Positions 1 through 52,375 are shown, numbered from the stretch's first letter. The stretch: DNA of 52,375 bases from Oceanispirochaeta sp. (GCF_027859075.1 NZ_JAQIBL010000005.1:1-52375), one strand, 5' to 3'. The notes: a model not told the origin generated them from the letters alone. A program made the numbers and translations.

Positions 1-116
1 ACGTCGAGGCCTAAGGGTGCGGCTAAGCCGCAACTACGACGTGGTTTGATCTGCCCCCTATGACTTTGATTGTAAACGTCGAGGCCTAAGGGTGCGGTTA
101 ACGAGGCCTAAGGGTG
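1..116. repeat. Three copies of a 15-bp GC-rich repeat
   Basis: The 15-mer CGAGGCCTAAGGGTG occurs at 5-19, 80-94 and 102-116. The first two copies share a longer 22-bp identity (1-22 and 76-97). Just after copy one, GCGGC-TAA-GCCGC can fold into a short hairpin. The spacing is irregular (75 and 22 bp), so this is not a CRISPR array. The cluster may continue to the left of the window. No function can be assigned; it could be a remnant of an intergenic repeat family. Confidence 0.6.
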
Positions 117-157
117 GGGCTGATTGAAGCCCGAACTATCCTTTTTATGCCCGGTTC

Positions 158-424
158 TCAGTCTTCTGAGTCGCCGGGTATTCCCAGTTCTTTTTTCATC
201 TGAATATTGTAGGAATCGATAAACTCCCTGAAATGATCATTTTCCTCTCTCAGTCTTTTTATTTCAAAAATCATCCAGCGGACCTCCTCTTCGGCATTGC
301 TGATATCATAGTCAAAGTCGGCATTCGGATTGTAGGTCAACCAGATAAGCTGACTCCCATTCCGTGTTTTCAGGGTGAGTTTTTGTTCCAGTTCTGCCAG
401 GCGATCTTTTTTTTCATTGTCCAC
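158..424 (-). CDS. Hypothetical small coiled-coil protein (88 aa)
   Basis: An 88-residue acidic, soluble protein starting at a GTG codon (424). I do not recognise a family. The N-terminal 20 residues are charged and helical (KKDRLAELEQKL). A second charged helix around residues 44-66 (AEEEVRWMIFEIKRLREEN) has coiled-coil heptad character. The composition looks like a real protein, but no good Shine-Dalgarno is visible before the GTG. It is divergent from the pseudouridine synthase at 509 and lies beside the repeat cluster at 1-116. No signal peptide or membrane segment. Confidence 0.5.
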   Translation of the reverse strand: MDNEKKDRLAELEQKLTLKTRNGSQLIWLTYNPNADFDYDISNAEEEVRWMIFEIKRLREENDHFREFIDSYNIQMKKELGIPGDSED

Positions 425-508
425 ACACTAAAAGTATCACTCTCTTCTGTTATTTCCAACGAGAACAAGGTTTCACTATTCTGATAGAGAACTCTTTCCG
501 GGAGACAA

Positions 509-1258
509 TTGGAGAATAAATATGTTAGTCTTTGCCTTATGTTAGATCTGAAAGACCGGATTCTGTATGAAGATAACCACCTGATTATTATAAACAAAGT
601 CTCTTCGGAAATAGTTCAGGGGGATAAGACCGGTGATGAGACTCTGGGCGAAAAGATTCAGAAATATATTAAAAAGCGGGATAAGAAACCCGGGAATGTC
701 TTTCTGGGTGTCACCCATCGCCTGGACCGCCCCACCAGCGGCATTGTTGTTTTTGCGAAAACCTCAAAGGCCCTTTCCCGAATGAACACTTTGTTCCGGG
801 ATCATGATTTGAAGAAGATCTATTGGGCGGTCCTGGAGCGTTCTCCCGAAGAGCCCGAGGGACAGTGGACAGATTTTCTGAGAAGAGACAGAAAGAAGAA
901 CCGCTCCTTTGTTTGTGATTCTGGAAGAGAAGATGCTAAAAAAGCCGTCCTTTCCTATCGCACTCTCTGCCGCAGCGGTTCTGAGACCCTGGTGGAGGTA
1001 GATCTGGAAACAGGGCGTCATCATCAGATCCGGGCACAGTTTTCCGGACGGGGATGCCCCATCAAAGGGGACTTGAAATACGGTGCTAAAGGACCAAATC
1101 CCGACGGGAGTATTCATCTCCACGCCCGGAAGGTCCGTTTTATCCATCCTGTCACAAAAGAAGTGCTGGAAGTGACTGCCCCGGCTCCAAGACAGGATTT
1201 TCTCTGGCAGGATATGGAAGCCTCTGCGACCCGGGGGCCTAAGGAATCTGATGACTGA
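509..1258 (+). CDS. RluA-family pseudouridine synthase
   Basis: RNA pseudouridine synthase of the RluA family, converting specific uridines in rRNA or tRNA to pseudouridine. The family signature HRLDRPTSG is present, with the catalytic Asp at about residue 73; the later ETGRHHQIRAQ block is also typical. At 249 aa it is a short single-domain member without an S4 domain. The start is a TTG at 509 with GGGAG four bases upstream; an in-frame ATG at 539 has no ribosome site. It overlaps mutY by 8 bp, so the two are probably co-transcribed. Which uridine it modifies (RluA, RluC/D or TruC type) cannot be told from sequence. Confidence 0.88.
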   Translation: MENKYVSLCLMLDLKDRILYEDNHLIIINKVSSEIVQGDKTGDETLGEKIQKYIKKRDKKPGNVFLGVTHRLDRPTSGIVVFAKTSKALSRMNTLFRDHDLKKIYWAVLERSPEEPEGQWTDFLRRDRKKNRSFVCDSGREDAKKAVLSYRTLCRSGSETLVEVDLETGRHHQIRAQFSGRGCPIKGDLKYGAKGPNPDGSIHLHARKVRFIHPVTKEVLEVTAPAPRQDFLWQDMEASATRGPKESDD

Positions 1259-2366
1259 AATATCCGAAAAAACGCCTCTTCTCGGGTTGAATGAAGTCCA
1301 TGACCTGATGGACTGGTTCCATCGGCACAGCATTGACTATCCCTGGGGAGATAATCCGACACCTTACCGGGTCTGGATCTCCGAAATAATGCTGCAGCAG
1401 ACCGTTGTCACCGCGGCGATAGACCACTTCATCCGCTGGATGGACCTCTTTCCCGACATTCAATCACTGACTGAGGCCAGAGAGCAGACCGTACTCAAGG
1501 CCTGGGAAGGGCTGGGCTACTATTCCAGAGCCCGTAATATCCTCAAAGGTGCTCTGTTCCTGACAGAGTATCATCACGGAACTCTCCCTTCCAGCTATGA
1601 AGAACTGATCAAGGTTCCCGGGATCGGAGATTATACGGCCCGGGCTATCCTCTCTCTGGCCTTTTCCAGGAGCTATCCGGTTCTGGATGCCAATGTGAGA
1701 AGAATCGGGCAACGTCTCAGGGCCGTCCGGGATTGGCAGATCCAGGATGATCGCCTCCTTCTGCGGCAGCTGGAGGTCTTGATACCCCCCGAATCTCCGG
1801 GTGCCTTCAACTGTGCCCTTATGCAGTTGGGTCAGCTCATCTGCAGGGTCCGTTCTCCTGAATGCTCCTCCTGTGCCCTAGCTGAAAGCTGTCAGACCCG
1901 GAAGCAGGGCCTGCAGGCGGAAATCCCGGCTCCTAAAAAACGGAAAATCAAAGAAAAAAAGAGCACTCTTCTCCTGCTGACAAGGGATGGCCGCTTTCTT
2001 ATGACCCGCCGGAGCCGGGGCCTGGGGAAGGGCTTGTGGTTTATTCCCTCGGTCCCCCGGGGGGAGGAAGGGATCATCCTGAGGACATTGAAAGAGCAGA
2101 CAGAACAGACTCTGCCTCTTCAGGAACGGGTTCATCTCTACACAACATGGAAGGAACAATTATTCCCTCTAATGCTGGTTCTCCGAGGCTTTCCTGATGA
2201 GATTCCCGAGTGGATCCGTACACATGAGGATGATACTGTGGAATGGATCAATTTCAGAGATCTTGATTCCTATCCGACAGCTTCGGTATACAGAAAAATC
2301 CTGGAAGAAATTCCTCCAATATTTACGGCCAAGACAGCTCTGATAGCATGTGAATCCTTGCCATAA
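1251..2366 (+). CDS. mutY: A/G-specific adenine glycosylase MutY
   Basis: DNA repair glycosylase that removes adenine mispaired with 8-oxoguanine. Residues 38-51 hold the catalytic Glu (E45 in EIMLQQT). The helix-hairpin-helix is VPGIGDYTA at 122-130 and the second catalytic Asp is D146 (LDANVRR). The [4Fe-4S] cluster ligands are C198-x6-C205-x2-C208-x5-C214. From about residue 235 there is a NUDIX-like C-terminal domain (LLLLTRDGRFLMTRR) that in MutY recognises 8-oxoG. The length (371 aa) is normal. It overlaps the preceding pseudouridine synthase by 8 bp. Confidence 0.95.
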   Translation: MTEISEKTPLLGLNEVHDLMDWFHRHSIDYPWGDNPTPYRVWISEIMLQQTVVTAAIDHFIRWMDLFPDIQSLTEAREQTVLKAWEGLGYYSRARNILKGALFLTEYHHGTLPSSYEELIKVPGIGDYTARAILSLAFSRSYPVLDANVRRIGQRLRAVRDWQIQDDRLLLRQLEVLIPPESPGAFNCALMQLGQLICRVRSPECSSCALAESCQTRKQGLQAEIPAPKKRKIKEKKSTLLLLTRDGRFLMTRRSRGLGKGLWFIPSVPRGEEGIILRTLKEQTEQTLPLQERVHLYTTWKEQLFPLMLVLRGFPDEIPEWIRTHEDDTVEWINFRDLDSYPTASVYRKILEEIPPIFTAKTALIACESLP

Positions 2367-2393
2367 CCAGGATCATCATGTAATGTTATCAAT

Positions 2394-3401
2394 ATGAAAA
2401 AGTGGATTCATTTTTCTATACTCATCATTGGGTCATCTCTTTTCCTGGTTTCCTGCCGCTCCGTTGAGAAGATGACCATTTCCAAGCTTTCGGATATGCT
2501 CTCCTCCGATTCAGGAGCCGGTGCTTTTACCCGGGATGATGATCCTCAGCTGATTGCGGATGCAATGCCCTTCACCCTGAAAATGTATGAACTTCTCATG
2601 GATCTGAATCCCGATGATTCGGCTCTCCGGCTGGCTGCGGGAAAGGCCTTTATCATGTATGCCAACGGCTTTATCCAGACTCCTTCCACCATGCTTGACG
2701 ATGATGATTTTGAGGTTCAGATCGAGATGCTTCAACGGGCGGGCAAAATGTATCTGCGGGGAAGGAACTATGTTCTGGATTCCCTGTATCTGGAAATCAG
2801 GGACGGTGAGGAGCTTCTGAAGCATAATCTGGACGGTTTCCTGGAAGAGTGTAATCAAAAAGTGGCTCCTCAGCTCTATTGGGCTGCCGCCGGATGGCTG
2901 GGAGCCTTTTCCTGTGATCCCTTCGATTTTGAAATAGGCCGGGATATTCAAAAGCCTGTTGCCTTTTTATACAGGGCTCTGGAGCTGAATGAAGAGTATG
3001 AAGACGGGAGTATACACGATCTTCTGCTGACCCTCTGGTCCACACTTCCCCGTTCAATTATTGACAAAGCCCTTCTGGATACACCGGAATCTTCCGGTGC
3101 CTTCGCCCTGAAATATTATGAGAGGTTCAATATCCCTCAGGATGAAGAATCCCGGGCCCGGTTCCATTTTTCAAGGGCCATTGCTCTGTCTGACGGCAAA
3201 AATCCCGGGACTTATATCTCCCTGGCCCTGGCATATCCCGTAAAAGAGCAGGATTATAAAGAGTTTGAGAGGCTCCTCCAGAAGGCTCTGGCACTGGACC
3301 CCTATGATGATCCCGATACGGAATTGATGGTGATTATCTACCAGCAGAGAGCCGCCTGGCTACTGGAAAACCGGGATGACTATTTTTTAATTGATTTTTA
3401 A
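2394..3401 (+). CDS. tatT: TRAP transporter TatT component (TPR lipoprotein)
   Basis: Periplasmic TPR-type lipoprotein that in Treponema pallidum (Tp0956) partners a TRAP substrate-binding protein. A lipoprotein signal ends in LVSC with the lipidated Cys at residue 21. The rest is helical and TPR-like (LNPDDSALRLAAGKAF, ERLLQKALALDPYDD) as expected for the TatT family, and the length of 335 aa fits. It is followed after 35 bp by the binding protein and then the fused QM membrane subunit, the same order as in Treponema. The family forms trimers that bind the P subunit; the ligand is unknown but proposed to be hydrophobic. Confidence 0.9.
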   Translation: MKKWIHFSILIIGSSLFLVSCRSVEKMTISKLSDMLSSDSGAGAFTRDDDPQLIADAMPFTLKMYELLMDLNPDDSALRLAAGKAFIMYANGFIQTPSTMLDDDDFEVQIEMLQRAGKMYLRGRNYVLDSLYLEIRDGEELLKHNLDGFLEECNQKVAPQLYWAAAGWLGAFSCDPFDFEIGRDIQKPVAFLYRALELNEEYEDGSIHDLLLTLWSTLPRSIIDKALLDTPESSGAFALKYYERFNIPQDEESRARFHFSRAIALSDGKNPGTYISLALAYPVKEQDYKEFERLLQKALALDPYDDPDTELMVIIYQQRAAWLLENRDDYFLIDF

Positions 3402-3436
3402 CGAATTACCTTGAGAATTGAAGACAAAGGAACCCT

Positions 3437-4444
3437 ATGAATATAAGAATGAGAAAATACACTATCTTGATGTTTCTGATGATTTTTCTGGCCTCCCATT
3501 CCCTGGCTGCCCTCACTATAAAGATGGGAAGTCTATTTCCCGAAGGCTCCTCCTGGGATATTACTCTTAAGAAAATGGCTCGTGAATGGAGTGAGGTCAC
3601 CGACGGCCGAGTCAAAATAAAAATTTATCCCGGCGGGATTGCCGGAGAAGAAAATGATATGGTCCGAAAGATGAGGATCGGTCAACTGGATGCTGCAGTG
3701 CTGAGTGGTGTCGGTTTGACTGAAATTGTATCAGACAGTATTGTTTTCAGCATTCCTTTTCTCGTTCAAAACGAAGAGGAACTGGATTATGTCATTAGTG
3801 ATTTACTGCCCCTCTTTGATGATGATTTCAGAGATAAGGGTTTTGAAGTTTTGATCTGGTCAAAATCCGGGTGGATTAACTTTTTTTCCAATAAAGAAAT
3901 CCTGACCCCCGATGATCTGAAGAGCACCCGTCTGGCCGTGTCTCCCAATAATCCGGAAATGACCGAGGCTTTCAAGGCTCTGGACCTCAACGTCATCCCT
4001 CTGGGAATGAATGATACCCTTATGGGTCTGCAAAGCGGGATGATCGATTCATTCTATTCTATACCCATGATTTCTGCCGCCTATCAGTGGTTCGCCCTGG
4101 CTAAAAACATGAACCCTATTGATATGTCTCCCGTGATAGGGGGAATCCTTATTTCCGAGAGAACCTGGAAAAGAATCCCTGAAAAGTATCATGATGATCT
4201 GAAAGCTTCCATGGCTGCGGTTGAACAGGAATTTTTCAAAGAATACTCACGCCTCAATGAGGAGGCTCTCAGGATTATGAAGGACAATGATCTGAATGTC
4301 CTGAATCCCAGTCAAGAAGTGGAGCAGATCTGGAGAGATTATTTCAAAGATTCCTACAAGACCCTTGTAAACAATAATATGATCAGTGAACAGATCTATC
4401 AGGAAATGAGTCAGAAGCTGGAAGCCTTCAGGAACGGTCGGTGA
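3437..4444 (+). CDS. dctP: TRAP transporter substrate-binding protein (DctP/TatP)
   Basis: Periplasmic solute receptor of a TRAP transporter. A Sec signal peptide covers about residues 1-24 (hydrophobic MFLMIFLA then SHSLAA). The mature part has the DctP fold signatures: MGSLFPEGSSWD at the N-terminus, the VKIKIYPGG strand, and the GLQSGMIDSFYS region. AAGGA lies 5 bp before the ATG. It is the second gene of the TatT-TatP-TatQM operon, and its stop overlaps the GTG start of the permease by 4 bp. By analogy with Tp0957 it probably binds a hydrophobic or lipid-like ligand rather than a C4-dicarboxylate; this is inference. Confidence 0.93.
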   Translation: MNIRMRKYTILMFLMIFLASHSLAALTIKMGSLFPEGSSWDITLKKMAREWSEVTDGRVKIKIYPGGIAGEENDMVRKMRIGQLDAAVLSGVGLTEIVSDSIVFSIPFLVQNEEELDYVISDLLPLFDDDFRDKGFEVLIWSKSGWINFFSNKEILTPDDLKSTRLAVSPNNPEMTEAFKALDLNVIPLGMNDTLMGLQSGMIDSFYSIPMISAAYQWFALAKNMNPIDMSPVIGGILISERTWKRIPEKYHDDLKASMAAVEQEFFKEYSRLNEEALRIMKDNDLNVLNPSQEVEQIWRDYFKDSYKTLVNNNMISEQIYQEMSQKLEAFRNGR

Positions 4445-6303
4445 ACCTTATCAAGAAATTCCTCAATAAGTTTGAATTCAGGGTCGCCACAATTGTTTTT
4501 CTGATTCTGGCTTTTGTCCCTGTATTGGAGATCCTGTCTAGACTGATTTTTAATAATGGAATCAGGGGGGCAGATACCTATGTCAGCCATGCAGTCATCT
4601 GGGTGGCTTTCCTGGCCGGGATGATGGCGTCCAAAGAAAAGGCCCACCTCTCCCTGACCTCGGGAAGGGACGTCTTTTCGGGGCGATTGGCTGTCGTTTC
4701 CACGGCGGTGAGCCGTATCCTTTCCGGAGGAATCAGCTTTGGTCTGGCCTTCAGCGCCTTATCTTTTATTTTGATTGGTTTTGATCCATCCCAGATGGTC
4801 GGGATTTTCCCCATCCGGTTTGTCGCCCTGATTATGCCCCTGGGCTTTCTTGTCATAGGTCTGCGCTTTTTTTATATCAGTGATAAAAAACTGGTGTCAC
4901 TGCCGGTCATTATATTGTCTGTCCTACTGGGGCTTTTTCTGGGAATCCCATCCCTTACGAACATGATGTACACCTTACTAAGCGAGCCGCCCCTTTTTAT
5001 TGATTCATTGAGTACCCTCTATTATGACTTTTTTTATTATGCCGCCTTTCCGCTGATCATCCTTCTACTCATCAGTACGGTAAGCGGGACTCCCATTTTC
5101 ATCCTTCTGGGAGGAATGGCTTTCTTTCTGTTCTCCCGGGACTGGGGATCTCTGGAGATTATCCCTAATGAGGCTTATAACCTCCTGACAGGGTCGTCGG
5201 TGCCGGCCATTCCCCTGTTTACTCTGACAGGATTTATCCTTTCGGAAAGCAAGGCGGGAGAACGCCTGGTCAGGCTCTTCAAGAGTCTCCTGGGGGGACT
5301 TCCCGGGGGTATGGCTATCATGGCGGTTGTGGTCTCCGCTTTTTTTACAACATTCACCGGTGCCTCGGGAGTCACTATCCTGGCCATGGGCGGTATTTTG
5401 TCTTATATGCTCCACGAGTCGGGAGACTACAAAGACGGATTCATAAAAGGACTCCTCACCTCTTCCGGCAGTATCGGCCTCCTCTTCCCACCCAGCCTCC
5501 CCATCATCATGTATGCCGTCATGGCCCAGATTTCAGTCAAAGATATGTTTCTCGGGGGATTGATTCCCGGATTGATCCTTGTTCTGTCCCTGGCCATCAT
5601 GGGTGTGGTGGCTTCCTTTCATAAGAAAAGAACCACCGGTTTTAATGGTGCCGAAATCCTTCCAGCCCTGAAAGATGCCGCAGGAGAACTATTCCTTCCC
5701 ATTCTCATCCTCTCTGGATACTTCGGCGGATTTTTTACACTGGTTGAAACAGGAGCTGTTTCGGTCGTCTATTCCCTTCTTCTGGAAGGGTTGATTCACG
5801 GGGATCTGAAAAAGGATGATCTATCCCGGATCATGCAGAAGAGCCTGCCTATTATCGGGGGTATCCTGATGATTCTGGCTGTTTCCAAAGGATTGAGTTA
5901 TTATCTTATAGACGCCGAGCTGCCTCAGGCACTCACCAGTTTTGTACGTTCCAGCATCAGCTCGAAGATTGTCTTTCTTATACTCCTGAATGTGATCCTC
6001 CTGCTGACAGGCTGCCTAATGGATATCTATTCGGCCATCCTCGTTGTGGGACCCCTGGTCATTCCCATGGGAGAACTCTTCGGGATTCATCCGGTTCAGC
6101 TGGGAATCATTTTTTTAGCCAACCTGCAGCTGGGATATCTGACACCCCCTGTGGGTATGAACCTGTTTCTGGCGTCCTACCGTTTTGAAACACCACTGGT
6201 GGAGATCTACAAGAAGGTTTTCCCCTTCCTTATGGTACTCCTGGTCATGGTTTTACTGATCACTTATGTTCCCTGGTTCTCTCTTGCATTTCTGGGAATC
6301 TAG
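4441..6303 (+). CDS. TRAP transporter fused small/large permease (DctQM)
   Basis: Inner-membrane TRAP permease of 620 aa. It starts with GTG inside the stop region of dctP (GTGA overlap), implying translational coupling. Residues 1 to about 180 contain the four-helix DctQ-like part (LSRLIFNN, VSHAVIWVAFLAGMMASKEKAHLSL). From about residue 195 comes the DctM large subunit with many membrane segments and typical motifs (FTGASGVTILAMGGIL, LLFPPSLPIIMYA, CLMDIYSAILVVGPL, LGYLTPPVGMNLFLASYRF). The fusion fits the TatQ-M subunit of spirochaetes. Transport is expected to be driven by an Na+ or H+ gradient. Confidence 0.93.
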   Translation: MNLIKKFLNKFEFRVATIVFLILAFVPVLEILSRLIFNNGIRGADTYVSHAVIWVAFLAGMMASKEKAHLSLTSGRDVFSGRLAVVSTAVSRILSGGISFGLAFSALSFILIGFDPSQMVGIFPIRFVALIMPLGFLVIGLRFFYISDKKLVSLPVIILSVLLGLFLGIPSLTNMMYTLLSEPPLFIDSLSTLYYDFFYYAAFPLIILLLISTVSGTPIFILLGGMAFFLFSRDWGSLEIIPNEAYNLLTGSSVPAIPLFTLTGFILSESKAGERLVRLFKSLLGGLPGGMAIMAVVVSAFFTTFTGASGVTILAMGGILSYMLHESGDYKDGFIKGLLTSSGSIGLLFPPSLPIIMYAVMAQISVKDMFLGGLIPGLILVLSLAIMGVVASFHKKRTTGFNGAEILPALKDAAGELFLPILILSGYFGGFFTLVETGAVSVVYSLLLEGLIHGDLKKDDLSRIMQKSLPIIGGILMILAVSKGLSYYLIDAELPQALTSFVRSSISSKIVFLILLNVILLLTGCLMDIYSAILVVGPLVIPMGELFGIHPVQLGIIFLANLQLGYLTPPVGMNLFLASYRFETPLVEIYKKVFPFLMVLLVMVLLITYVPWFSLAFLGI

Positions 6304-6372
6304 GAAAGTATCGATTATAATGGAAAATACCCGGAGGTTTTCGGGAACATCTTTATCAACAGAGGGTAGAAA

Positions 6373-7638
6373 ATGTTTAATCTGACAAAGAGTGAGAGAA
6401 GCTGGGTTCTCTATGACTGGGCCAATTCGGCTTATTCCATCACCATCACCACGGCTATCTTCCCGCTGTTCTTCGGACAGATTGCCAGAGAAGGCGGATT
6501 GTCCGATTCAGCCTCAACAGCTGTTTTGGGTTATGGGAACAGTTTCTATGCCCTGCTCATTGCCATTCTGGCTCCGCTGCTGGGTACATTAGCCGACTAC
6601 AAGGGGCGGCGTAAAAAATATTTCACCATATTCTTCATTCTCGGAACAGCCACTACGGTACTTATGATTTTTATCCAGCCTGGTGCCTGGATTCCCGCCA
6701 TTGTTCTATACATGCTTACGGCTATCGGATTTGCCGGTTCCAATATATTCTATGATTCCTGCCTTGTGGATGTCACCGAACCCGACCGGATGGATAAGGT
6801 GTCTACCATGGGATTTGGATGGGGTTATATCGGAAGCACCATTCCCTTTGTTGCCAGTCTGGTGATCATCTTTATGCTGGCCGGTGGTGATATGACCGTT
6901 CTCAACTTGACAGGCGTCCGCATCGCCTTTCTTATTACGGCACTATGGTGGTTCATTTTCAGTATTCCCTTTCTTAAGAATGTAAAACAGCGCTTTGGAA
7001 TTGAGCCCTCGCTCCAACCTGTGAAGGATGCCTTTGGCCGCCTGTATGGGACTTTTAAAAACATCAGGTCCTACCGCAAGATCTTTCTGTTTCTGTTGGC
7101 TTATTTCTTCTACATTGACGGGGTGGGAACGATCATCAAGATGGCCACAGACTATGGTTCCAAGATGGGGATCAGCTCAACCATCCTTCTTCTGGACCTG
7201 ATGGGGTTACAGATTTTTGCCTTTCCCTTTGCCATCCTGTATGGAGTTCTTGCCAAGAAAACATCCACCCAATTCATGCTTTTCGTCGGGATCGGAATCT
7301 ATATCGTTATCACAGCATTGGCGACCTTCCTTCCTTTTATGGGCCCGGATATGCTGATACCCATGTTTATCCTTATCTCCTTTCTTGTGGCAACCAGTCA
7401 GGGGGGAATCCAGGCCCTGTCCCGGTCCTACTTTGGAGCCATCATACCTCCTGATCAGGCGGGGGAGTTTTTTGGATTCTTTAATATTTTTGGTAAGTTC
7501 GCTGCTATTTTGGGTCCCTTTATTCTAGGTTTAGCCACACAGATCACCGGCTCTTACAGTGTTGGAATAGGATGCATCGTCATACTCTTTGCTCTGGGAG
7601 CCTTATTTCTGATGCTTTGTGGAAAGGAGCAGACATGA
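6373..7638 (+). CDS. MFS transporter, UMF1 family
   Basis: Integral membrane transporter of the major facilitator superfamily. The opening WVLYDWANSAYSITI is characteristic of the UMF1 group (Atg22-like proteins). The MFS loop motif appears as GTLADYKGRRKKYF at about residues 73-86, and there are about 11-12 hydrophobic segments. The late motif SQGGIQALSRSYFG is also typical. The substrate is unknown. A ribosome site (AGAGGG) precedes the ATG. It lies 70 bp after the TRAP permease in the same direction and overlaps the TPR gene by 4 bp (ATGA). Confidence 0.88.
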   Translation: MFNLTKSERSWVLYDWANSAYSITITTAIFPLFFGQIAREGGLSDSASTAVLGYGNSFYALLIAILAPLLGTLADYKGRRKKYFTIFFILGTATTVLMIFIQPGAWIPAIVLYMLTAIGFAGSNIFYDSCLVDVTEPDRMDKVSTMGFGWGYIGSTIPFVASLVIIFMLAGGDMTVLNLTGVRIAFLITALWWFIFSIPFLKNVKQRFGIEPSLQPVKDAFGRLYGTFKNIRSYRKIFLFLLAYFFYIDGVGTIIKMATDYGSKMGISSTILLLDLMGLQIFAFPFAILYGVLAKKTSTQFMLFVGIGIYIVITALATFLPFMGPDMLIPMFILISFLVATSQGGIQALSRSYFGAIIPPDQAGEFFGFFNIFGKFAAILGPFILGLATQITGSYSVGIGCIVILFALGALFLMLCGKEQT

Positions 7639-8177
7639 AAGAACCTGACTCTGTAGAAGAATTGGTTGCCCTGGGGGTGGTTTATTCTGAACAGGGTAAG
7701 AGGCTGAAGGCTAAAGACTGTTTTCGCAGGGCTTTAGATATTCTTCCTGAGGATCCTCTGATCAGTTACAATCTGGCACTGGAATTGATGGGGGAGGAAA
7801 ACTGGTTTGAATCTCTGACTCTGTTGAATCAGGCTGTCAGCGGTGAACCTGATAATCCGGATTACTGGTGTGAGCGGGGGATCGTCCTGTTCCGGCTGGA
7901 ACGATATGATGAGGCTGAAGAGTCTTATGATCTGGCTCTCACATTCGGGGAGGAAGATTCACGCCTCTGGAACAGCCTGGGAGTCCTCCGGTTTGTCTCC
8001 GAAGAGTACCAGGACGCCGAAATCTTTTTCCGGCGAGCCATCGAACTGGATCGGAAGAATGGAGACGCCTGGTTTAACCTGGCAGACACCCTGGATGAAC
8101 TGGGAAATGAAAAAGGCGGAGAAGAAGCCCGCCGGGTTTTTGAAAATCTAGTCCTGAAAGAAGACGATGAGGGCTGA
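7635..8177 (+). CDS. TPR-repeat protein (180 aa)
   Basis: Cytoplasmic tetratricopeptide repeat protein without signal peptide. Four 34-residue TPR-like units can be followed: GKRLKAKDCFRRALDILPED, then ENWFESLTLLNQAVSGEPDN, ERYDEAEESYDLALTFGEED and EEYQDAEIFFRRAIELDRKN. The start at 7635 is chosen because AAAGGAG lies 6 bp upstream and the ATG overlaps the stop of the UMF1 gene; an earlier in-frame ATG at 7572 lies inside that gene. TPRs mediate protein-protein contacts; the partner is unknown. It overlaps the next small gene by 11 bp. Confidence 0.8.
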   Translation: MKEPDSVEELVALGVVYSEQGKRLKAKDCFRRALDILPEDPLISYNLALELMGEENWFESLTLLNQAVSGEPDNPDYWCERGIVLFRLERYDEAEESYDLALTFGEEDSRLWNSLGVLRFVSEEYQDAEIFFRRAIELDRKNGDAWFNLADTLDELGNEKGGEEARRVFENLVLKEDDEG

Positions 8178-8400
8178 AGAACTCGTTGCGGAGATATACC
8201 GCCAGAAAACAGAACTCCAGAGGGAAGGGAAGAAGCCTTGTCAGGTGATTCTCAGCATGGAAGCCTGGCGTCATATCCGGGCCTGGCATCTGGCCAGAGG
8301 TGTGATGGAGCAGGCTCCCCATATGGACTACATCGGCGAAGACCGAATCTTTGAGATGGATGTGCTCATCGATGGAGTGGAAAGTCCCCGGGTTTGCTGA
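8167..8400 (+). CDS. Hypothetical small protein (77 aa)
   Basis: A 77-residue soluble protein that I do not assign to a family. The ATG at 8167 lies within the end of the TPR gene, preceded by GAAAGAAG. The sequence is evenly mixed and protein-like (CQVILSMEAWRHIRAWH in the middle, IFEMDVLIDG near the end), with no signal or membrane segment. Tight overlap with the TPR gene suggests it is the last gene of the TRAP-UMF1-TPR run. It ends 4 bp before the convergent membrane protein gene. Confidence 0.6.
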   Translation: MRAEELVAEIYRQKTELQREGKKPCQVILSMEAWRHIRAWHLARGVMEQAPHMDYIGEDRIFEMDVLIDGVESPRVC

Positions 8401-8403
8401 GCC

Positions 8404-9102
8404 TTATTCCGGTGCAATCTTTTCTGAAAGCATTTCTGAAAAACTCAAATCCGTCAGTGACGTGATCGATCTGGTCAAATACAAGAAAACACAAACAAGA
8501 ATTATCACCGAAGGCACAGCAATGACAGGGAAACTGTAGGCCGTCATTCTGCCAAGTTCTGCGTTGAATGCCGTTGTTCCCGGAGGGCTTACCAGCATGG
8601 TTATAGCCAGGAAGGTATTCAGGAAACTGGATAGAAAGAAAGAACACGAGAGCATCAGAGTCGAGATGAAGATTCTTTTTTCAAAGGCTTTCATCCTTTC
8701 TGTCTCTTCCAGTCGTTTCAAAATTTCGGGAATATTGAAAATCTGGTCGCTGAAAAGGATTTTGCCCACAATGGGGTAGGGTGTTTTATGAGAGATCAGG
8801 ACAATCATTCCGATGAGAAAGGGTATTCCACCCTCTTTCAGGGCAATCCATTTAGCATCCAGTGAGAGGAGCCCGAGAGTCCCCGTGAGGGTAATACTGA
8901 CCAGCCCTATGAGGGAGAAAAAATTGACTTTCCTGTGTCTGATTATTTCAAAGAGGCCATAGGAGAGAGGGAACGCTAGCGCCGTGATCAGCCCCCAGAC
9001 CGGGCCTAAGGTCTGTTCTGTACTCAATTTTATAAGGATGAAGGAGGGAATAATAATATTCAGGCTCAGGTTGACCAGAGGATGTTCGTCTTTTTTTTCC
9101 AT
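8404..9102 (-). CDS. Membrane protein, VC0807-like family
   Basis: A 232-residue integral membrane protein with six to seven hydrophobic segments. The opening pattern (LSLNIIIPSFILIKLS, then GPVWGLITALAFPLSYGLFE and RHRKVNFFSLIGLVSITLTG) resembles the VC0807 family of uncharacterised proteins; this is from memory of the family pattern. AAGGAG lies 6 bp before the ATG. It is downstream of the mrp gene on the same strand, but a strong terminator at 9142-9169 separates the two. Function unknown. Confidence 0.7.
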   Translation of the reverse strand: MEKKDEHPLVNLSLNIIIPSFILIKLSTEQTLGPVWGLITALAFPLSYGLFEIIRHRKVNFFSLIGLVSITLTGTLGLLSLDAKWIALKEGGIPFLIGMIVLISHKTPYPIVGKILFSDQIFNIPEILKRLEETERMKAFEKRIFISTLMLSCSFFLSSFLNTFLAITMLVSPPGTTAFNAELGRMTAYSFPVIAVPSVIILVCVFLYLTRSITSLTDLSFSEMLSEKIAPE

Positions 9103-9141
9103 GAAACGCTCCTTTTGGAGTGGATCTTATCATGGTTTTAG

Positions 9142-9169
9142 AAAAAAAGGACCCGATCTCCGGGTCCTT
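9142..9169 (-). terminator. Rho-independent terminator after mrp
   Basis: On the minus strand a perfect 9-bp stem (AAGGACCCG at 9161-9169, read as its complement, pairing with 9147-9155; 5-nt loop) is followed by seven T residues (9142-9148 region). It lies 6 bp past the mrp stop codon. Confidence 0.9.
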
Positions 9170-9174
9170 CAACA

Positions 9175-10461
9175 TTATTTTGCCAATTCTTCCAGTTGTC
9201 TGTATGGGAAAATCCCTGAGCTGTGGCCGTCGCTCCAGCTTATGGCCAGGGCATAGTTTCCAAGAGCAGTTGTAGATTCTACTGTGATGTCTCTGGGAAT
9301 ATCTTCGTCATTCAGTATCTTTTCTCCGCTGTATTCATCCACACAAAGGGCACAGCCGCAGCTGCTTCGCAGATGAACCGCATTGATTTTCCAATCATCC
9401 TGGTCCTGCCATTTAAAGAGGACCGTATCCCCTTCCTGTTTAACCTCGGGAGGCACGATCTTGTCGGCGGTCACCTTACCAAGAGCCCTGGCAATATTTT
9501 CCACCAGGGACTTGTTTAGATCATTACTTGCGTAGTGTTCCATATTCCGCCCTCGGCCTGGTTCCAGGGGAATCCGGGCCAGTGTTTTCAGACCGAAGCG
9601 CTCTCCCGGGGCCTTGGCCTCACCAAAAATGTGGTGTTCCTTGTCGCAGTTATCGCAAATGAAATGGGACATGTTCTCGACCACACCCAGCATGGGTACA
9701 CCCACCTTCTCAAACATCAGAATACCTCTGGCAACATCCACAAGAGAAAGAGCGGCCCGGGTGGTAACAATGACTGCCCCGTCCACTTGAATGGCCTGGC
9801 TCAGGGTCAACTGAATATCTCCGGTTCCAGGAGGCATGTCTATGACCAGGTAGTCAAGCTCTCCCCAGTCGACTTTCAGGAGGATCTGCTGCATATACCC
9901 CGAGACCATGGGACCTCTCATGATGGCGGGAGCATCTCCCAGCAGGAATCCGAAGGACATGAGGAGGAGCCCGTTTTTTTCGATGGGAATCATCATATCA
10001 TCCCTCTGGTAAACTCCGGGTTTTGTGATATTAAACAGAGTCGGCAGGGAAGGACCGAAGAGATCCGTATCCAGAAGCCCTGTTTTGTAACCCTGATCTC
10101 TGAGTTCACAGGCCAGGGTTGCCGCCACAGTGGATTTACCAACACCACCCTTGGCAGAGGCCACGGCAATGATCTGTTTGACCCCTTTTAAGCCGTTTTC
10201 ACTATTTTCGCTCCTGGCATTTCTGGCGGTCATGGTGACATGGACCTTCTCCACACCTTCCAGCTCTCCCACCAACTTCTCAGCGGCGACTTTGAACTGG
10301 TTTTTCACAGGGCAGGCGGGGGTGGTCAGTTCTATGGAAAAGCTGACTTTGCTGCCGCTGATAACCAGCTCCTTGATGAATCCCAGAGACACGATGTCTT
10401 TATGAAGGTCGGGATCAATGATTTCTGAGAGGGCTTTGAGGATTTCTTCTTTCTTTACCAA
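9175..10461 (-). CDS. mrp: Mrp/ApbC-type Fe-S carrier ATPase with MIP18 and DUF971 domains
   Basis: P-loop ATPase of the Mrp/NBP35 family that carries or inserts Fe-S clusters. Residues 1-78 are a MIP18 (DUF59) domain with TTPAC (C50). The Walker A is SAKGGVGKST at 102-111 and DTDLFGPSLP follows at 131-140. The cluster-bridging CXXC is C269/C272 in FICDNCD. Residues about 335-428 are a DUF971 (GBBH-like N-terminal) domain with the LRxxCxCAxCVDE pattern at 364-376. This three-domain order is seen in several bacteria and plant HCF101. Single transcription unit closed by a terminator. Acts in the cytoplasm. Confidence 0.93.
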   Translation of the reverse strand: MVKKEEILKALSEIIDPDLHKDIVSLGFIKELVISGSKVSFSIELTTPACPVKNQFKVAAEKLVGELEGVEKVHVTMTARNARSENSENGLKGVKQIIAVASAKGGVGKSTVAATLACELRDQGYKTGLLDTDLFGPSLPTLFNITKPGVYQRDDMMIPIEKNGLLLMSFGFLLGDAPAIMRGPMVSGYMQQILLKVDWGELDYLVIDMPPGTGDIQLTLSQAIQVDGAVIVTTRAALSLVDVARGILMFEKVGVPMLGVVENMSHFICDNCDKEHHIFGEAKAPGERFGLKTLARIPLEPGRGRNMEHYASNDLNKSLVENIARALGKVTADKIVPPEVKQEGDTVLFKWQDQDDWKINAVHLRSSCGCALCVDEYSGEKILNDEDIPRDITVESTTALGNYALAISWSDGHSSGIFPYRQLEELAK

Positions 10462-10523
10462 AACTTTTCTCCAGTATGTTTATTCTATTGCCGGGAGCTT
10501 CACATTCTGCCCCGCGGCAGTGT

Positions 10524-11708
10524 TTACACTTTTGTCCAGGTGCTGCCGTTTTCAGATGATTTCAGAATAGCATGCACAAATCGGATGCCCGCCAGACCGT
10601 CTTGTCCGTCCGGACAGGACATCGCTTCCTTTCGTGCCGGGGTGCCTGCTTTCACTGCGGCGATGGCCTCAGCTGCATCTCTATAGATATTGGCAAAGCC
10701 GTCGGGGAATCCCTCGGGATGGCCTGCCACTATATGACTGGCATAGGCGCTTAAGGGGAGGGTTCCCGGACCGTTGGGTGTTCTGATTTCGCAAGGCCGG
10801 CCCAGAGGCTTGTAGGTCAGTCTCTGGGGGATTTCCTGTTCCCACTCAAGGCTTCCCTTTGTGCCGGAAATCCTGAACTGAAGGGAATTTTCAACACCGG
10901 CAGCCGCCTGGGTGACCCAGAAACTGCCTCTTGCCCCGTTTTCCATCCGGAGAAGAGCTCCTGCGTAGTCCTGGATGGTTCTCCCGGGAACTATGGCTCC
11001 CGCTTCTGCCGCCACTTCGTCAACTTCCAGACCCGTCACATAGCGGATCAGGTTATGGGCGTGGGTGCCGATGTCTCCCATGACTAGGGAGGGTCCGCCT
11101 TTTTCACTGTTGTAGCGCCAGGGGGCAGAGGGACCACTCGGGTCGGGATTTGATTCATCCGCCTTTCCGCCCTGTACATATTCCACCTGTATTAAACGGA
11201 TCTCTCCAATCTCTCCGGCTTTTACCATGGCCCTGGCCTGACGGGTCATGGGGTAACCCGTATAATTATGAGTCAGTCGAAAGATCCTGCCTGTTGATTC
11301 AATTATTTTAACCAGCTCTTCCGCCTCAACGATCGTATTGGTCATGGGTTTGTCACAAATAACATCCATACCGGCCTTCATGGCTGCCGAGGCATAGAGA
11401 AAGTGGCTGTCGTTGGGAGTCATGATGGCAACTACTTCGGCACCGTCGTCCCGCCGGGATTCTTTTTTGATCAGTTCCAGTCCGTCACTAAAGATTCTGT
11501 CTTCAGAAAGGCCTAGATTTAACCCTCCCTCCAGGGCTCTTTCGGGTTTGGAAGAGAGCGCGGCCGCCACCAGATCAAAGCAGTCAGTCAGCCGGGCGGC
11601 TTGTCTGTGCATACCCCCGATAAAGGAACCCGGACCACCGCCTATGACGGCCATTCGCAGGCGTCTTCCCAGGTGGTGAATGGCAGGGTTGTATCCGTCT
11701 TTACTCAT
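10524..11708 (-). CDS. Gfo/Idh/MocA-family oxidoreductase
   Basis: NAD(P)-dependent dehydrogenase acting probably on a sugar, inositol or aminosugar derivative. The N-terminal Rossmann fold has VIGGGPGS at residues 21-28. The EKP-type motif appears as CDKPM (about residue 118), giving the catalytic Lys. The C-terminal alpha/beta domain has GDIGTHAHNLIRYVTG with the conserved DxGxHxxD-like His. The length (394 aa) is normal. AAGGAG lies 7 bp before the ATG. It stands alone, divergent from the ODP-GGDEF gene. The substrate cannot be determined here. Confidence 0.9.
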   Translation of the reverse strand: MSKDGYNPAIHHLGRRLRMAVIGGGPGSFIGGMHRQAARLTDCFDLVAAALSSKPERALEGGLNLGLSEDRIFSDGLELIKKESRRDDGAEVVAIMTPNDSHFLYASAAMKAGMDVICDKPMTNTIVEAEELVKIIESTGRIFRLTHNYTGYPMTRQARAMVKAGEIGEIRLIQVEYVQGGKADESNPDPSGPSAPWRYNSEKGGPSLVMGDIGTHAHNLIRYVTGLEVDEVAAEAGAIVPGRTIQDYAGALLRMENGARGSFWVTQAAAGVENSLQFRISGTKGSLEWEQEIPQRLTYKPLGRPCEIRTPNGPGTLPLSAYASHIVAGHPEGFPDGFANIYRDAAEAIAAVKAGTPARKEAMSCPDGQDGLAGIRFVHAILKSSENGSTWTKV

Positions 11709-11918
11709 TATGAATCTCCTTGAATCCAGTTAGTTCATTTTCTCTATTGCTAAAACTAACACTGAAGCAGTATACCCCTGGAGAGAGTAAGGTTCAACTA
11801 AGTTGGAGAGGTAGTCTGCCCGAAATATGGTTGAAAAGGGGTGGGATAACATCCCGGGCGGTAATTAAATATAAAAAAATAAAGCAATAATCCCAGCTGA
11901 TATAGTATGATTTAATAT
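11709..11918. promoter_or_regulatory. Divergent intergenic region with AT-rich promoter-like end
   Basis: This 210-bp gap separates the dehydrogenase (minus) from the ODP-GGDEF gene (plus). Near the plus-strand gene there is TATAGT at 11901-11906 only about 13 bp before the ATG at 11919, and no Shine-Dalgarno is visible. This would fit a leaderless or very short-leader transcript, but no good -35 accompanies it. A GGGAT-AAC-ATCCC mini-hairpin lies at about 11843-11855. Nothing else is recognised. Confidence 0.3.
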
Positions 11919-13667
11919 ATGAACAAGATCATAATTCCTGAATATGATATCAATGGTCCCGTCGAAATTGCTCCCCGCATCTGGTGGGTGGGGCATTATC
12001 TGAAAGGCGATCCTTTCCAGTGTCATTGCTACCTTATCGAGAACGGGATGGATTCCATCCTCATCGATCCAGGTTCCCGCCTCACTTTTAAACACAGTTT
12101 TGCAAAGATTGAAAAAATACTGCCCTTTACTCATATCCGGTATTTTGTGGTTCACCATCAGGATCCGGATATTACGGGAGCTCTGGACATCATCGATCAA
12201 TTGAACTGCCGGGAGGACGCCTGCATTCTCAGTCATTGGAGGGCCATTGCCCTGCTCAAGCATCTCGGTTTGGATATGCCCTTGTTCTGTGTTGAAGAAA
12301 TGAATTGGAGCCTCACGGCAGGGGAAAGGGAGTTGGAATTTATTTTTACTCCCTACCTGCACTTTTCAGGTGCATTCTGCACCTTTGACAGAAAAACAGG
12401 GTCTCTCTTTTCCAGTGATCTGATGGGTGGATTTACAGACGATTTTTCCCTTTATGCCAAGGACGAATCCTATCTCGATTCGGTAAAGCTGTTTCATGAA
12501 CACTATATGCCATCCAGGGAAATCCTGGCCGTCGCCATGGACAAATTTCAGAAACTCCCATTAGAAAGAATCCTTCCTCAGCATGGATCTATTATCACGG
12601 GTCACCTTATTCCTTATATCCTGGAGCAATTGAAGAATCTTGATTGCGGTTTATTTCTCCTGGCACAAACGAGCACCGAAATCATAAAGCTCTCCAAACT
12701 CAACCGGTTTATGAATGACTTCATGGAAACCATCGTCTTTCACAGGCATTATGATACGATAGCCAAACAGCTTTTAAAGAATATTCAGGAAATAATTCCT
12801 GCTTTGAGTTTTCAATTCCTCATCATTCGGGACGAAGACCACTGGCAGCTTCTGGAAGAAAAGACTCGGTATCAGGGAACTCCCTATAAACCGGAGAGAC
12901 TTGTCACAGATATATATCGATCCTTTTTGAAGGAAGAAATCCGCATGAGGTATATTCAAGAGGACAAGGATAAAACCGTTGTCCTTCCTCTCAAAGATTT
13001 AGAATCAGGTACAACCTTTGCTCTCGCCCTTATTGAAGTCTCACAGAAAACTCAGCTTGATGATGAAACAGAAAGTATTCTTCTGCAAATTTCCAATCCT
13101 CTGTGCATCGCCATAGAGCGGGAGATCATGCAGCAGCAGCTGGATCATGAGAAACAGTCTTTTTATGAACTTTCCATTAAAGATCCTCTTACGGGATTGT
13201 ACAACCGGACCTATATGAATGAGACAATCCCCAGAATCTTCTCACACCATGACCGGGGAGTCCTGAATGGGATTGCCCTCCTGATGCTGGATCTGGATCA
13301 TTTCAAGACGGTCAACGATACCTATGGCCATCAAGTCGGGGATGTGGTGCTGACGGCAATCTCCAGGATTATTCTTGATCATCTGAGAGTCGGAGACATT
13401 GCCGTCCGGGTGGGAGGTGAAGAATTTTCTGTCTTTCTGATTCTTGAAGATCTGGAGGCTATCAGGACGGTGGCCCAGCGGATACTCCTAGCCATTAAAA
13501 ATACGGATTTCTCGGAACATATGAAAGATAGAATAATAACAATAAGCGGCGGATTAGCCATCAGGAAAAAGGAAGAGTCTCCTGAGGATCTGTTTGCAAG
13601 AGCCGACTCCTATCTCTATCAGGCTAAAAGAACCGGCAGGGATCGGATTGTCGAGTCTCTTGACTGA
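11919..13667 (+). CDS. MBL/ODP-type diiron sensor fused to GGDEF diguanylate cyclase
   Basis: Predicted signalling enzyme making c-di-GMP in response to oxygen or iron. Residues 1-250 are a metallo-beta-lactamase fold of the flavodiiron/ODP kind, with all six metal ligands in place: H80-x-D82-x-D84, H148, D167 and H222; the usual HxExD Glu is an Asp here. Residues about 265-410 look like a GAF-type linker. The GGDEF domain starts at DPLTGLYNR (422-430), has the active GGEEF at 499-503 and an inhibitory RxxD site (RVGD, 490-493). No membrane segment or flavodoxin domain, so this is a sensor rather than an oxygen reductase. Monocistronic. Confidence 0.88.
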   Translation: MNKIIIPEYDINGPVEIAPRIWWVGHYLKGDPFQCHCYLIENGMDSILIDPGSRLTFKHSFAKIEKILPFTHIRYFVVHHQDPDITGALDIIDQLNCREDACILSHWRAIALLKHLGLDMPLFCVEEMNWSLTAGERELEFIFTPYLHFSGAFCTFDRKTGSLFSSDLMGGFTDDFSLYAKDESYLDSVKLFHEHYMPSREILAVAMDKFQKLPLERILPQHGSIITGHLIPYILEQLKNLDCGLFLLAQTSTEIIKLSKLNRFMNDFMETIVFHRHYDTIAKQLLKNIQEIIPALSFQFLIIRDEDHWQLLEEKTRYQGTPYKPERLVTDIYRSFLKEEIRMRYIQEDKDKTVVLPLKDLESGTTFALALIEVSQKTQLDDETESILLQISNPLCIAIEREIMQQQLDHEKQSFYELSIKDPLTGLYNRTYMNETIPRIFSHHDRGVLNGIALLMLDLDHFKTVNDTYGHQVGDVVLTAISRIILDHLRVGDIAVRVGGEEFSVFLILEDLEAIRTVAQRILLAIKNTDFSEHMKDRIITISGGLAIRKKEESPEDLFARADSYLYQAKRTGRDRIVESLD

Positions 13668-13717
13668 TCCCTCAGCCTCCGCAGATGTCTCCATATATCG
13701 GAATGGTCTAATTTCTC

Positions 13718-15004
13718 CTAATCCAGATCTTTACAAGCGCTGTAGATATTTATAAAAAGTTCCTCAATGTATTTTTCAGGGAGAGAAGAGTAGGCCACAC
13801 GGATCAGAGTCCCCAGGGCAATAATCCCCGTGTCATAATCTTTTAAAAGTTTCTGACGGACTTCTTCGGCGTTACCCTTCTTCAAATCGACACACATAAA
13901 GTAGCCTGAGTTGTAGGGAACAATATCGAAATATTCGGAAAACTCGGAGTGACTGGTCAGAGTCTTTTTCACCTGGTCATACCGGGATTTCATCAAGGCG
14001 TATTTAGACTTTTTGTCTGCATCGTATCCAGGATCATCGTAGGCGGTGAGCAGGAGATTCTGTGACAGAATAGAATCGTTGGAGATACTGCCTCTTACCG
14101 CACCGGCAACCTTATCCACCAGAACCTGACCGGCCTCCTGGGTCATGCCTTTCCAGCTGAAGCTGATAAAACCGACACGAAAACCCCAGACATAGTCCTC
14201 TTTGGTGGCTCCGTCTACTTTCACGGCCAGTACATTCTCATGGAGTTCGGCCAGTGAGGCAAATATAGACTCAGTCCCCACTCCTTCTTCAAAAACGAGT
14301 CCGAAATAGGCATCGTCGATGAGGACGGCCACAGTTTTTCCTGCTTCAGCTGCCTCGAGAACAGCCTCCCTGATTCCGGTCATTTCCTCGTTGGTCGGTG
14401 TGTATCCGGTGGGATTGTTGGGAAAATTCAAAAGGAGTACTTTTTTCTGGCCCGGAGCCATGAGTTTCTCTTTCATGCCCTTCAGATTAAACCCTCCACC
14501 CTTGTACATGGGGAAAGTATCAAATTCTGCCAGATAGGCGTTCTTGAAAACCAGATTGTAGTTCCCCCAGTAGTAGTCAGGGAGGATGAGCGTGTCCCCT
14601 TCGTCCAGGAAGAGGTAACCGGCCATGGACAGACCGTGGGTCAATGCGTTGGTGACAACAGGCATGGTGATTTCTGTACCAGCCAGGGAGGGGTTTTTCT
14701 TTTTAATGATAGACTGCCAGCTCTTTCTCAGGGGGAGAAGACCATAGCTGGAGGCATAGGGAAACACCTTTTCAGGAGGGAGGTTTATCAGTGATTCAAT
14801 GGACGATAGTCTTAAGGGAGATCCGTCATCTTCGGTCGCCATTCCGATGGAGGCATTGATCCTTTTTCCATTGGCATCCTGTCCCTGCATGACCAGGCCT
14901 TTCTTGGGAAAAAAAATGGCTTTGCCTTTTTGGGATAAGAGAGAATAAATGGCGGAATTCTGTGCTTCCAGAACATCATTGAGTGCTGCAGCCTGTGGAT
15001 TCAT
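13718..15004 (-). CDS. PLP-dependent aminotransferase class I/II
   Basis: Fold-type I aminotransferase (428 aa). Visible landmarks are the NNPTG motif (NFPNNPTGYTP), the cofactor-binding DDAYFGLVF, the candidate Schiff-base Lys in DGATKEDYVWGFRVG, and a late Arg (LGTLIRVAY) for the substrate carboxylate. The start at 15004 is chosen because GGAG lies 7 bp upstream; the frame remains open to 15139 but without support. Substrate unknown; aspartate-like or aromatic amino acids are possible. The 194-bp gap to the AraC gene upstream holds no gene. Its codons match those of its neighbours. Confidence 0.85.
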   Translation of the reverse strand: MNPQAAALNDVLEAQNSAIYSLLSQKGKAIFFPKKGLVMQGQDANGKRINASIGMATEDDGSPLRLSSIESLINLPPEKVFPYASSYGLLPLRKSWQSIIKKKNPSLAGTEITMPVVTNALTHGLSMAGYLFLDEGDTLILPDYYWGNYNLVFKNAYLAEFDTFPMYKGGGFNLKGMKEKLMAPGQKKVLLLNFPNNPTGYTPTNEEMTGIREAVLEAAEAGKTVAVLIDDAYFGLVFEEGVGTESIFASLAELHENVLAVKVDGATKEDYVWGFRVGFISFSWKGMTQEAGQVLVDKVAGAVRGSISNDSILSQNLLLTAYDDPGYDADKKSKYALMKSRYDQVKKTLTSHSEFSEYFDIVPYNSGYFMCVDLKKGNAEEVRQKLLKDYDTGIIALGTLIRVAYSSLPEKYIEELFINIYSACKDLD

Positions 15005-15198
15005 GAAAAATCTCCTCATTAGGTATATTGCCTGATAAAAATGATTTAATAGATAATTTTTATCAATTAGAGCATTATCATACTGAAACAGTTGTATTTT
15101 GGGAATGCACCTGCCCCTCTGCAGGCTGTGAATTTTCACAAAAATGATGGAATATCAGTTTAAAGTTCACGGAACATCTCAGCTTGAGGTCAAGGGGA

Positions 15199-16062
15199 TC
15201 AAGTTTCTTTTTTTGACTGACCCCCTCGTGTCGGTTCTGTCTTCTGCCCGGAGAGCTGTCCTGCGAGCTGGAGATACTGCTTGCGGTAGAGGGATGGGGC
15301 AGCCCCGGTATACTGCTTAAACACCCTGCTGAAATGAAATTCACTGTAAAAATTAAGATCCTGGGCAATCGTCAGAAGGGTTCTGTCTGTGCTGGTCAGC
15401 ATGGCTCCGGCCGCCTCTATCTTCAGCTTCATAAAATACTTCATGGGTGTGGTTTTCATCTTCTGTTGAAACAGCCGGATGAAGTAGGAGTTGCTGAGTC
15501 CCAGCCTGCGGGCAATGTCTTCCAGGACCAGATCGTTGGTAATATTATTCTGCATGATCCTGAGTGCTTTTTCTATATGGCTGTTCCGGCTGTCTGAAAA
15601 GTGAAAATCCTCTTCTCCCGACAAAACATAGAGAAAAGAAATCAACTGATGGACCGCCGACTGCCGGAGGGCTCTGTTTCCTGAGAGTCCTTTTTCCTTG
15701 ATCTCTTCAAAGAAGAAGCGGTAGTTGGTACCCAGGTTGTAGAGACGGTTGGATTTCAGGTCTATGGTCAGCAGCCGGTGGATCTCTCTGTCCGCATCTT
15801 CAGTGCTGATGAGGACAGCGTAGTAGGATATGGGATTGCCATCATCCTGAACGATGATGGAGTGATTGGTTTCGGGAGCCGTGAGGAACAGGGTTCCAGG
15901 CTCAATATGGAAGCGTGTCCTTTCATTGAGGAAGCTGGCATTTCCCTGAATGAAATAGTGGAGTTCAAACTCGTTATCACCATGAGAATGGAAACGGCTG
16001 TGCCATCTTATTTCTGTTTCTTCCTTCATCTGGTACACGAATACGACATCCAGAATTTTCAC
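15199..16062 (-). CDS. AraC-family regulator, probable xylose operon activator
   Basis: Transcription regulator with an N-terminal cupin sensor (about residues 15-90; HSHGDNEFELHYFIQG) and a C-terminal double helix-turn-helix of the AraC type (residues about 185-270; LEDIARRLGLSNSYFIRLFQQ and IAQDLNFYSEFHFSRVFKQYTGAAPSLYR). It starts with GTG at 16062, preceded by AGGGG. It is divergent from xylB-xylA, so control of xylose use is the natural inference, with the sugar binding in the cupin. Direct repeats at 16081 and 16101 are candidate half-sites. It could also control the aminotransferase downstream. Confidence 0.87.
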   Translation of the reverse strand: MKILDVVFVYQMKEETEIRWHSRFHSHGDNEFELHYFIQGNASFLNERTRFHIEPGTLFLTAPETNHSIIVQDDGNPISYYAVLISTEDADREIHRLLTIDLKSNRLYNLGTNYRFFFEEIKEKGLSGNRALRQSAVHQLISFLYVLSGEEDFHFSDSRNSHIEKALRIMQNNITNDLVLEDIARRLGLSNSYFIRLFQQKMKTTPMKYFMKLKIEAAGAMLTSTDRTLLTIAQDLNFYSEFHFSRVFKQYTGAAPSLYRKQYLQLAGQLSGQKTEPTRGGQSKKET

Positions 16063-16080
16063 AAATTGCCCCTATAAAGG

Positions 16081-16106
16081 TCAATTATATGTATGAACTG
16101 TCAATT
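16081..16106. promoter_or_regulatory. Candidate AraC-type operator upstream of xylB
   Basis: GTCAATT occurs at 16080-16086 and again at 16100-16106, a direct repeat exactly 20 bp apart (two helical turns), between the AraC gene and xylB. AraC-family regulators usually bind direct repeats with about 21-bp spacing. Seen in sequence; binding is inferred. Confidence 0.4.
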
Positions 16107-16238
16107 CTGTCCATTCCTTTTAGCCCGGGAGGGACAGATACTTGAAACAGATTGAAACCGCAGCTCTTTCCTGCCGCCTCATCAAGGTGTTGCCCTGAGA
16201 GTTCGGTTCTTTCATACAGCTTGAGGGTGGAGGATTAT

Positions 16239-17732
16239 TTGAAAACCATAATTGGAATTGATAACGGAACACAGAGCACAAAAGTTGTGTTCTATGACTT
16301 TGAAAATAAAAAGATAGTGGCCTCTGCCTCAGCCGGGCATGAAATGATTTCCAGAGAAGATGGCAGCCGTGAGCAAAAGGCTTCCTGGTGGATCGATGCC
16401 CTGACTTCCTGTTTCGAACAGATTGATCCTGTCCTCAGGAAAACCGCTTTGGCCGTGGGCGTTTCGGGACAGCAGCACGGATTTGTCCCCATCGATGCCC
16501 AGGGAAATGTACTCAGTGATGTCAAGCTCTGGTGTGACACCTCCACTGCCGGAGAGTGCCGTGAATTGACCGAAAACTATGGAGGCGAGGCCAAACTGCT
16601 GGAAGATACGGGAAACCTGATCCTTCCCGGTTATACGGCGTCCAAAATCCTCTGGTTTAAAAAGGCAAATCCCGAAGCCTATGCCAGAATGGCAACGGTT
16701 CTTCTGCCTCATGATTATCTGAATTATTATCTCACCGGGAAAACCGTGATGGAATATGGAGATGCCTCAGGAACTGCCTTGCTGGATGTTCGTAACAGAA
16801 CCTGGCACAAAGGCCTTGTGAAGGCTCTGGATCCTGACAGAGACCTGATGAGCTGTCTCCCCGATCTTGTAGATCCCTGGGAGCCCTCCGGAACTCTTCT
16901 CCTCGACGTTGCCGCAAAGTTTGGAATACCCTGGGGAATTCCTGTGTCTTCCGGCGGGGGAGACAATATGATGGGCGCTGTGGGCACGGGGACTACAAAA
17001 GATGGTGTATTGACCATGAGCCTGGGAACCAGCGGTACCCTATACGGCTATTCTGATACTCCTATTATCGATCCAGACGGGAATCTGGCGTCATTCTGCT
17101 CCAGCTCCGGTGGTTGGCTGCCCCTTTTGTGCACCATGAACTGTACGGTGGCCACAGAACTGATGCGTCAGCTTTTTGACTGCGGTGTCAAGGAATTCGA
17201 TGAGATGGGCGGCAAGGCCCCCGCCGGTGCCGAGGGCATTCTAACCCTGCCCTTCTTCAATGGAGAGAGGACTCCCAACCTGCCCCATGGTAAAGGATGC
17301 ATTGTCGGTATGACCGCCGGAAACGTCAAGAAAGAGAACATCTTCCGCTCCGCTCTGGAATCGGCCATCCTGGGAATGAAACTGGGCCTCGACTCCTTTG
17401 AAAATCTGGGATTCAAGCCCCGGGAAGTCCGCCTTATCGGGGGAGGAGCTAACTCTAAAATATGGAGGCAGATTACCGCCGATGTTTTGAACCTGCCTGT
17501 TGTGATTCCCCTGAATACGGAAGCCGCCGCCCTGGGTTCTGCTCTTCAGGCTCTCTGGTGTCTGAAGAAGTCGGAAGGGGCAGATGTGGATATCAACAGC
17601 CTGATTGACGAACATGTCAAACTGGATGCCGGGAAGGGATGTCTTCCCCATCCGGAAAACGTTAAAAAATACAAAGAGGTCTATGCAGAGTACAGCAAAT
17701 ATGTGAATGCTCTGACCCCTCTCTTCTCTTAA
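16239..17732 (+). CDS. xylB: Xylulokinase
   Basis: FGGY-family sugar kinase phosphorylating D-xylulose to xylulose 5-phosphate. The N-terminal phosphate-binding loop is GIDNGTQSTKVV, followed by VGVSGQQHGFV and the substrate Asp in LWCDTSTAGEC. The C-terminal ATP loop is LIGGGANSKIWRQ with EAAALGSALQA. The start is a TTG at 16239: GGAGG lies 5 bp upstream, while an in-frame ATG at 16152 has no ribosome site. The 497-aa length is typical. It is followed after 73 bp by xylA in the same direction and is divergent from the AraC gene. Confidence 0.95.
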   Translation: MKTIIGIDNGTQSTKVVFYDFENKKIVASASAGHEMISREDGSREQKASWWIDALTSCFEQIDPVLRKTALAVGVSGQQHGFVPIDAQGNVLSDVKLWCDTSTAGECRELTENYGGEAKLLEDTGNLILPGYTASKILWFKKANPEAYARMATVLLPHDYLNYYLTGKTVMEYGDASGTALLDVRNRTWHKGLVKALDPDRDLMSCLPDLVDPWEPSGTLLLDVAAKFGIPWGIPVSSGGGDNMMGAVGTGTTKDGVLTMSLGTSGTLYGYSDTPIIDPDGNLASFCSSSGGWLPLLCTMNCTVATELMRQLFDCGVKEFDEMGGKAPAGAEGILTLPFFNGERTPNLPHGKGCIVGMTAGNVKKENIFRSALESAILGMKLGLDSFENLGFKPREVRLIGGGANSKIWRQITADVLNLPVVIPLNTEAAALGSALQALWCLKKSEGADVDINSLIDEHVKLDAGKGCLPHPENVKKYKEVYAEYSKYVNALTPLFS

Positions 17733-17747
17733 TGTTATTTCAAGGTT

Positions 17748-17764
17748 CCGGAAAGGGTTTCCGG
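17748..17764. repeat. Perfect inverted repeat between xylB and xylA
   Basis: CCGGAAA at 17748-17754 and TTTCCGG at 17758-17764 form a 7-bp perfect stem with a 3-nt loop, 42 bp before the xylA start. No T-run follows, so it is not a typical terminator. It may be an mRNA-processing or stability hairpin that sets different levels of the two enzymes, or an operator. Confidence 0.45.
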
Positions 17765-17805
17765 TTTCGAATTATTGATACAGTTTTATTCTAAGGAGAT
17801 TCAGT

Positions 17806-19140
17806 ATGAGTCAAGTATTTATTGGTGATAAAGAATATTTCAAAGGCATTGGCAAGATCCCTTTCGAAGGAAAAGGTTCGGATAATCCCCTGGCATTCAA
17901 ATTTTATGATGAAAACAAGAAAGTTCTCGGCAAAACCATGAAGGATCATCTCCGATTCGGTATTGCCTATTGGCACAGCTTTTGTGCTGATGGAGGGGAC
18001 CCCTTTGGCAATTCCACACTGATCCATCCCTGGGCCCAGGCTGATGGTCTGGATAAGGCCAAAAATAAGGCGGACGCCGCATTTGAGTTCATTTCAAAAC
18101 TGGGGGCTCCTTATTACTGCTTTCACGATGCGGATGCGTCTCCCGAAGGAGCCAGTCTTTCCGAATATGAAAGTAATATGCAGACTGTAACAAAAATGCT
18201 GAAAGAGAGACAGGACGCAACAGGCATCAAGCTGCTGTGGAATACGGCCAATTTGTTTTCCAATCCCAGGTACATGAATGGTGCTTCAACCAACCCGGAT
18301 TTTCAAGTCCTGGCCTATGGCGCGGCCCAGGTGAAAGCCTGTCTGGAAGCTAATGTGGTTCTGGGTGGTGAAGGATACACCTTCTGGGGCGGACGGGAAG
18401 GATACATGTCTCTTTTTAACACCAATATGAAAAGAGAAAAGGACCATCTGGCCCAGTTCCTTATCGCAGCCCGTGACTACGGAAGAAAAATTGGTTTCAA
18501 GGGAAAGTTTTATATTGAACCCAAACCCATGGAACCCACCAAACATCAGTATGATTATGATGCGGAAACGGTTATCAATTTCATCAAGTCCAACGGTCTT
18601 GAAAATGATTTTGCCTGCAACATCGAAGCCAATCACGCCACACTGGCGGGCCACTCTTTTGAACATGATGTGCAGCTTTCGGCGGAATATGGCCTTTTGG
18701 GCAGCGTCGACGCCAACCGGGGTGACATGCAGAAAGGATGGGATACAGATCAGTTTCCCAACAGCGTGTATGAGACAACCGAAGTCATGCGCATCATCCT
18801 GGGCATGGGTGGTTTCAAGACCGGGGGATTGAACTTTGATGCAAGAATCAGAAGAAACTCAACGGATATGGAAGACTTGTTTGTCGCCCATATCGGCGGT
18901 ATGGATACTTTCGCTTTGGGTCTGGAAATGGCTGCCAAAATCCAGGAAGACGGAAAAATGGACAAGATGAAAGCCGAGCGCTATTCCTCCTTCGATTCAG
19001 GCAAAGGAAAAGACTATGAGGCGGGAAAGCTCAGTCTTGAAGATTTGACCAAACTGGCTCATGAAAACGGGGAGCCTGCCACCATCAGCGGCAAACAGGA
19101 ATACTTTGAGAACCTTGTCAATCAGACAATTTTCGGATAA
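17806..19140 (+). CDS. xylA: Xylose isomerase
   Basis: Metal-dependent isomerase converting D-xylose to D-xylulose, the first step of the pathway completed by xylB. The catalytic His is in [11 protein letters not shown] (about residue 106). The class signatures [24 protein letters not shown] and [17 protein letters not shown] supply the metal ligands. At 444 aa with an N-terminal extension it belongs to the larger class II isomerases. AAGGAG lies 7 bp before the ATG. No xylose transporter gene is present in the window. Confidence 0.97.
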
Positions 19141-19217
19141 ATACGGGCACGCCTGTATTCAATCGGGAACCATTGCAGGTCCTCGCTGACCAACGCAATT
19201 TTTCATAAAATGGGAGA

Positions 19218-19290
19218 TTCTCCGTTGGAGAAGCTCTCGCAAAACCTCCTTTTTTCTTTTTTTGGAACCGGGTTTTTTCAGCCCGGTTCC
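19218..19290 (+). terminator. Terminator region after xylA
   Basis: Two hairpins lie between xylA and proC. TTCTCC-GTT-GGAGAA (19218-19232) is followed by a T-rich stretch (19250-19263). GGAACCGGG at 19264-19272 then pairs perfectly with CCCGGTTCC at 19282-19290 (9 bp, 9-nt loop), followed by a moderately T-rich tail. Together they probably end the xylose operon transcript. Confidence 0.65.
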
Positions 19291-19353
19291 TTCTCATTCT
19301 ATTTCCACCACACAGAGTTCTTTCTTGAATCCCATCGTGAAACTTGAATTCGA

Positions 19354-19382
19354 TTGAAACCAATCTGTTGTCAGTCTATACT
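19354..19382 (+). promoter_or_regulatory. Sigma-70-type promoter for proC
   Basis: TTGAAA at 19354-19359 and TATACT at 19377-19382 are separated by exactly 17 bp. The proC start codon lies 34 bp downstream. Both boxes differ from consensus by one base. Confidence 0.75.
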
Positions 19383-19416
19383 GAACGTATATATTTTAAA
19401 AAAGCAGGACAACATC

Positions 19417-20223
19417 ATGAAAATCGGGTTTATAGGCACTGGGAATATGGCAGGCGCCTTTATCGGCGGTCTTATCAAAGCTTGTATCATTCAAAAAAGT
19501 GAAATATTTGTCTCTGACGCATCCCAGGATGCTCTGGACCGAATCTCATCCCTCTACGAGGGATTAAATACATCCACAGACAATCTGGAATTTCTGGGCA
19601 GCCTGGATTTTCTGGTCCTTTCGGTAAAGCCTCATATCTACGAACCCGTGATCCGTCAGATCCGTGATTCTATTTCAATGAATACGGTGGTCATAACCAT
19701 TGCTGCGGGAAAAACAAGGGCCCAGGTTCTGGAGCTCTTCGGCAAGGATATCAAGCTGGTGAGAACCATGCCTAATACTCCGGCTCTTGTGGGGGAGGGA
19801 ATGACCGCGGTCTGCCCTGGAGATAATCTGAGTCTTGATGAAGTCAATCAGGTTCTAACCCTGCTGAATGCCGTGGGTCGGACTGAGATTCTGGAGGAGC
19901 ATCTTATCGATGGGTATACCGCCCTCTGCGGTTCCAGCCCCGCCTATGTCTACATGTTCATTGAAGCTATGGCGGATGCGGCAGTAAGAGAAGGCCTTCC
20001 CCGTGATAAAGCCTATTCCATGGCAGCACAGTCTGTCCTCGGTTCTGCCAAGATGGTGTTGGAAACGGGAATTCATCCCGGTCAGCTCAAGGATCAAGTC
20101 TGCTCGCCCGGAGGGTCGACCATCGAAGCCGTAGGTGTATTGGAACAGACGGGATTCCGCTCCTCCGTCATGGAAGCCATTCGGGTCTGCGCGGATAAAT
20201 CAAAAAAGCTTTCAAAAAGCTGA
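19417..20223 (+). CDS. proC: Pyrroline-5-carboxylate reductase
   Basis: Last step of proline synthesis: NAD(P)H-dependent reduction of pyrroline-5-carboxylate. The N-terminal Rossmann motif is IGFIGTGNMAGAFIGG. The middle contains VRTMPNTPALVGEGMTA. The C-terminal P5CR signature is GSSPAYVYMFIEAMADAAVREGLPR (read at about residues 173-197) with SPGGSTIEAV near the end. The start at 19417 is chosen because AGGAC lies 6 bp upstream and a promoter overlaps the earlier in-frame ATG at 19354. The length (268 aa) is standard. It is 21 bp ahead of the sensor gene. Confidence 0.96.
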   Translation: MKIGFIGTGNMAGAFIGGLIKACIIQKSEIFVSDASQDALDRISSLYEGLNTSTDNLEFLGSLDFLVLSVKPHIYEPVIRQIRDSISMNTVVITIAAGKTRAQVLELFGKDIKLVRTMPNTPALVGEGMTAVCPGDNLSLDEVNQVLTLLNAVGRTEILEEHLIDGYTALCGSSPAYVYMFIEAMADAAVREGLPRDKAYSMAAQSVLGSAKMVLETGIHPGQLKDQVCSPGGSTIEAVGVLEQTGFRSSVMEAIRVCADKSKKLSKS

Positions 20224-20244
20224 GGAGCCGGCAAACACGGGAAA

Positions 20245-23200
20245 ATGAACAGAACCAGTTTTCATCCTAAGTCATGCATCATCTCTTTTCTTTTTCTTAT
20301 GGTTTTACTGTCTCCCCTCAGGGCAAGTACAATCATTTTTGACCACATCACCCAGAAAGACGGATTATCAAATAACGCCGTATCAGGGATCGTTCAGGAC
20401 AGGAGGGGTTATCTCTGGTTCGGAACACAGAACGGCCTGTGCCGTTATGATGGCAAGGTCTTTCTATCCTATGAACATGATCCCTTCGACAGGAACTCTC
20501 TGCCCCATAATTTGATTCAAACCCTTTACCTTGATCCCGTTGATCCTTACCTCTGGATTGGAACCTATGAGGGACTGTCCAGGTTTAATATGGAAACTGA
20601 AGAATTCTATAATTACAGTGCTTATCAGCACAACAAGGGTGAAGTCCTCTCCAATGAAGTCGTTACCACCATTATCAAGGATGACGAGGGGGCTCTCTGG
20701 GTGGGGACCCTGAAGGGTCTGAACAGGATCGATCCTGTCAGTCAGGAAATCAGATCCTATTTTCATAATGATCTGGAGGGGGACTCTCTTCTCCATGATA
20801 CGGTGCGCAGTCTGTTTATCGATAATCGTGGAAGACTCTGGATCGGAACCTACGGAGGTCTGGATCTGTATCTTCCGGAGACCGATACTTTCAGGCATTT
20901 CAAGGCTGACCCGGAAGATCCCGGGGCTCTCCAGTCTCCCTATGTCATGGCCCTGTGTCAGACTGATGATTTTAATATCTGGGTGGGGACATGGGATGGA
21001 GGTGTCTCTCTGTTGAATCCTGTTACTGGAAAGATTCTGGAACATATTCCCCTGGAAGATAATGTTTATCTCCTGTCTGCGGATCCATCGGGAGATCTCT
21101 GGATAGGGACCTGGGGGAATGGGCTCTATCAGTGGTCTTCCGCGACAAAGACCCTCAACCATCATGCAGCAGATCCGGATGATCCATATAAATTGAATCA
21201 TGGCATCGTCTATTCCTTCCTCCGGGACAAGGGGGGTGTGTACTGGATCGGTACCAATGGCCGGGGTGTGAACAAGCTTAATCCTCAAAAAAAGGATTTT
21301 CGCTTCATCTCTCATGATGTGAATAAACCCCTGTCTCTGCCCGAAGATAATGTCAGAGACATTCTAATAGATCGTGAGGGGAGGTATTGGGTTGCCACCT
21401 ACTCTGAAGGACTCTGGCGCTTTGAGGGTGATCCCCTTGACTGGGATGTCAAGCACTGGATGCCTGACCCTGAAAATCCCTGGTCTTTGTCTCATTTTAA
21501 TGTTGCTTGCCTTCTGGAAGATTCCAAGGGCCGCCTCTGGGTGGGATCCCTGGGCGGTTTGGATCGATTTATTCCCGAGACAAATGACTTCGACCATATC
21601 TCTCTCCTTGGTTATAGTTCCATTCCCGGTGATGAGCCCATTGTCTACTCTATCACTGAAGATCTGGACGGGACATTCTGGATCGGAACATACAGCTCAG
21701 GACTCATTCACTGGTCCGAATCAGAGGGGATTCTGGATGTTTTTAACTACCTTCCCGGAAAATCAACCCTGAGTAATAATCTTGTTTTCTGCCAGCTCCT
21801 GGACAGCCGTGGTACCCTGTGGGTGGGGACGAATATGGGATTGAACCGGTACAACCGGGACAAAAAGGAGTTTGAGATTTTCTATCATGATCTGGATGAC
21901 CAGTCCAGCATCAGCAATAATGTCATAATGAGTTTTTTTGAGGATTCATCAGGGCAACTCTGGATCGGGACGGGAGGCGGTGGGCTCAATCTTCTGGAAC
22001 CCGGATCGGATTCTTTTTCTCACTATACCCGGTTGGATGGACTCAGCTCCAACCACGTTCAGGCTGTGGAAGAAGACGGGCAGAACCGTTTGTGGATTTC
22101 CACAATGAGCGGTATCAGTGTTCTGAATCCCGAAGACGGCACTATTCTGAATATTGATGAGAGCGACGGAATCACGGCAGACCAGATGGACAACAGTTCT
22201 ACCATCGATAAAGAGGGTTATCTCTATTTCGGAAGCTCTGAGGGTGTCTTACGTTTTGATTCGGCAATCCTCTATGATAATCCCCATCCGCCGGCCATGT
22301 GGATGAATGAAGTCCAGGTTATGGGAGAGGCTTATCCATTTCTGGACTCCCTAGTAAAGGGAGAAGAGCTCGTTTTGAACTGGGAACAGAGTTATATCAG
22401 CTTTGAATATGCGGCGCTGGATTTCACTTCTCCTGCTCAGAATCAATATCGTTATATGCTGGAAGGACTGGACCGTGACTGGGTTCTCAGTGGGACTCGG
22501 AATTTTACCGCCTACCAGAACCTGTCGCCGGGGCACTATATTTTTCGCGTCCAGGGCTCAAATAATGACGGAGTCTGGAATGAAGTCGGATTGTCCCTTC
22601 CCATATATGTGAAGGCACCGCCCTGGAGACAGCGCTGGTTTTTTATCATTTATATTGCAGCCGGGATCATGGCTATTTTTTTGATTTCTAATGTACAGGC
22701 TAACTCCCTGCTGAAGCGGAAGCTGAATACTGTGGTCAGCAGCCGGGATAATCTGCAGGCCCTCAATACCAAATTGGAGCAACTGGCCTGGATTGATTCT
22801 CTGACTGGTTTGTCCAACCGGCGGTATTTTGATCTGTCCATGAATAATCTCTGGCATCTTGCTATAAGAGAAAATAAATTCATGACTCTGATGATGATTG
22901 ATGTGGATCATTTTAAGCCTTACAATGATTTTTATGGCCACCAGATGGGTGATGAAGCCCTCCGGATAGCAGGCCGTTTGATTCGAAGCATTATGAGACG
23001 GGATACAGACGCAGTCTGCCGCTACGGTGGTGAAGAATTCACGGTTCTTCTCTTTGATACGAATATTTCTGAAGGTGAAGTTCTTGCTGCGGCACTATTG
23101 GAGAGTTTCCGGAAGGAAAATATCCTGCATGAAGGCTCCTCGGTTGCTCCCTATTTGACAATTTCCATCGGCCTTTCCGGCTTTGTTCCCGGGTTTGAAC

Positions 23201-23316
23201 AGCTTCCCAGGGAATTGGTGGATGAAGCTGATAAGGCTCTGTATGAAGCTAAAAACAGAGGCCGGAATCAGTACGTGGTCTATCCGGGTAGATCAAAGGA
23301 CAGTGGCCCATCATGA
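20245..23316 (+). CDS. Periplasmic beta-propeller/Y_Y_Y sensor diguanylate cyclase
   Basis: Large membrane sensor of 1023 aa. A signal peptide (1-28) leads into a periplasmic region with about a dozen Reg_prop repeats (WFGTQNGLCRYDG, LWIGTYGGLDLY, LWIGTGGGGLNLL), enough for two seven-bladed propellers. A Y_Y_Y domain follows (about 700-790; YRYMLEGLDRDW), then one membrane helix (798-819), a short coiled coil, and a GGDEF domain with active GGEEF at 928-932 and an RxxD inhibitory site (RDTD) five residues before it. This architecture usually senses extracellular sugars or glycans in hybrid kinases; here the output is c-di-GMP. It overlaps ptsP by 4 bp. Confidence 0.9.
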   Translation: MNRTSFHPKSCIISFLFLMVLLSPLRASTIIFDHITQKDGLSNNAVSGIVQDRRGYLWFGTQNGLCRYDGKVFLSYEHDPFDRNSLPHNLIQTLYLDPVDPYLWIGTYEGLSRFNMETEEFYNYSAYQHNKGEVLSNEVVTTIIKDDEGALWVGTLKGLNRIDPVSQEIRSYFHNDLEGDSLLHDTVRSLFIDNRGRLWIGTYGGLDLYLPETDTFRHFKADPEDPGALQSPYVMALCQTDDFNIWVGTWDGGVSLLNPVTGKILEHIPLEDNVYLLSADPSGDLWIGTWGNGLYQWSSATKTLNHHAADPDDPYKLNHGIVYSFLRDKGGVYWIGTNGRGVNKLNPQKKDFRFISHDVNKPLSLPEDNVRDILIDREGRYWVATYSEGLWRFEGDPLDWDVKHWMPDPENPWSLSHFNVACLLEDSKGRLWVGSLGGLDRFIPETNDFDHISLLGYSSIPGDEPIVYSITEDLDGTFWIGTYSSGLIHWSESEGILDVFNYLPGKSTLSNNLVFCQLLDSRGTLWVGTNMGLNRYNRDKKEFEIFYHDLDDQSSISNNVIMSFFEDSSGQLWIGTGGGGLNLLEPGSDSFSHYTRLDGLSSNHVQAVEEDGQNRLWISTMSGISVLNPEDGTILNIDESDGITADQMDNSSTIDKEGYLYFGSSEGVLRFDSAILYDNPHPPAMWMNEVQVMGEAYPFLDSLVKGEELVLNWEQSYISFEYAALDFTSPAQNQYRYMLEGLDRDWVLSGTRNFTAYQNLSPGHYIFRVQGSNNDGVWNEVGLSLPIYVKAPPWRQRWFFIIYIAAGIMAIFLISNVQANSLLKRKLNTVVSSRDNLQALNTKLEQLAWIDSLTGLSNRRYFDLSMNNLWHLAIRENKFMTLMMIDVDHFKPYNDFYGHQMGDEALRIAGRLIRSIMRRDTDAVCRYGGEEFTVLLFDTNISEGEVLAAALLESFRKENILHEGSSVAPYLTISIGLSGFVPGFEQLPRELVDEADKALYEAKNRGRNQYVVYPGRSKDSGPS

Positions 23317-25574
23317 AGAAGGATAATGTAGAACTCATATGTAATATTGGAGAGCTTTCAGACCTGTTTCGGGAAAAGAGTGATGTCCGGGGATTTTTAA
23401 TGAAGGTGGTCAGGACGGTTTCCGGTCATATGAAGGCCGATGTCTGCTCCATATATCTCTATGATGAGTATCTTGACCGTCTCATTCTGGAAGCAACGGA
23501 AGGGTTGAATCCGGATCTCATAGGTAAACTCATCATGACGACAGGAGAAGGTCTTGTGGGAATCGCCCTCAAGGAACTCAGGCCTATACTCGAAAAAAAA
23601 GGACAGGACAATCCTCATTTCAAGGAGATTTCCGGTAGTGGTGAAGACCAGTACCAGGCTTTTCTGGCTGTTCCGATCCTCCAGGGGCTGACCCGTATCG
23701 GGGTTCTTGTGCTTCAGCACCATCAATCCGGGTTTTTTAACAAAAATGACATGATGGCCCTTCGGGCCATCAGCTCCCAGTTGGCGGCAACTCTTGAAAA
23801 CGCCAAACTCCTGATGGGTGTCACAAAGGTGGTTCAGCCGGCTCCTGTGGAAGAACTGTCATTGATCAAGGGCAAAGCTGTTGTGGAAGGGATTGCCATT
23901 GGTCTGGCCTATGTGATGGAATCGGATAAGAGTGAAGATCTTCATTTCGGATTGCCCCAGAGCTGCCTAGACGCCGACCTTGATGACTTTTTAAGAGCTG
24001 TAACCCAGACGGAAGAACAACTGACGACCCTCCAGTACGAGATGGAAGAACAGCTTTCTGATGTAGGTTCTCTTATTTTCAGCACTCATTTGCTGATGCT
24101 CAGAGATTCAGGTTTTATCGGAAAAATGGAAGAGGACGTCAAGGGTGGTGTTCTTCCCTGTGATGCCATCATTTCAAGAGTGAAATACTTTCTGAAAATT
24201 TTTTCTGAAAGTGAGAATCCAAGACTTCAGGAAAAGGTTCAGGATATACGGGACCTGGGACACAGACTCCTGCGGAATCTGGCTGGGGAGGAACAGGAAT
24301 CTGGAGACTATTCCGGTCAAATCCTGGTCGCCAGAGAACTGCTTCCATCTGAACTGGTCAAAATAACGGCTCAGCATGTAGAAGGTCTGGTACTCTACAG
24401 TCAGGGAGCCTCGGCGCATATTACAATCCTCGCCAAATCACTGGGAGTCCCTCTGATCTATACGGATGACCGAAAACTCCTTTCTATACTCCCAGGTAGC
24501 CCCCTTATTCTGGATGGACTCCAGGGCAATCTTCTGGTCAATCCGGGAGAGGAGACTATGGCCCAGTTTAAGGCTCTGATGAATGATCATAAACTGCTGA
24601 AAGAGAAGGCGGAGCTGGTCGAGGATCAGACCGTGAGCCTCGACGGGCAGAGGATTCATCTGAGGGCCACCATTAACCTGATCAGCGACATAAAAATTGC
24701 TGTTAAGATGAAGGCTGAAGGAATTGGTCTTTACCGCAGTGAATTTCCTTTTCTTATCCGGAACAGTTTTCCCAGTGAGGAAGAACAGTATCTGGTATAT
24801 AAAAAAATCTTTGACGGAATGGATTCCTCCGTCATAACTCTGAGGACTCTGGATATCGGAGGGGATAAAATCCTATCTTATATGCCTGATTCGGAAGAGG
24901 ACAATCCCTTCCTGGGTCTCAGGGCTCTCCGATTTCTTCTCCAGAACAAGAAAATATTTGTTGGCCAGCTCAAGGCCATGCTGAGAGCCGGGCAGGGACG
25001 CAGTTTCCGCATTATGTTTCCCCTGGTTTCATCTCTGGATGATTTTAAGCAGGCAAGACGGATGGTCGAAAAGAGTATTGAATTCCTCAGAAGAGATGGT
25101 TTTGAATGCGCCACAATTCCTGAATTGGGAGTCATGATTGAGCTTCCTTCGGCTGTCATTATGGCGGAAGATCTGGCCAGAGAAGCCGACTTTATGTCTG
25201 TGGGTTCCAATGATCTGGTCCAGTATCTGCTGGGTGTGGACAGAACCAATGAAAAAGTCTCCGGCCTGTACGAAGCCAGGCATCCTGCGGTGCTCAGGTC
25301 AGTCGCCCGTATTACAGAAGCATCACAAAAAGAGAATTGTCCTTTGAGTATCTGCGGAAACATGGCCTTTGACCGGGCACTGGCTTATTTTTTGGTGGGT
25401 GTGGGAGTTCGCAGTCTATCCATGCCGCCTGTACAGATTCCAAGGATGCAGGAGTTCCTGAAAAATGTAGATGTAAAAAAAGCAGAAGAAGACTGCCGCC
25501 GCCTCCTGGAAATGGACAATCTGGAGGATATAAACAGCATACTGGATGAAGCACTTGCTGCCATAGAAGCCTGA
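23313..25574 (+). CDS. ptsP: PTS enzyme I, GAF-containing (PtsP/EI-Ntr type)
   Basis: Phosphoenolpyruvate-protein phosphotransferase. Residues about 15-165 form a GAF domain (ADVCSIYLYDEYLDRLIL). From about 183 come the enzyme I domains: the phospho-His is H369 in GASAHITILAKSLGVP, the PEP-binding region has GIGLYRSEF, TLDIGGDK, NPFLGLRALR, MIELPSAV and GSNDLVQYLLGVDR, and the active Cys is C681 in SICGNMAFD. This is the layout of EI-Ntr, which senses nitrogen state through GAF rather than importing sugars. The ATGA overlap with the sensor cyclase implies coupled translation. HPr/NPr and PtsN partners are not in the window. Confidence 0.92.
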   Translation: MKKDNVELICNIGELSDLFREKSDVRGFLMKVVRTVSGHMKADVCSIYLYDEYLDRLILEATEGLNPDLIGKLIMTTGEGLVGIALKELRPILEKKGQDNPHFKEISGSGEDQYQAFLAVPILQGLTRIGVLVLQHHQSGFFNKNDMMALRAISSQLAATLENAKLLMGVTKVVQPAPVEELSLIKGKAVVEGIAIGLAYVMESDKSEDLHFGLPQSCLDADLDDFLRAVTQTEEQLTTLQYEMEEQLSDVGSLIFSTHLLMLRDSGFIGKMEEDVKGGVLPCDAIISRVKYFLKIFSESENPRLQEKVQDIRDLGHRLLRNLAGEEQESGDYSGQILVARELLPSELVKITAQHVEGLVLYSQGASAHITILAKSLGVPLIYTDDRKLLSILPGSPLILDGLQGNLLVNPGEETMAQFKALMNDHKLLKEKAELVEDQTVSLDGQRIHLRATINLISDIKIAVKMKAEGIGLYRSEFPFLIRNSFPSEEEQYLVYKKIFDGMDSSVITLRTLDIGGDKILSYMPDSEEDNPFLGLRALRFLLQNKKIFVGQLKAMLRAGQGRSFRIMFPLVSSLDDFKQARRMVEKSIEFLRRDGFECATIPELGVMIELPSAVIMAEDLAREADFMSVGSNDLVQYLLGVDRTNEKVSGLYEARHPAVLRSVARITEASQKENCPLSICGNMAFDRALAYFLVGVGVRSLSMPPVQIPRMQEFLKNVDVKKAEEDCRRLLEMDNLEDINSILDEALAAIEA

Positions 25575-25584
25575 GAGAGGCTTC
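25566..25584 (+). terminator. Hairpin at the end of ptsP
   Basis: GAAGCCT (25566-25572) and AGGCTTC (25578-25584) form a 7-bp stem with a 5-nt loop that includes the ptsP stop codon. A pyrimidine-rich tail (25585-25602) follows. It lies between convergent ptsP and the Rrf2 gene. A weak terminator is the likeliest role. Confidence 0.45.
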
Positions 25585-25591
25585 CAATCTT

Positions 25592-26008
25592 CTATTCTTT
25601 ATCTATATAATTATCAAGAATCGTCTGAATTGTCTGAGACCTCAGCTGTTCCCTGATCAATTCTTCCGTATCCGACCAGAACGCGGAAATAGCGCAGTCG
25701 GCAGAACGGCCGCATGTTGCGTCTCCTGATGTACAGGGTGCCAGAATAACACCTTCTTCCACTGCTTCCAGAACATCCAGAACTGATATCTCATTTAATT
25801 CCCTGGAGATCCAGAATCCCCCGGACGCCCCTCTGACAGATTCGGTGATTCCTGCTTTTTTCAGCTTGGTAAAAATCTGCTCCAGAAATATAGGAGAGAG
25901 CTCCTCACTATTGGAAATTGATTTTATGGAAATAGGTTTGTTTTCTTCATTTAGGGCCATGTTCATTATTGCTCTTATTGCATACCGGCCTTTTGTTGTT
26001 ATTCGCAT
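25592..26008 (-). CDS. Rrf2-family transcription regulator with Fe-S cysteines
   Basis: Winged-helix regulator of the Rrf2/IscR family (138 aa). The N-terminus MRITTKGRYAIRAIMNMAL and the wing-helix ESVRGASGGFWISR are typical. Three cysteines C92-x6-C99-x5-C105 match the cluster ligands of IscR (92, 98, 104), so an Fe-S cluster is likely and the protein may sense iron, redox state or NO. It is divergent from the UroD/thioredoxin fusion gene and probably controls it. An AGTACC direct repeat in the shared promoter region is a candidate site. It is not next to isc or suf genes. Confidence 0.9.
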   Translation of the reverse strand: MRITTKGRYAIRAIMNMALNEENKPISIKSISNSEELSPIFLEQIFTKLKKAGITESVRGASGGFWISRELNEISVLDVLEAVEEGVILAPCTSGDATCGRSADCAISAFWSDTEELIREQLRSQTIQTILDNYIDKE

Positions 26009-26080
26009 AGACTCATAATATCGCTATTACTATGGTCGGGCAAGTGATCTGATGCACTCATAAGGCTACTTTGGATAAAA

Positions 26081-26098
26081 AGTACCCGAAATAGTACC
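26081..26098. promoter_or_regulatory. AGTACC direct repeat in the Rrf2/UroD-like promoter region
   Basis: The 178-bp gap between the divergent Rrf2 and UroD-like genes holds AGTACC at 26081-26086 and 26093-26098, a 12-bp period inside an A-rich stretch. Each copy contains the palindrome GTAC. It is a candidate binding site for the adjacent Rrf2 regulator. The remaining gap is AT-rich and no clear -35/-10 pair stands out. Confidence 0.35.
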
Positions 26099-26186
26099 AA
26101 AATTAACATGAGATTTATATATGAGAGCCTTTCTCAGGTATTAACATAAGTTAAGACTACAAATTAACCCCAAGGATAGAGAAATA

Positions 26187-27536
26187 ATGAATGGAAAAGA
26201 ATTAATAATAAAAGCATTTCAAGGTAAAGCGACAGAACGGGCTCCCTGGGTTCCTTATACGGGAGTTCAGATTGCTAATTTGAAAGGCTATGATGCCCAG
26301 GAAGTTCTGCAGGATGGAGAAAAGCTTCTGGAATGTCTGCTTGAATCAAACAAGCAGTATACTCCCGATGGACAACCTGTCGTATTCGACCTCCAGATTG
26401 AAGCCGAGATTCTGGGTTGTGATCTGCTATGGGCCAAGGACTCTCCTCCTACTGTCAGGAATCACCCCCTGGCGGATACAAAGGAGATTCCCGGTAAGAT
26501 CCCGTCAAAGTCGGAAGGGAGAATTCCCATGGTTCTGGATGTTATGAACAAGATGAAAGCGGCAGTCGGTGATACGACAGCTCTATATGGACTTGTCTGC
26601 GGTCCTTTCACACTGGCCTCTCACCTGAGAAGCACCAACATCTTTATGGATATGTACGATGATGAAGAGTATGTTAAAAAATTGATGGCTTATGCAACGG
26701 ATGTCTCCATTGCCGTCGCGGATTACTATATTGAGGCGGGAATGGATATCATCGGATCAGTCGATCCTCTGGTTTCACAGATCTCTCCCGATATGTTTAC
26801 ACAGTTTATGGCTACTGATTATAAAAGATTTTTTGATCATGTCCGATCCAAAGGTGTTTACAGCTCTTTCTTTGTCTGCGGTGATGCCACAAAGAACCTG
26901 GAAGCCATGGCACTGACTGGACCGGACTGTCTCTCCATTGATGAAAACATCGACATTGTGGAAGCAAAAAAAGTAACAGAGGCTCACAATATTCTAATTT
27001 CCGGCAACATGCAGCTTACGGTTGTTATGCTCCTGGGGAATCAAAAAGACTGTCAGAAAGCAGCCATTGATCTGATGGATAAGATGGGCACAAAAGGCTT
27101 CATACTGGCGCCAGGCTGTGATATTCCCTTCGGTGTTCCTGTTGAAAACATTGTAGGAGTCGGTCAGGCTGTGCAGAATATCGAAGCCACCAGAACATTC
27201 CTTTCAAGCTATGTGAAAGAAGTCGTGGATATCGATGTTGAAATGCCTGATTATGAGAACCTGGATTACGTTCTTATCGAGGTTTTGACCATTGATTCTG
27301 CCACCTGCGCAGCCTGTGGATATATGAAAGCCGCTGCGGATGACATGATTGGGATTTTCGGTGACAAGAAAGTGAAGGTCATTGAACGAAAAATTCTTGA
27401 ACCTGAAAATATTGCCCGCCTGGGTATCCTGGGAGTCGCCAACCTTCCATCTATGGCTGTGAATGGAAAGGTCACCCATGTTTCCCTGATCCCCAACCGT
27501 GCCGAGTTGGAAAAAGAGATCGCATCTCTGGTCTGA
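26187..27536 (+). CDS. UroD/MtaA-like methyltransferase fused to a CXXC thioredoxin-like domain
   Basis: Residues 1 to about 350 resemble the uroporphyrinogen decarboxylase superfamily, closest in pattern to corrinoid:thiol methyltransferases MtaA/MtbA/CmuA (GPFTLASHL, YYIEAGMDIIGSVDPL). MtaA-type enzymes bind zinc by HxC-x~77-C; here the two Cys are present (C231, C311) but the His position is Phe (F229 in FFVCGD), so zinc binding may differ. Residues about 360-449 are an extra thioredoxin-like domain with C374-AA-C377 (TCAACGYM) and NLPSMAVNGKV. It is first in a run with two G3E GTPases (51 bp gap). A role in methyl or metal/thiol chemistry is inferred, not shown. Confidence 0.82.
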   Translation: MNGKELIIKAFQGKATERAPWVPYTGVQIANLKGYDAQEVLQDGEKLLECLLESNKQYTPDGQPVVFDLQIEAEILGCDLLWAKDSPPTVRNHPLADTKEIPGKIPSKSEGRIPMVLDVMNKMKAAVGDTTALYGLVCGPFTLASHLRSTNIFMDMYDDEEYVKKLMAYATDVSIAVADYYIEAGMDIIGSVDPLVSQISPDMFTQFMATDYKRFFDHVRSKGVYSSFFVCGDATKNLEAMALTGPDCLSIDENIDIVEAKKVTEAHNILISGNMQLTVVMLLGNQKDCQKAAIDLMDKMGTKGFILAPGCDIPFGVPVENIVGVGQAVQNIEATRTFLSSYVKEVVDIDVEMPDYENLDYVLIEVLTIDSATCAACGYMKAAADDMIGIFGDKKVKVIERKILEPENIARLGILGVANLPSMAVNGKVTHVSLIPNRAELEKEIASLV

Positions 27537-27587
27537 ATTGACTTGATTAATGTTCATCGGGGGCCCGATTCTGAAGGAGACTTTTTT

Positions 27588-28511
27588 ATGAGTACTGGAA
27601 TAGATATTGTCCTGCTGGCAGGATTCCTCGGAGCGGGCAAAACAACGGTCCTCAATGAACTGATCAGACTTTTCCATGACCGCAAGCTGGGGATGCTTGT
27701 AAATGATTTCGGAGAGGTCCCTGTGGATGGGTCTTTATTGAAGAATGAAAATCCTGAACTTCTGGAAGAGGGACATAAAATATATGAGATCGGGAATGGC
27801 TCCATTTTCTGTTCCTGTCTCAAGGCTCCATTCCTCTATGGCCTGAAGTATTTTGAAAAGGAAAAACCCGATCTTCTATTTATCGAAGCTTCGGGTCTGT
27901 CCGATCCCTCCAGCATGAATAAGATTCTGAAAGAACATCATCTGGACGATCAATTTTCTATCAAACATGTAGTGACCCTGATCGATCCCATTCGTTATAA
28001 GGCTCTTATCACAGTGCTGGAAGTTATTGGACGGCAGATCTCTTCTGCGGATCAGATCCTTATCAACAAGGTGGACCTGATCTCTCAAAAGGATCTGGAA
28101 GAATTAATACATGATCTGAAACTGCGTTCATCCGCACCCTTTCAGACAGGCTCCTTCGGACAGTTTGATTATTCTTTTATTGATGATGAGACCACCCAGG
28201 TCATGGACGAGGACAGGGAGAGCTGCAATACCCCCGAGTCTCGACCAGGCAGCCTGTTCCTGGAAGGAACTCTGGAGAGTGAGCAGGTGTTGAAAGATTT
28301 TATGGGCCGGGTTGAAAGCGGGATATACAGGCTGAAAGGGTTTCTGGAACTGGAGGGCAAGACCTTTTATGTTTCTGATAATACCAAAGGATACTCCATG
28401 ACCGAGACTGCTAAACCGGGGATAAAGCCGGGACTCACTGTCCTCTGCCCCCTGGGAAATGAAAAAAATATCGCCCGCCTCTGGAGAGAGATTCAGGGTG
28501 CTTCCCTATGA
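27588..28511 (+). CDS. G3E-family GTPase (CobW/HypB/COG0523-like), first copy
   Basis: P-loop GTPase of the G3E group, which includes metal chaperones (CobW, HypB, UreG, ZNG1). Walker A is GFLGAGKTT at 12-20, the G3-like segment is FIEASGLSD, and INKVD is the guanine-recognition motif. The metal-binding CxCC of COG0523 proteins is reduced to C75-S-C77 (IFCSCLK). The start at 27588 has AAGGAG 8 bp upstream; an earlier in-frame ATG at 27543 does not. Its stop overlaps the next GTPase gene by 4 bp. Length 307 aa. It probably services the UroD-like enzyme upstream; this is inference from linkage. Confidence 0.87.
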   Translation: MSTGIDIVLLAGFLGAGKTTVLNELIRLFHDRKLGMLVNDFGEVPVDGSLLKNENPELLEEGHKIYEIGNGSIFCSCLKAPFLYGLKYFEKEKPDLLFIEASGLSDPSSMNKILKEHHLDDQFSIKHVVTLIDPIRYKALITVLEVIGRQISSADQILINKVDLISQKDLEELIHDLKLRSSAPFQTGSFGQFDYSFIDDETTQVMDEDRESCNTPESRPGSLFLEGTLESEQVLKDFMGRVESGIYRLKGFLELEGKTFYVSDNTKGYSMTETAKPGIKPGLTVLCPLGNEKNIARLWREIQGASL

Positions 28512-29581
28512 CGCAACTGATAATCCTGGGAGGATTTTTGGGCTCAGGAAAGACCACTTTTATGGTCAAAGCCGCCGAAATGCTGGAACGAAGAGGGTCT
28601 ACCGTCTCGGTGATCACCAATGATCAGGGAGATACTCTGGTAGACAGCCTCTATGCCGCAGTGGATGGAATAGACACCCGTGAAGTGTCGGGTGGATGCT
28701 TCTGCTGCCGTTTTCCCGATTTTCTGGAAACAGTGAAGGCTCTTATTGCAGACAAAACCCCTGACTTTATCATTGCAGAAGCAGTGGGCAGCTGCACCGA
28801 TCTGGCAGCCACTGTGATTAATCCACTCGTGGAATTCCATAAGGATACGGTGAAGGTTATTGCCTATCTGACTCTTGTGGATGGACTGCGGCTGCAAAAA
28901 GAATACCTGGATATGGATCTTTTTAAGCCCCTGGAACCGGGAGAAGTTCTGATCTCTCATCAGATAAGGGAATCCGAGGTTCTGGTCATGTCAAAAACAG
29001 ATCTTTTAGAGAAAGACCAGCTGGCTTCGGGTTTGTCTTTCTTAAAAAAACTGAACCCGAAGGCTCTTTATTTTCTATGTTCTTCCCACAGCGGGGATGG
29101 GCTTGATCTTTTATTAGACAGATGTCTGCAGGGGTTTCCCCTGGACTTTTCTCAGCGGGTGCCCCTTGATTATCAGGTTTATGCGGATGCAGAGGCTGCC
29201 TATGGATGGTATAACGGTTCCTGGAAGATGGAAAGTCAAATCGACCAGGACCCTATGGATCTCAGCTTTATCATCATGGAATCTTTCCGGAACCCCCTGC
29301 TGGGAGAAGTGGCCCATGCCAAGCTTTTTATCACCACCCCCGGGGGGGGGCTCAAGGTGAGTTTCGTATCGGGACATATACAGGCAGATGAAATCGGCCT
29401 GTTTGAGGGTAAGGTGGGGCGGATGAAGATCACCCTTAACATCCGTTCGGCCTGTGTTCCCGAGACCATTGAACAGCATGTTCTGGAACTACAAAAGAGC
29501 CTGAGGGATAGGGGATTGCAGATTATTGACTATGCATGCAATTCGCTGATCCCTTCTCCACCCAAACCTTATTATTCCTGA
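28508..29581 (+). CDS. G3E-family GTPase (CobW/COG0523-like), second copy
   Basis: A second, divergent G3E GTPase (357 aa) translationally coupled to the first by ATGA. Walker A is GGFLGSGKTT (8-17), and the complete COG0523 metal motif C64-F-C66-C67 (GGCFCCRF) is present. MSKTDLL serves as the NKxD-like base motif. Residues about 230-357 form a C-terminal domain containing a glycine-rich turn (TTPGGGLKVSF). Two different G3E proteins side by side suggest that they act as a pair or on two steps of cofactor or metal delivery. It is convergent with the small barrel gene at 29587. Confidence 0.87.
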   Translation: MTQLIILGGFLGSGKTTFMVKAAEMLERRGSTVSVITNDQGDTLVDSLYAAVDGIDTREVSGGCFCCRFPDFLETVKALIADKTPDFIIAEAVGSCTDLAATVINPLVEFHKDTVKVIAYLTLVDGLRLQKEYLDMDLFKPLEPGEVLISHQIRESEVLVMSKTDLLEKDQLASGLSFLKKLNPKALYFLCSSHSGDGLDLLLDRCLQGFPLDFSQRVPLDYQVYADAEAAYGWYNGSWKMESQIDQDPMDLSFIIMESFRNPLLGEVAHAKLFITTPGGGLKVSFVSGHIQADEIGLFEGKVGRMKITLNIRSACVPETIEQHVLELQKSLRDRGLQIIDYACNSLIPSPPKPYYS

Positions 29582-29586
29582 AGGGA

Positions 29587-30078
29587 TCAGAAAACGTAAC
29601 GGATTCCCAGAGAAGTCGACCAGTCCAGATCTACTCCTTTGAGGAAGGATATTCCCGGACCGGCTTCGATATACAGGTTCAGGGGAATCTCTTCAAAGGT
29701 ATACTCCCATCGGAGAAGTCCCAGGACAGACATATTAAATTCATTTCCCATATTCACATTCAGCTGTGGACCCAGAGACAGGGGAAAGGGCTGGTCTTTG
29801 ATCATGATATCCGCCAGTGTGAACATCAGGTTTCCACCCAGGGTAAAACCATTGTATAAGGTTCCTGCCAGGACATTGATTTCCAGGTAATTGGCCAGTC
29901 TATAGCCGAATACAAGACCTGATGGGTATCCCAGAGCGACTCCGGCTTTGGCTCTTCCTTCAAGACTTTCCGTATTCAGATTTATTTCTTTAATCTCTTT
30001 ATCTTCCACCTTTTTGTTCTGTCCAAAAATCGGAAGAACCAGACTTATCATCAAAAGTATCAACACTGTTTTTTTCAT
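29587..30078 (-). CDS. Small outer-membrane beta-barrel-like protein
   Basis: A 163-aa exported protein: signal peptide about 1-19 (MKKTVLILLMISLVLPIFG then QN). The mature part has alternating hydrophobic strands (AGVALGYPSGLVFGYRL, LEINVLAGTLYNGFTLGG, LSLGPQLNVNMG, LNLYIEAGPGISFL) and ends in Phe (LGIRYVF), all as in small outer-membrane barrels. The start at 30078 has GGAG 7-8 bp upstream and leaves a clean signal peptide; an in-frame upstream start at 30102 does not. Family not recognised. It is convergent with the second G3E gene and divergent from the ArsR gene. Confidence 0.75.
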   Translation of the reverse strand: MKKTVLILLMISLVLPIFGQNKKVEDKEIKEINLNTESLEGRAKAGVALGYPSGLVFGYRLANYLEINVLAGTLYNGFTLGGNLMFTLADIMIKDQPFPLSLGPQLNVNMGNEFNMSVLGLLRWEYTFEEIPLNLYIEAGPGISFLKGVDLDWSTSLGIRYVF

Positions 30079-30221
30079 AAAAAATTCTCCTCGGGACCTC
30101 AATCTGCATTGAAGACGGTATCCTTGTTAAGTATATCTGAAATAGAAAAAGTTTCCTCTTTAAAATCATAAAAATAACACCATCTGGGCATACTTCAAGC
30201 GGTTATGCTAAACTGGAGGGG

Positions 30222-30584
30222 ATGAGTAGCATGGAAGATATTGAAGATCCACGGATAACACATGATTCTGCCAGGATCGAAAAGGTTAGAGAGCTGCTGG
30301 TGACCAGGGAAGAGCTGGATCATCTTGTCCAGATCTTTAAAATCTTCGGAGATCCCTCCCGCCTCAAAATTATCAATGCCCTGATTGAAGATGAGCTCTG
30401 TGTACATGAGATTGCCGAATTAATGGAGATGAGCCAGCCTGCTGTCTCCCATCAGCTCAGGCAGCTCAAGCAGGCCCATGTGGTCAATTCCAGACGGGCG
30501 GGCAAACATATTTTTTATTCACTTTTAGACGAGCACGTCATACAGATCTTCAGAATCTGCCAGGAACACCTGTCCGAGGGATGA
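30222..30584 (+). CDS. ArsR/SmtB-family metal-responsive repressor
   Basis: Winged-helix repressor (120 aa) with the ArsR core GDPSRLKIINALIEDELCVHEIAELMEMSQPAVSHQLRQL (residues about 44-84). The last helix has D-x-H-x10-H-x2-E (DEH...HLSE), exactly the alpha5 zinc site of SmtB; ELCV also keeps the Cys of the alpha3 site. A zinc or cobalt sensor is therefore likely. GGAGGGG directly abuts the ATG at 30222, so the ATG at 30231 may be the true start. Its likely target (itself, the barrel gene opposite, or a distant gene) is not shown; no metal exporter is adjacent. Confidence 0.88.
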   Translation: MSSMEDIEDPRITHDSARIEKVRELLVTREELDHLVQIFKIFGDPSRLKIINALIEDELCVHEIAELMEMSQPAVSHQLRQLKQAHVVNSRRAGKHIFYSLLDEHVIQIFRICQEHLSEG

Positions 30585-30648
30585 ATGAATCGATTGTCAT
30601 CCTGCAGCCGGATTTGTAGAGACAGCCTCATCTGCCGGGGCCTATACT

Positions 30649-30783
30649 ATGGAAATCAATCTTGAACCCTCTCTTGTACACAGCCGTTTTGATGAACACC
30701 GATACGGCAGAGTCGGGGACCTGGTCCCCCCGCTTGTGGATGAGATTTTATCCGGGAAAATTCAGGGTTCCCGCCAGGTCTGA
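30649..30783 (+). other. Possible small ORF or gene fragment (44 aa)
   Basis: A 44-codon frame from ATG 30649 to TGA 30781-30783 has protein-like composition (NLEPSLVHSRFDEHRYGRVG, then DLVPPLVDEIL). It lies in the 163-bp gap after the ArsR gene and runs 36 bp into the end of the convergent aldo/keto reductase gene. No ribosome site is visible. It may be the start of a gene that was deleted, or chance. Confidence 0.2.
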
Positions 30784-31665
30784 AGCATCCGCATTGGCTT
30801 TGACCTGTTCGGGGTTTCTGCATCCGGGAATCACCGTGGTGACCACCGGGTCTCTCAGGCACCAGGCCAGGGCCCAGGCTGCCATGGAAATACCCTCAGG
30901 AACCTCCTCTTTCTGAATTTTCTGTACTTCTGAAAGGTCGGAGTTGATCTGCTCCTGTGATCTGCGACTCCTCAGATCACCCTCAGGAAAGACTGTTCCC
31001 GGCTTGTACTTTCCGCTCAGAAAGCCGCTGGCCAGAGGGACTCTGGCAAAGACTCCCAGGTTCTGTTGGCGGCACTCTTCAAAGGCGGACGATTCGGGTC
31101 TCCTGTCCAGGCGGTTGTAATAGAGCTGGAGCATTTCGGCACCCACTACACTAGCTTTTTCCGATTGATACTCCAGAACGCCCTCATGGCTGTTGGATAT
31201 GGATATTCCCAGATGACCGATGGCACCGGATTGTTTCTGCTTGTCCAGATAGGTCCACAGTTCCTGATTGTCAAAGACGATGTTGTCTCCCGAATGGAAC
31301 TGATAGACATCGATGTGGTCGGTTCTCAGGCTCTTGAGGGACTCTTCCAGCTGTTTCTTTACATCCTTCACAGTCCAGAGCTGATCACGGGTCAGATAAT
31401 CCGTGTAGTGATGCCCGAATTTTGTGGCTACAATCCACTTCTCCCTGTCCTTTTGGATGGCCTTGCCCACAAAAGATTCTGAGAGGTGATCACCATAGCA
31501 CTCGGCCGTATCTATCAGATTGATTCCTGCATCCCGGGCGGCGTCCATGACGGCATCCACTTGATTCTGGGAATACTCCTCTCCCCATTCTCCTCCGTAT
31601 TGCCAGGTGCCTATTCCTACGACCGAAACTTTCAGTCCTGTTTTTCCTAATGTTCTGTATTGCAT
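30748..31665 (-). CDS. Aldo/keto reductase
   Basis: NADPH-dependent reductase with the (beta/alpha)8 fold (305 aa). The catalytic tetrad is visible: Asp in NLIDTAECYG, Tyr in the same motif (CYG), Lys in VATKFG, and His in YQFHSGD. The C-terminal cofactor region has TTVIPGCRNPEQVKAN. This is the class of bacterial AKRs acting on aldehydes or sugar-like carbonyls; the substrate is unknown. AAGGAG lies 6 bp before the ATG. A 161-bp TA-flanked repeat element lies just upstream, and a perfect TATAAT (complement of 31682-31687) sits at the junction. Confidence 0.92.
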   Translation of the reverse strand: MQYRTLGKTGLKVSVVGIGTWQYGGEWGEEYSQNQVDAVMDAARDAGINLIDTAECYGDHLSESFVGKAIQKDREKWIVATKFGHHYTDYLTRDQLWTVKDVKKQLEESLKSLRTDHIDVYQFHSGDNIVFDNQELWTYLDKQKQSGAIGHLGISISNSHEGVLEYQSEKASVVGAEMLQLYYNRLDRRPESSAFEECRQQNLGVFARVPLASGFLSGKYKPGTVFPEGDLRSRRSQEQINSDLSEVQKIQKEEVPEGISMAAWALAWCLRDPVVTTVIPGCRNPEQVKANADASDLAGTLNFPG

Positions 31666-31687
31666 GACTTCTCCTTTTGGGATTATA

Positions 31688-31848
31688 GCAGCCTGTCGGG
31701 CTTAATCATTATTGTTCTATTTTTGATCTTTTTCATCTCTTCTTCGTCACTCAATTGTCAAATATGCTCTATATTCTCCTCAATCGTTCCTAAAATAGAA
31801 GAAAAATCTCTAACAATAGTTTCAAAAGCACTAAGTCCGACAGACTGC
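31688..31848. mobile_element. 161-bp MITE-like element with terminal inverted repeats and TA duplication
   Basis: The ends are 17-bp inverted repeats: GCAGCCTGTCGGGCTTA at 31688-31704 matches the complement of 31832-31848 with two mismatches. TA flanks both sides (31686-31687 and 31849-31850), as in IS630/Tc1-mariner insertions. No transposase is encoded. The left 120 bp recur nearly unchanged at 46199-46317, and the right end recurs at 48825-48839. The interior is AT-rich. The right end forms the last base of the serS stop codon, TA|G. Confidence 0.8.
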
Positions 31849-33125
31849 TAGGGACGCCGTATTTCGGAAAAACCGGTATAGGGAACCAGGTTTTCAGGAA
31901 TCCGGATGGAGCCGTCCTCCTGCTGAAAGTTTTCCAGAACAGCGATAATGCCTCTTGAAATGGCGATGGCCGTCCCGTTGAGAGTATGGACCAGATGGTT
32001 TTTACCATCTTCATCCTTGTATCTGATCCCCAGTCGTCTCGACTGATAATCGGTACAGTTTGAGGTACTGGTCACTTCTCCCCAGTCACCCTCATCCCCC
32101 CGTCCGGGCATCCAGGCTTCCAGATCAAACTTTCTATAGGCAGGCCCACCCAGGTCTCCCGTGCAGGTATCGACAATACGGAACGGGATTTCCAGACCCT
32201 CGAATATTTCTTCTTCGATGGAACGGAGTTTCAACAGCAGATCATCCGATTCCTCAGGTTTGCAGTAGGCAAACATCTCAATCTTGGTAAACTGATGGAC
32301 CCTGTAGAGCCCCTTAGAATACTGACCGGAGGCTCCTGCTTCTCGTCTGAAACAGTGGGAGACTCCCGCCATCAGGATCGGTCCTTTGGAGACATCGACC
32401 ATCTGTCCGGCATAGTATCCGCCCAGGGTGATCTCGGCGGTTCCCACAAGGCAGGTGCCCGTTCCTTCCAGGGTATAGATATTGGACTCTTCACCCCGGG
32501 GATTGAAACCGATGCCTTCCACAATTTCTTCCCGGGCAATATCGGGTGTGATGGTCAGCACGAATCCATGCTTCTGCAATATATCAAGGGCGTAGCGTGT
32601 CAAAGCCAGCTCCAGAAAAACGGCTTCGTTCTTCAGATAGTAAAATTTGGAACCCGAAACACGGGTGGCATTTTCAAAATCCACAAGGTCCATGGCTTCG
32701 GCCAGTTCCACATGATCTTTGGCTTTAAAGGAGAACTCGGGAAGGGTCCCGCTTCTCAAAATTTCCAGGTTATCCTTGTCTTCCTTCCCGACAGGGGCAT
32801 CCGGGTGGGCCATGTTGGGAATCAGGACGGCGGCTTTCTGCAGCTCCTTCAAGAGACTGTCCATTCCGACTTCCACCTGGGAGATCTGCTCCTTGAGAGC
32901 CTTCCCTTCATCGATCAGCCCCTGCCGGAGTTCGGGGTCCAGCTTCCCCTTCATCTTCGAGGCGTTTTCATTTCTCTGGCGCCTGAGATCTTCCAGTTCC
33001 TGTATCACGAGGTTGCGCTGATCATACAGTTCAACTACTTTTTCGGGAGCCGCGGTGACATTGCGGTTCTTGATGTTTTCACGGACAGAGTCCAGATTAT
33101 CTTTGATAAATTTAAAATCCAGCAT
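31848..33125 (-). CDS. serS: Seryl-tRNA synthetase
   Basis: Class II aminoacyl-tRNA synthetase charging tRNA-Ser (and tRNA-Sec where present). Residues 1-105 form the N-terminal antiparallel coiled coil that holds the long arm of the tRNA. Motif 2 is FRREAGASGQYSKGLYRVHQF and motif 3 is LNGTAIAISRGIIAVLENFQ. The 425-aa length is normal and the end (IRIPENLVPYTGFSEIRRP) is at the usual distance after motif 3. The stop codon TAG is made of the TA target site plus the first base of the MITE-like element at 31688-31848. Confidence 0.97.
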   Translation of the reverse strand: MLDFKFIKDNLDSVRENIKNRNVTAAPEKVVELYDQRNLVIQELEDLRRQRNENASKMKGKLDPELRQGLIDEGKALKEQISQVEVGMDSLLKELQKAAVLIPNMAHPDAPVGKEDKDNLEILRSGTLPEFSFKAKDHVELAEAMDLVDFENATRVSGSKFYYLKNEAVFLELALTRYALDILQKHGFVLTITPDIAREEIVEGIGFNPRGEESNIYTLEGTGTCLVGTAEITLGGYYAGQMVDVSKGPILMAGVSHCFRREAGASGQYSKGLYRVHQFTKIEMFAYCKPEESDDLLLKLRSIEEEIFEGLEIPFRIVDTCTGDLGGPAYRKFDLEAWMPGRGDEGDWGEVTSTSNCTDYQSRRLGIRYKDEDGKNHLVHTLNGTAIAISRGIIAVLENFQQEDGSIRIPENLVPYTGFSEIRRP

Positions 33126-33155
33126 AGTATAGTGATAGTAACAGATTGGAATTTA

Positions 33156-33193
33156 TTGATCAATTCATTTCAAATGAATTGATCAATTCATTT
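33156..33193. repeat. 31-bp perfect palindrome plus a third half-site between serS and the FecR gene
   Basis: TTGATCAATTCATTT (33156-33170) and its exact complement (33172-33186) flank a single C. The same 15-mer occurs again in direct orientation at 33179-33193, overlapping the palindrome. The site lies in the 122-bp divergent promoter region of serS and the FecR lipoprotein gene. It could be an operator for a dimeric regulator or form a cruciform; no T-run suggests a terminator. Confidence 0.65.
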
Positions 33194-33247
33194 CTATTGA
33201 AAGGCGTTCATGACAATAGTCAATGATCCCATAAAAAGGAGTCCCCC

Positions 33248-33913
33248 GTGAAAGTGAAATTTTTGATCCTGCTTTTACCTCTGTTTCTGATCCTCTCCTG
33301 CGTCGGAGAGAAACAGAAAAAAGGTACGGCAGCTGAAGTGACCGGGAAGATCATCGGAATGGAGGGAGAGGTCAATCTGGCTGGAAAACCGGCTCAGACA
33401 GGAGACAGCGTTCCCGACGAATCAGTCATCACCACCTCTGCTAACGGGTATTGTGAAATTCAATTTCTGGACAGCAACATCATCAAGGTATACGAAGACT
33501 CTATCATCCGGCTCTCATTCTCCAAATCAACGATTTCCCTGGACCGGGGTGCCGCCGCGGCAATCCTCCGGAATATAGGGTCACTGATTCAAGGTATGGA
33601 CGATGTGTTCAGCATCCAATCCGGTGCGGTTGTGGCAGGGATTCGGGGAACTTCCTTCTACATGCAGAGGGAAGACGCCGACACAGCCTATTTCTGCCTC
33701 TGTAACGGAGAAATAAACATGAGTGATTCCAATGGAAAATACTCCCAGCCCATGAAGCATACCCATCATGGAGCCGTGAGGATCTCGGAAAAAAATAATC
33801 AGATTGAAGTCAGCCAGGCTCCCATGCTCTACCATACGGATGAAGACATGGAAGCCCTGGCATCCCGCCTCGGGGAAAAGATGGACTGGACCCGGGTGGA
33901 GAGTTCCCGCTAA
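33248..33913 (+). CDS. FecR-domain lipoprotein
   Basis: Lipoprotein of 221 aa starting at a GTG with AAGGAG 7 bp upstream. The signal ends in LILSC with the lipidated Cys at residue 18. Residues about 30-140 match the FecR domain (GKIIGMEGEVNLAGKPAQTGD, VYEDSIIRLSFSKSTISLDRG, VVAGIRGTSFYMQ), here used as a periplasmic beta-rich domain not coupled to an iron sigma factor. The C-terminal 70 residues are hydrophilic. Such proteins are common in spirochaetes; function unknown. Divergent from serS across the palindrome. Confidence 0.82.
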   Translation: MKVKFLILLLPLFLILSCVGEKQKKGTAAEVTGKIIGMEGEVNLAGKPAQTGDSVPDESVITTSANGYCEIQFLDSNIIKVYEDSIIRLSFSKSTISLDRGAAAAILRNIGSLIQGMDDVFSIQSGAVVAGIRGTSFYMQREDADTAYFCLCNGEINMSDSNGKYSQPMKHTHHGAVRISEKNNQIEVSQAPMLYHTDEDMEALASRLGEKMDWTRVESSR

Positions 33914-33989
33914 GGTTTCGCGAATATACGAAGTTGGCTCGGCCCCATGCGACCAGACGCGATTTGGGGGGAGCCCTTAGAACCGCAGG

Positions 33990-34205
33990 TTATAAAACCT
34001 TCCACTCAATATTTGGCTTTAAATGTTTTTTAGCACAGTCTGCAAGATATAAGTTGATTAGCTGTTGATATTTTATACCAGTTTCATCAGATAGATCCTT
34101 GAAATAATCAATTGTTTCAGGATCAAGTCTTATGGTGATTTGTTTCTTTAGTTTGTTTATGTACGGGTTTTTAATAGCATTTGAAAAGTCATAATGATTT
34201 CTCAT
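33990..34205 (-). CDS. brnA: BrnA-type antitoxin
   Basis: Antitoxin of the BrnT/BrnA type II module (71 aa). It has the ribbon-helix-helix pattern KKQITIRLDPETIDYFKDLS, then TGIKYQQLINLYLADC, expected to neutralise BrnT and repress the operon. The start at 34205 is preceded by GGAGG with 8 bp spacing; the frame continues upstream but overlaps brnT. The toxin stop codon and this ATG are separated by one base. The pair is AT-rich compared with its neighbours, suggesting transfer. Confidence 0.88.
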   Translation of the reverse strand: MRNHYDFSNAIKNPYINKLKKQITIRLDPETIDYFKDLSDETGIKYQQLINLYLADCAKKHLKPNIEWKVL

Positions 34206-34206
34206 A

Positions 34207-34494
34207 TTATCTACCTCCATAAATAGATTGCTCTTTAGAATCAGCTTTCCTCGCTGAGATAAGTCGAATAATTTCATCATTTGAACGGTAACAATGACAA
34301 ACAACCAAAAGATTTAAATTTTGTGATACACCCATAATAATAAATCGTTCTTCCTCATGAGAATGATCAGGATCAAAAATAACTAGCGCATTAGGATCAT
34401 TGAAAACAGTTTTAGCTTCTTCAAAAGAGATTTTATGCTTGTTTTGATTACTTGTATTCTTATCATCATCCCATTCGAAGTCTATTAAACTCAT
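34207..34494 (-). CDS. brnT: BrnT-type ribonuclease toxin
   Basis: Toxin of the BrnT family (95 aa), a RelE-like mRNase. The family pattern is present: FEWDDDKNTSNQNKHKISFEEA at the N-terminus, then EERFIIMGVS and the late RLISARKA that carries the active-site Arg/Lys residues. The toxin gene comes first and the antitoxin second, as usual for brnTA. A good promoter with an embedded inverted repeat lies just upstream (34501-34529). Confidence 0.9.
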   Translation of the reverse strand: MSLIDFEWDDDKNTSNQNKHKISFEEAKTVFNDPNALVIFDPDHSHEEERFIIMGVSQNLNLLVVCHCYRSNDEIIRLISARKADSKEQSIYGGR

Positions 34495-34500
34495 AATTAC

Positions 34501-34529
34501 ATGATAACTACATTGTAATGGTTTGTCAA
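34501..34529 (-). promoter_or_regulatory. brnTA promoter with candidate BrnA operator
   Basis: On the minus strand TTGACA (34524-34529) and TATCAT (34501-34506) are 17 bp apart, close to the sigma-70 consensus. The inverted pair ATTACA...TGTAAT (about 34496-34519) overlaps the -10 and spacer and is a natural place for autorepression by BrnA. Confidence 0.7.
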
Positions 34530-34637
34530 AATATTATTCGAGCCAGGACGGCAAGAAATTTTGCAATCCCTTCAAACCTTTTTCATTAAATTTCCTATTT
34601 GGCTTTAGCACAGAACTCATTGTAAAAGCACTCAGAA

Positions 34638-36434
34638 TTACAAGAGCTCCGATTCAAACCGGTCCACCAGGGCCGCAAATCGTCCCAGGGCTTTATTGAC
34701 GGCCTCGGGGCGGCTCATATCCACTCCTGCGGCCTTGAGAGAATCCAGTGGAAACCGGCTGCCCCCGGATTTAAGAAAGTTCAGGTAAGACTCCCCTTCG
34801 GCATCGCCCCCGTCCAGAACCATTTCGGACAAGGCCATGGCCGCAGACAATCCTGTGGCATACTTATAAACATAAAAAGCATTGTAAAAATGAGGGATTC
34901 TGAGTCCCTCCAGATCGGCCTGTTCTTCCAGAACCACATCAGGACCGAAATACTTCTCCAGAAGGGTTCTGTATTCAAAGCGGAGACTGTCTACGGTCAG
35001 GGGCTTCCCGGCTTCTACCAGGGCATGGCATTTCATCTCATACTCTGCAAACATGGTCTGCCTGTAGATGGTTCCCAGAATATCGTCGATCTGACGGCCC
35101 AGAAGGTAGAGGGTCATCTCCTTCGATTCGGAATGATCCATCAGGTAGCGGCCCAGAAGCTGTTCATTGAAGGTAGAGGCTACCTCGGCCTCAAAGATGG
35201 TATAATTGTAATTCTGAAAAGGATTGTTCCTGACAGAAAACCAGGAATGCATGGAATGTCCCCCCTCATGGGCCAGGGTGAAGACATCCCGGATATCGTC
35301 TTCCTTGTAATTCATCAGAATATAGGGATCCCCCTTGTAGGATCCTGCCGAAAAGGCTCCGGACCGCTTGCCCTTGTTCTCATACCGGTCTACCCAGCCG
35401 CTGCTGAGGCCCTTCTTCAGCACAGATCCATACTCTTCTCCCAGAGGAGACAGGGCCTTGAGGACCACATTCACCCCGTCGTCAAAGCTGTGCCGGACAG
35501 ACATATCGGGTATAAGAGAAACCTTGGTATCATAAAGATGAAGGGCATCCAGCCCCAGGACTCTTTTCCTGAGGGCATAATAGCGGTGGAGAGGAGCCAG
35601 ATTATCCGAGACAGAGGCAATCAGATTATCATACACATCGACGGGAACATTGTCGGGGAAAAGACTGGCCTCCCGGGCCGATGAAAATCCCCGGACCTTT
35701 GCACTGTATATGTCTCTCAGCACACTGCCGCCATAGAGTTCACTGAGGGTGTTTTTGTGACCCTCAAAAACGGTATAGAACTGTTGAAAGGCCTGCTTCC
35801 GAATTGCCCGGTCAGGGTCCAGGAGAAACACTCCAAAGGTGGAATTGGTCAGTCCCTTCTCCTCGCCCTTCACTTCGATGGTTCCGAAATTCATATCCCC
35901 GTTGGTCAAGGCCGAAAAAGCCTTCCGGGCGGTTTGTGCAAACTCTGCCTGCATGGCCAGAAGAGATTCTTCCTTTTCAGACAGGATATGGGGTTTATAC
36001 CGGATCATTCTTTCCAGAGGGATGCGGAATTCCTTCAGGACAGGATCCTTCATATAGGAAGCCAGCAGCTCATCCGGGAGAGACTGAATCTCAGGCTTGA
36101 GATAACTGGCCTCGGTGCTGCTTTTTGTGGCCACCGCCATATAACGGGAATAACGGCCCATGGAATCGCTGTCTGCCACATCCTCTTCCTTGCGGAGCAT
36201 GGCGTAGTACCCCAGCCGTTCCTCCAGAATCTCCAGAGAATTGAAAAAATCAAAGCAGCCTCTCAGGCGTTCTGCCGAATCACCCAGGCTGCCCTTGAAG
36301 CCGGAGATTTCCGGGATCAGAGCCTCCAGTTCCTTGAGCCCTGCTTCCCAGGCTTCCGAGTCTTTAAACAGAGAGGCAAGGTTCCATTTATTCCCGGAGG
36401 GAACATCTTTTCTATTTTTGATTGTCTGACTCAT
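34638..36434 (-). CDS. pepF: Oligoendopeptidase F (M3 family)
   Basis: Cytoplasmic zinc metallopeptidase that trims short peptides (598 aa). The HExxH zinc motif is H389-E390-GGH393 in TLAHEGGHSMHSWF, and the third ligand Glu lies about 25 residues later in NYTIFEAEVASTFNE. The N-terminal 200 residues are the helical M3 lid domain. Its ATG overlaps the stop of rdgB by 4 bp, so it is read from the same transcript. No signal peptide. Confidence 0.95.
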   Translation of the reverse strand: MSQTIKNRKDVPSGNKWNLASLFKDSEAWEAGLKELEALIPEISGFKGSLGDSAERLRGCFDFFNSLEILEERLGYYAMLRKEEDVADSDSMGRYSRYMAVATKSSTEASYLKPEIQSLPDELLASYMKDPVLKEFRIPLERMIRYKPHILSEKEESLLAMQAEFAQTARKAFSALTNGDMNFGTIEVKGEEKGLTNSTFGVFLLDPDRAIRKQAFQQFYTVFEGHKNTLSELYGGSVLRDIYSAKVRGFSSAREASLFPDNVPVDVYDNLIASVSDNLAPLHRYYALRKRVLGLDALHLYDTKVSLIPDMSVRHSFDDGVNVVLKALSPLGEEYGSVLKKGLSSGWVDRYENKGKRSGAFSAGSYKGDPYILMNYKEDDIRDVFTLAHEGGHSMHSWFSVRNNPFQNYNYTIFEAEVASTFNEQLLGRYLMDHSESKEMTLYLLGRQIDDILGTIYRQTMFAEYEMKCHALVEAGKPLTVDSLRFEYRTLLEKYFGPDVVLEEQADLEGLRIPHFYNAFYVYKYATGLSAAMALSEMVLDGGDAEGESYLNFLKSGGSRFPLDSLKAAGVDMSRPEAVNKALGRFAALVDRFESELL

Positions 36435-37021
36435 ACAAGGGCCTCCAATAGTGAATTCATGACTCTCCCGGCCTTTCCCCTATGGGAGACACGGTTTTTT
36501 TCAACATCCGTCAGTTCTGCAGCCGTTTTTCCCGACAGGGCATCCACAAAGACGGGATCATAGCCGAACCCCCCCCCACCGAAGGGAGAGTCGGCGATCC
36601 GTCCCTCGAAGGATTCCTGAACAGAATACACCCTGTAGGGGGCTGTGAACAGAACCATGGCGCAGACAAAGAAGGCTTCCCGTTCCGTCACCCCGTCCAG
36701 GTTTTTCAGCAAAAGCCTGTTCCGGTCCGGGTCTGTGAGAACAAGCCCGTCCTCGCTGGAACCGTACCGGGCGGAGTAAATCCCCGGAGCTCCTCCCAGG
36801 GCGTTCACACACAACCCTGAATCGTCGGCCAGAACAGGCCTTTTAACCAGATTGTAGAGGGTTTCCGCCTTCAGGAGCGCATTCTCCATAAAGGTGCTTC
36901 CCGTTTCATCACAATCGAATTCCACTCCCAGATCGGAGGGGATGAGAATCTTATGACCCGAGAAGATCTGCTCCAGTTCTTTTTTCTTATGCATATTGCC
37001 AGTGGCGAGTATTATTTCCAT
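36431..37021 (-). CDS. rdgB: dITP/XTP pyrophosphatase (RdgB/HAM1)
   Basis: House-cleaning enzyme hydrolysing dITP, ITP and XTP to monophosphates. The N-terminus IILATGNMHKKKELEQI gives the nucleotide-binding start, VLADDSGLCVNALGGAPGIYSARYG is the central active-site block, and GGFGYDPVF with SHRGKA is the purine-binding part. The length (196 aa) is normal. The ATG at 37021 is preferred to an in-frame start two codons earlier because it fits the family's N-terminus; neither has a strong ribosome site. Coupled to pepF. Confidence 0.95.
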   Translation of the reverse strand: MEIILATGNMHKKKELEQIFSGHKILIPSDLGVEFDCDETGSTFMENALLKAETLYNLVKRPVLADDSGLCVNALGGAPGIYSARYGSSEDGLVLTDPDRNRLLLKNLDGVTEREAFFVCAMVLFTAPYRVYSVQESFEGRIADSPFGGGGFGYDPVFVDALSGKTAAELTDVEKNRVSHRGKAGRVMNSLLEALV

Positions 37022-37083
37022 AACCATAGAAGATAATGCATCCCGGCGCCTCTGCGCAACCGGAAAATGGGAATCATCAAAAG

Positions 37084-38001
37084 TCAGTCAGGACAGGAGA
37101 TCCTATTTTCACCGAGTCCCCCCTTGAGTCCCTGAAGATAGGTTCTGAGATAATACAGTCCCGAATCGACGGAGCCCTTGGGCATATCCAGGAGCCTGGC
37201 TATGTCTTCATTACTGGGAACCAGAGGAATGGAATCCAGCTGCTTATCCAGTTTTCGCAGCCTTTTTCTGTACAGTTTGCTGCGTTTCTCAAAGAGGGGA
37301 AACTGAAGAGGGTCCCCACTGTTGGCCCACTTTTTTTCGTTCAGATTCAGGCGGCAATAATTCTCAATTCTCTTACGCCTCAGATGTTCCTTCCGGTCAT
37401 ACTTCAGTCTAAGACAGCCCAGAATGGATCGCCTGAGGCGAAGAGCTTCTTCAGGTGCTGGACCCAGGAATGGAAAGGCCGTGAGATAATCATCTTCTTC
37501 CAGAAAAGAGATATGCTTCAATACAAAGATCAGCAGCCTCTGCCTCAGGGCATCTTTTCTGTAAGGAGTCATCCCCGAGTTCTCCAGAATGTAGTTCAGC
37601 TTATCCAGAAGACAGAATTGATTATCACAGCTGCATCCTGACTCGTCACTCCGAATGTGTTCATACTCGATGATGGATTCTCTCTCGCAAACCCATTCAT
37701 CTTCCTGTCCTTTCTGGTTTTGGCGGTAGTGAGACCGGAGATGCCAGGTCAGCACACTGTTGAGATAGCAGACAAAAGAGAGTCCCCGGTAATCAAAGTT
37801 CATAAGAATGCCGTGAATTCTGCCCAGGAACCCCAGAAGAAAACCACTCCAGTCCTCTTCAGAGAGTGAATTTTTATATCCGGGAAATGAATAGACATAC
37901 AGGCTCAGCTCATCCAGCAGAGCCCGGTGTCTCTGACCGGGAGTGTTCTCCTCCACAGTCTGCTGATACACAAGAACCTGATGAGTTAAAAAATCGATCA
38001 T
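37084..38001 (-). CDS. Unknown protein with sigma-factor-like C-terminal helix-turn-helix
   Basis: A 305-aa cytoplasmic protein. I do not recognise a named family. The N-terminal half (residues about 1-105) is helical and aromatic-rich, ending in YLNSVLTWHLRSHYRQN, which resembles sigma region 2. The C-terminus (about 262-295) reads NEDIARLLDMPKGSVDSGLYYLRTYLQ, the pattern of a sigma region 4 helix-turn-helix. A Cys cluster (CSCDNQFC) sits near residue 130. The start at 38001 has GGAGG 7 bp upstream. Its leader carries a hairpin and a CTTAAG inverted repeat. An ECF-like or spirochaete-specific sigma protein is a guess. Confidence 0.65.
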   Translation of the reverse strand: MIDFLTHQVLVYQQTVEENTPGQRHRALLDELSLYVYSFPGYKNSLSEEDWSGFLLGFLGRIHGILMNFDYRGLSFVCYLNSVLTWHLRSHYRQNQKGQEDEWVCERESIIEYEHIRSDESGCSCDNQFCLLDKLNYILENSGMTPYRKDALRQRLLIFVLKHISFLEEDDYLTAFPFLGPAPEEALRLRRSILGCLRLKYDRKEHLRRKRIENYCRLNLNEKKWANSGDPLQFPLFEKRSKLYRKRLRKLDKQLDSIPLVPSNEDIARLLDMPKGSVDSGLYYLRTYLQGLKGGLGENRISCPD

Positions 38002-38015
38002 AACGATACCTCCGT

Positions 38016-38046
38016 GTCCTGGGAGAAACAAGAGTTGTGCCAGGAC
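38016..38046 (-). promoter_or_regulatory. Leader hairpin upstream of the sigma-like gene
   Basis: GTCCTGG (38016-38022) and CCAGGAC (38040-38046) form a 7-bp stem, with an inner ACAA/TTGT pair in the loop, ending only a few bases upstream of the GGAGG ribosome site. On the minus strand it follows a long T-run (38047-38054 region). It could affect translation of the sigma-like gene. Confidence 0.45.
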
Positions 38047-38092
38047 GAAAAAAAAGGGAAATCATCACGACTTCCCCCGTTTTGTATCCGGA

Positions 38093-38111
38093 TCTTAAGA
38101 AATGCTTAAGA
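38093..38111. repeat. CTTAAG inverted repeat
   Basis: TCTTAAG (38093-38099) and CTTAAGA (38105-38111) form a perfect 7-bp inverted repeat with a 5-bp spacer, about 100 bp upstream of the sigma-like gene. It is a candidate operator. Confidence 0.4.
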
Positions 38112-38130
38112 AAATGAATGGTATCATACC

Positions 38131-38192
38131 CCAGGGCAAGCCCTGGACCCGAGCCGCATTTGCGGCACTTATTCGGCAATGCCCGCAAGCGG
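38131..38192. repeat. Three consecutive tight hairpins between trpS and the sigma-like gene
   Basis: CCAGGGC-AA-GCCCTGG (38131-38146), GCCGCA-TT-TGCGGC (38153-38166) and CCGC-AA-GCGG (38183-38192) follow one another, all perfect and each with a 2-nt loop. The stretch is much more GC-rich than its surroundings and has no T-run. It may be one copy of a dispersed structured repeat. The region continues to the trpS stop at 38218. Confidence 0.5.
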
Positions 38193-38217
38193 TCGCTGCC
38201 CTCATTTCATTTGCGAA

Positions 38218-39219
38218 TCAGATATCGAATCCCATGGCCTTCCGAAGTTTACCGATTTTGACAGAAGCCAGGGCTCTGGCCTTCAGGGCTCCCCCGGTCA
38301 GAACCTGATCGATATAGGATGTATCTTCCATCAGGGCATTATACCGCTCCCGCATGGGTGAAAGAACTCCGTTGATAACATGAAAGAGTTCCTCTTTGGC
38401 TTCACCCCAACCCATGCCGCCGGCCCTGTAACGGGCAGCCAGAGCATCCTGCTGTTCGGGAGTTGCAAAAAGTTTATAAAGGGTGAAGACATTGCATGTC
38501 TCGGGATCCTTCACTTCTTCTACCGTCTGGGAATTGGTGAGGATCTTATTGCAGAGCTTCTTCAGCTTCTTTTCTGCAAGAAAGAGTGGTATCGTATTAT
38601 CATAGCTCTTGCTCATCTTCCGGCCGTCCAGCCCCACCACAACCTGTGTGCTTTCGGAAACGACCGCCTCGGGCAGAGTCAGTAGGTCCTGTTTATAGTT
38701 TCGGTTCACCGCCTGGGCAATATCCACAGCCATCTCGATGTGCTGAACCTGATCCTTTCCCACGGGGACATAATTGGTATCGAAGAGGAGGATATCTGCG
38801 GCCATCAGCACGGGATAGGTATACAGACCCAAATTGATATTGTGATCCTCGGGCCTGCCCTTCTCCCGGTTCTGATCCACCGTGGCCTTATAGGCATGGG
38901 CTCTATTCATCAGACCCTTGGCGGTAAAGGCCATGATCATGGTCGTCAGTTCGAAGGTTTCGGGAACATCCGACTGCCTGTAGATCAGGGTTTTTTCGGG
39001 GTCCAGTCCGCAGGCCAGCCAGCAGGCAGCGATTTCATAGGTGTATTCTTTCAGGAGTTTGGGGTCCTTGATACTGTTCAGTGAGTGATAATCTGCAATA
39101 AAGTAACGGGCATCATAACTCTCGGCCAGTTCCAATGCCGGTTTGATGGCTCCCAGGTAATTCCCGAGATGGGGCATCCCCGTTGGTTTAATCCCGGTCA
39201 AAACAACTTTTCCACTCAT
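38218..39219 (-). CDS. trpS: Tryptophanyl-tRNA synthetase
   Basis: Class I aminoacyl-tRNA synthetase charging tRNA-Trp. The HIGH-type motif is TGMPHLGNYLG near the N-terminus and the KMSKS motif is intact (GLDGRKMSKSYDN). Other family marks are QHIEMAVDIAQ and YTYPVLMAADILLF. The ATG at 39219 is preferred over a TTG two codons upstream, because AAGGA lies at a good distance. The length (333 aa) is normal. Read away from the two-component operon. Confidence 0.97.
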   Translation of the reverse strand: MSGKVVLTGIKPTGMPHLGNYLGAIKPALELAESYDARYFIADYHSLNSIKDPKLLKEYTYEIAACWLACGLDPEKTLIYRQSDVPETFELTTMIMAFTAKGLMNRAHAYKATVDQNREKGRPEDHNINLGLYTYPVLMAADILLFDTNYVPVGKDQVQHIEMAVDIAQAVNRNYKQDLLTLPEAVVSESTQVVVGLDGRKMSKSYDNTIPLFLAEKKLKKLCNKILTNSQTVEEVKDPETCNVFTLYKLFATPEQQDALAARYRAGGMGWGEAKEELFHVINGVLSPMRERYNALMEDTSYIDQVLTGGALKARALASVKIGKLRKAMGFDI

Positions 39220-39361
39220 CCCCAAATCCTTCCTTAATCATGTTTTCTCTGTCAATTTTGCAGGGCCGATTTTAACATAGTCCCTTATTAAAGGAAAGAG
39301 ACCGGAAAAACCGCCCTCATTTACACTTCAGAGCTCCTTTCTCATCCTCATATTAAATCGG

Positions 39362-39393
39362 CTTCACAAAACAAACATTGTTTCCACAAAACA
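39362..39393. promoter_or_regulatory. Direct repeats upstream of the response-regulator gene
   Basis: CACAAAACA occurs at 39365-39373 and 39385-39393, exactly 20 bp apart, about 100 bp before the response-regulator start. The first copy is preceded by CTT, giving CTTCACA, the same heptamer found three-fold upstream of the porin-like gene at 41623. Autoregulation by the OmpR-type regulator is a reasonable reading. The rest of this 270-bp gap (39220-39489) shows nothing clear. Confidence 0.4.
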
Positions 39394-39489
39394 GACCCTT
39401 TCCCCCCTGTCATTATGATCCATAGGAGATTTTTTACAGCTTTGCAAAAATGACTGGTAAATTCAGCTGATTTCAGGCAAAATATCTGT

Positions 39490-40176
39490 ATGGCACTAAT
39501 TTTTGTTATAGAAGACAATGACTCGATCCGGGAAGCCGTATCGGGCTACCTGAAGCTCTCTGATTATGAAGTGGAAGAATTTGACGCACTGGGCGGTGTA
39601 AAAGAAGCCATGGCATCCAGGAATCCGGAACTCCTGATCCTTGACGCCATGCTGCCCGACGGAGATGGATTCATTTTCGCCAAGGAAATCCGCCAAAAAT
39701 CTGAAATCCCCATCATATTCATGACAGCCAGAGAATCAGAGTCGGACAGGATAACCGGATTTGAGGTGGGAGCCGATGATTATATCGTCAAACCCTTTTC
39801 CCCGAAAGAACTGGTTTTGAGAGTGGGAGCTGTTCTGAAAAGAACAGGGACAACCCTGCCCCAGAAAAAGATGCATGGATGGTCATTACAGGGTCAGAAA
39901 CTGACCACCGATGAAGATTCCCATAAGGCCATGCTGAACAACCAGCTTCTGAAACTGACAGCAGCGGAGTGGAAGATTCTCCTTTATCTGTCTTCCAATG
40001 GTGGAGCCGTTGTCTCCCGGGAGCAGATACTGGACCGTTGTCTGGAATATTCCTTTGAAGGATATGACCGGACAGTGGATACCCATATTAAGAACCTCCG
40101 TGCCAAACTTCAGAATCCAGACTGGATTGAGACTGTCAGAGGATACGGATACAGGTTTGCAGGAAACAGTACATGA
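39490..40176 (+). CDS. OmpR-family response regulator
   Basis: Two-component response regulator (228 aa). The receiver has the acidic pair E8-D9, the phosphorylated Asp D52 (LDAMLPDGDG), T79 (FMTARES) and K101 (VKPFSPKEL). A linker leads to an OmpR/PhoB winged helix (about residues 130-226; LTAAEWKILLYLSSNGGAVVSREQIL, TVDTHIKNLRAKL, VRGYGYRF). Its stop overlaps the kinase start (ATGA), so the pair is coupled. The porin-like gene downstream of the kinase, with tandem 11-bp repeats, is the likely target. Confidence 0.95.
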   Translation: MALIFVIEDNDSIREAVSGYLKLSDYEVEEFDALGGVKEAMASRNPELLILDAMLPDGDGFIFAKEIRQKSEIPIIFMTARESESDRITGFEVGADDYIVKPFSPKELVLRVGAVLKRTGTTLPQKKMHGWSLQGQKLTTDEDSHKAMLNNQLLKLTAAEWKILLYLSSNGGAVVSREQILDRCLEYSFEGYDRTVDTHIKNLRAKLQNPDWIETVRGYGYRFAGNST

Positions 40177-41504
40177 GATCAATGCGCGCCAGAATGCTGG
40201 CGGCTTTTTTTCTGATTATCCTTATCCATAATTTATTACTGGTCCTGACCCTCATATTGGGGTATGGCAATTCCAAAGAGTATTGGAATGATCATGTGGA
40301 ACAAGAGTCACATGCATTTGTCATGGAATTCCTGACAGAGATGATGAATCAGGGAGGCACCCTGAATGCCGCGTCCAGTTCACTCGTACTGGAGTCAGCC
40401 AGGAACTACCTGATCGAGTCCGCCCAGGTATTCCTGTACTCCCCTGAGGGTGAACTTCTTGAATCCTGGACCAATCCCCTCCTGGATAACTACTCACTTG
40501 TAAAATCAGAAGTCCAAAAGGCTGAGGCCTTGTACTATAATGGACAGCTCAGAGGATATGTACAGATAATTCCTCTTTCTTTCAGCTACGTGAACCATAA
40601 CAATGTATTCATTGCACGGATTATAAAACTCTTCACCCTGGGCCTGATCCTATCTGCCGGACTATCACTTCTCCTGGCCTTCCGTATTTCCGCATCCTTC
40701 ACAAGAGAAGCCCGCCGGACAGCCAGATCACTCATCAAGTTGGCCGGAGGATCCCGGGTAGAGGAATTCACAAAGACAGCGACGGCTGAGCTGTCGACCA
40801 TCAACGAGGCGGCGGGGTCTTTGCAGAAGATGCTGATATCCGAAGAAGACCGGAGGATTCTCAGATCCCGGAGTCTCGCTCATGACCTGAAAACCCCCTT
40901 GACAGCCCTGAAGACACAACTCTATGCCTACAGGGATGGAGTTCTTCTTATGACTCCCGAGGGCTGGGAGAAAATTATGTCAGAAATAGCCGTCCTGGAA
41001 TCGCTGACCAAAGACTTCCTGATCCTGGGGGAGCTGGATACTGAGGGGAATCAGCTCTCAATCAAAAAAGGATCCGCCGAGAGTCTCCGAGCAGGGATTA
41101 TGGACTCCCTGGCAGACCTTGCCGAGTCGAAAGGCATTTCTCTGGAGTGGTCCAATGGTCTGGACTATCTGTATTGTGACTTTCCCCTGACCAGCCGGGC
41201 TCTGGAAGCCCTGGTTAAAAACGCGATTCAGCACATGACCATCCAGGGGATTGTGGAGATTGAAGCCGGAGGAACCGCAGAAAGCCCTCATTTCAGGGTC
41301 ATAAACCCGGGAACGATAGAGGAAGAGCACCTGTCTCTCCTCTTTGATCCCCTCTATAAAACCGACAGAAGCCGGAATAAAAGGGGCAGCGGTCTGGGAT
41401 TGACGATTTCCAGGCGCATAGCCGAATTTCATAATGGTTCATTAAGAGTTGAAAACCTGGATGAGCATCGTGTCTGCTTCACTTTGAGCCTAAATCGTGG
41501 CTGA
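40173..41504 (+). CDS. Sensor histidine kinase
   Basis: Membrane histidine kinase (443 aa). One membrane helix near residues 8-30 and a second at about 148-170 enclose a periplasmic sensor of about 115 residues. A HAMP-like linker follows. The phospho-acceptor is H237 in RSLAHDLKTPLTALK. The ATP domain has an N-box (ALVKNAIQHM), a D/F-like LLFDPLYKTDRSRNKRG, and GSGLGLTISRRIAEFH. It is the partner of the preceding OmpR-type regulator. The signal it detects is unknown; an envelope cue is plausible given the porin gene next door. Confidence 0.94.
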   Translation: MRSMRARMLAAFFLIILIHNLLLVLTLILGYGNSKEYWNDHVEQESHAFVMEFLTEMMNQGGTLNAASSSLVLESARNYLIESAQVFLYSPEGELLESWTNPLLDNYSLVKSEVQKAEALYYNGQLRGYVQIIPLSFSYVNHNNVFIARIIKLFTLGLILSAGLSLLLAFRISASFTREARRTARSLIKLAGGSRVEEFTKTATAELSTINEAAGSLQKMLISEEDRRILRSRSLAHDLKTPLTALKTQLYAYRDGVLLMTPEGWEKIMSEIAVLESLTKDFLILGELDTEGNQLSIKKGSAESLRAGIMDSLADLAESKGISLEWSNGLDYLYCDFPLTSRALEALVKNAIQHMTIQGIVEIEAGGTAESPHFRVINPGTIEEEHLSLLFDPLYKTDRSRNKRGSGLGLTISRRIAEFHNGSLRVENLDEHRVCFTLSLNRG

Positions 41505-41622
41505 AAAAGGACTTTCACGACATGACCAGAGGACAGACTCCACAGTATACACACAGTAGCACAAGGAGAAGACTCAATGGCACCGTGTTAAGGCGGTTAA
41601 AAATGTGTTATTTTTTTTGCTG

Positions 41623-41655
41623 CTTCACACATTCTTCACACCTCCTTCATATCAT
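41623..41655 (+). promoter_or_regulatory. Three tandem 11-bp repeats, candidate OmpR/PhoB-type operator
   Basis: CTTCA starts at 41623, 41634 and 41645, giving three 11-bp units (CTTCACACATT, CTTCACACCTC, CTTCATATCAT). The 11-bp period is that of PhoB/OmpR boxes. They lie between the two-component operon and the porin-like gene. The rest of the 239-bp gap holds a candidate -10 and no gene. Confidence 0.6.
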
Positions 41656-41688
41656 CAACAAATACGGCTACTACCCTCGAGTTAATTG

Positions 41689-41694
41689 TATAAA
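41689..41694 (+). promoter_or_regulatory. Candidate -10 box of the porin-like gene
   Basis: TATAAA at 41689-41694 is a good -10, but no -35 is visible at the right distance, as expected for an activator-dependent promoter. The start codon lies about 50 bp downstream, preceded by AGGAG (41731-41735). Confidence 0.45.
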
Positions 41695-41743
41695 TTACGC
41701 AGAGCGTATGTTCTGTAAATAAACAAGTAGGAGTGAATGTAAT

Positions 41744-42952
41744 ATGAAAAAGACTATTGTTTTACTGACAATTGTTCTGGCCATTTTGGCTGCCCCCGTA
41801 TTTGCTGAAGTAACAACTTCCGGCGACGTAGAGTTTGACTGGGCCTTTGGTGCAGACGACAACTACAAAGACGGCGAAACTGATGGAAGTGCAAAAATTG
41901 CTCTTGACGGTGCTATTTCTGATTTCACCTCAATCAGTGCTGCTTTCGAAGCTGACTATGATGATTCAGCATCCCTGAATGCTATGACCCTGACACAGGA
42001 CATAACAGGTATTCTCGGTGTTGATGGTGCCGTAGCTTTTTCCTACACCGTAGGTTTTATGGGTTACTCTCCTGTAACTTATAGCGAAGTGGCTCCTTAC
42101 ACAGCTGGTATTTTTGATGCCGAAGCCGGTAAAAAAGTTGGTGTAGACGGAAACTTTGGTTCTAGTACTTATACAGTTGGTGAAGACTACTACTCTGCCA
42201 GCTCAATGCTTGGATTCAAAATGATGTTCGGCCTGGCCGACATGGTTAATGTAGACGTAGCACTGTACCCCAGTTCTATGATGAGTAAAGAATCTCGCGG
42301 TTACTACGGTGCTGCTGACTCTGCCCTTGAAATGGGAATCAATGCTTACGGTACATTCGGCATGGTTGACGCTTCTGTTTACTATGTTGCTTCTACAAGA
42401 ACAAATCTTCTGGAAGATGATGGTGACGATGCTGACTCAAATGGTAACATGTTTGGTTTCAGTGCTGCTTCCACCGTTATGGAAGGACTTAAAGTTGGTG
42501 CCGGTCTTGAAATGAATATGGACCAGGATATTATTGATGTTACCGGAGCTAAAGTTGGCGAAGTTGGTATGAGTGTAACTGATGTTTCTGTTGATGCCGC
42601 TTACACCATGGATGCACTGACAGCAGGTCTCTCTTTCTACACTGCTTTTGCCAGTGAAGACACAGGTTTAGATTTTGCAGAAGTTTCTGGCATTGGCATT
42701 TCTGCCAAGTATGCTGTAACTGAAATGGCTAACCTGACAGCTGCACTGACAACACCCTTTTCTCCCATCGATCCTCTCGAGTTTGCTGATGTAATGGGAT
42801 ACGAAGTTGGTGCTGATGTAACTTTGGATGGCGTAACATACATGGCTGGATACACATTAATGTCTGACTATTCTGCTTACGACGCTGAGTTCCTGAATAA
42901 AAAAGGCGAAGCCACTGGTGACGTATACCTGAAAATCAAAGCCTCTTTCTAA
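41744..42952 (+). CDS. Porin-like outer-membrane beta-barrel protein
   Basis: A 402-aa exported protein with a clean signal peptide (MKKTIVLLTIVLAILAAPVFA, cleavage after residue 21). The mature part is acidic and made of alternating strands (VEFDWAFGAD, VAFSYTVGFMGYS, LGFKMMFGLADMVNVDVALYP) and ends in KIKASF with the terminal Phe of outer-membrane barrels. Codon choice is restricted (GGT, GCT, GTA), unlike its neighbours, suggesting very high expression, and a strong terminator follows. I do not recognise a precise family. It is placed directly after the two-component operon. Confidence 0.82.
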   Translation: MKKTIVLLTIVLAILAAPVFAEVTTSGDVEFDWAFGADDNYKDGETDGSAKIALDGAISDFTSISAAFEADYDDSASLNAMTLTQDITGILGVDGAVAFSYTVGFMGYSPVTYSEVAPYTAGIFDAEAGKKVGVDGNFGSSTYTVGEDYYSASSMLGFKMMFGLADMVNVDVALYPSSMMSKESRGYYGAADSALEMGINAYGTFGMVDASVYYVASTRTNLLEDDGDDADSNGNMFGFSAASTVMEGLKVGAGLEMNMDQDIIDVTGAKVGEVGMSVTDVSVDAAYTMDALTAGLSFYTAFASEDTGLDFAEVSGIGISAKYAVTEMANLTAALTTPFSPIDPLEFADVMGYEVGADVTLDGVTYMAGYTLMSDYSAYDAEFLNKKGEATGDVYLKIKASF

Positions 42953-42986
42953 TCAATCCTTCAATTGAACTATTGATTTGATACTG

Positions 42987-43012
42987 CTGCCCCTTCGGGG
43001 GCAGTTTTTTTT
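42987..43012 (+). terminator. Rho-independent terminator of the porin-like gene
   Basis: CTGCCCC (42987-42993), a TTCG tetraloop and GGGGCAG (42998-43004) form a perfect 7-bp stem followed by eight T residues (43005-43012), 34 bp past the stop codon. Confidence 0.95.
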
Positions 43013-43093
43013 GCTTTTGAATTGATTGTTAGTTAAGGATTATCCTGAAGGGATACAATCCTCTTTTTGAAATTTAAAGACAGGACAGAATTG

Positions 43094-43705
43094 ATGCCAA
43101 ATAAATATAGGATACTCATATCTCTTGCCTTTTTTCTACTGGCAGGATGCCAGAGCCATGAAAGCCCTATTGCTCCGGGGGTCGTAATCAAACAGGACCT
43201 GGGTGATATCAGCCTGACATTGACTCTCTTGACCGAAGAAGAACTCCTGAAGCGCCATGGCAAAAGCGGTAATCCCTTTGTAGCTTATCCGGGGAAAATC
43301 CCCCGGAAGGATTTTTTTGTTTTTGATACAACCATCAGCTCGGAGAGCAGGAAAGTCCTCTTTAATATGCAGGAGATTCTTCTAAACCTGGATACCGGGG
43401 TTTCTGACAATGCAAAGAGCAGGGCGACACTGCTGAGGACCTGGGATTTTTACCTTAAGGATGACAACAGCAAAGCCCAGATGAAACGCATCATCAAGCA
43501 GAATCTCAGTGATAATTCTTTCACAGCTGCCCCGGGAGAGGATTACAGAGGATACATTGTCTTTCTTGTGAATACCGAAGCGGCAAAAGAGGGAACATTG
43601 CTGATTCCGGTGGAAACCAGCGACGGAGATAAGGGAATAATTGAAATGCCCTTCAACTTCACAGCTACTGATTCCGAATCGGAGAATATTTTCAACAAAT
43701 CCTGA
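43094..43705 (+). CDS. Hypothetical lipoprotein (203 aa)
   Basis: Exported lipoprotein: a signal with LLAGC, the lipidated Cys at about residue 19. The start at 43094 is chosen because AGGAC lies 8 bp upstream and the signal peptide then begins cleanly (MPNKYRILISLAFF); an earlier in-frame start at 43067 would lengthen it. The mature protein is hydrophilic, mixed alpha/beta, without a recognised family. It follows the porin-like gene but is separated from it by a strong terminator, so it probably has its own promoter. Confidence 0.72.
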   Translation: MPNKYRILISLAFFLLAGCQSHESPIAPGVVIKQDLGDISLTLTLLTEEELLKRHGKSGNPFVAYPGKIPRKDFFVFDTTISSESRKVLFNMQEILLNLDTGVSDNAKSRATLLRTWDFYLKDDNSKAQMKRIIKQNLSDNSFTAAPGEDYRGYIVFLVNTEAAKEGTLLIPVETSDGDKGIIEMPFNFTATDSESENIFNKS

Positions 43706-43707
43706 AA

Positions 43708-44391
43708 TCAGACCTGGTATTCCGAGTTGATCCAGGTGGTGGCCTTTTCCGTTGTAAAGACGGTCATTCCACCCTGAAAAACAAGGTCCGCCCGGTTCAG
43801 ATGGCCATTGAGGTCGCTGACCATGGGGGGAGGAACGGCTATACTGCGCATTCCTGCCCTGTAGGCTGCTTCCACACCCACGGGTGAGTCTTCGATCACC
43901 AGACACCCGTCAGGCCTTACCTGCAGCCTCCTGGCCGCCTCCAGAAAGACATGGGGTTCGGGCTTGCCCTCTTCTACTTCCTGAGCGGACACCCGAACCT
44001 GAAAAAGATCTAGAATTCCCGTCACAGAACACATCTCATCGATGATGCCATTGGTGGAACCCGAGGCAATTCCTACAGGGATGTTCTTCCCGATGGCCCA
44101 ATGGACCAGGGCCACCATCTGAGGGAAAGCCGTAATTTCGCTCCGGGCGATCTCCAGAAAGGTTCGTTCCTGAAACTCACGCAATTCTTCATAGGAGGCT
44201 TCAATGCCGTATTTTTCCTTGATCATGGGAATAAAGGTGACCGCACCCATTCCGATGTAGGCATCGTGCTCTTCTTCACTCATAAATCCGCCATAGGAGG
44301 CTATCATGGCCAGGTCTGCCCTCAGCCAGAGAGGCTCGCTGTCCATTAGTGTTCCGTCCATATCAAAAAGGATCGCTTCAAGTTTCGTCAT
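43708..44391 (-). CDS. HAD-superfamily phosphatase (hexose/hexitol-phosphatase-like)
   Basis: HAD hydrolase with a cap domain (227 aa). Motif I is LFDMDGTLMDSEPLW with the nucleophile Asp at about residue 10, motif II GIASGS, motif III a Lys in VEEGKPEPHVF, and motif IV VIEDSPVGVEAA. This pattern fits beta-phosphoglucomutase-like phosphatases such as YniC/HxpB acting on 2-deoxyglucose-6-phosphate or hexitol phosphates. Substrate not determinable here. Translationally coupled to the AI-2E gene (ATGA overlap). Confidence 0.9.
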   Translation of the reverse strand: MTKLEAILFDMDGTLMDSEPLWLRADLAMIASYGGFMSEEEHDAYIGMGAVTFIPMIKEKYGIEASYEELREFQERTFLEIARSEITAFPQMVALVHWAIGKNIPVGIASGSTNGIIDEMCSVTGILDLFQVRVSAQEVEEGKPEPHVFLEAARRLQVRPDGCLVIEDSPVGVEAAYRAGMRSIAVPPPMVSDLNGHLNRADLVFQGGMTVFTTEKATTWINSEYQV

Positions 44392-45485
44392 GGTGTTTCC
44401 TCTGTATTTTCTGTATTCTCTGTTTCATCTTTTTCTATATCGCTGTTTTTAGGTGAGACCTGTTTCAGAGACTTCCCGCTGCTCATCAGAATACTGACGG
44501 GCTTGAGGGCATCAATGTTGGCGCAGATGATCTTGATGGTTTCTGCCAGAGGGACCGCCAGGAACATGCCCGTAATGCCCCAGATCCATCCCCAGAAAAC
44601 CAGAGAGATCAGGATGATCACCGGAGAAAGATCCAGTTGGTTTCCCTGCAACTTGGGGTCCAGAAAATTCCCCAGAATCATTTGAATCAGCGGCATGACG
44701 ATGAGAGCGGCCAGGATGGGATTCCATACGGGATAAAACTGGATAAATGACATCAGAATGGTGGCGACCATGATGATGGTGGAACCAATATTGGGTATGA
44801 AGTTAAACAGGATGGCCAGGAAGCCCCACATCAGATAAAAATCGAGTCCAATAAAATAGAGGGAAAGGCTGACTAGAAATCCTGTGGTGATGCTGATTCC
44901 CAGCTTGATCGTCAGATACCGTGCAATCTGGGTACTGATGGTCCGGATGATGGTACCGAAACGGATCTGGACACTCTCCTTAGGAAAGGCCATCTTCATC
45001 TTACGTTCTGACAGGGGATTCTCCAAGAGCATGAATACAATGAAAAAGACAACAATGATCAGCTGGCCTGCAAAATTGACGAAGGAGATGGATATATTAT
45101 AGAGTCCCGAACGGAGACTCGCCGACAATTGCAGGACTTCCAGAATATCAGAAGGCAGTTTGTAGCGGATGACAATATCACTGATGATGATGTCAAAGCG
45201 GTCCTGGTAATACCCGATGACAGAGACAAATGAAGTGATTCTCGTATAGAAAAACCAGCCGATGGCATAGAGTCCGACCATGAGAATGCCTATGACCAGC
45301 AAAACGGCGAGAACCCGGGGTATCCTCTTGTGAAAATGAGTCACCAGAGGGGACAGAACAAAGGACAGGAGGATAGCTATGACCAGGGGAAGGAACAGGG
45401 GCTGCAGTATATGCAGAACGGCCCCCATAGCTATGGTCGTCAGTATACCAAGAAATATGGTATTCAATGTTATTTTCATAAGCAT
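44388..45485 (-). CDS. AI-2E family membrane transporter
   Basis: Polytopic membrane protein (365 aa) with about eight hydrophobic segments. The family's pattern is present: LPLVIAILLSFVLSPLV near the N-terminus and LDLSPVIILISLVFWGWIWG, then MFLAVPLAETIKII near the end. The family includes the AI-2 exporter TqsA and Na+/H+ antiporters, so the cargo is uncertain. The C-terminal tail is acidic and rich in Glu/Thr (TENTENTEE). Overlaps the HAD gene downstream. Confidence 0.88.
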   Translation of the reverse strand: MLMKITLNTIFLGILTTIAMGAVLHILQPLFLPLVIAILLSFVLSPLVTHFHKRIPRVLAVLLVIGILMVGLYAIGWFFYTRITSFVSVIGYYQDRFDIIISDIVIRYKLPSDILEVLQLSASLRSGLYNISISFVNFAGQLIIVVFFIVFMLLENPLSERKMKMAFPKESVQIRFGTIIRTISTQIARYLTIKLGISITTGFLVSLSLYFIGLDFYLMWGFLAILFNFIPNIGSTIIMVATILMSFIQFYPVWNPILAALIVMPLIQMILGNFLDPKLQGNQLDLSPVIILISLVFWGWIWGITGMFLAVPLAETIKIICANIDALKPVSILMSSGKSLKQVSPKNSDIEKDETENTENTEETP

Positions 45486-45560
45486 ATCATAGTATAAAAA
45501 CAGGGCTTCTGACTATATAGGCGGTATAGGCTCTTTTCCTCCGGCTTTCTTTCGGCTAAG

Positions 45561-46172
45561 ATGGCCGGCGTGACAGAAATAAACTTTAATACCATCAAAT
45601 TCGTAACGAGTGTCCCCTATATGAAGGGCCGTCCTGCAGAGCGGGGCATTGAAATTGCCTTTGCAGGCCGCTCCAATGCCGGTAAATCCAGTGCCCTGAA
45701 TGCCATGGCCAACCGGAAGAGTATGGCAAAGACCTCATCGGTACCTGGAAAGACCCAGCATATCAACCTCTTTTCTCTGAAGGAAGACCTGCTTATTGCC
45801 GACCTCCCGGGATACGGCTATGCCAAAGTCCCGCCTCGTGAAAAAAAACGCTGGCAGGAAGAGATGACAAACTACATTCTCAACCGGGAATGCCTGAAGG
45901 GGATCATTCTTCTTATGGATATCCGCCACCCCCTGACGGATCTGGACCGGGCCATGCTGGACCTGGCGGTCCGGGGGAATAGAGAGGTGCATATCGTGTT
46001 GAGCAAGGCTGATAAACTGAAAAGCGGAGCCAGAGCAAAGACACTCAGTGATATGAACAAGGCCCTGAGAGGGTTGACCATCCCCTGGAGTATTCAGACC
46101 CTTTCAGCCGTGAAAAAAGACGGAGTCAAAGAGCTTCAGGATCATATCCGGTTCTGGTACGAGTCTGATTAA
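45561..46172 (+). CDS. ysxC: Ribosome biogenesis GTPase YsxC/YihA (EngB)
   Basis: Small GTPase for assembly of the large ribosomal subunit. G1 is GRSNAGKSS, G2-like TSSVPGKTQHINLF, G3 DLPGYGYAKVP, and G4 SKADKL; together these define the TrmE-Era-EngA-EngB family member EngB. The length (203 aa) is normal. The ribosome site is weak. It is followed by the repeat element that begins near 46199. Confidence 0.96.
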   Translation: MAGVTEINFNTIKFVTSVPYMKGRPAERGIEIAFAGRSNAGKSSALNAMANRKSMAKTSSVPGKTQHINLFSLKEDLLIADLPGYGYAKVPPREKKRWQEEMTNYILNRECLKGIILLMDIRHPLTDLDRAMLDLAVRGNREVHIVLSKADKLKSGARAKTLSDMNKALRGLTIPWSIQTLSAVKKDGVKELQDHIRFWYESD

Positions 46173-46198
46173 AGAACTGTGACAAAGACAGTATTACA

Positions 46199-46317
46199 CA
46201 CAGCTGTCCGACTTAATCATTATTGTTCTATTTTTGATCTTTTTCATCTCTTCTTCGTCACTCAATTGTCAAATATGCTCGATATTCTCCTCATTCGTTC
46301 CTAAAATAGAAGAAAGA
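46199..46317. repeat. Second copy of the MITE left part
   Basis: From CTTAATC at about 46212 to about 46317 the sequence is nearly identical to 31701-31807 (only two mismatches in about 106 bp). The terminal bases before it also resemble the inverted-repeat end but with small changes and CA instead of TA at the border. Beyond 46317 the similarity is lost; the matching right end is found after the patatin gene at 48825-48839. Confidence 0.85.
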
Positions 46318-46459
46318 ACTCTGTCAAAAATATCTACAAAATAAGGGATTCTCTGAGAGATCCCTTGATGCGGGTGAACCATAAAACAATAATGAATGAT
46401 AGGAATAAAGAAACTGAATATGACTGAAAAGTTAGAGGGTAATAAAAGGTACTGAGAAC

Positions 46460-48718
46460 ATGAGAAAGAAGAGATTTCTTTTACCATTGCTAATCCTGCT
46501 TTTAGGACAGATACAGGCACAGGAAAACTCTGTTGAAAAGACTGAAAAACCAGTTGTTGCCCTAGTTCTGGCGGGGGGAGGTGCCCTCGGTTTCGCCCAT
46601 GTTGGTGTTTTGCAGGTACTGAAAGAAGAAGGGATAAGACCCGATATGGTCATTGGGACGAGTATTGGGAGTATCATTGGTGGATTATACTGCTGCGGTT
46701 ACAGTCCTGATGAATTGGAAACCATTATTATTGAAGCAGACTGGAAGAATCTTATTTTAGATAAATTCGACAGGAAGGAAATCAGTTTTGAACAAAAAAG
46801 CAGGGAGCGCCGCTACTATCTTTCCATAGGATTGAACAAGGAAGGCCAGGTTGAAAATACCGGATTTTCTCAGGGCCAGCATGCAGTAGAGTTCCTGGAC
46901 AGGCTTATGGCCCAATATGCATCTGAGATGGATTTTGATGATCTTCCCATTCCATTCAGGGCGGTGGCTGCCGATTTCATCACCGGAGAAAAAATCGTTT
47001 ATGCTACAGGAGATCTAAAAACAGCAATTAGGGCCTCCATGTCAATCCCTGGTATTTTTACGCCCGTTTACTATCAGGGACGATATGCCATCGATGGAGG
47101 ATGGGTCGAGAATCTGCCTACTACCGTTGCTAAGGATATGGGAGCCGATATCATTATTGCAGTTTCACTCTATTCTCTAGAACAAGATATTGAAAAATTA
47201 TCAAATATCGCCGCAATAGCAGCTCAGGCTGATCAGATCAAAACACATGATAAAGACAAAATTAGTTTGAAAGCTGTCGACTTGCTCATTTCACCGAATC
47301 TTAAAGGGTATAATATGGGTGATTTCGCAAAAGGAGCCCCTCTGATTACATTAGGTTATGAGGCTGCGGATAATATGAGGTCGGAAATTAAAAATCTGGC
47401 ATCAGAGATTTCAGATTCATCAGCTCCAAAAGAAAAAAAGCTGATAACCGGATATCCAATGAACAAGATAGTATCTGAAACGGTTCTTTATCCACTCCGT
47501 AAAATTATCGTTGATTCTAAAGGCCGTCCGGATCTGGAATTAAAGCTTGCAGCCACACTGAAAGAAGCTTTGTCCAACAGCCCTGATATAACACAAATTC
47601 AAAAGCATGTATATGCGTTATTCGACAGTGGTGAATATAAACGCCTTCGTTACAGACTTATTGCTGTAGAGGATGGACAATTTGATCTTCTTGTAGAAGC
47701 ACCTCCAGTTGGAAAACCAGATGAACTTATCAGTGCAGCTGTAAATTTTTCAATTCTGCGCAGCGAAAGCATTATGTCTGATTTCTCTTTGAAACTGGCA
47801 TATCAGTATTGGTTCGGCAGGAATAAAACCGGATACTACGATGTGGAAGCCTGGTTATCTGCCTACCCCTCCTTTATGCTCTCCTTAGGATATGATCCCT
47901 CAAATTGGTCTGGAATGCTGATCCTCCGGACAGGGGTTTTACAGAATCCCGCCTATTTCTATGATTCCGATCATCTGGAATCGTCCTACCTTGTCGGAAA
48001 AACCGGAGCAAGCCTATATTATGAACAACCCTTTCTGAGACGATTAGAAATTACAACAGGTAGTTTTGCCAGGCTGAATTGGATGGATTTTAAGGAAGGC
48101 GAGAAAAACTTTTCCGAGATTAATTCATTTCAGTACGGAGTCAAAGCATTTTTTGCTGCCGATACTCTGGATCGAGTCATCGCTCCCCGGAAAGGTGTCA
48201 ATTTCCTTGTATTCTCGGAGCTGCAATTGACGCCCGAAGAAGAGGAGTCCGCTATTTTACTCAAGGGTGCCGGAGAAGTCTTTATCCCGCTCTGGAGTGG
48301 GGCCCAGATGATACCATTTGGTGAATACCAGAATGTCGTCAACGGAAATTTGTCTGCAGTATCACGACCTTTCCTCGGAGAGGGATTCTCTGTTGCTGGA
48401 TATATGCCTCAGGAGCTAAGAGCGGAAAATATCATCATGGGGGGACTGACCTTCCAACAGAAGATATTGGATCTTCCTTATAGCGTTGGTAATGAATTTT
48501 ATCTACAGCTTAAAACGAATACAGCGTCTCTGTGGGTGGATTCGGAAGTGGATGAACACAGAGATTCCACTCTCTATCAAGGAGGTTCAATAGGGGTTAT
48601 GGTGGCTACATATTTGGGTGAATTGGAAATGAATGTACAGTTCAACAAGGATATGAGGTGGACACTCTTTCTGGGATTGTCAACTTCATCCGTACTGTTT
48701 AAGGACCGCTATTTCTGA
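46460..48718 (+). CDS. Patatin-like phospholipase with outer-membrane barrel (type Vd, PlpD-like)
   Basis: Exported 752-aa protein: a signal peptide (about 1-21), then a patatin domain (28 to about 320) with the glycine-rich oxyanion loop AGGGALGFAHVGVL, the nucleophile S68 in GTSIGS and the dyad Asp D212 in IDGGW. A POTRA-like part follows (about 365-430) and then a barrel with aromatic alternating strands ending in Phe (LFKDRYF). This order is that of PlpD-type Vd autotransporters, which display or release a lipase. Codons are AT-richer than in neighbouring genes, and the gene is flanked by MITE-like ends, both pointing to transfer. Confidence 0.9.
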   Translation: MRKKRFLLPLLILLLGQIQAQENSVEKTEKPVVALVLAGGGALGFAHVGVLQVLKEEGIRPDMVIGTSIGSIIGGLYCCGYSPDELETIIIEADWKNLILDKFDRKEISFEQKSRERRYYLSIGLNKEGQVENTGFSQGQHAVEFLDRLMAQYASEMDFDDLPIPFRAVAADFITGEKIVYATGDLKTAIRASMSIPGIFTPVYYQGRYAIDGGWVENLPTTVAKDMGADIIIAVSLYSLEQDIEKLSNIAAIAAQADQIKTHDKDKISLKAVDLLISPNLKGYNMGDFAKGAPLITLGYEAADNMRSEIKNLASEISDSSAPKEKKLITGYPMNKIVSETVLYPLRKIIVDSKGRPDLELKLAATLKEALSNSPDITQIQKHVYALFDSGEYKRLRYRLIAVEDGQFDLLVEAPPVGKPDELISAAVNFSILRSESIMSDFSLKLAYQYWFGRNKTGYYDVEAWLSAYPSFMLSLGYDPSNWSGMLILRTGVLQNPAYFYDSDHLESSYLVGKTGASLYYEQPFLRRLEITTGSFARLNWMDFKEGEKNFSEINSFQYGVKAFFAADTLDRVIAPRKGVNFLVFSELQLTPEEEESAILLKGAGEVFIPLWSGAQMIPFGEYQNVVNGNLSAVSRPFLGEGFSVAGYMPQELRAENIIMGGLTFQQKILDLPYSVGNEFYLQLKTNTASLWVDSEVDEHRDSTLYQGGSIGVMVATYLGELEMNVQFNKDMRWTLFLGLSTSSVLFKDRYF

Positions 48719-48824
48719 TCAGTTAACAATCTCTGTGCTGTGATAAAATATTGAGATACGAACTGATATATCGGCCCAAGGGATAAGAGGACCTTGGGGC
48801 GATTTCTCAAAAATACCAGTGATC

Positions 48825-48839
48825 AGTTCGACAGGCTGT
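48825..48839. repeat. Right end of the MITE-like element (second site)
   Basis: AGTTCGACAGGCTGT matches 31834-31848 and is followed by TA (48840-48841). Read on the minus strand, TA plus the first base of this end forms the TAA stop of the small gene at 48839-49039. Confidence 0.7.
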
Positions 48840-49039
48840 TAGAGGGAACCAGTCACTTCTTTCAGGTACTCGGTTCTGATACAGGTATCAAACAGCTCTT
48901 TGGGCATGAACTCTTTTCGTTCTTCCATCCACCCGCTTCTATCTCTTGTGATTTTAACCTGATACCCGTCTTTGCTTTCCCGCAGGATTTCCAGAATTTC
49001 TTTCCGGTCGGGGGTTCCCTTGATAGTATACGCCTTCAT
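48839..49039 (-). CDS. Hypothetical small protein (66 aa)
   Basis: A 66-residue soluble protein (KAYTIKGTPDRKEILEILRE, DGYQVKITRDRSGWMEER, PKELFDTCIRTEYLKEVTG). The pattern resembles short uncharacterised spirochaete proteins; this is from memory. AAGGAG lies 8 bp before its ATG. Its stop TAA is built from the TA site and the first base of the MITE-like right end, so the original C-terminus may have been longer. Confidence 0.6.
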   Translation of the reverse strand: MKAYTIKGTPDRKEILEILRESKDGYQVKITRDRSGWMEERKEFMPKELFDTCIRTEYLKEVTGSL

Positions 49040-49191
49040 TTTGAACTCCTTCGAATTGATCCTGAACCTCTTTAGAAAATCAAAAGGTTACAGGAAATAG
49101 TAGCTTATTCCCATTATCGGCATTTAATTAAGCGATATTAGCACTGCATATTCTCATTTAGGGCTTGCCTTTTGATTCAGGGTTTGAAAAA

Positions 49192-49737
49192 ATGGCATTC
49201 ATGCCGGTCATAGCCCTGGGTGGAATCAAACATACAGGAAAATCCACAGTAGGAAAGATAGTTTCAGAAAGACTATCACTCCCCTTCCACGATCTGGATG
49301 ATCTGATTCTCAAAATTCTTCCCCCTCGATGGACCATCAGAAAATGGTATAAAGAGATGGGTGAGATGGAATTCAAGGCCAAAGAGAAGGAAGCGCTGAG
49401 GCATTATCTGGATGAAAATTCAGAGAAGATACGGATACTGGCTCTGGGCGGGGGCACCCTGGAAAATATGGGCGCCCTGAAACTTTTAAAGGATTCGGAC
49501 ACAGAGATTTTCATCCTGAACGAGAGGACCGAGATTCTTTATCAGAGAATCATAGTGAAGGGAATCCCTCCCTTTCTTGATGCATCCGATCCGGAAGGAT
49601 CCTTCGAAAAGCTCTACACAAAACGGACAAAGACCCTGTTAAACCAGGGAGATCATATCATCGATATACACGGTTTGAATCAACAGCAGGCAGCAGAGCA
49701 GGTGATTCGGCTTATCAGGAGCAATTATGGCGGGTAA
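49192..49737 (+). CDS. aroK: Shikimate kinase
   Basis: Phosphorylates shikimate in the aromatic amino acid pathway (181 aa). Walker A is GGIKHTGKST, the DxD-like segment is FHDLDDLI, and Walker B is LALGGGT. Compared with standard shikimate kinases, the Arg of the FRxxE motif is Lys (FKAKE) and the lid Arg before PLL is not obvious (GIPPFL), so substrate contacts may differ. It overlaps aroC by 11 bp, which supports the assignment. The ATG at 49192 is favoured over an upstream in-frame TTG at 49165. Confidence 0.82.
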   Translation: MAFMPVIALGGIKHTGKSTVGKIVSERLSLPFHDLDDLILKILPPRWTIRKWYKEMGEMEFKAKEKEALRHYLDENSEKIRILALGGGTLENMGALKLLKDSDTEIFILNERTEILYQRIIVKGIPPFLDASDPEGSFEKLYTKRTKTLLNQGDHIIDIHGLNQQQAAEQVIRLIRSNYGG

Positions 49738-50794
49738 TACATTTGGGACGGCATTCAGGATCACGACCTTCGGAGAATCTCATGGAGAAGCTGTGGGAGT
49801 CATCATTGACGGTGTTCCTCCGGGACTTCCCATTTCGGAAGAAGATATACAGCCGGATATGGACCGCCGGAAACCCGGACAGTCCGACCTGACAACTCCC
49901 CGAAAGGAGAGTGATACCGTCATAATACAGAGCGGTGTTTTTGAAGGGAAATCCACAGGAACCCCCCTCATGATCATGCTGCTGAACACCAATACAATTT
50001 CCAGCGATTATGATGACGTTAAGAATAAGTACCGACCCGGTCATGCCGACTATACGTATCAGCAGAAATACGGGATCAGAGACTGGAGAGGAAGCGGCAG
50101 AGCCTCAGGACGGGAAACGGCAGGACGTGTCGCCGCCGGTGCAATAGCCAAAAAAGTACTGAGCCTGCAGGGCATCAGCATCAAGGCCTACACCCTGGCG
50201 GCCGCGGGAATCCGCTGTGAAAAATATATCCCCGATCAAATCGAAAAAAACCCTATGAGAGCCTGTGACCCCGAGGCAGCCCTCAAGATGATAGAAGTTG
50301 TCGAGTCATTGAAAGATAAGGGAAACAGTGCCGGAGGCATTATCGAATGCCGGATTGAGGGCGTTCCTCCCGGACTGGGAGAACCCGTTTTTGATAAGCT
50401 GGAAGCCGACCTTGGCAAGGCGATCCTGTCTATCGGTGCGGTCAAGGGATTTGAAATCGGGGAAGGCTTTAAGGCCGCGGATATGTTTGGCTCCGACCAC
50501 AACGACGAAATGTCAGGCCGGGGATTCCTGACCAACCATGCGGGGGGCATCACCGGTGGAATATCCACAGGCCAGGAAATCATCTTCAGGGCAGCGGTTA
50601 AGCCAACGGCTTCCATCTCCGCTCTGCAGCATACAGTGGATGTGACGGGAAAAGAAACAGAGATACGGACAGAAGGAAGGCATGACCCGATCATATGCCC
50701 CCGCATCATCCCCGTAATGGAAGCGATGACGGCCATAGTCCTTGTAGACCATTTGTTGAGACAGAGAGCCCAGAAGAGCTTTCAGATGAGCTGA
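49727..50794 (+). CDS. aroC: Chorismate synthase
   Basis: FMN-dependent enzyme converting EPSP to chorismate, the last step of the shikimate pathway (355 aa). All signatures are there: [22 protein letters not shown] at the N-terminus (about 3-24), [39 protein letters not shown] in the middle (about 105-145), and [12 protein letters not shown] with [16 protein letters not shown] later. It overlaps aroK by 11 bp, a two-gene aro unit. Confidence 0.98.
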
Positions 50795-50804
50795 ATGGCT
50801 ACTT

Positions 50805-51545
50805 TCATTCTAATTGAGCCGTCACAATGAGGGGAAGTTGTCCAGATCCGGCGGAAACTTCCTGATAACTGCCATAGGTATCCCACTCTGCATAACCTGA
50901 CATGCTTAAGGCGGCCATCAGGGTTTCGGGCATCATTGGATAGTGAAGAATGCTGTTTTCAAAGAGCCGGCCTGTTTTTTTTTCTTCCAGTTCTGTCACA
51001 AAAGAGAGCATACCATCGCTGGCACCGGGTTCATAATGCCGCTTGAACCGGCAGTGCTCGGTTTCTATAAGGGGAAAAGTCATTCCCTCATCCAGAATAT
51101 TAGTATAATTCAAAATCTGCAGTATAAGAGTCCCTCTGGTGTTCAACAATTTTGCCGCATCCTGAAGAAACTGAAACTGCAGGTTAAAGGGGATATGGAT
51201 CAGGGTATTCCCCAAACAGATCACTGCGTCAAAGCACTCCAGGGAATACAGCTGGGTCATATCAGTCAGATTCCCCGGTTTGAACACGGGGTTCTCATCC
51301 TTTTCAATCCCGGTAAGCTCTTCAGCAAGTCTGATATCTGCCTCATAAATCATAGACTCATCCAGATCAAAACCTTTCGCCTGAATTCCCTGTTGTCTGA
51401 GCTGCCGGACCATTCCTCCGGTACCGCAGCCCGCATCAAGGAGACTGGATTCAGAAGGGACTCTTTTCATTACAAAGTCCAGACTTTCTATAGACAGGGG
51501 AAATATTTCTTCATAATATTTTGAAAGGATTGAATAAAAGTCCAT
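50805..51545 (-). CDS. SAM-dependent methyltransferase
   Basis: Class I methyltransferase (246 aa). Motif I is LLDAGCGTGGMVRQL, the acidic residue after strand 2 is in KGFDLDES, and motif III-like CFDAVICLGNTLIHI follows. Substrate unknown. The start at 51545 is chosen because GAGG lies 7 bp upstream; the frame is open to 51620 but that part overlaps the rubredoxin terminator. It is convergent with aroC and lies downstream of the rubredoxin unit. Confidence 0.85.
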   Translation of the reverse strand: MDFYSILSKYYEEIFPLSIESLDFVMKRVPSESSLLDAGCGTGGMVRQLRQQGIQAKGFDLDESMIYEADIRLAEELTGIEKDENPVFKPGNLTDMTQLYSLECFDAVICLGNTLIHIPFNLQFQFLQDAAKLLNTRGTLILQILNYTNILDEGMTFPLIETEHCRFKRHYEPGASDGMLSFVTELEEKKTGRLFENSILHYPMMPETLMAALSMSGYAEWDTYGSYQEVSAGSGQLPLIVTAQLE

Positions 51546-51579
51546 GATGTACCTCAAGCAAAAATATACAGCAGCATAC

Positions 51580-51605
51580 AAAAAAAACCGCCCTGTAAGG
51601 ACGGC
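51580..51605 (-). terminator. Rho-independent terminator after rubredoxin
   Basis: On the minus strand an 8-bp stem (complement of 51598-51605 with 51587-51594; two G-U pairs, 3-nt loop) is followed by seven T residues (51580-51586). It ends the rbr-dfx-rubredoxin transcript. Confidence 0.9.
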
Positions 51606-51632
51606 TTTTTTTAATAACACTCTATGAATTCA

Positions 51633-51791
51633 TCAGTCGTTGGGAGAAAAATCAGATTTTTCGGCTCCGCAGAGGGGACAGACCCAATCTTCGGGAATGT
51701 CTTTGAATTCTGTTCCGGCAGCGATACCATTATCAGTATCGCCTTCTGCAGGATCGTAAATATAGCCGCAAACATCGCATACATATTTCAT
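51633..51791 (-). CDS. Rubredoxin
   Basis: Small electron carrier of 52 aa with one Fe(Cys)4 centre. It has [14 protein letters not shown] near the N-terminus and [13 protein letters not shown] near the C-terminus, the two CPxCG-type knuckles at normal spacing. GGAGG lies 7 bp before the ATG (51791). It is 96 bp downstream of desulfoferrodoxin, which it probably reduces. Too short for most gene callers' default cut-off but unmistakable. Confidence 0.97.
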
Positions 51792-51844
51792 GTTGTAACC
51801 TCCAAAACCTCATTATCCGGGTTTCAATAAAAGTATATATATTT

Positions 51845-51866
51845 ATTGCCCCTTCGCAAGGGCAAT
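51845..51866. repeat. Hairpin between desulfoferrodoxin and rubredoxin genes
   Basis: ATTGCCC (51845-51851) pairs with GGGCAAT (51860-51866). No T-run follows on the minus strand, so it is more likely an mRNA stability or processing element than a terminator. Confidence 0.4.
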
Positions 51867-51887
51867 ACATATCAAAAAAACAGGGCT

Positions 51888-52262
51888 TTAACTTTTCCAG
51901 AGTCCGTGAAGATTACAGTACTCTCTCGCTGTAACCTGAGACGCTGTCACAGCAAACTCTGCCACGGGCTGATCTCCGGGTTTCAGGAACTGCTTATAAG
52001 ACTTACCGTCGGCAATCAGCTCGATCCACTGAATGGAGTGCTCTGCTGTCATAGGGTGAAGAGTGCTGCCTACAATCACTTTATAACCACCGCTGATCTT
52101 TTCAATCACGGGAACATGCTTTTCCGTTGAGGAATCAGCCGTTTTTTCATCCAGCAGTGTCATTGGCTGACCACAGCAAACCAACTCTCCACCGCCGACA
52201 AATAGAACTTCGACTATGTTACCGCATACATCACACTTATAGACTTGACCTTTTGCAATCAT
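51888..52262 (-). CDS. dfx: Desulfoferrodoxin (superoxide reductase, class I)
   Basis: Reduces superoxide to hydrogen peroxide without making oxygen (124 aa). The N-terminal desulforedoxin domain has C10, C13, C29 and C30 for centre I. The catalytic centre II has EKHVP (E47, K48, H49), H69, H75, and C116/H119 in CNLHGLW. AGGAG lies 7 bp before the ATG. It is placed between rubrerythrin and rubredoxin, a typical anaerobe oxygen-defence unit. Confidence 0.97.
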
Positions 52263-52297
52263 ATTTTACTCCTGTAAAATTTATTTAAGATTCGAAT

Positions 52298-52375
52298 TTA
52301 CCAGTTTTCGCCCAGGACTTCAAAATGAGCCTGAGGATGGGCACAGGCGGGGCATTTATTGGGAGCCTTTAAACC
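52298..52375 (-). CDS. rbr: Rubrerythrin, C-terminal end (partial)
   Basis: Only the last 25 residues are in the window: KCPACAHPQAHFEVLGENW, the rubredoxin-like tail of rubrerythrin with the CPxCxHP motif and stop TAA at 52298-52300. The rest, including the diiron domain that reduces peroxide, lies beyond the window edge. First gene of the rbr-dfx-rubredoxin unit. Confidence 0.88.
   Translation of the reverse strand, partial: GLKAPNKCPACAHPQAHFEVLGENW

Follow-up and report, generated by a model that had tools for sequence, protein, structure and literature searches.

Type 1 mlp gene clusters are defined by at least two Mlps encoded on the same strand as Ram and a corrinoid protein (Kountz & Balskus, PMC10418091), and a GTPase, CobW and a fused thioredoxin are all unmentioned in their description. 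The O-demethylase and chloromethane systems MtvB, OdmB and CdmBCA also include a UroD-fold enzyme, a corrinoid protein and an activating enzyme, and are paired with a folate methyltransferase; zinc is absent from the Cdm enzyme, and neither thioredoxin nor GTPase is mentioned for these systems (PMC13222342). A split methionine synthase with a RamA-like activase and DUF1638 has been described from Phaeobacter (PMC5764234), and subfamily 13 of the COG0523 GTPases sits beside corrinoid methyltransferases (Haas 2009, PMC2770081).

The gene cassette analyzed here lies in a stretch of 52,375 nucleotides from Oceanispirochaeta sp. (GCF_027859075.1, NZ_JAQIBL010000005.1:1-52375), hereafter the window. 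It encodes a fusion of a UroD/MtaA-like protein with a thioredoxin-like domain, as well as two GTPases of the G3E (COG0523) family. The fusion resembles the methylcobamide:coenzyme M methyltransferases MtaA and MtbA in fold (24-25% identity) and in the two zinc cysteines, but differs in having F229 for the zinc His, a gained H146, invariant D68 and DEN (252-254), and the fused thioredoxin. With type 1 mlp clusters (PMC10418091) the fusion loci share a UroD/MtaA-like enzyme, a corrinoid protein (CoP), Ram/RACo, occurrence in anaerobes and the lack of an adjacent folate methyltransferase, the latter also setting them apart from MtvB, OdmB and CdmBCA. In contrast to type 1 mlp clusters, they mostly carry one fused UroD without the His-Cys-Cys triad, together with a G3E partner; with one UroD in most loci, and with CoP and RACo at a separate locus in this genus, they fall outside the type 1 mlp definition. 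CoP, RACo and DUF1638 are shared with the split methionine synthase system, to which one spirochaete lineage comes closer by adding a homocysteine methyltransferase after the first GTPase gene, whereas the fusion system is without the folate-binding part and each of the 18 fusion genomes checked has its own separate S-methyl_trans/MetH gene. The setting differs from that described for COG0523 subfamily 13, of which either G3E type may be a member, in that two separable G3E types are tied here to one fused enzyme. A search of the open literature, with subscription papers outside its scope, returned no description of the fusion, its G3E tie or its selenocysteine form, and the fusion module is apparently a widespread, undescribed system of vitamin B12-dependent methyl transfer.

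Organization of the gene cassette

The fusion gene (26187-27536, plus strand; 449 aa) matches PF01208 with an E-value of 6.1e-61 (206.8 bits, cut-off 23.9) and heads an operon-like run on the plus strand. It is followed by the genes for a G3E GTPase of type A (G3E-A, 27588-28511 from ATG; PF02492, 1.4e-36), which has an F-C-S-C metal-type motif, and of type B (G3E-B, 28508-29581; PF02492, 1.7e-25), which has a G-C-F-C-C motif. A longer TTG-start frame of G3E-A opens at 27543. Both GTPases contain the cobW domain (PF02492) with the P-loop GFLGxGKT kept, and their genes share an ATGA stop/start overlap (28508-28511, plus strand) suggestive of translational coupling. Divergent to this run is the gene for an Rrf2-family regulator (25592-26008, minus strand; 138 aa; PF02082, 8.6e-36). 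Each gene assignment is backed by Pfam and NCBIfam. ORF calls and Pfam matches agree with the preliminary description of this DNA, which had listed the divergent Rrf2 gene, the fusion with C374/C377, two distinct G3E genes and the ATGA overlap; it had also placed the G3E pair at once after the fusion, where the order is correct but the immediacy is not, with 51 bp separating the fusion stop from the G3E-A start. A small putative secreted or outer-membrane protein with no Pfam match (29587-30102, minus strand) adjoins the cassette in several congeners.

The Rrf2 protein has cysteines at positions 92, 99 and 105. It belongs to the Rrf2 family and scores below the cut-off of the IscR equivalog TIGR02010 (123 versus 207.6 bits). 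Apart from one Chloroflexota locus, an Rrf2 gene stands beside the fusion only within the window's genus, and the regulator, initially presented as part of the system, is instead a lineage-specific addition to the cassette. The intergenic region contains a block, TACCAAAATT ... TTTATATA (26095-26121, no strand assigned), which is invariant in six congeners and represents a candidate Rrf2 operator or promoter.

Domain structure and active site of the fusion protein

The AlphaFold model of the full-length fusion, built with 28 homologues, is confident in both domains (pLDDT 91.8, pTM 0.88). It comprises a UroD/MtaA-like TIM barrel (about residues 1-335; PF01208) and a thioredoxin-like domain (about residues 349-449) with the CAAC motif at 374-377. 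A Foldseek search with this model returned MtaA (4ay7) as the closest structure, with a TM-score of 0.89 by target length, and UROD structures were also matched. Modelled alone, the C-terminal domain had a pLDDT of 96.4, and its top PDB matches were thioredoxins (query TM-score about 0.6-0.7). The CxxC motif is kept as CAAC or CAPC, and LP (420-421) is invariant in the 28-row alignment. The added CXXC thioredoxin-like domain (C374/C377) proposed earlier is thus borne out by the predicted structure and the PDB matches. The URO-D domain and the fold place the fusion in the UroD/MtaA superfamily, but it scores below the cut-offs of TIGR01463 (mtaA_cmuA, 166.2 versus 235.4 bits) and NF040654 (MtaA, 144.3 versus 400 bits). 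An ordinary MtaA or HemE is ruled out by curated cut-offs together with the residues described below.

One clostridial branch (L168, L169, L170 and L186) has open frames of about 550-575 aa in which CAPC replaces CAAC and which end in what seems to be an additional, degenerate thioredoxin-like domain. A joined UroD-DUF2284 ORF at L079 was considered as a further domain fusion and rejected, as it looks like a deletion or an assembly joint.

C231 and C311 of the fusion align with both zinc cysteines of MtaA, whereas the zinc-His position is occupied by Phe (F229) in all 107 fusion sequences. The His-x-Cys ... Cys zinc triad of the UroD-type S-methyltransferases (MtaA, CmuA, Mlp) is therefore broken in the fusion with only its cysteines retained; in CmuA, in an A. 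noterae relative and in a paralogue from the window's own genome, the aligned position retains His. F229, H146, C231 and D252-E253-N254 are invariant over the 107 sequences, as are C311, C374 and C377 wherever the residue is readable, and an invariant D68 further distinguishes the fusion from MtaA. In plant uroporphyrinogen decarboxylase the residue aligned with H146 is a Tyr, which corresponds to Tyr164 in the active site of the human protein. H146 probably takes the place of the lost zinc ligand. The plain MtaA-type zinc chemistry evoked by the preliminary description does not fit a protein in which the zinc His is invariably Phe.

Distribution of the fusion and its G3E partners

Full-length fusion orthologues occur in four phyla (Spirochaetota, Bacillota, Desulfovibrio relatives and Chloroflexota). 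Among the spirochaetes, 24 of 61 genomes have one (the query genome counted). The classes of two clostridial genomes gave 6 of 43 and, in the class of Eisenbergiella tayi, 40 of 391, the Desulfovibrio class 11 of 348, and the class of G065 (Anaerolineaceae) 16 of 396, a few in these last sets being partial. Fifty-one named loci come from Spirochaetota, Bacillota, Bilophila, Haloplasmataceae and Anaerolineaceae.

G3E-A is located directly downstream of the fusion on the same strand at 56 of the 63 loci with enough sequence, and likewise at 25 of 30 further clostridial loci (some of which are counted in both sets) and 9 of 10 Desulfovibrio-class loci. In Chloroflexota, its place is taken by G3E-B, which neighbours the fusion at 11 of 14 loci. 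All G3E-B proteins form one supported group in the tree, spanning Spirochaetota, Bacillota and Chloroflexota, and the CxCC metal motif is present in 23 of 23 type B proteins, while all type A proteins show CxC only. The window carries both types, and the congeners G002 and G005 have G3E-A without G3E-B beside it. Based on the neighbourhood counts and the supported G3E-B group with CxCC, both window GTPases are genuine partners of the fusion, the window belonging to a lineage that keeps both. The preliminary description had regarded the cassette as accidental should homologues of the fusion usually lack the G3E genes; checked across distant lineages, the fusion was usually accompanied by type A or, in Chloroflexota, by type B, and these adjacency counts rule out an accident of gene order.

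Other genes also recur at these loci. At L041, L044, L046, L053 and in other gut clostridia, the fusion/G3E-A pair is closely accompanied by a gene for a BioB/PylB-like radical SAM protein, which in some cases overlaps it. At L098 (2484-3374, minus strand) and L035 (6700-7590), a stand-alone homocysteine S-methyltransferase gene lies directly 3' of G3E-A and is followed by a gene for a 195-aa protein of no known family.

Corrinoid partners of the fusion

The window's genome encodes exactly one RACo and one stand-alone CoP. Both lie near each other on contig C252, separated by a PocR/AraC regulator and accompanied by a cobalamin riboswitch, and RACo and CoP likewise share one contig in five congeners. 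Judged from gene content, the window cassette appears to be one half of a split corrinoid methyl-transfer module with the rest on contig C252. The preliminary statement that no corrinoid protein is adjacent is thus correct for the window and incorrect for the system. Nor can the cassette be called self-contained, as it was at first, with the CoP and RACo that it would require encoded at a second locus.

In other genomes, these genes are joined to the fusion. The RACo-PocR-CoP trio is located directly upstream of the fusion and G3E-A in G030, G033, G050 and L039, clostridial loci add DUF2284 and a radical SAM protein resembling BioB to RACo, PocR and CoP, and Desulfovibrio relatives have a single run of fusion-G3E-A-CoP-DUF1638-RACo. 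The CoP is of the MtgC/MtbC type. Among spirochaete genomes, 22 of 24 that encode the fusion have RACo, versus 7 of 37 that do not (Fisher p = 1.3e-8, uncorrected for relatedness; the association is partly phylogenetic), and in genomes at least 90% complete the numbers are 17 of 17 versus 5 of 25. This association with a CoP and a reductive activase places the fusion in a corrinoid module, and the conserved fusion-G3E link with a role in corrinoid methyl transfer, as originally suggested, gains support. In two spirochaete lineages, a CPA2-type Na+/H+ antiporter and a PTS EIIA-like protein are encoded upstream of RACo (L102:1796-3870, L039:3-1981).

Of the 44 fusion loci flanked by 4 kb or more in each direction, 18 have neither CoP nor RACo nearby, and no RACo was found nearby at Chloroflexota loci except L069. 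Fusion and G3E pairs of the former kind, and the three-cysteine Rrf2 adjoining the fusion in this genus, would be expected of a self-contained, Rrf2-regulated redox maturation unit without a corrinoid, in which the two G3E GTPases insert the metal of their client, the fusion. However, we consider this very unlikely given the RACo found in every fusion-bearing spirochaete genome of at least 90% completeness, the joining of CoP, RACo and a B12 riboswitch to the fusion in many lineages, and the lack of conservation of Rrf2.

A cobalamin riboswitch is located directly 5' of CoP in six spirochaetes (G000, which is the window's genome, G002, G005, G033, G048 and G050; L094:4364-4539 on the minus strand, L095:8257-8384, L096:8287-8470, L100:8112-8287, L101:8252-8376 and L116:7921-8071). 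B12 riboswitches usually turn genes off when B12 is plentiful, and an element of this off type would be paradoxical for a B12-using system. A role in cobalamin processing would account for riboswitches 5' of CoP or of a CoP-fusion-G3E operon: the fusion, as a bacterial counterpart of CblC, would strip methyl or other upper ligands off cobalamin that is imported or inactive and pass them to a thiol from the thioredoxin domain, with the G3E protein acting as a MeaB-like B12 chaperone and CoP as the receiver. The fused thioredoxin, the near-constant G3E partner and the lack of a dedicated substrate methyltransferase nearby are consistent with such a role. It is nevertheless rather unlikely, because the recurrent neighbour families include no gene for B12 transport or synthesis, the PocR/AraC regulators and the MtgC/MtbC-type CoP point to substrate-induced methyltransferases, and scans of ten clostridial and nine Desulfovibrio/Chloroflexota loci detected no riboswitch.

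Neither a substrate-specific nor a folate methyltransferase is a consistent neighbour of the fusion. A required MttB-type partner was rejected, as 13 of 18 fusion genomes, among them that of the window, lack PF06253. The homocysteine methyltransferase found after G3E-A in one spirochaete lineage, and the MetH-activation-like protein found in others, hint that the methyl group may reach methionine, in genomes that also carry the separate S-methyl_trans/MetH gene.

A probable selenocysteine form of the fusion in two clostridia

In the clostridial genomes G061 and G085, the fusion gene has an in-frame TGA exactly at the position of C311 (L059:8931-8940, which equals L122, and L123). Between these genes there are 228 differences in 1359 bases, of which 199 fall in third positions, with 21 amino-acid changes in all, which indicates a reading frame under selection with the TGA kept. 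A hairpin follows about 24 bases 3' of the TGA, and one of its U-A pairs becomes C-G in the other genome, i.e. covaries. Compared with shuffled sequences, the G085 hairpin folds better than most (z = -2.1) and the short G061 stretch less clearly so (z = -1.0); four Cys-bearing relatives, when folded, showed nothing beyond their shuffles. Both genomes have a tRNA-Sec with the anticodon TCA, and SelA was found in G061. The conserved TGA at a Cys position, tRNA-Sec and the downstream hairpin coincide at L059/L122 and L123, and this applies to those loci and not to the window protein. These two clostridia therefore likely encode a selenocysteine-bearing form of the fusion, a probable new selenoprotein family member. 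The probable Sec at C311 in two genomes marks this residue as a key thiol or metal ligand, catalytic or metal-binding. A 2026 review of prokaryotic selenoproteins mentions neither uroporphyrinogen decarboxylase nor MtaA.

A sequencing error or pseudogene as the source of the L059 TGA was ruled out once the second genome showed the same codon. A second fusion copy in G087 (L129) has an in-frame TAG inside the conserved TLASHL motif and is probably a dead copy or an error, and the split ORF of L074, considered as a recoded codon, results instead from a frame break near residue 370.

Selenium use as the general role of the family was rejected, since SelA above cut-off is absent in 7 of 12 fusion genomes tested and no tRNA-Sec above cut-off was found in the window's genome, on whose selenium use the Sec form has no bearing. 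These absences mean that selenium salvage for selenoproteins cannot be general to the fusion, and they also count against its being merely an unusual Mlp that demethylates methylselenol or dimethylselenide. The common UroD/MtaA ancestry, the company of CoP and RACo, the methylation of selenide by ClMlp2 (PMC10418091) and the probable Sec form would suit such an Mlp, but most loci have a single UroD, not two or three, and the His-Cys-Cys triad is absent. We regard this explanation as improbable, if slightly less so than cobalamin processing.

Proposed role of the fusion module

The fusion is probably the methyltransferase of a corrinoid-dependent module with a soft-metal site, a built-in redox step and G3E maturation. 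This reading is based on the co-occurrence with RACo, the RACo and CoP pair on contig C252, the trio upstream of the fusion, the riboswitches and the match to the MtaA fold, as well as on the conservation of C231, C311, C374, C377 and H146, the TGA at C311 and the COG0523 precedent (PMC2770081). The lack of a consistently adjacent substrate-specific or folate methyltransferase, the broken His-Cys-Cys triad (F229), the loci without CoP and RACo, the partly phylogenetic nature of the RACo co-occurrence and the logic of the B12 riboswitch count against it. The family, fold, partner genes and residue conservation of the module were established computationally, whereas the class of substrate, the metal site, the direction in which methyl flows and the roles of the thioredoxin and G3E proteins are inferred.

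In the proposed mechanism, CoP would carry the methyl group and RACo would reduce the CoP cobalt back to Co(I). The TIM barrel would transfer methyl to or from CoP, the other partner being a compound of the sulphur or selenium type (a thiol or selenol) held at a soft metal site formed by C231, C311 and probably H146. The thioredoxin domain may donate or accept electrons in a dithiol/disulphide step that reduces the substrate or resets the site, and the G3E GTPases may load metal (or corrinoid) into the fusion or CoP. The further proposal of a new corrinoid methyltransferase family, in which the zinc His has moved (F229/H146), the thioredoxin is built in, a G3E maturation partner is obligate and two clostridia use a Sec ligand, is a real possibility that falls somewhat short of probable.

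The fusion family is common in anaerobes of the gut, sediment and fish intestine, and no assigned function was found for it; the probable selenocysteine form pinpoints an active-site residue of the family. To our knowledge, COG0523/G3E GTPases are ubiquitous and few have a known client. With two separable G3E families tied to one enzyme across four phyla, the question of the client becomes directly testable. If the proposal of a new family is correct, the module would combine a redox step of its own with a new chemistry of thiol/selenol methyl transfer, and would provide a COG0523 GTPase whose client is known from gene linkage.
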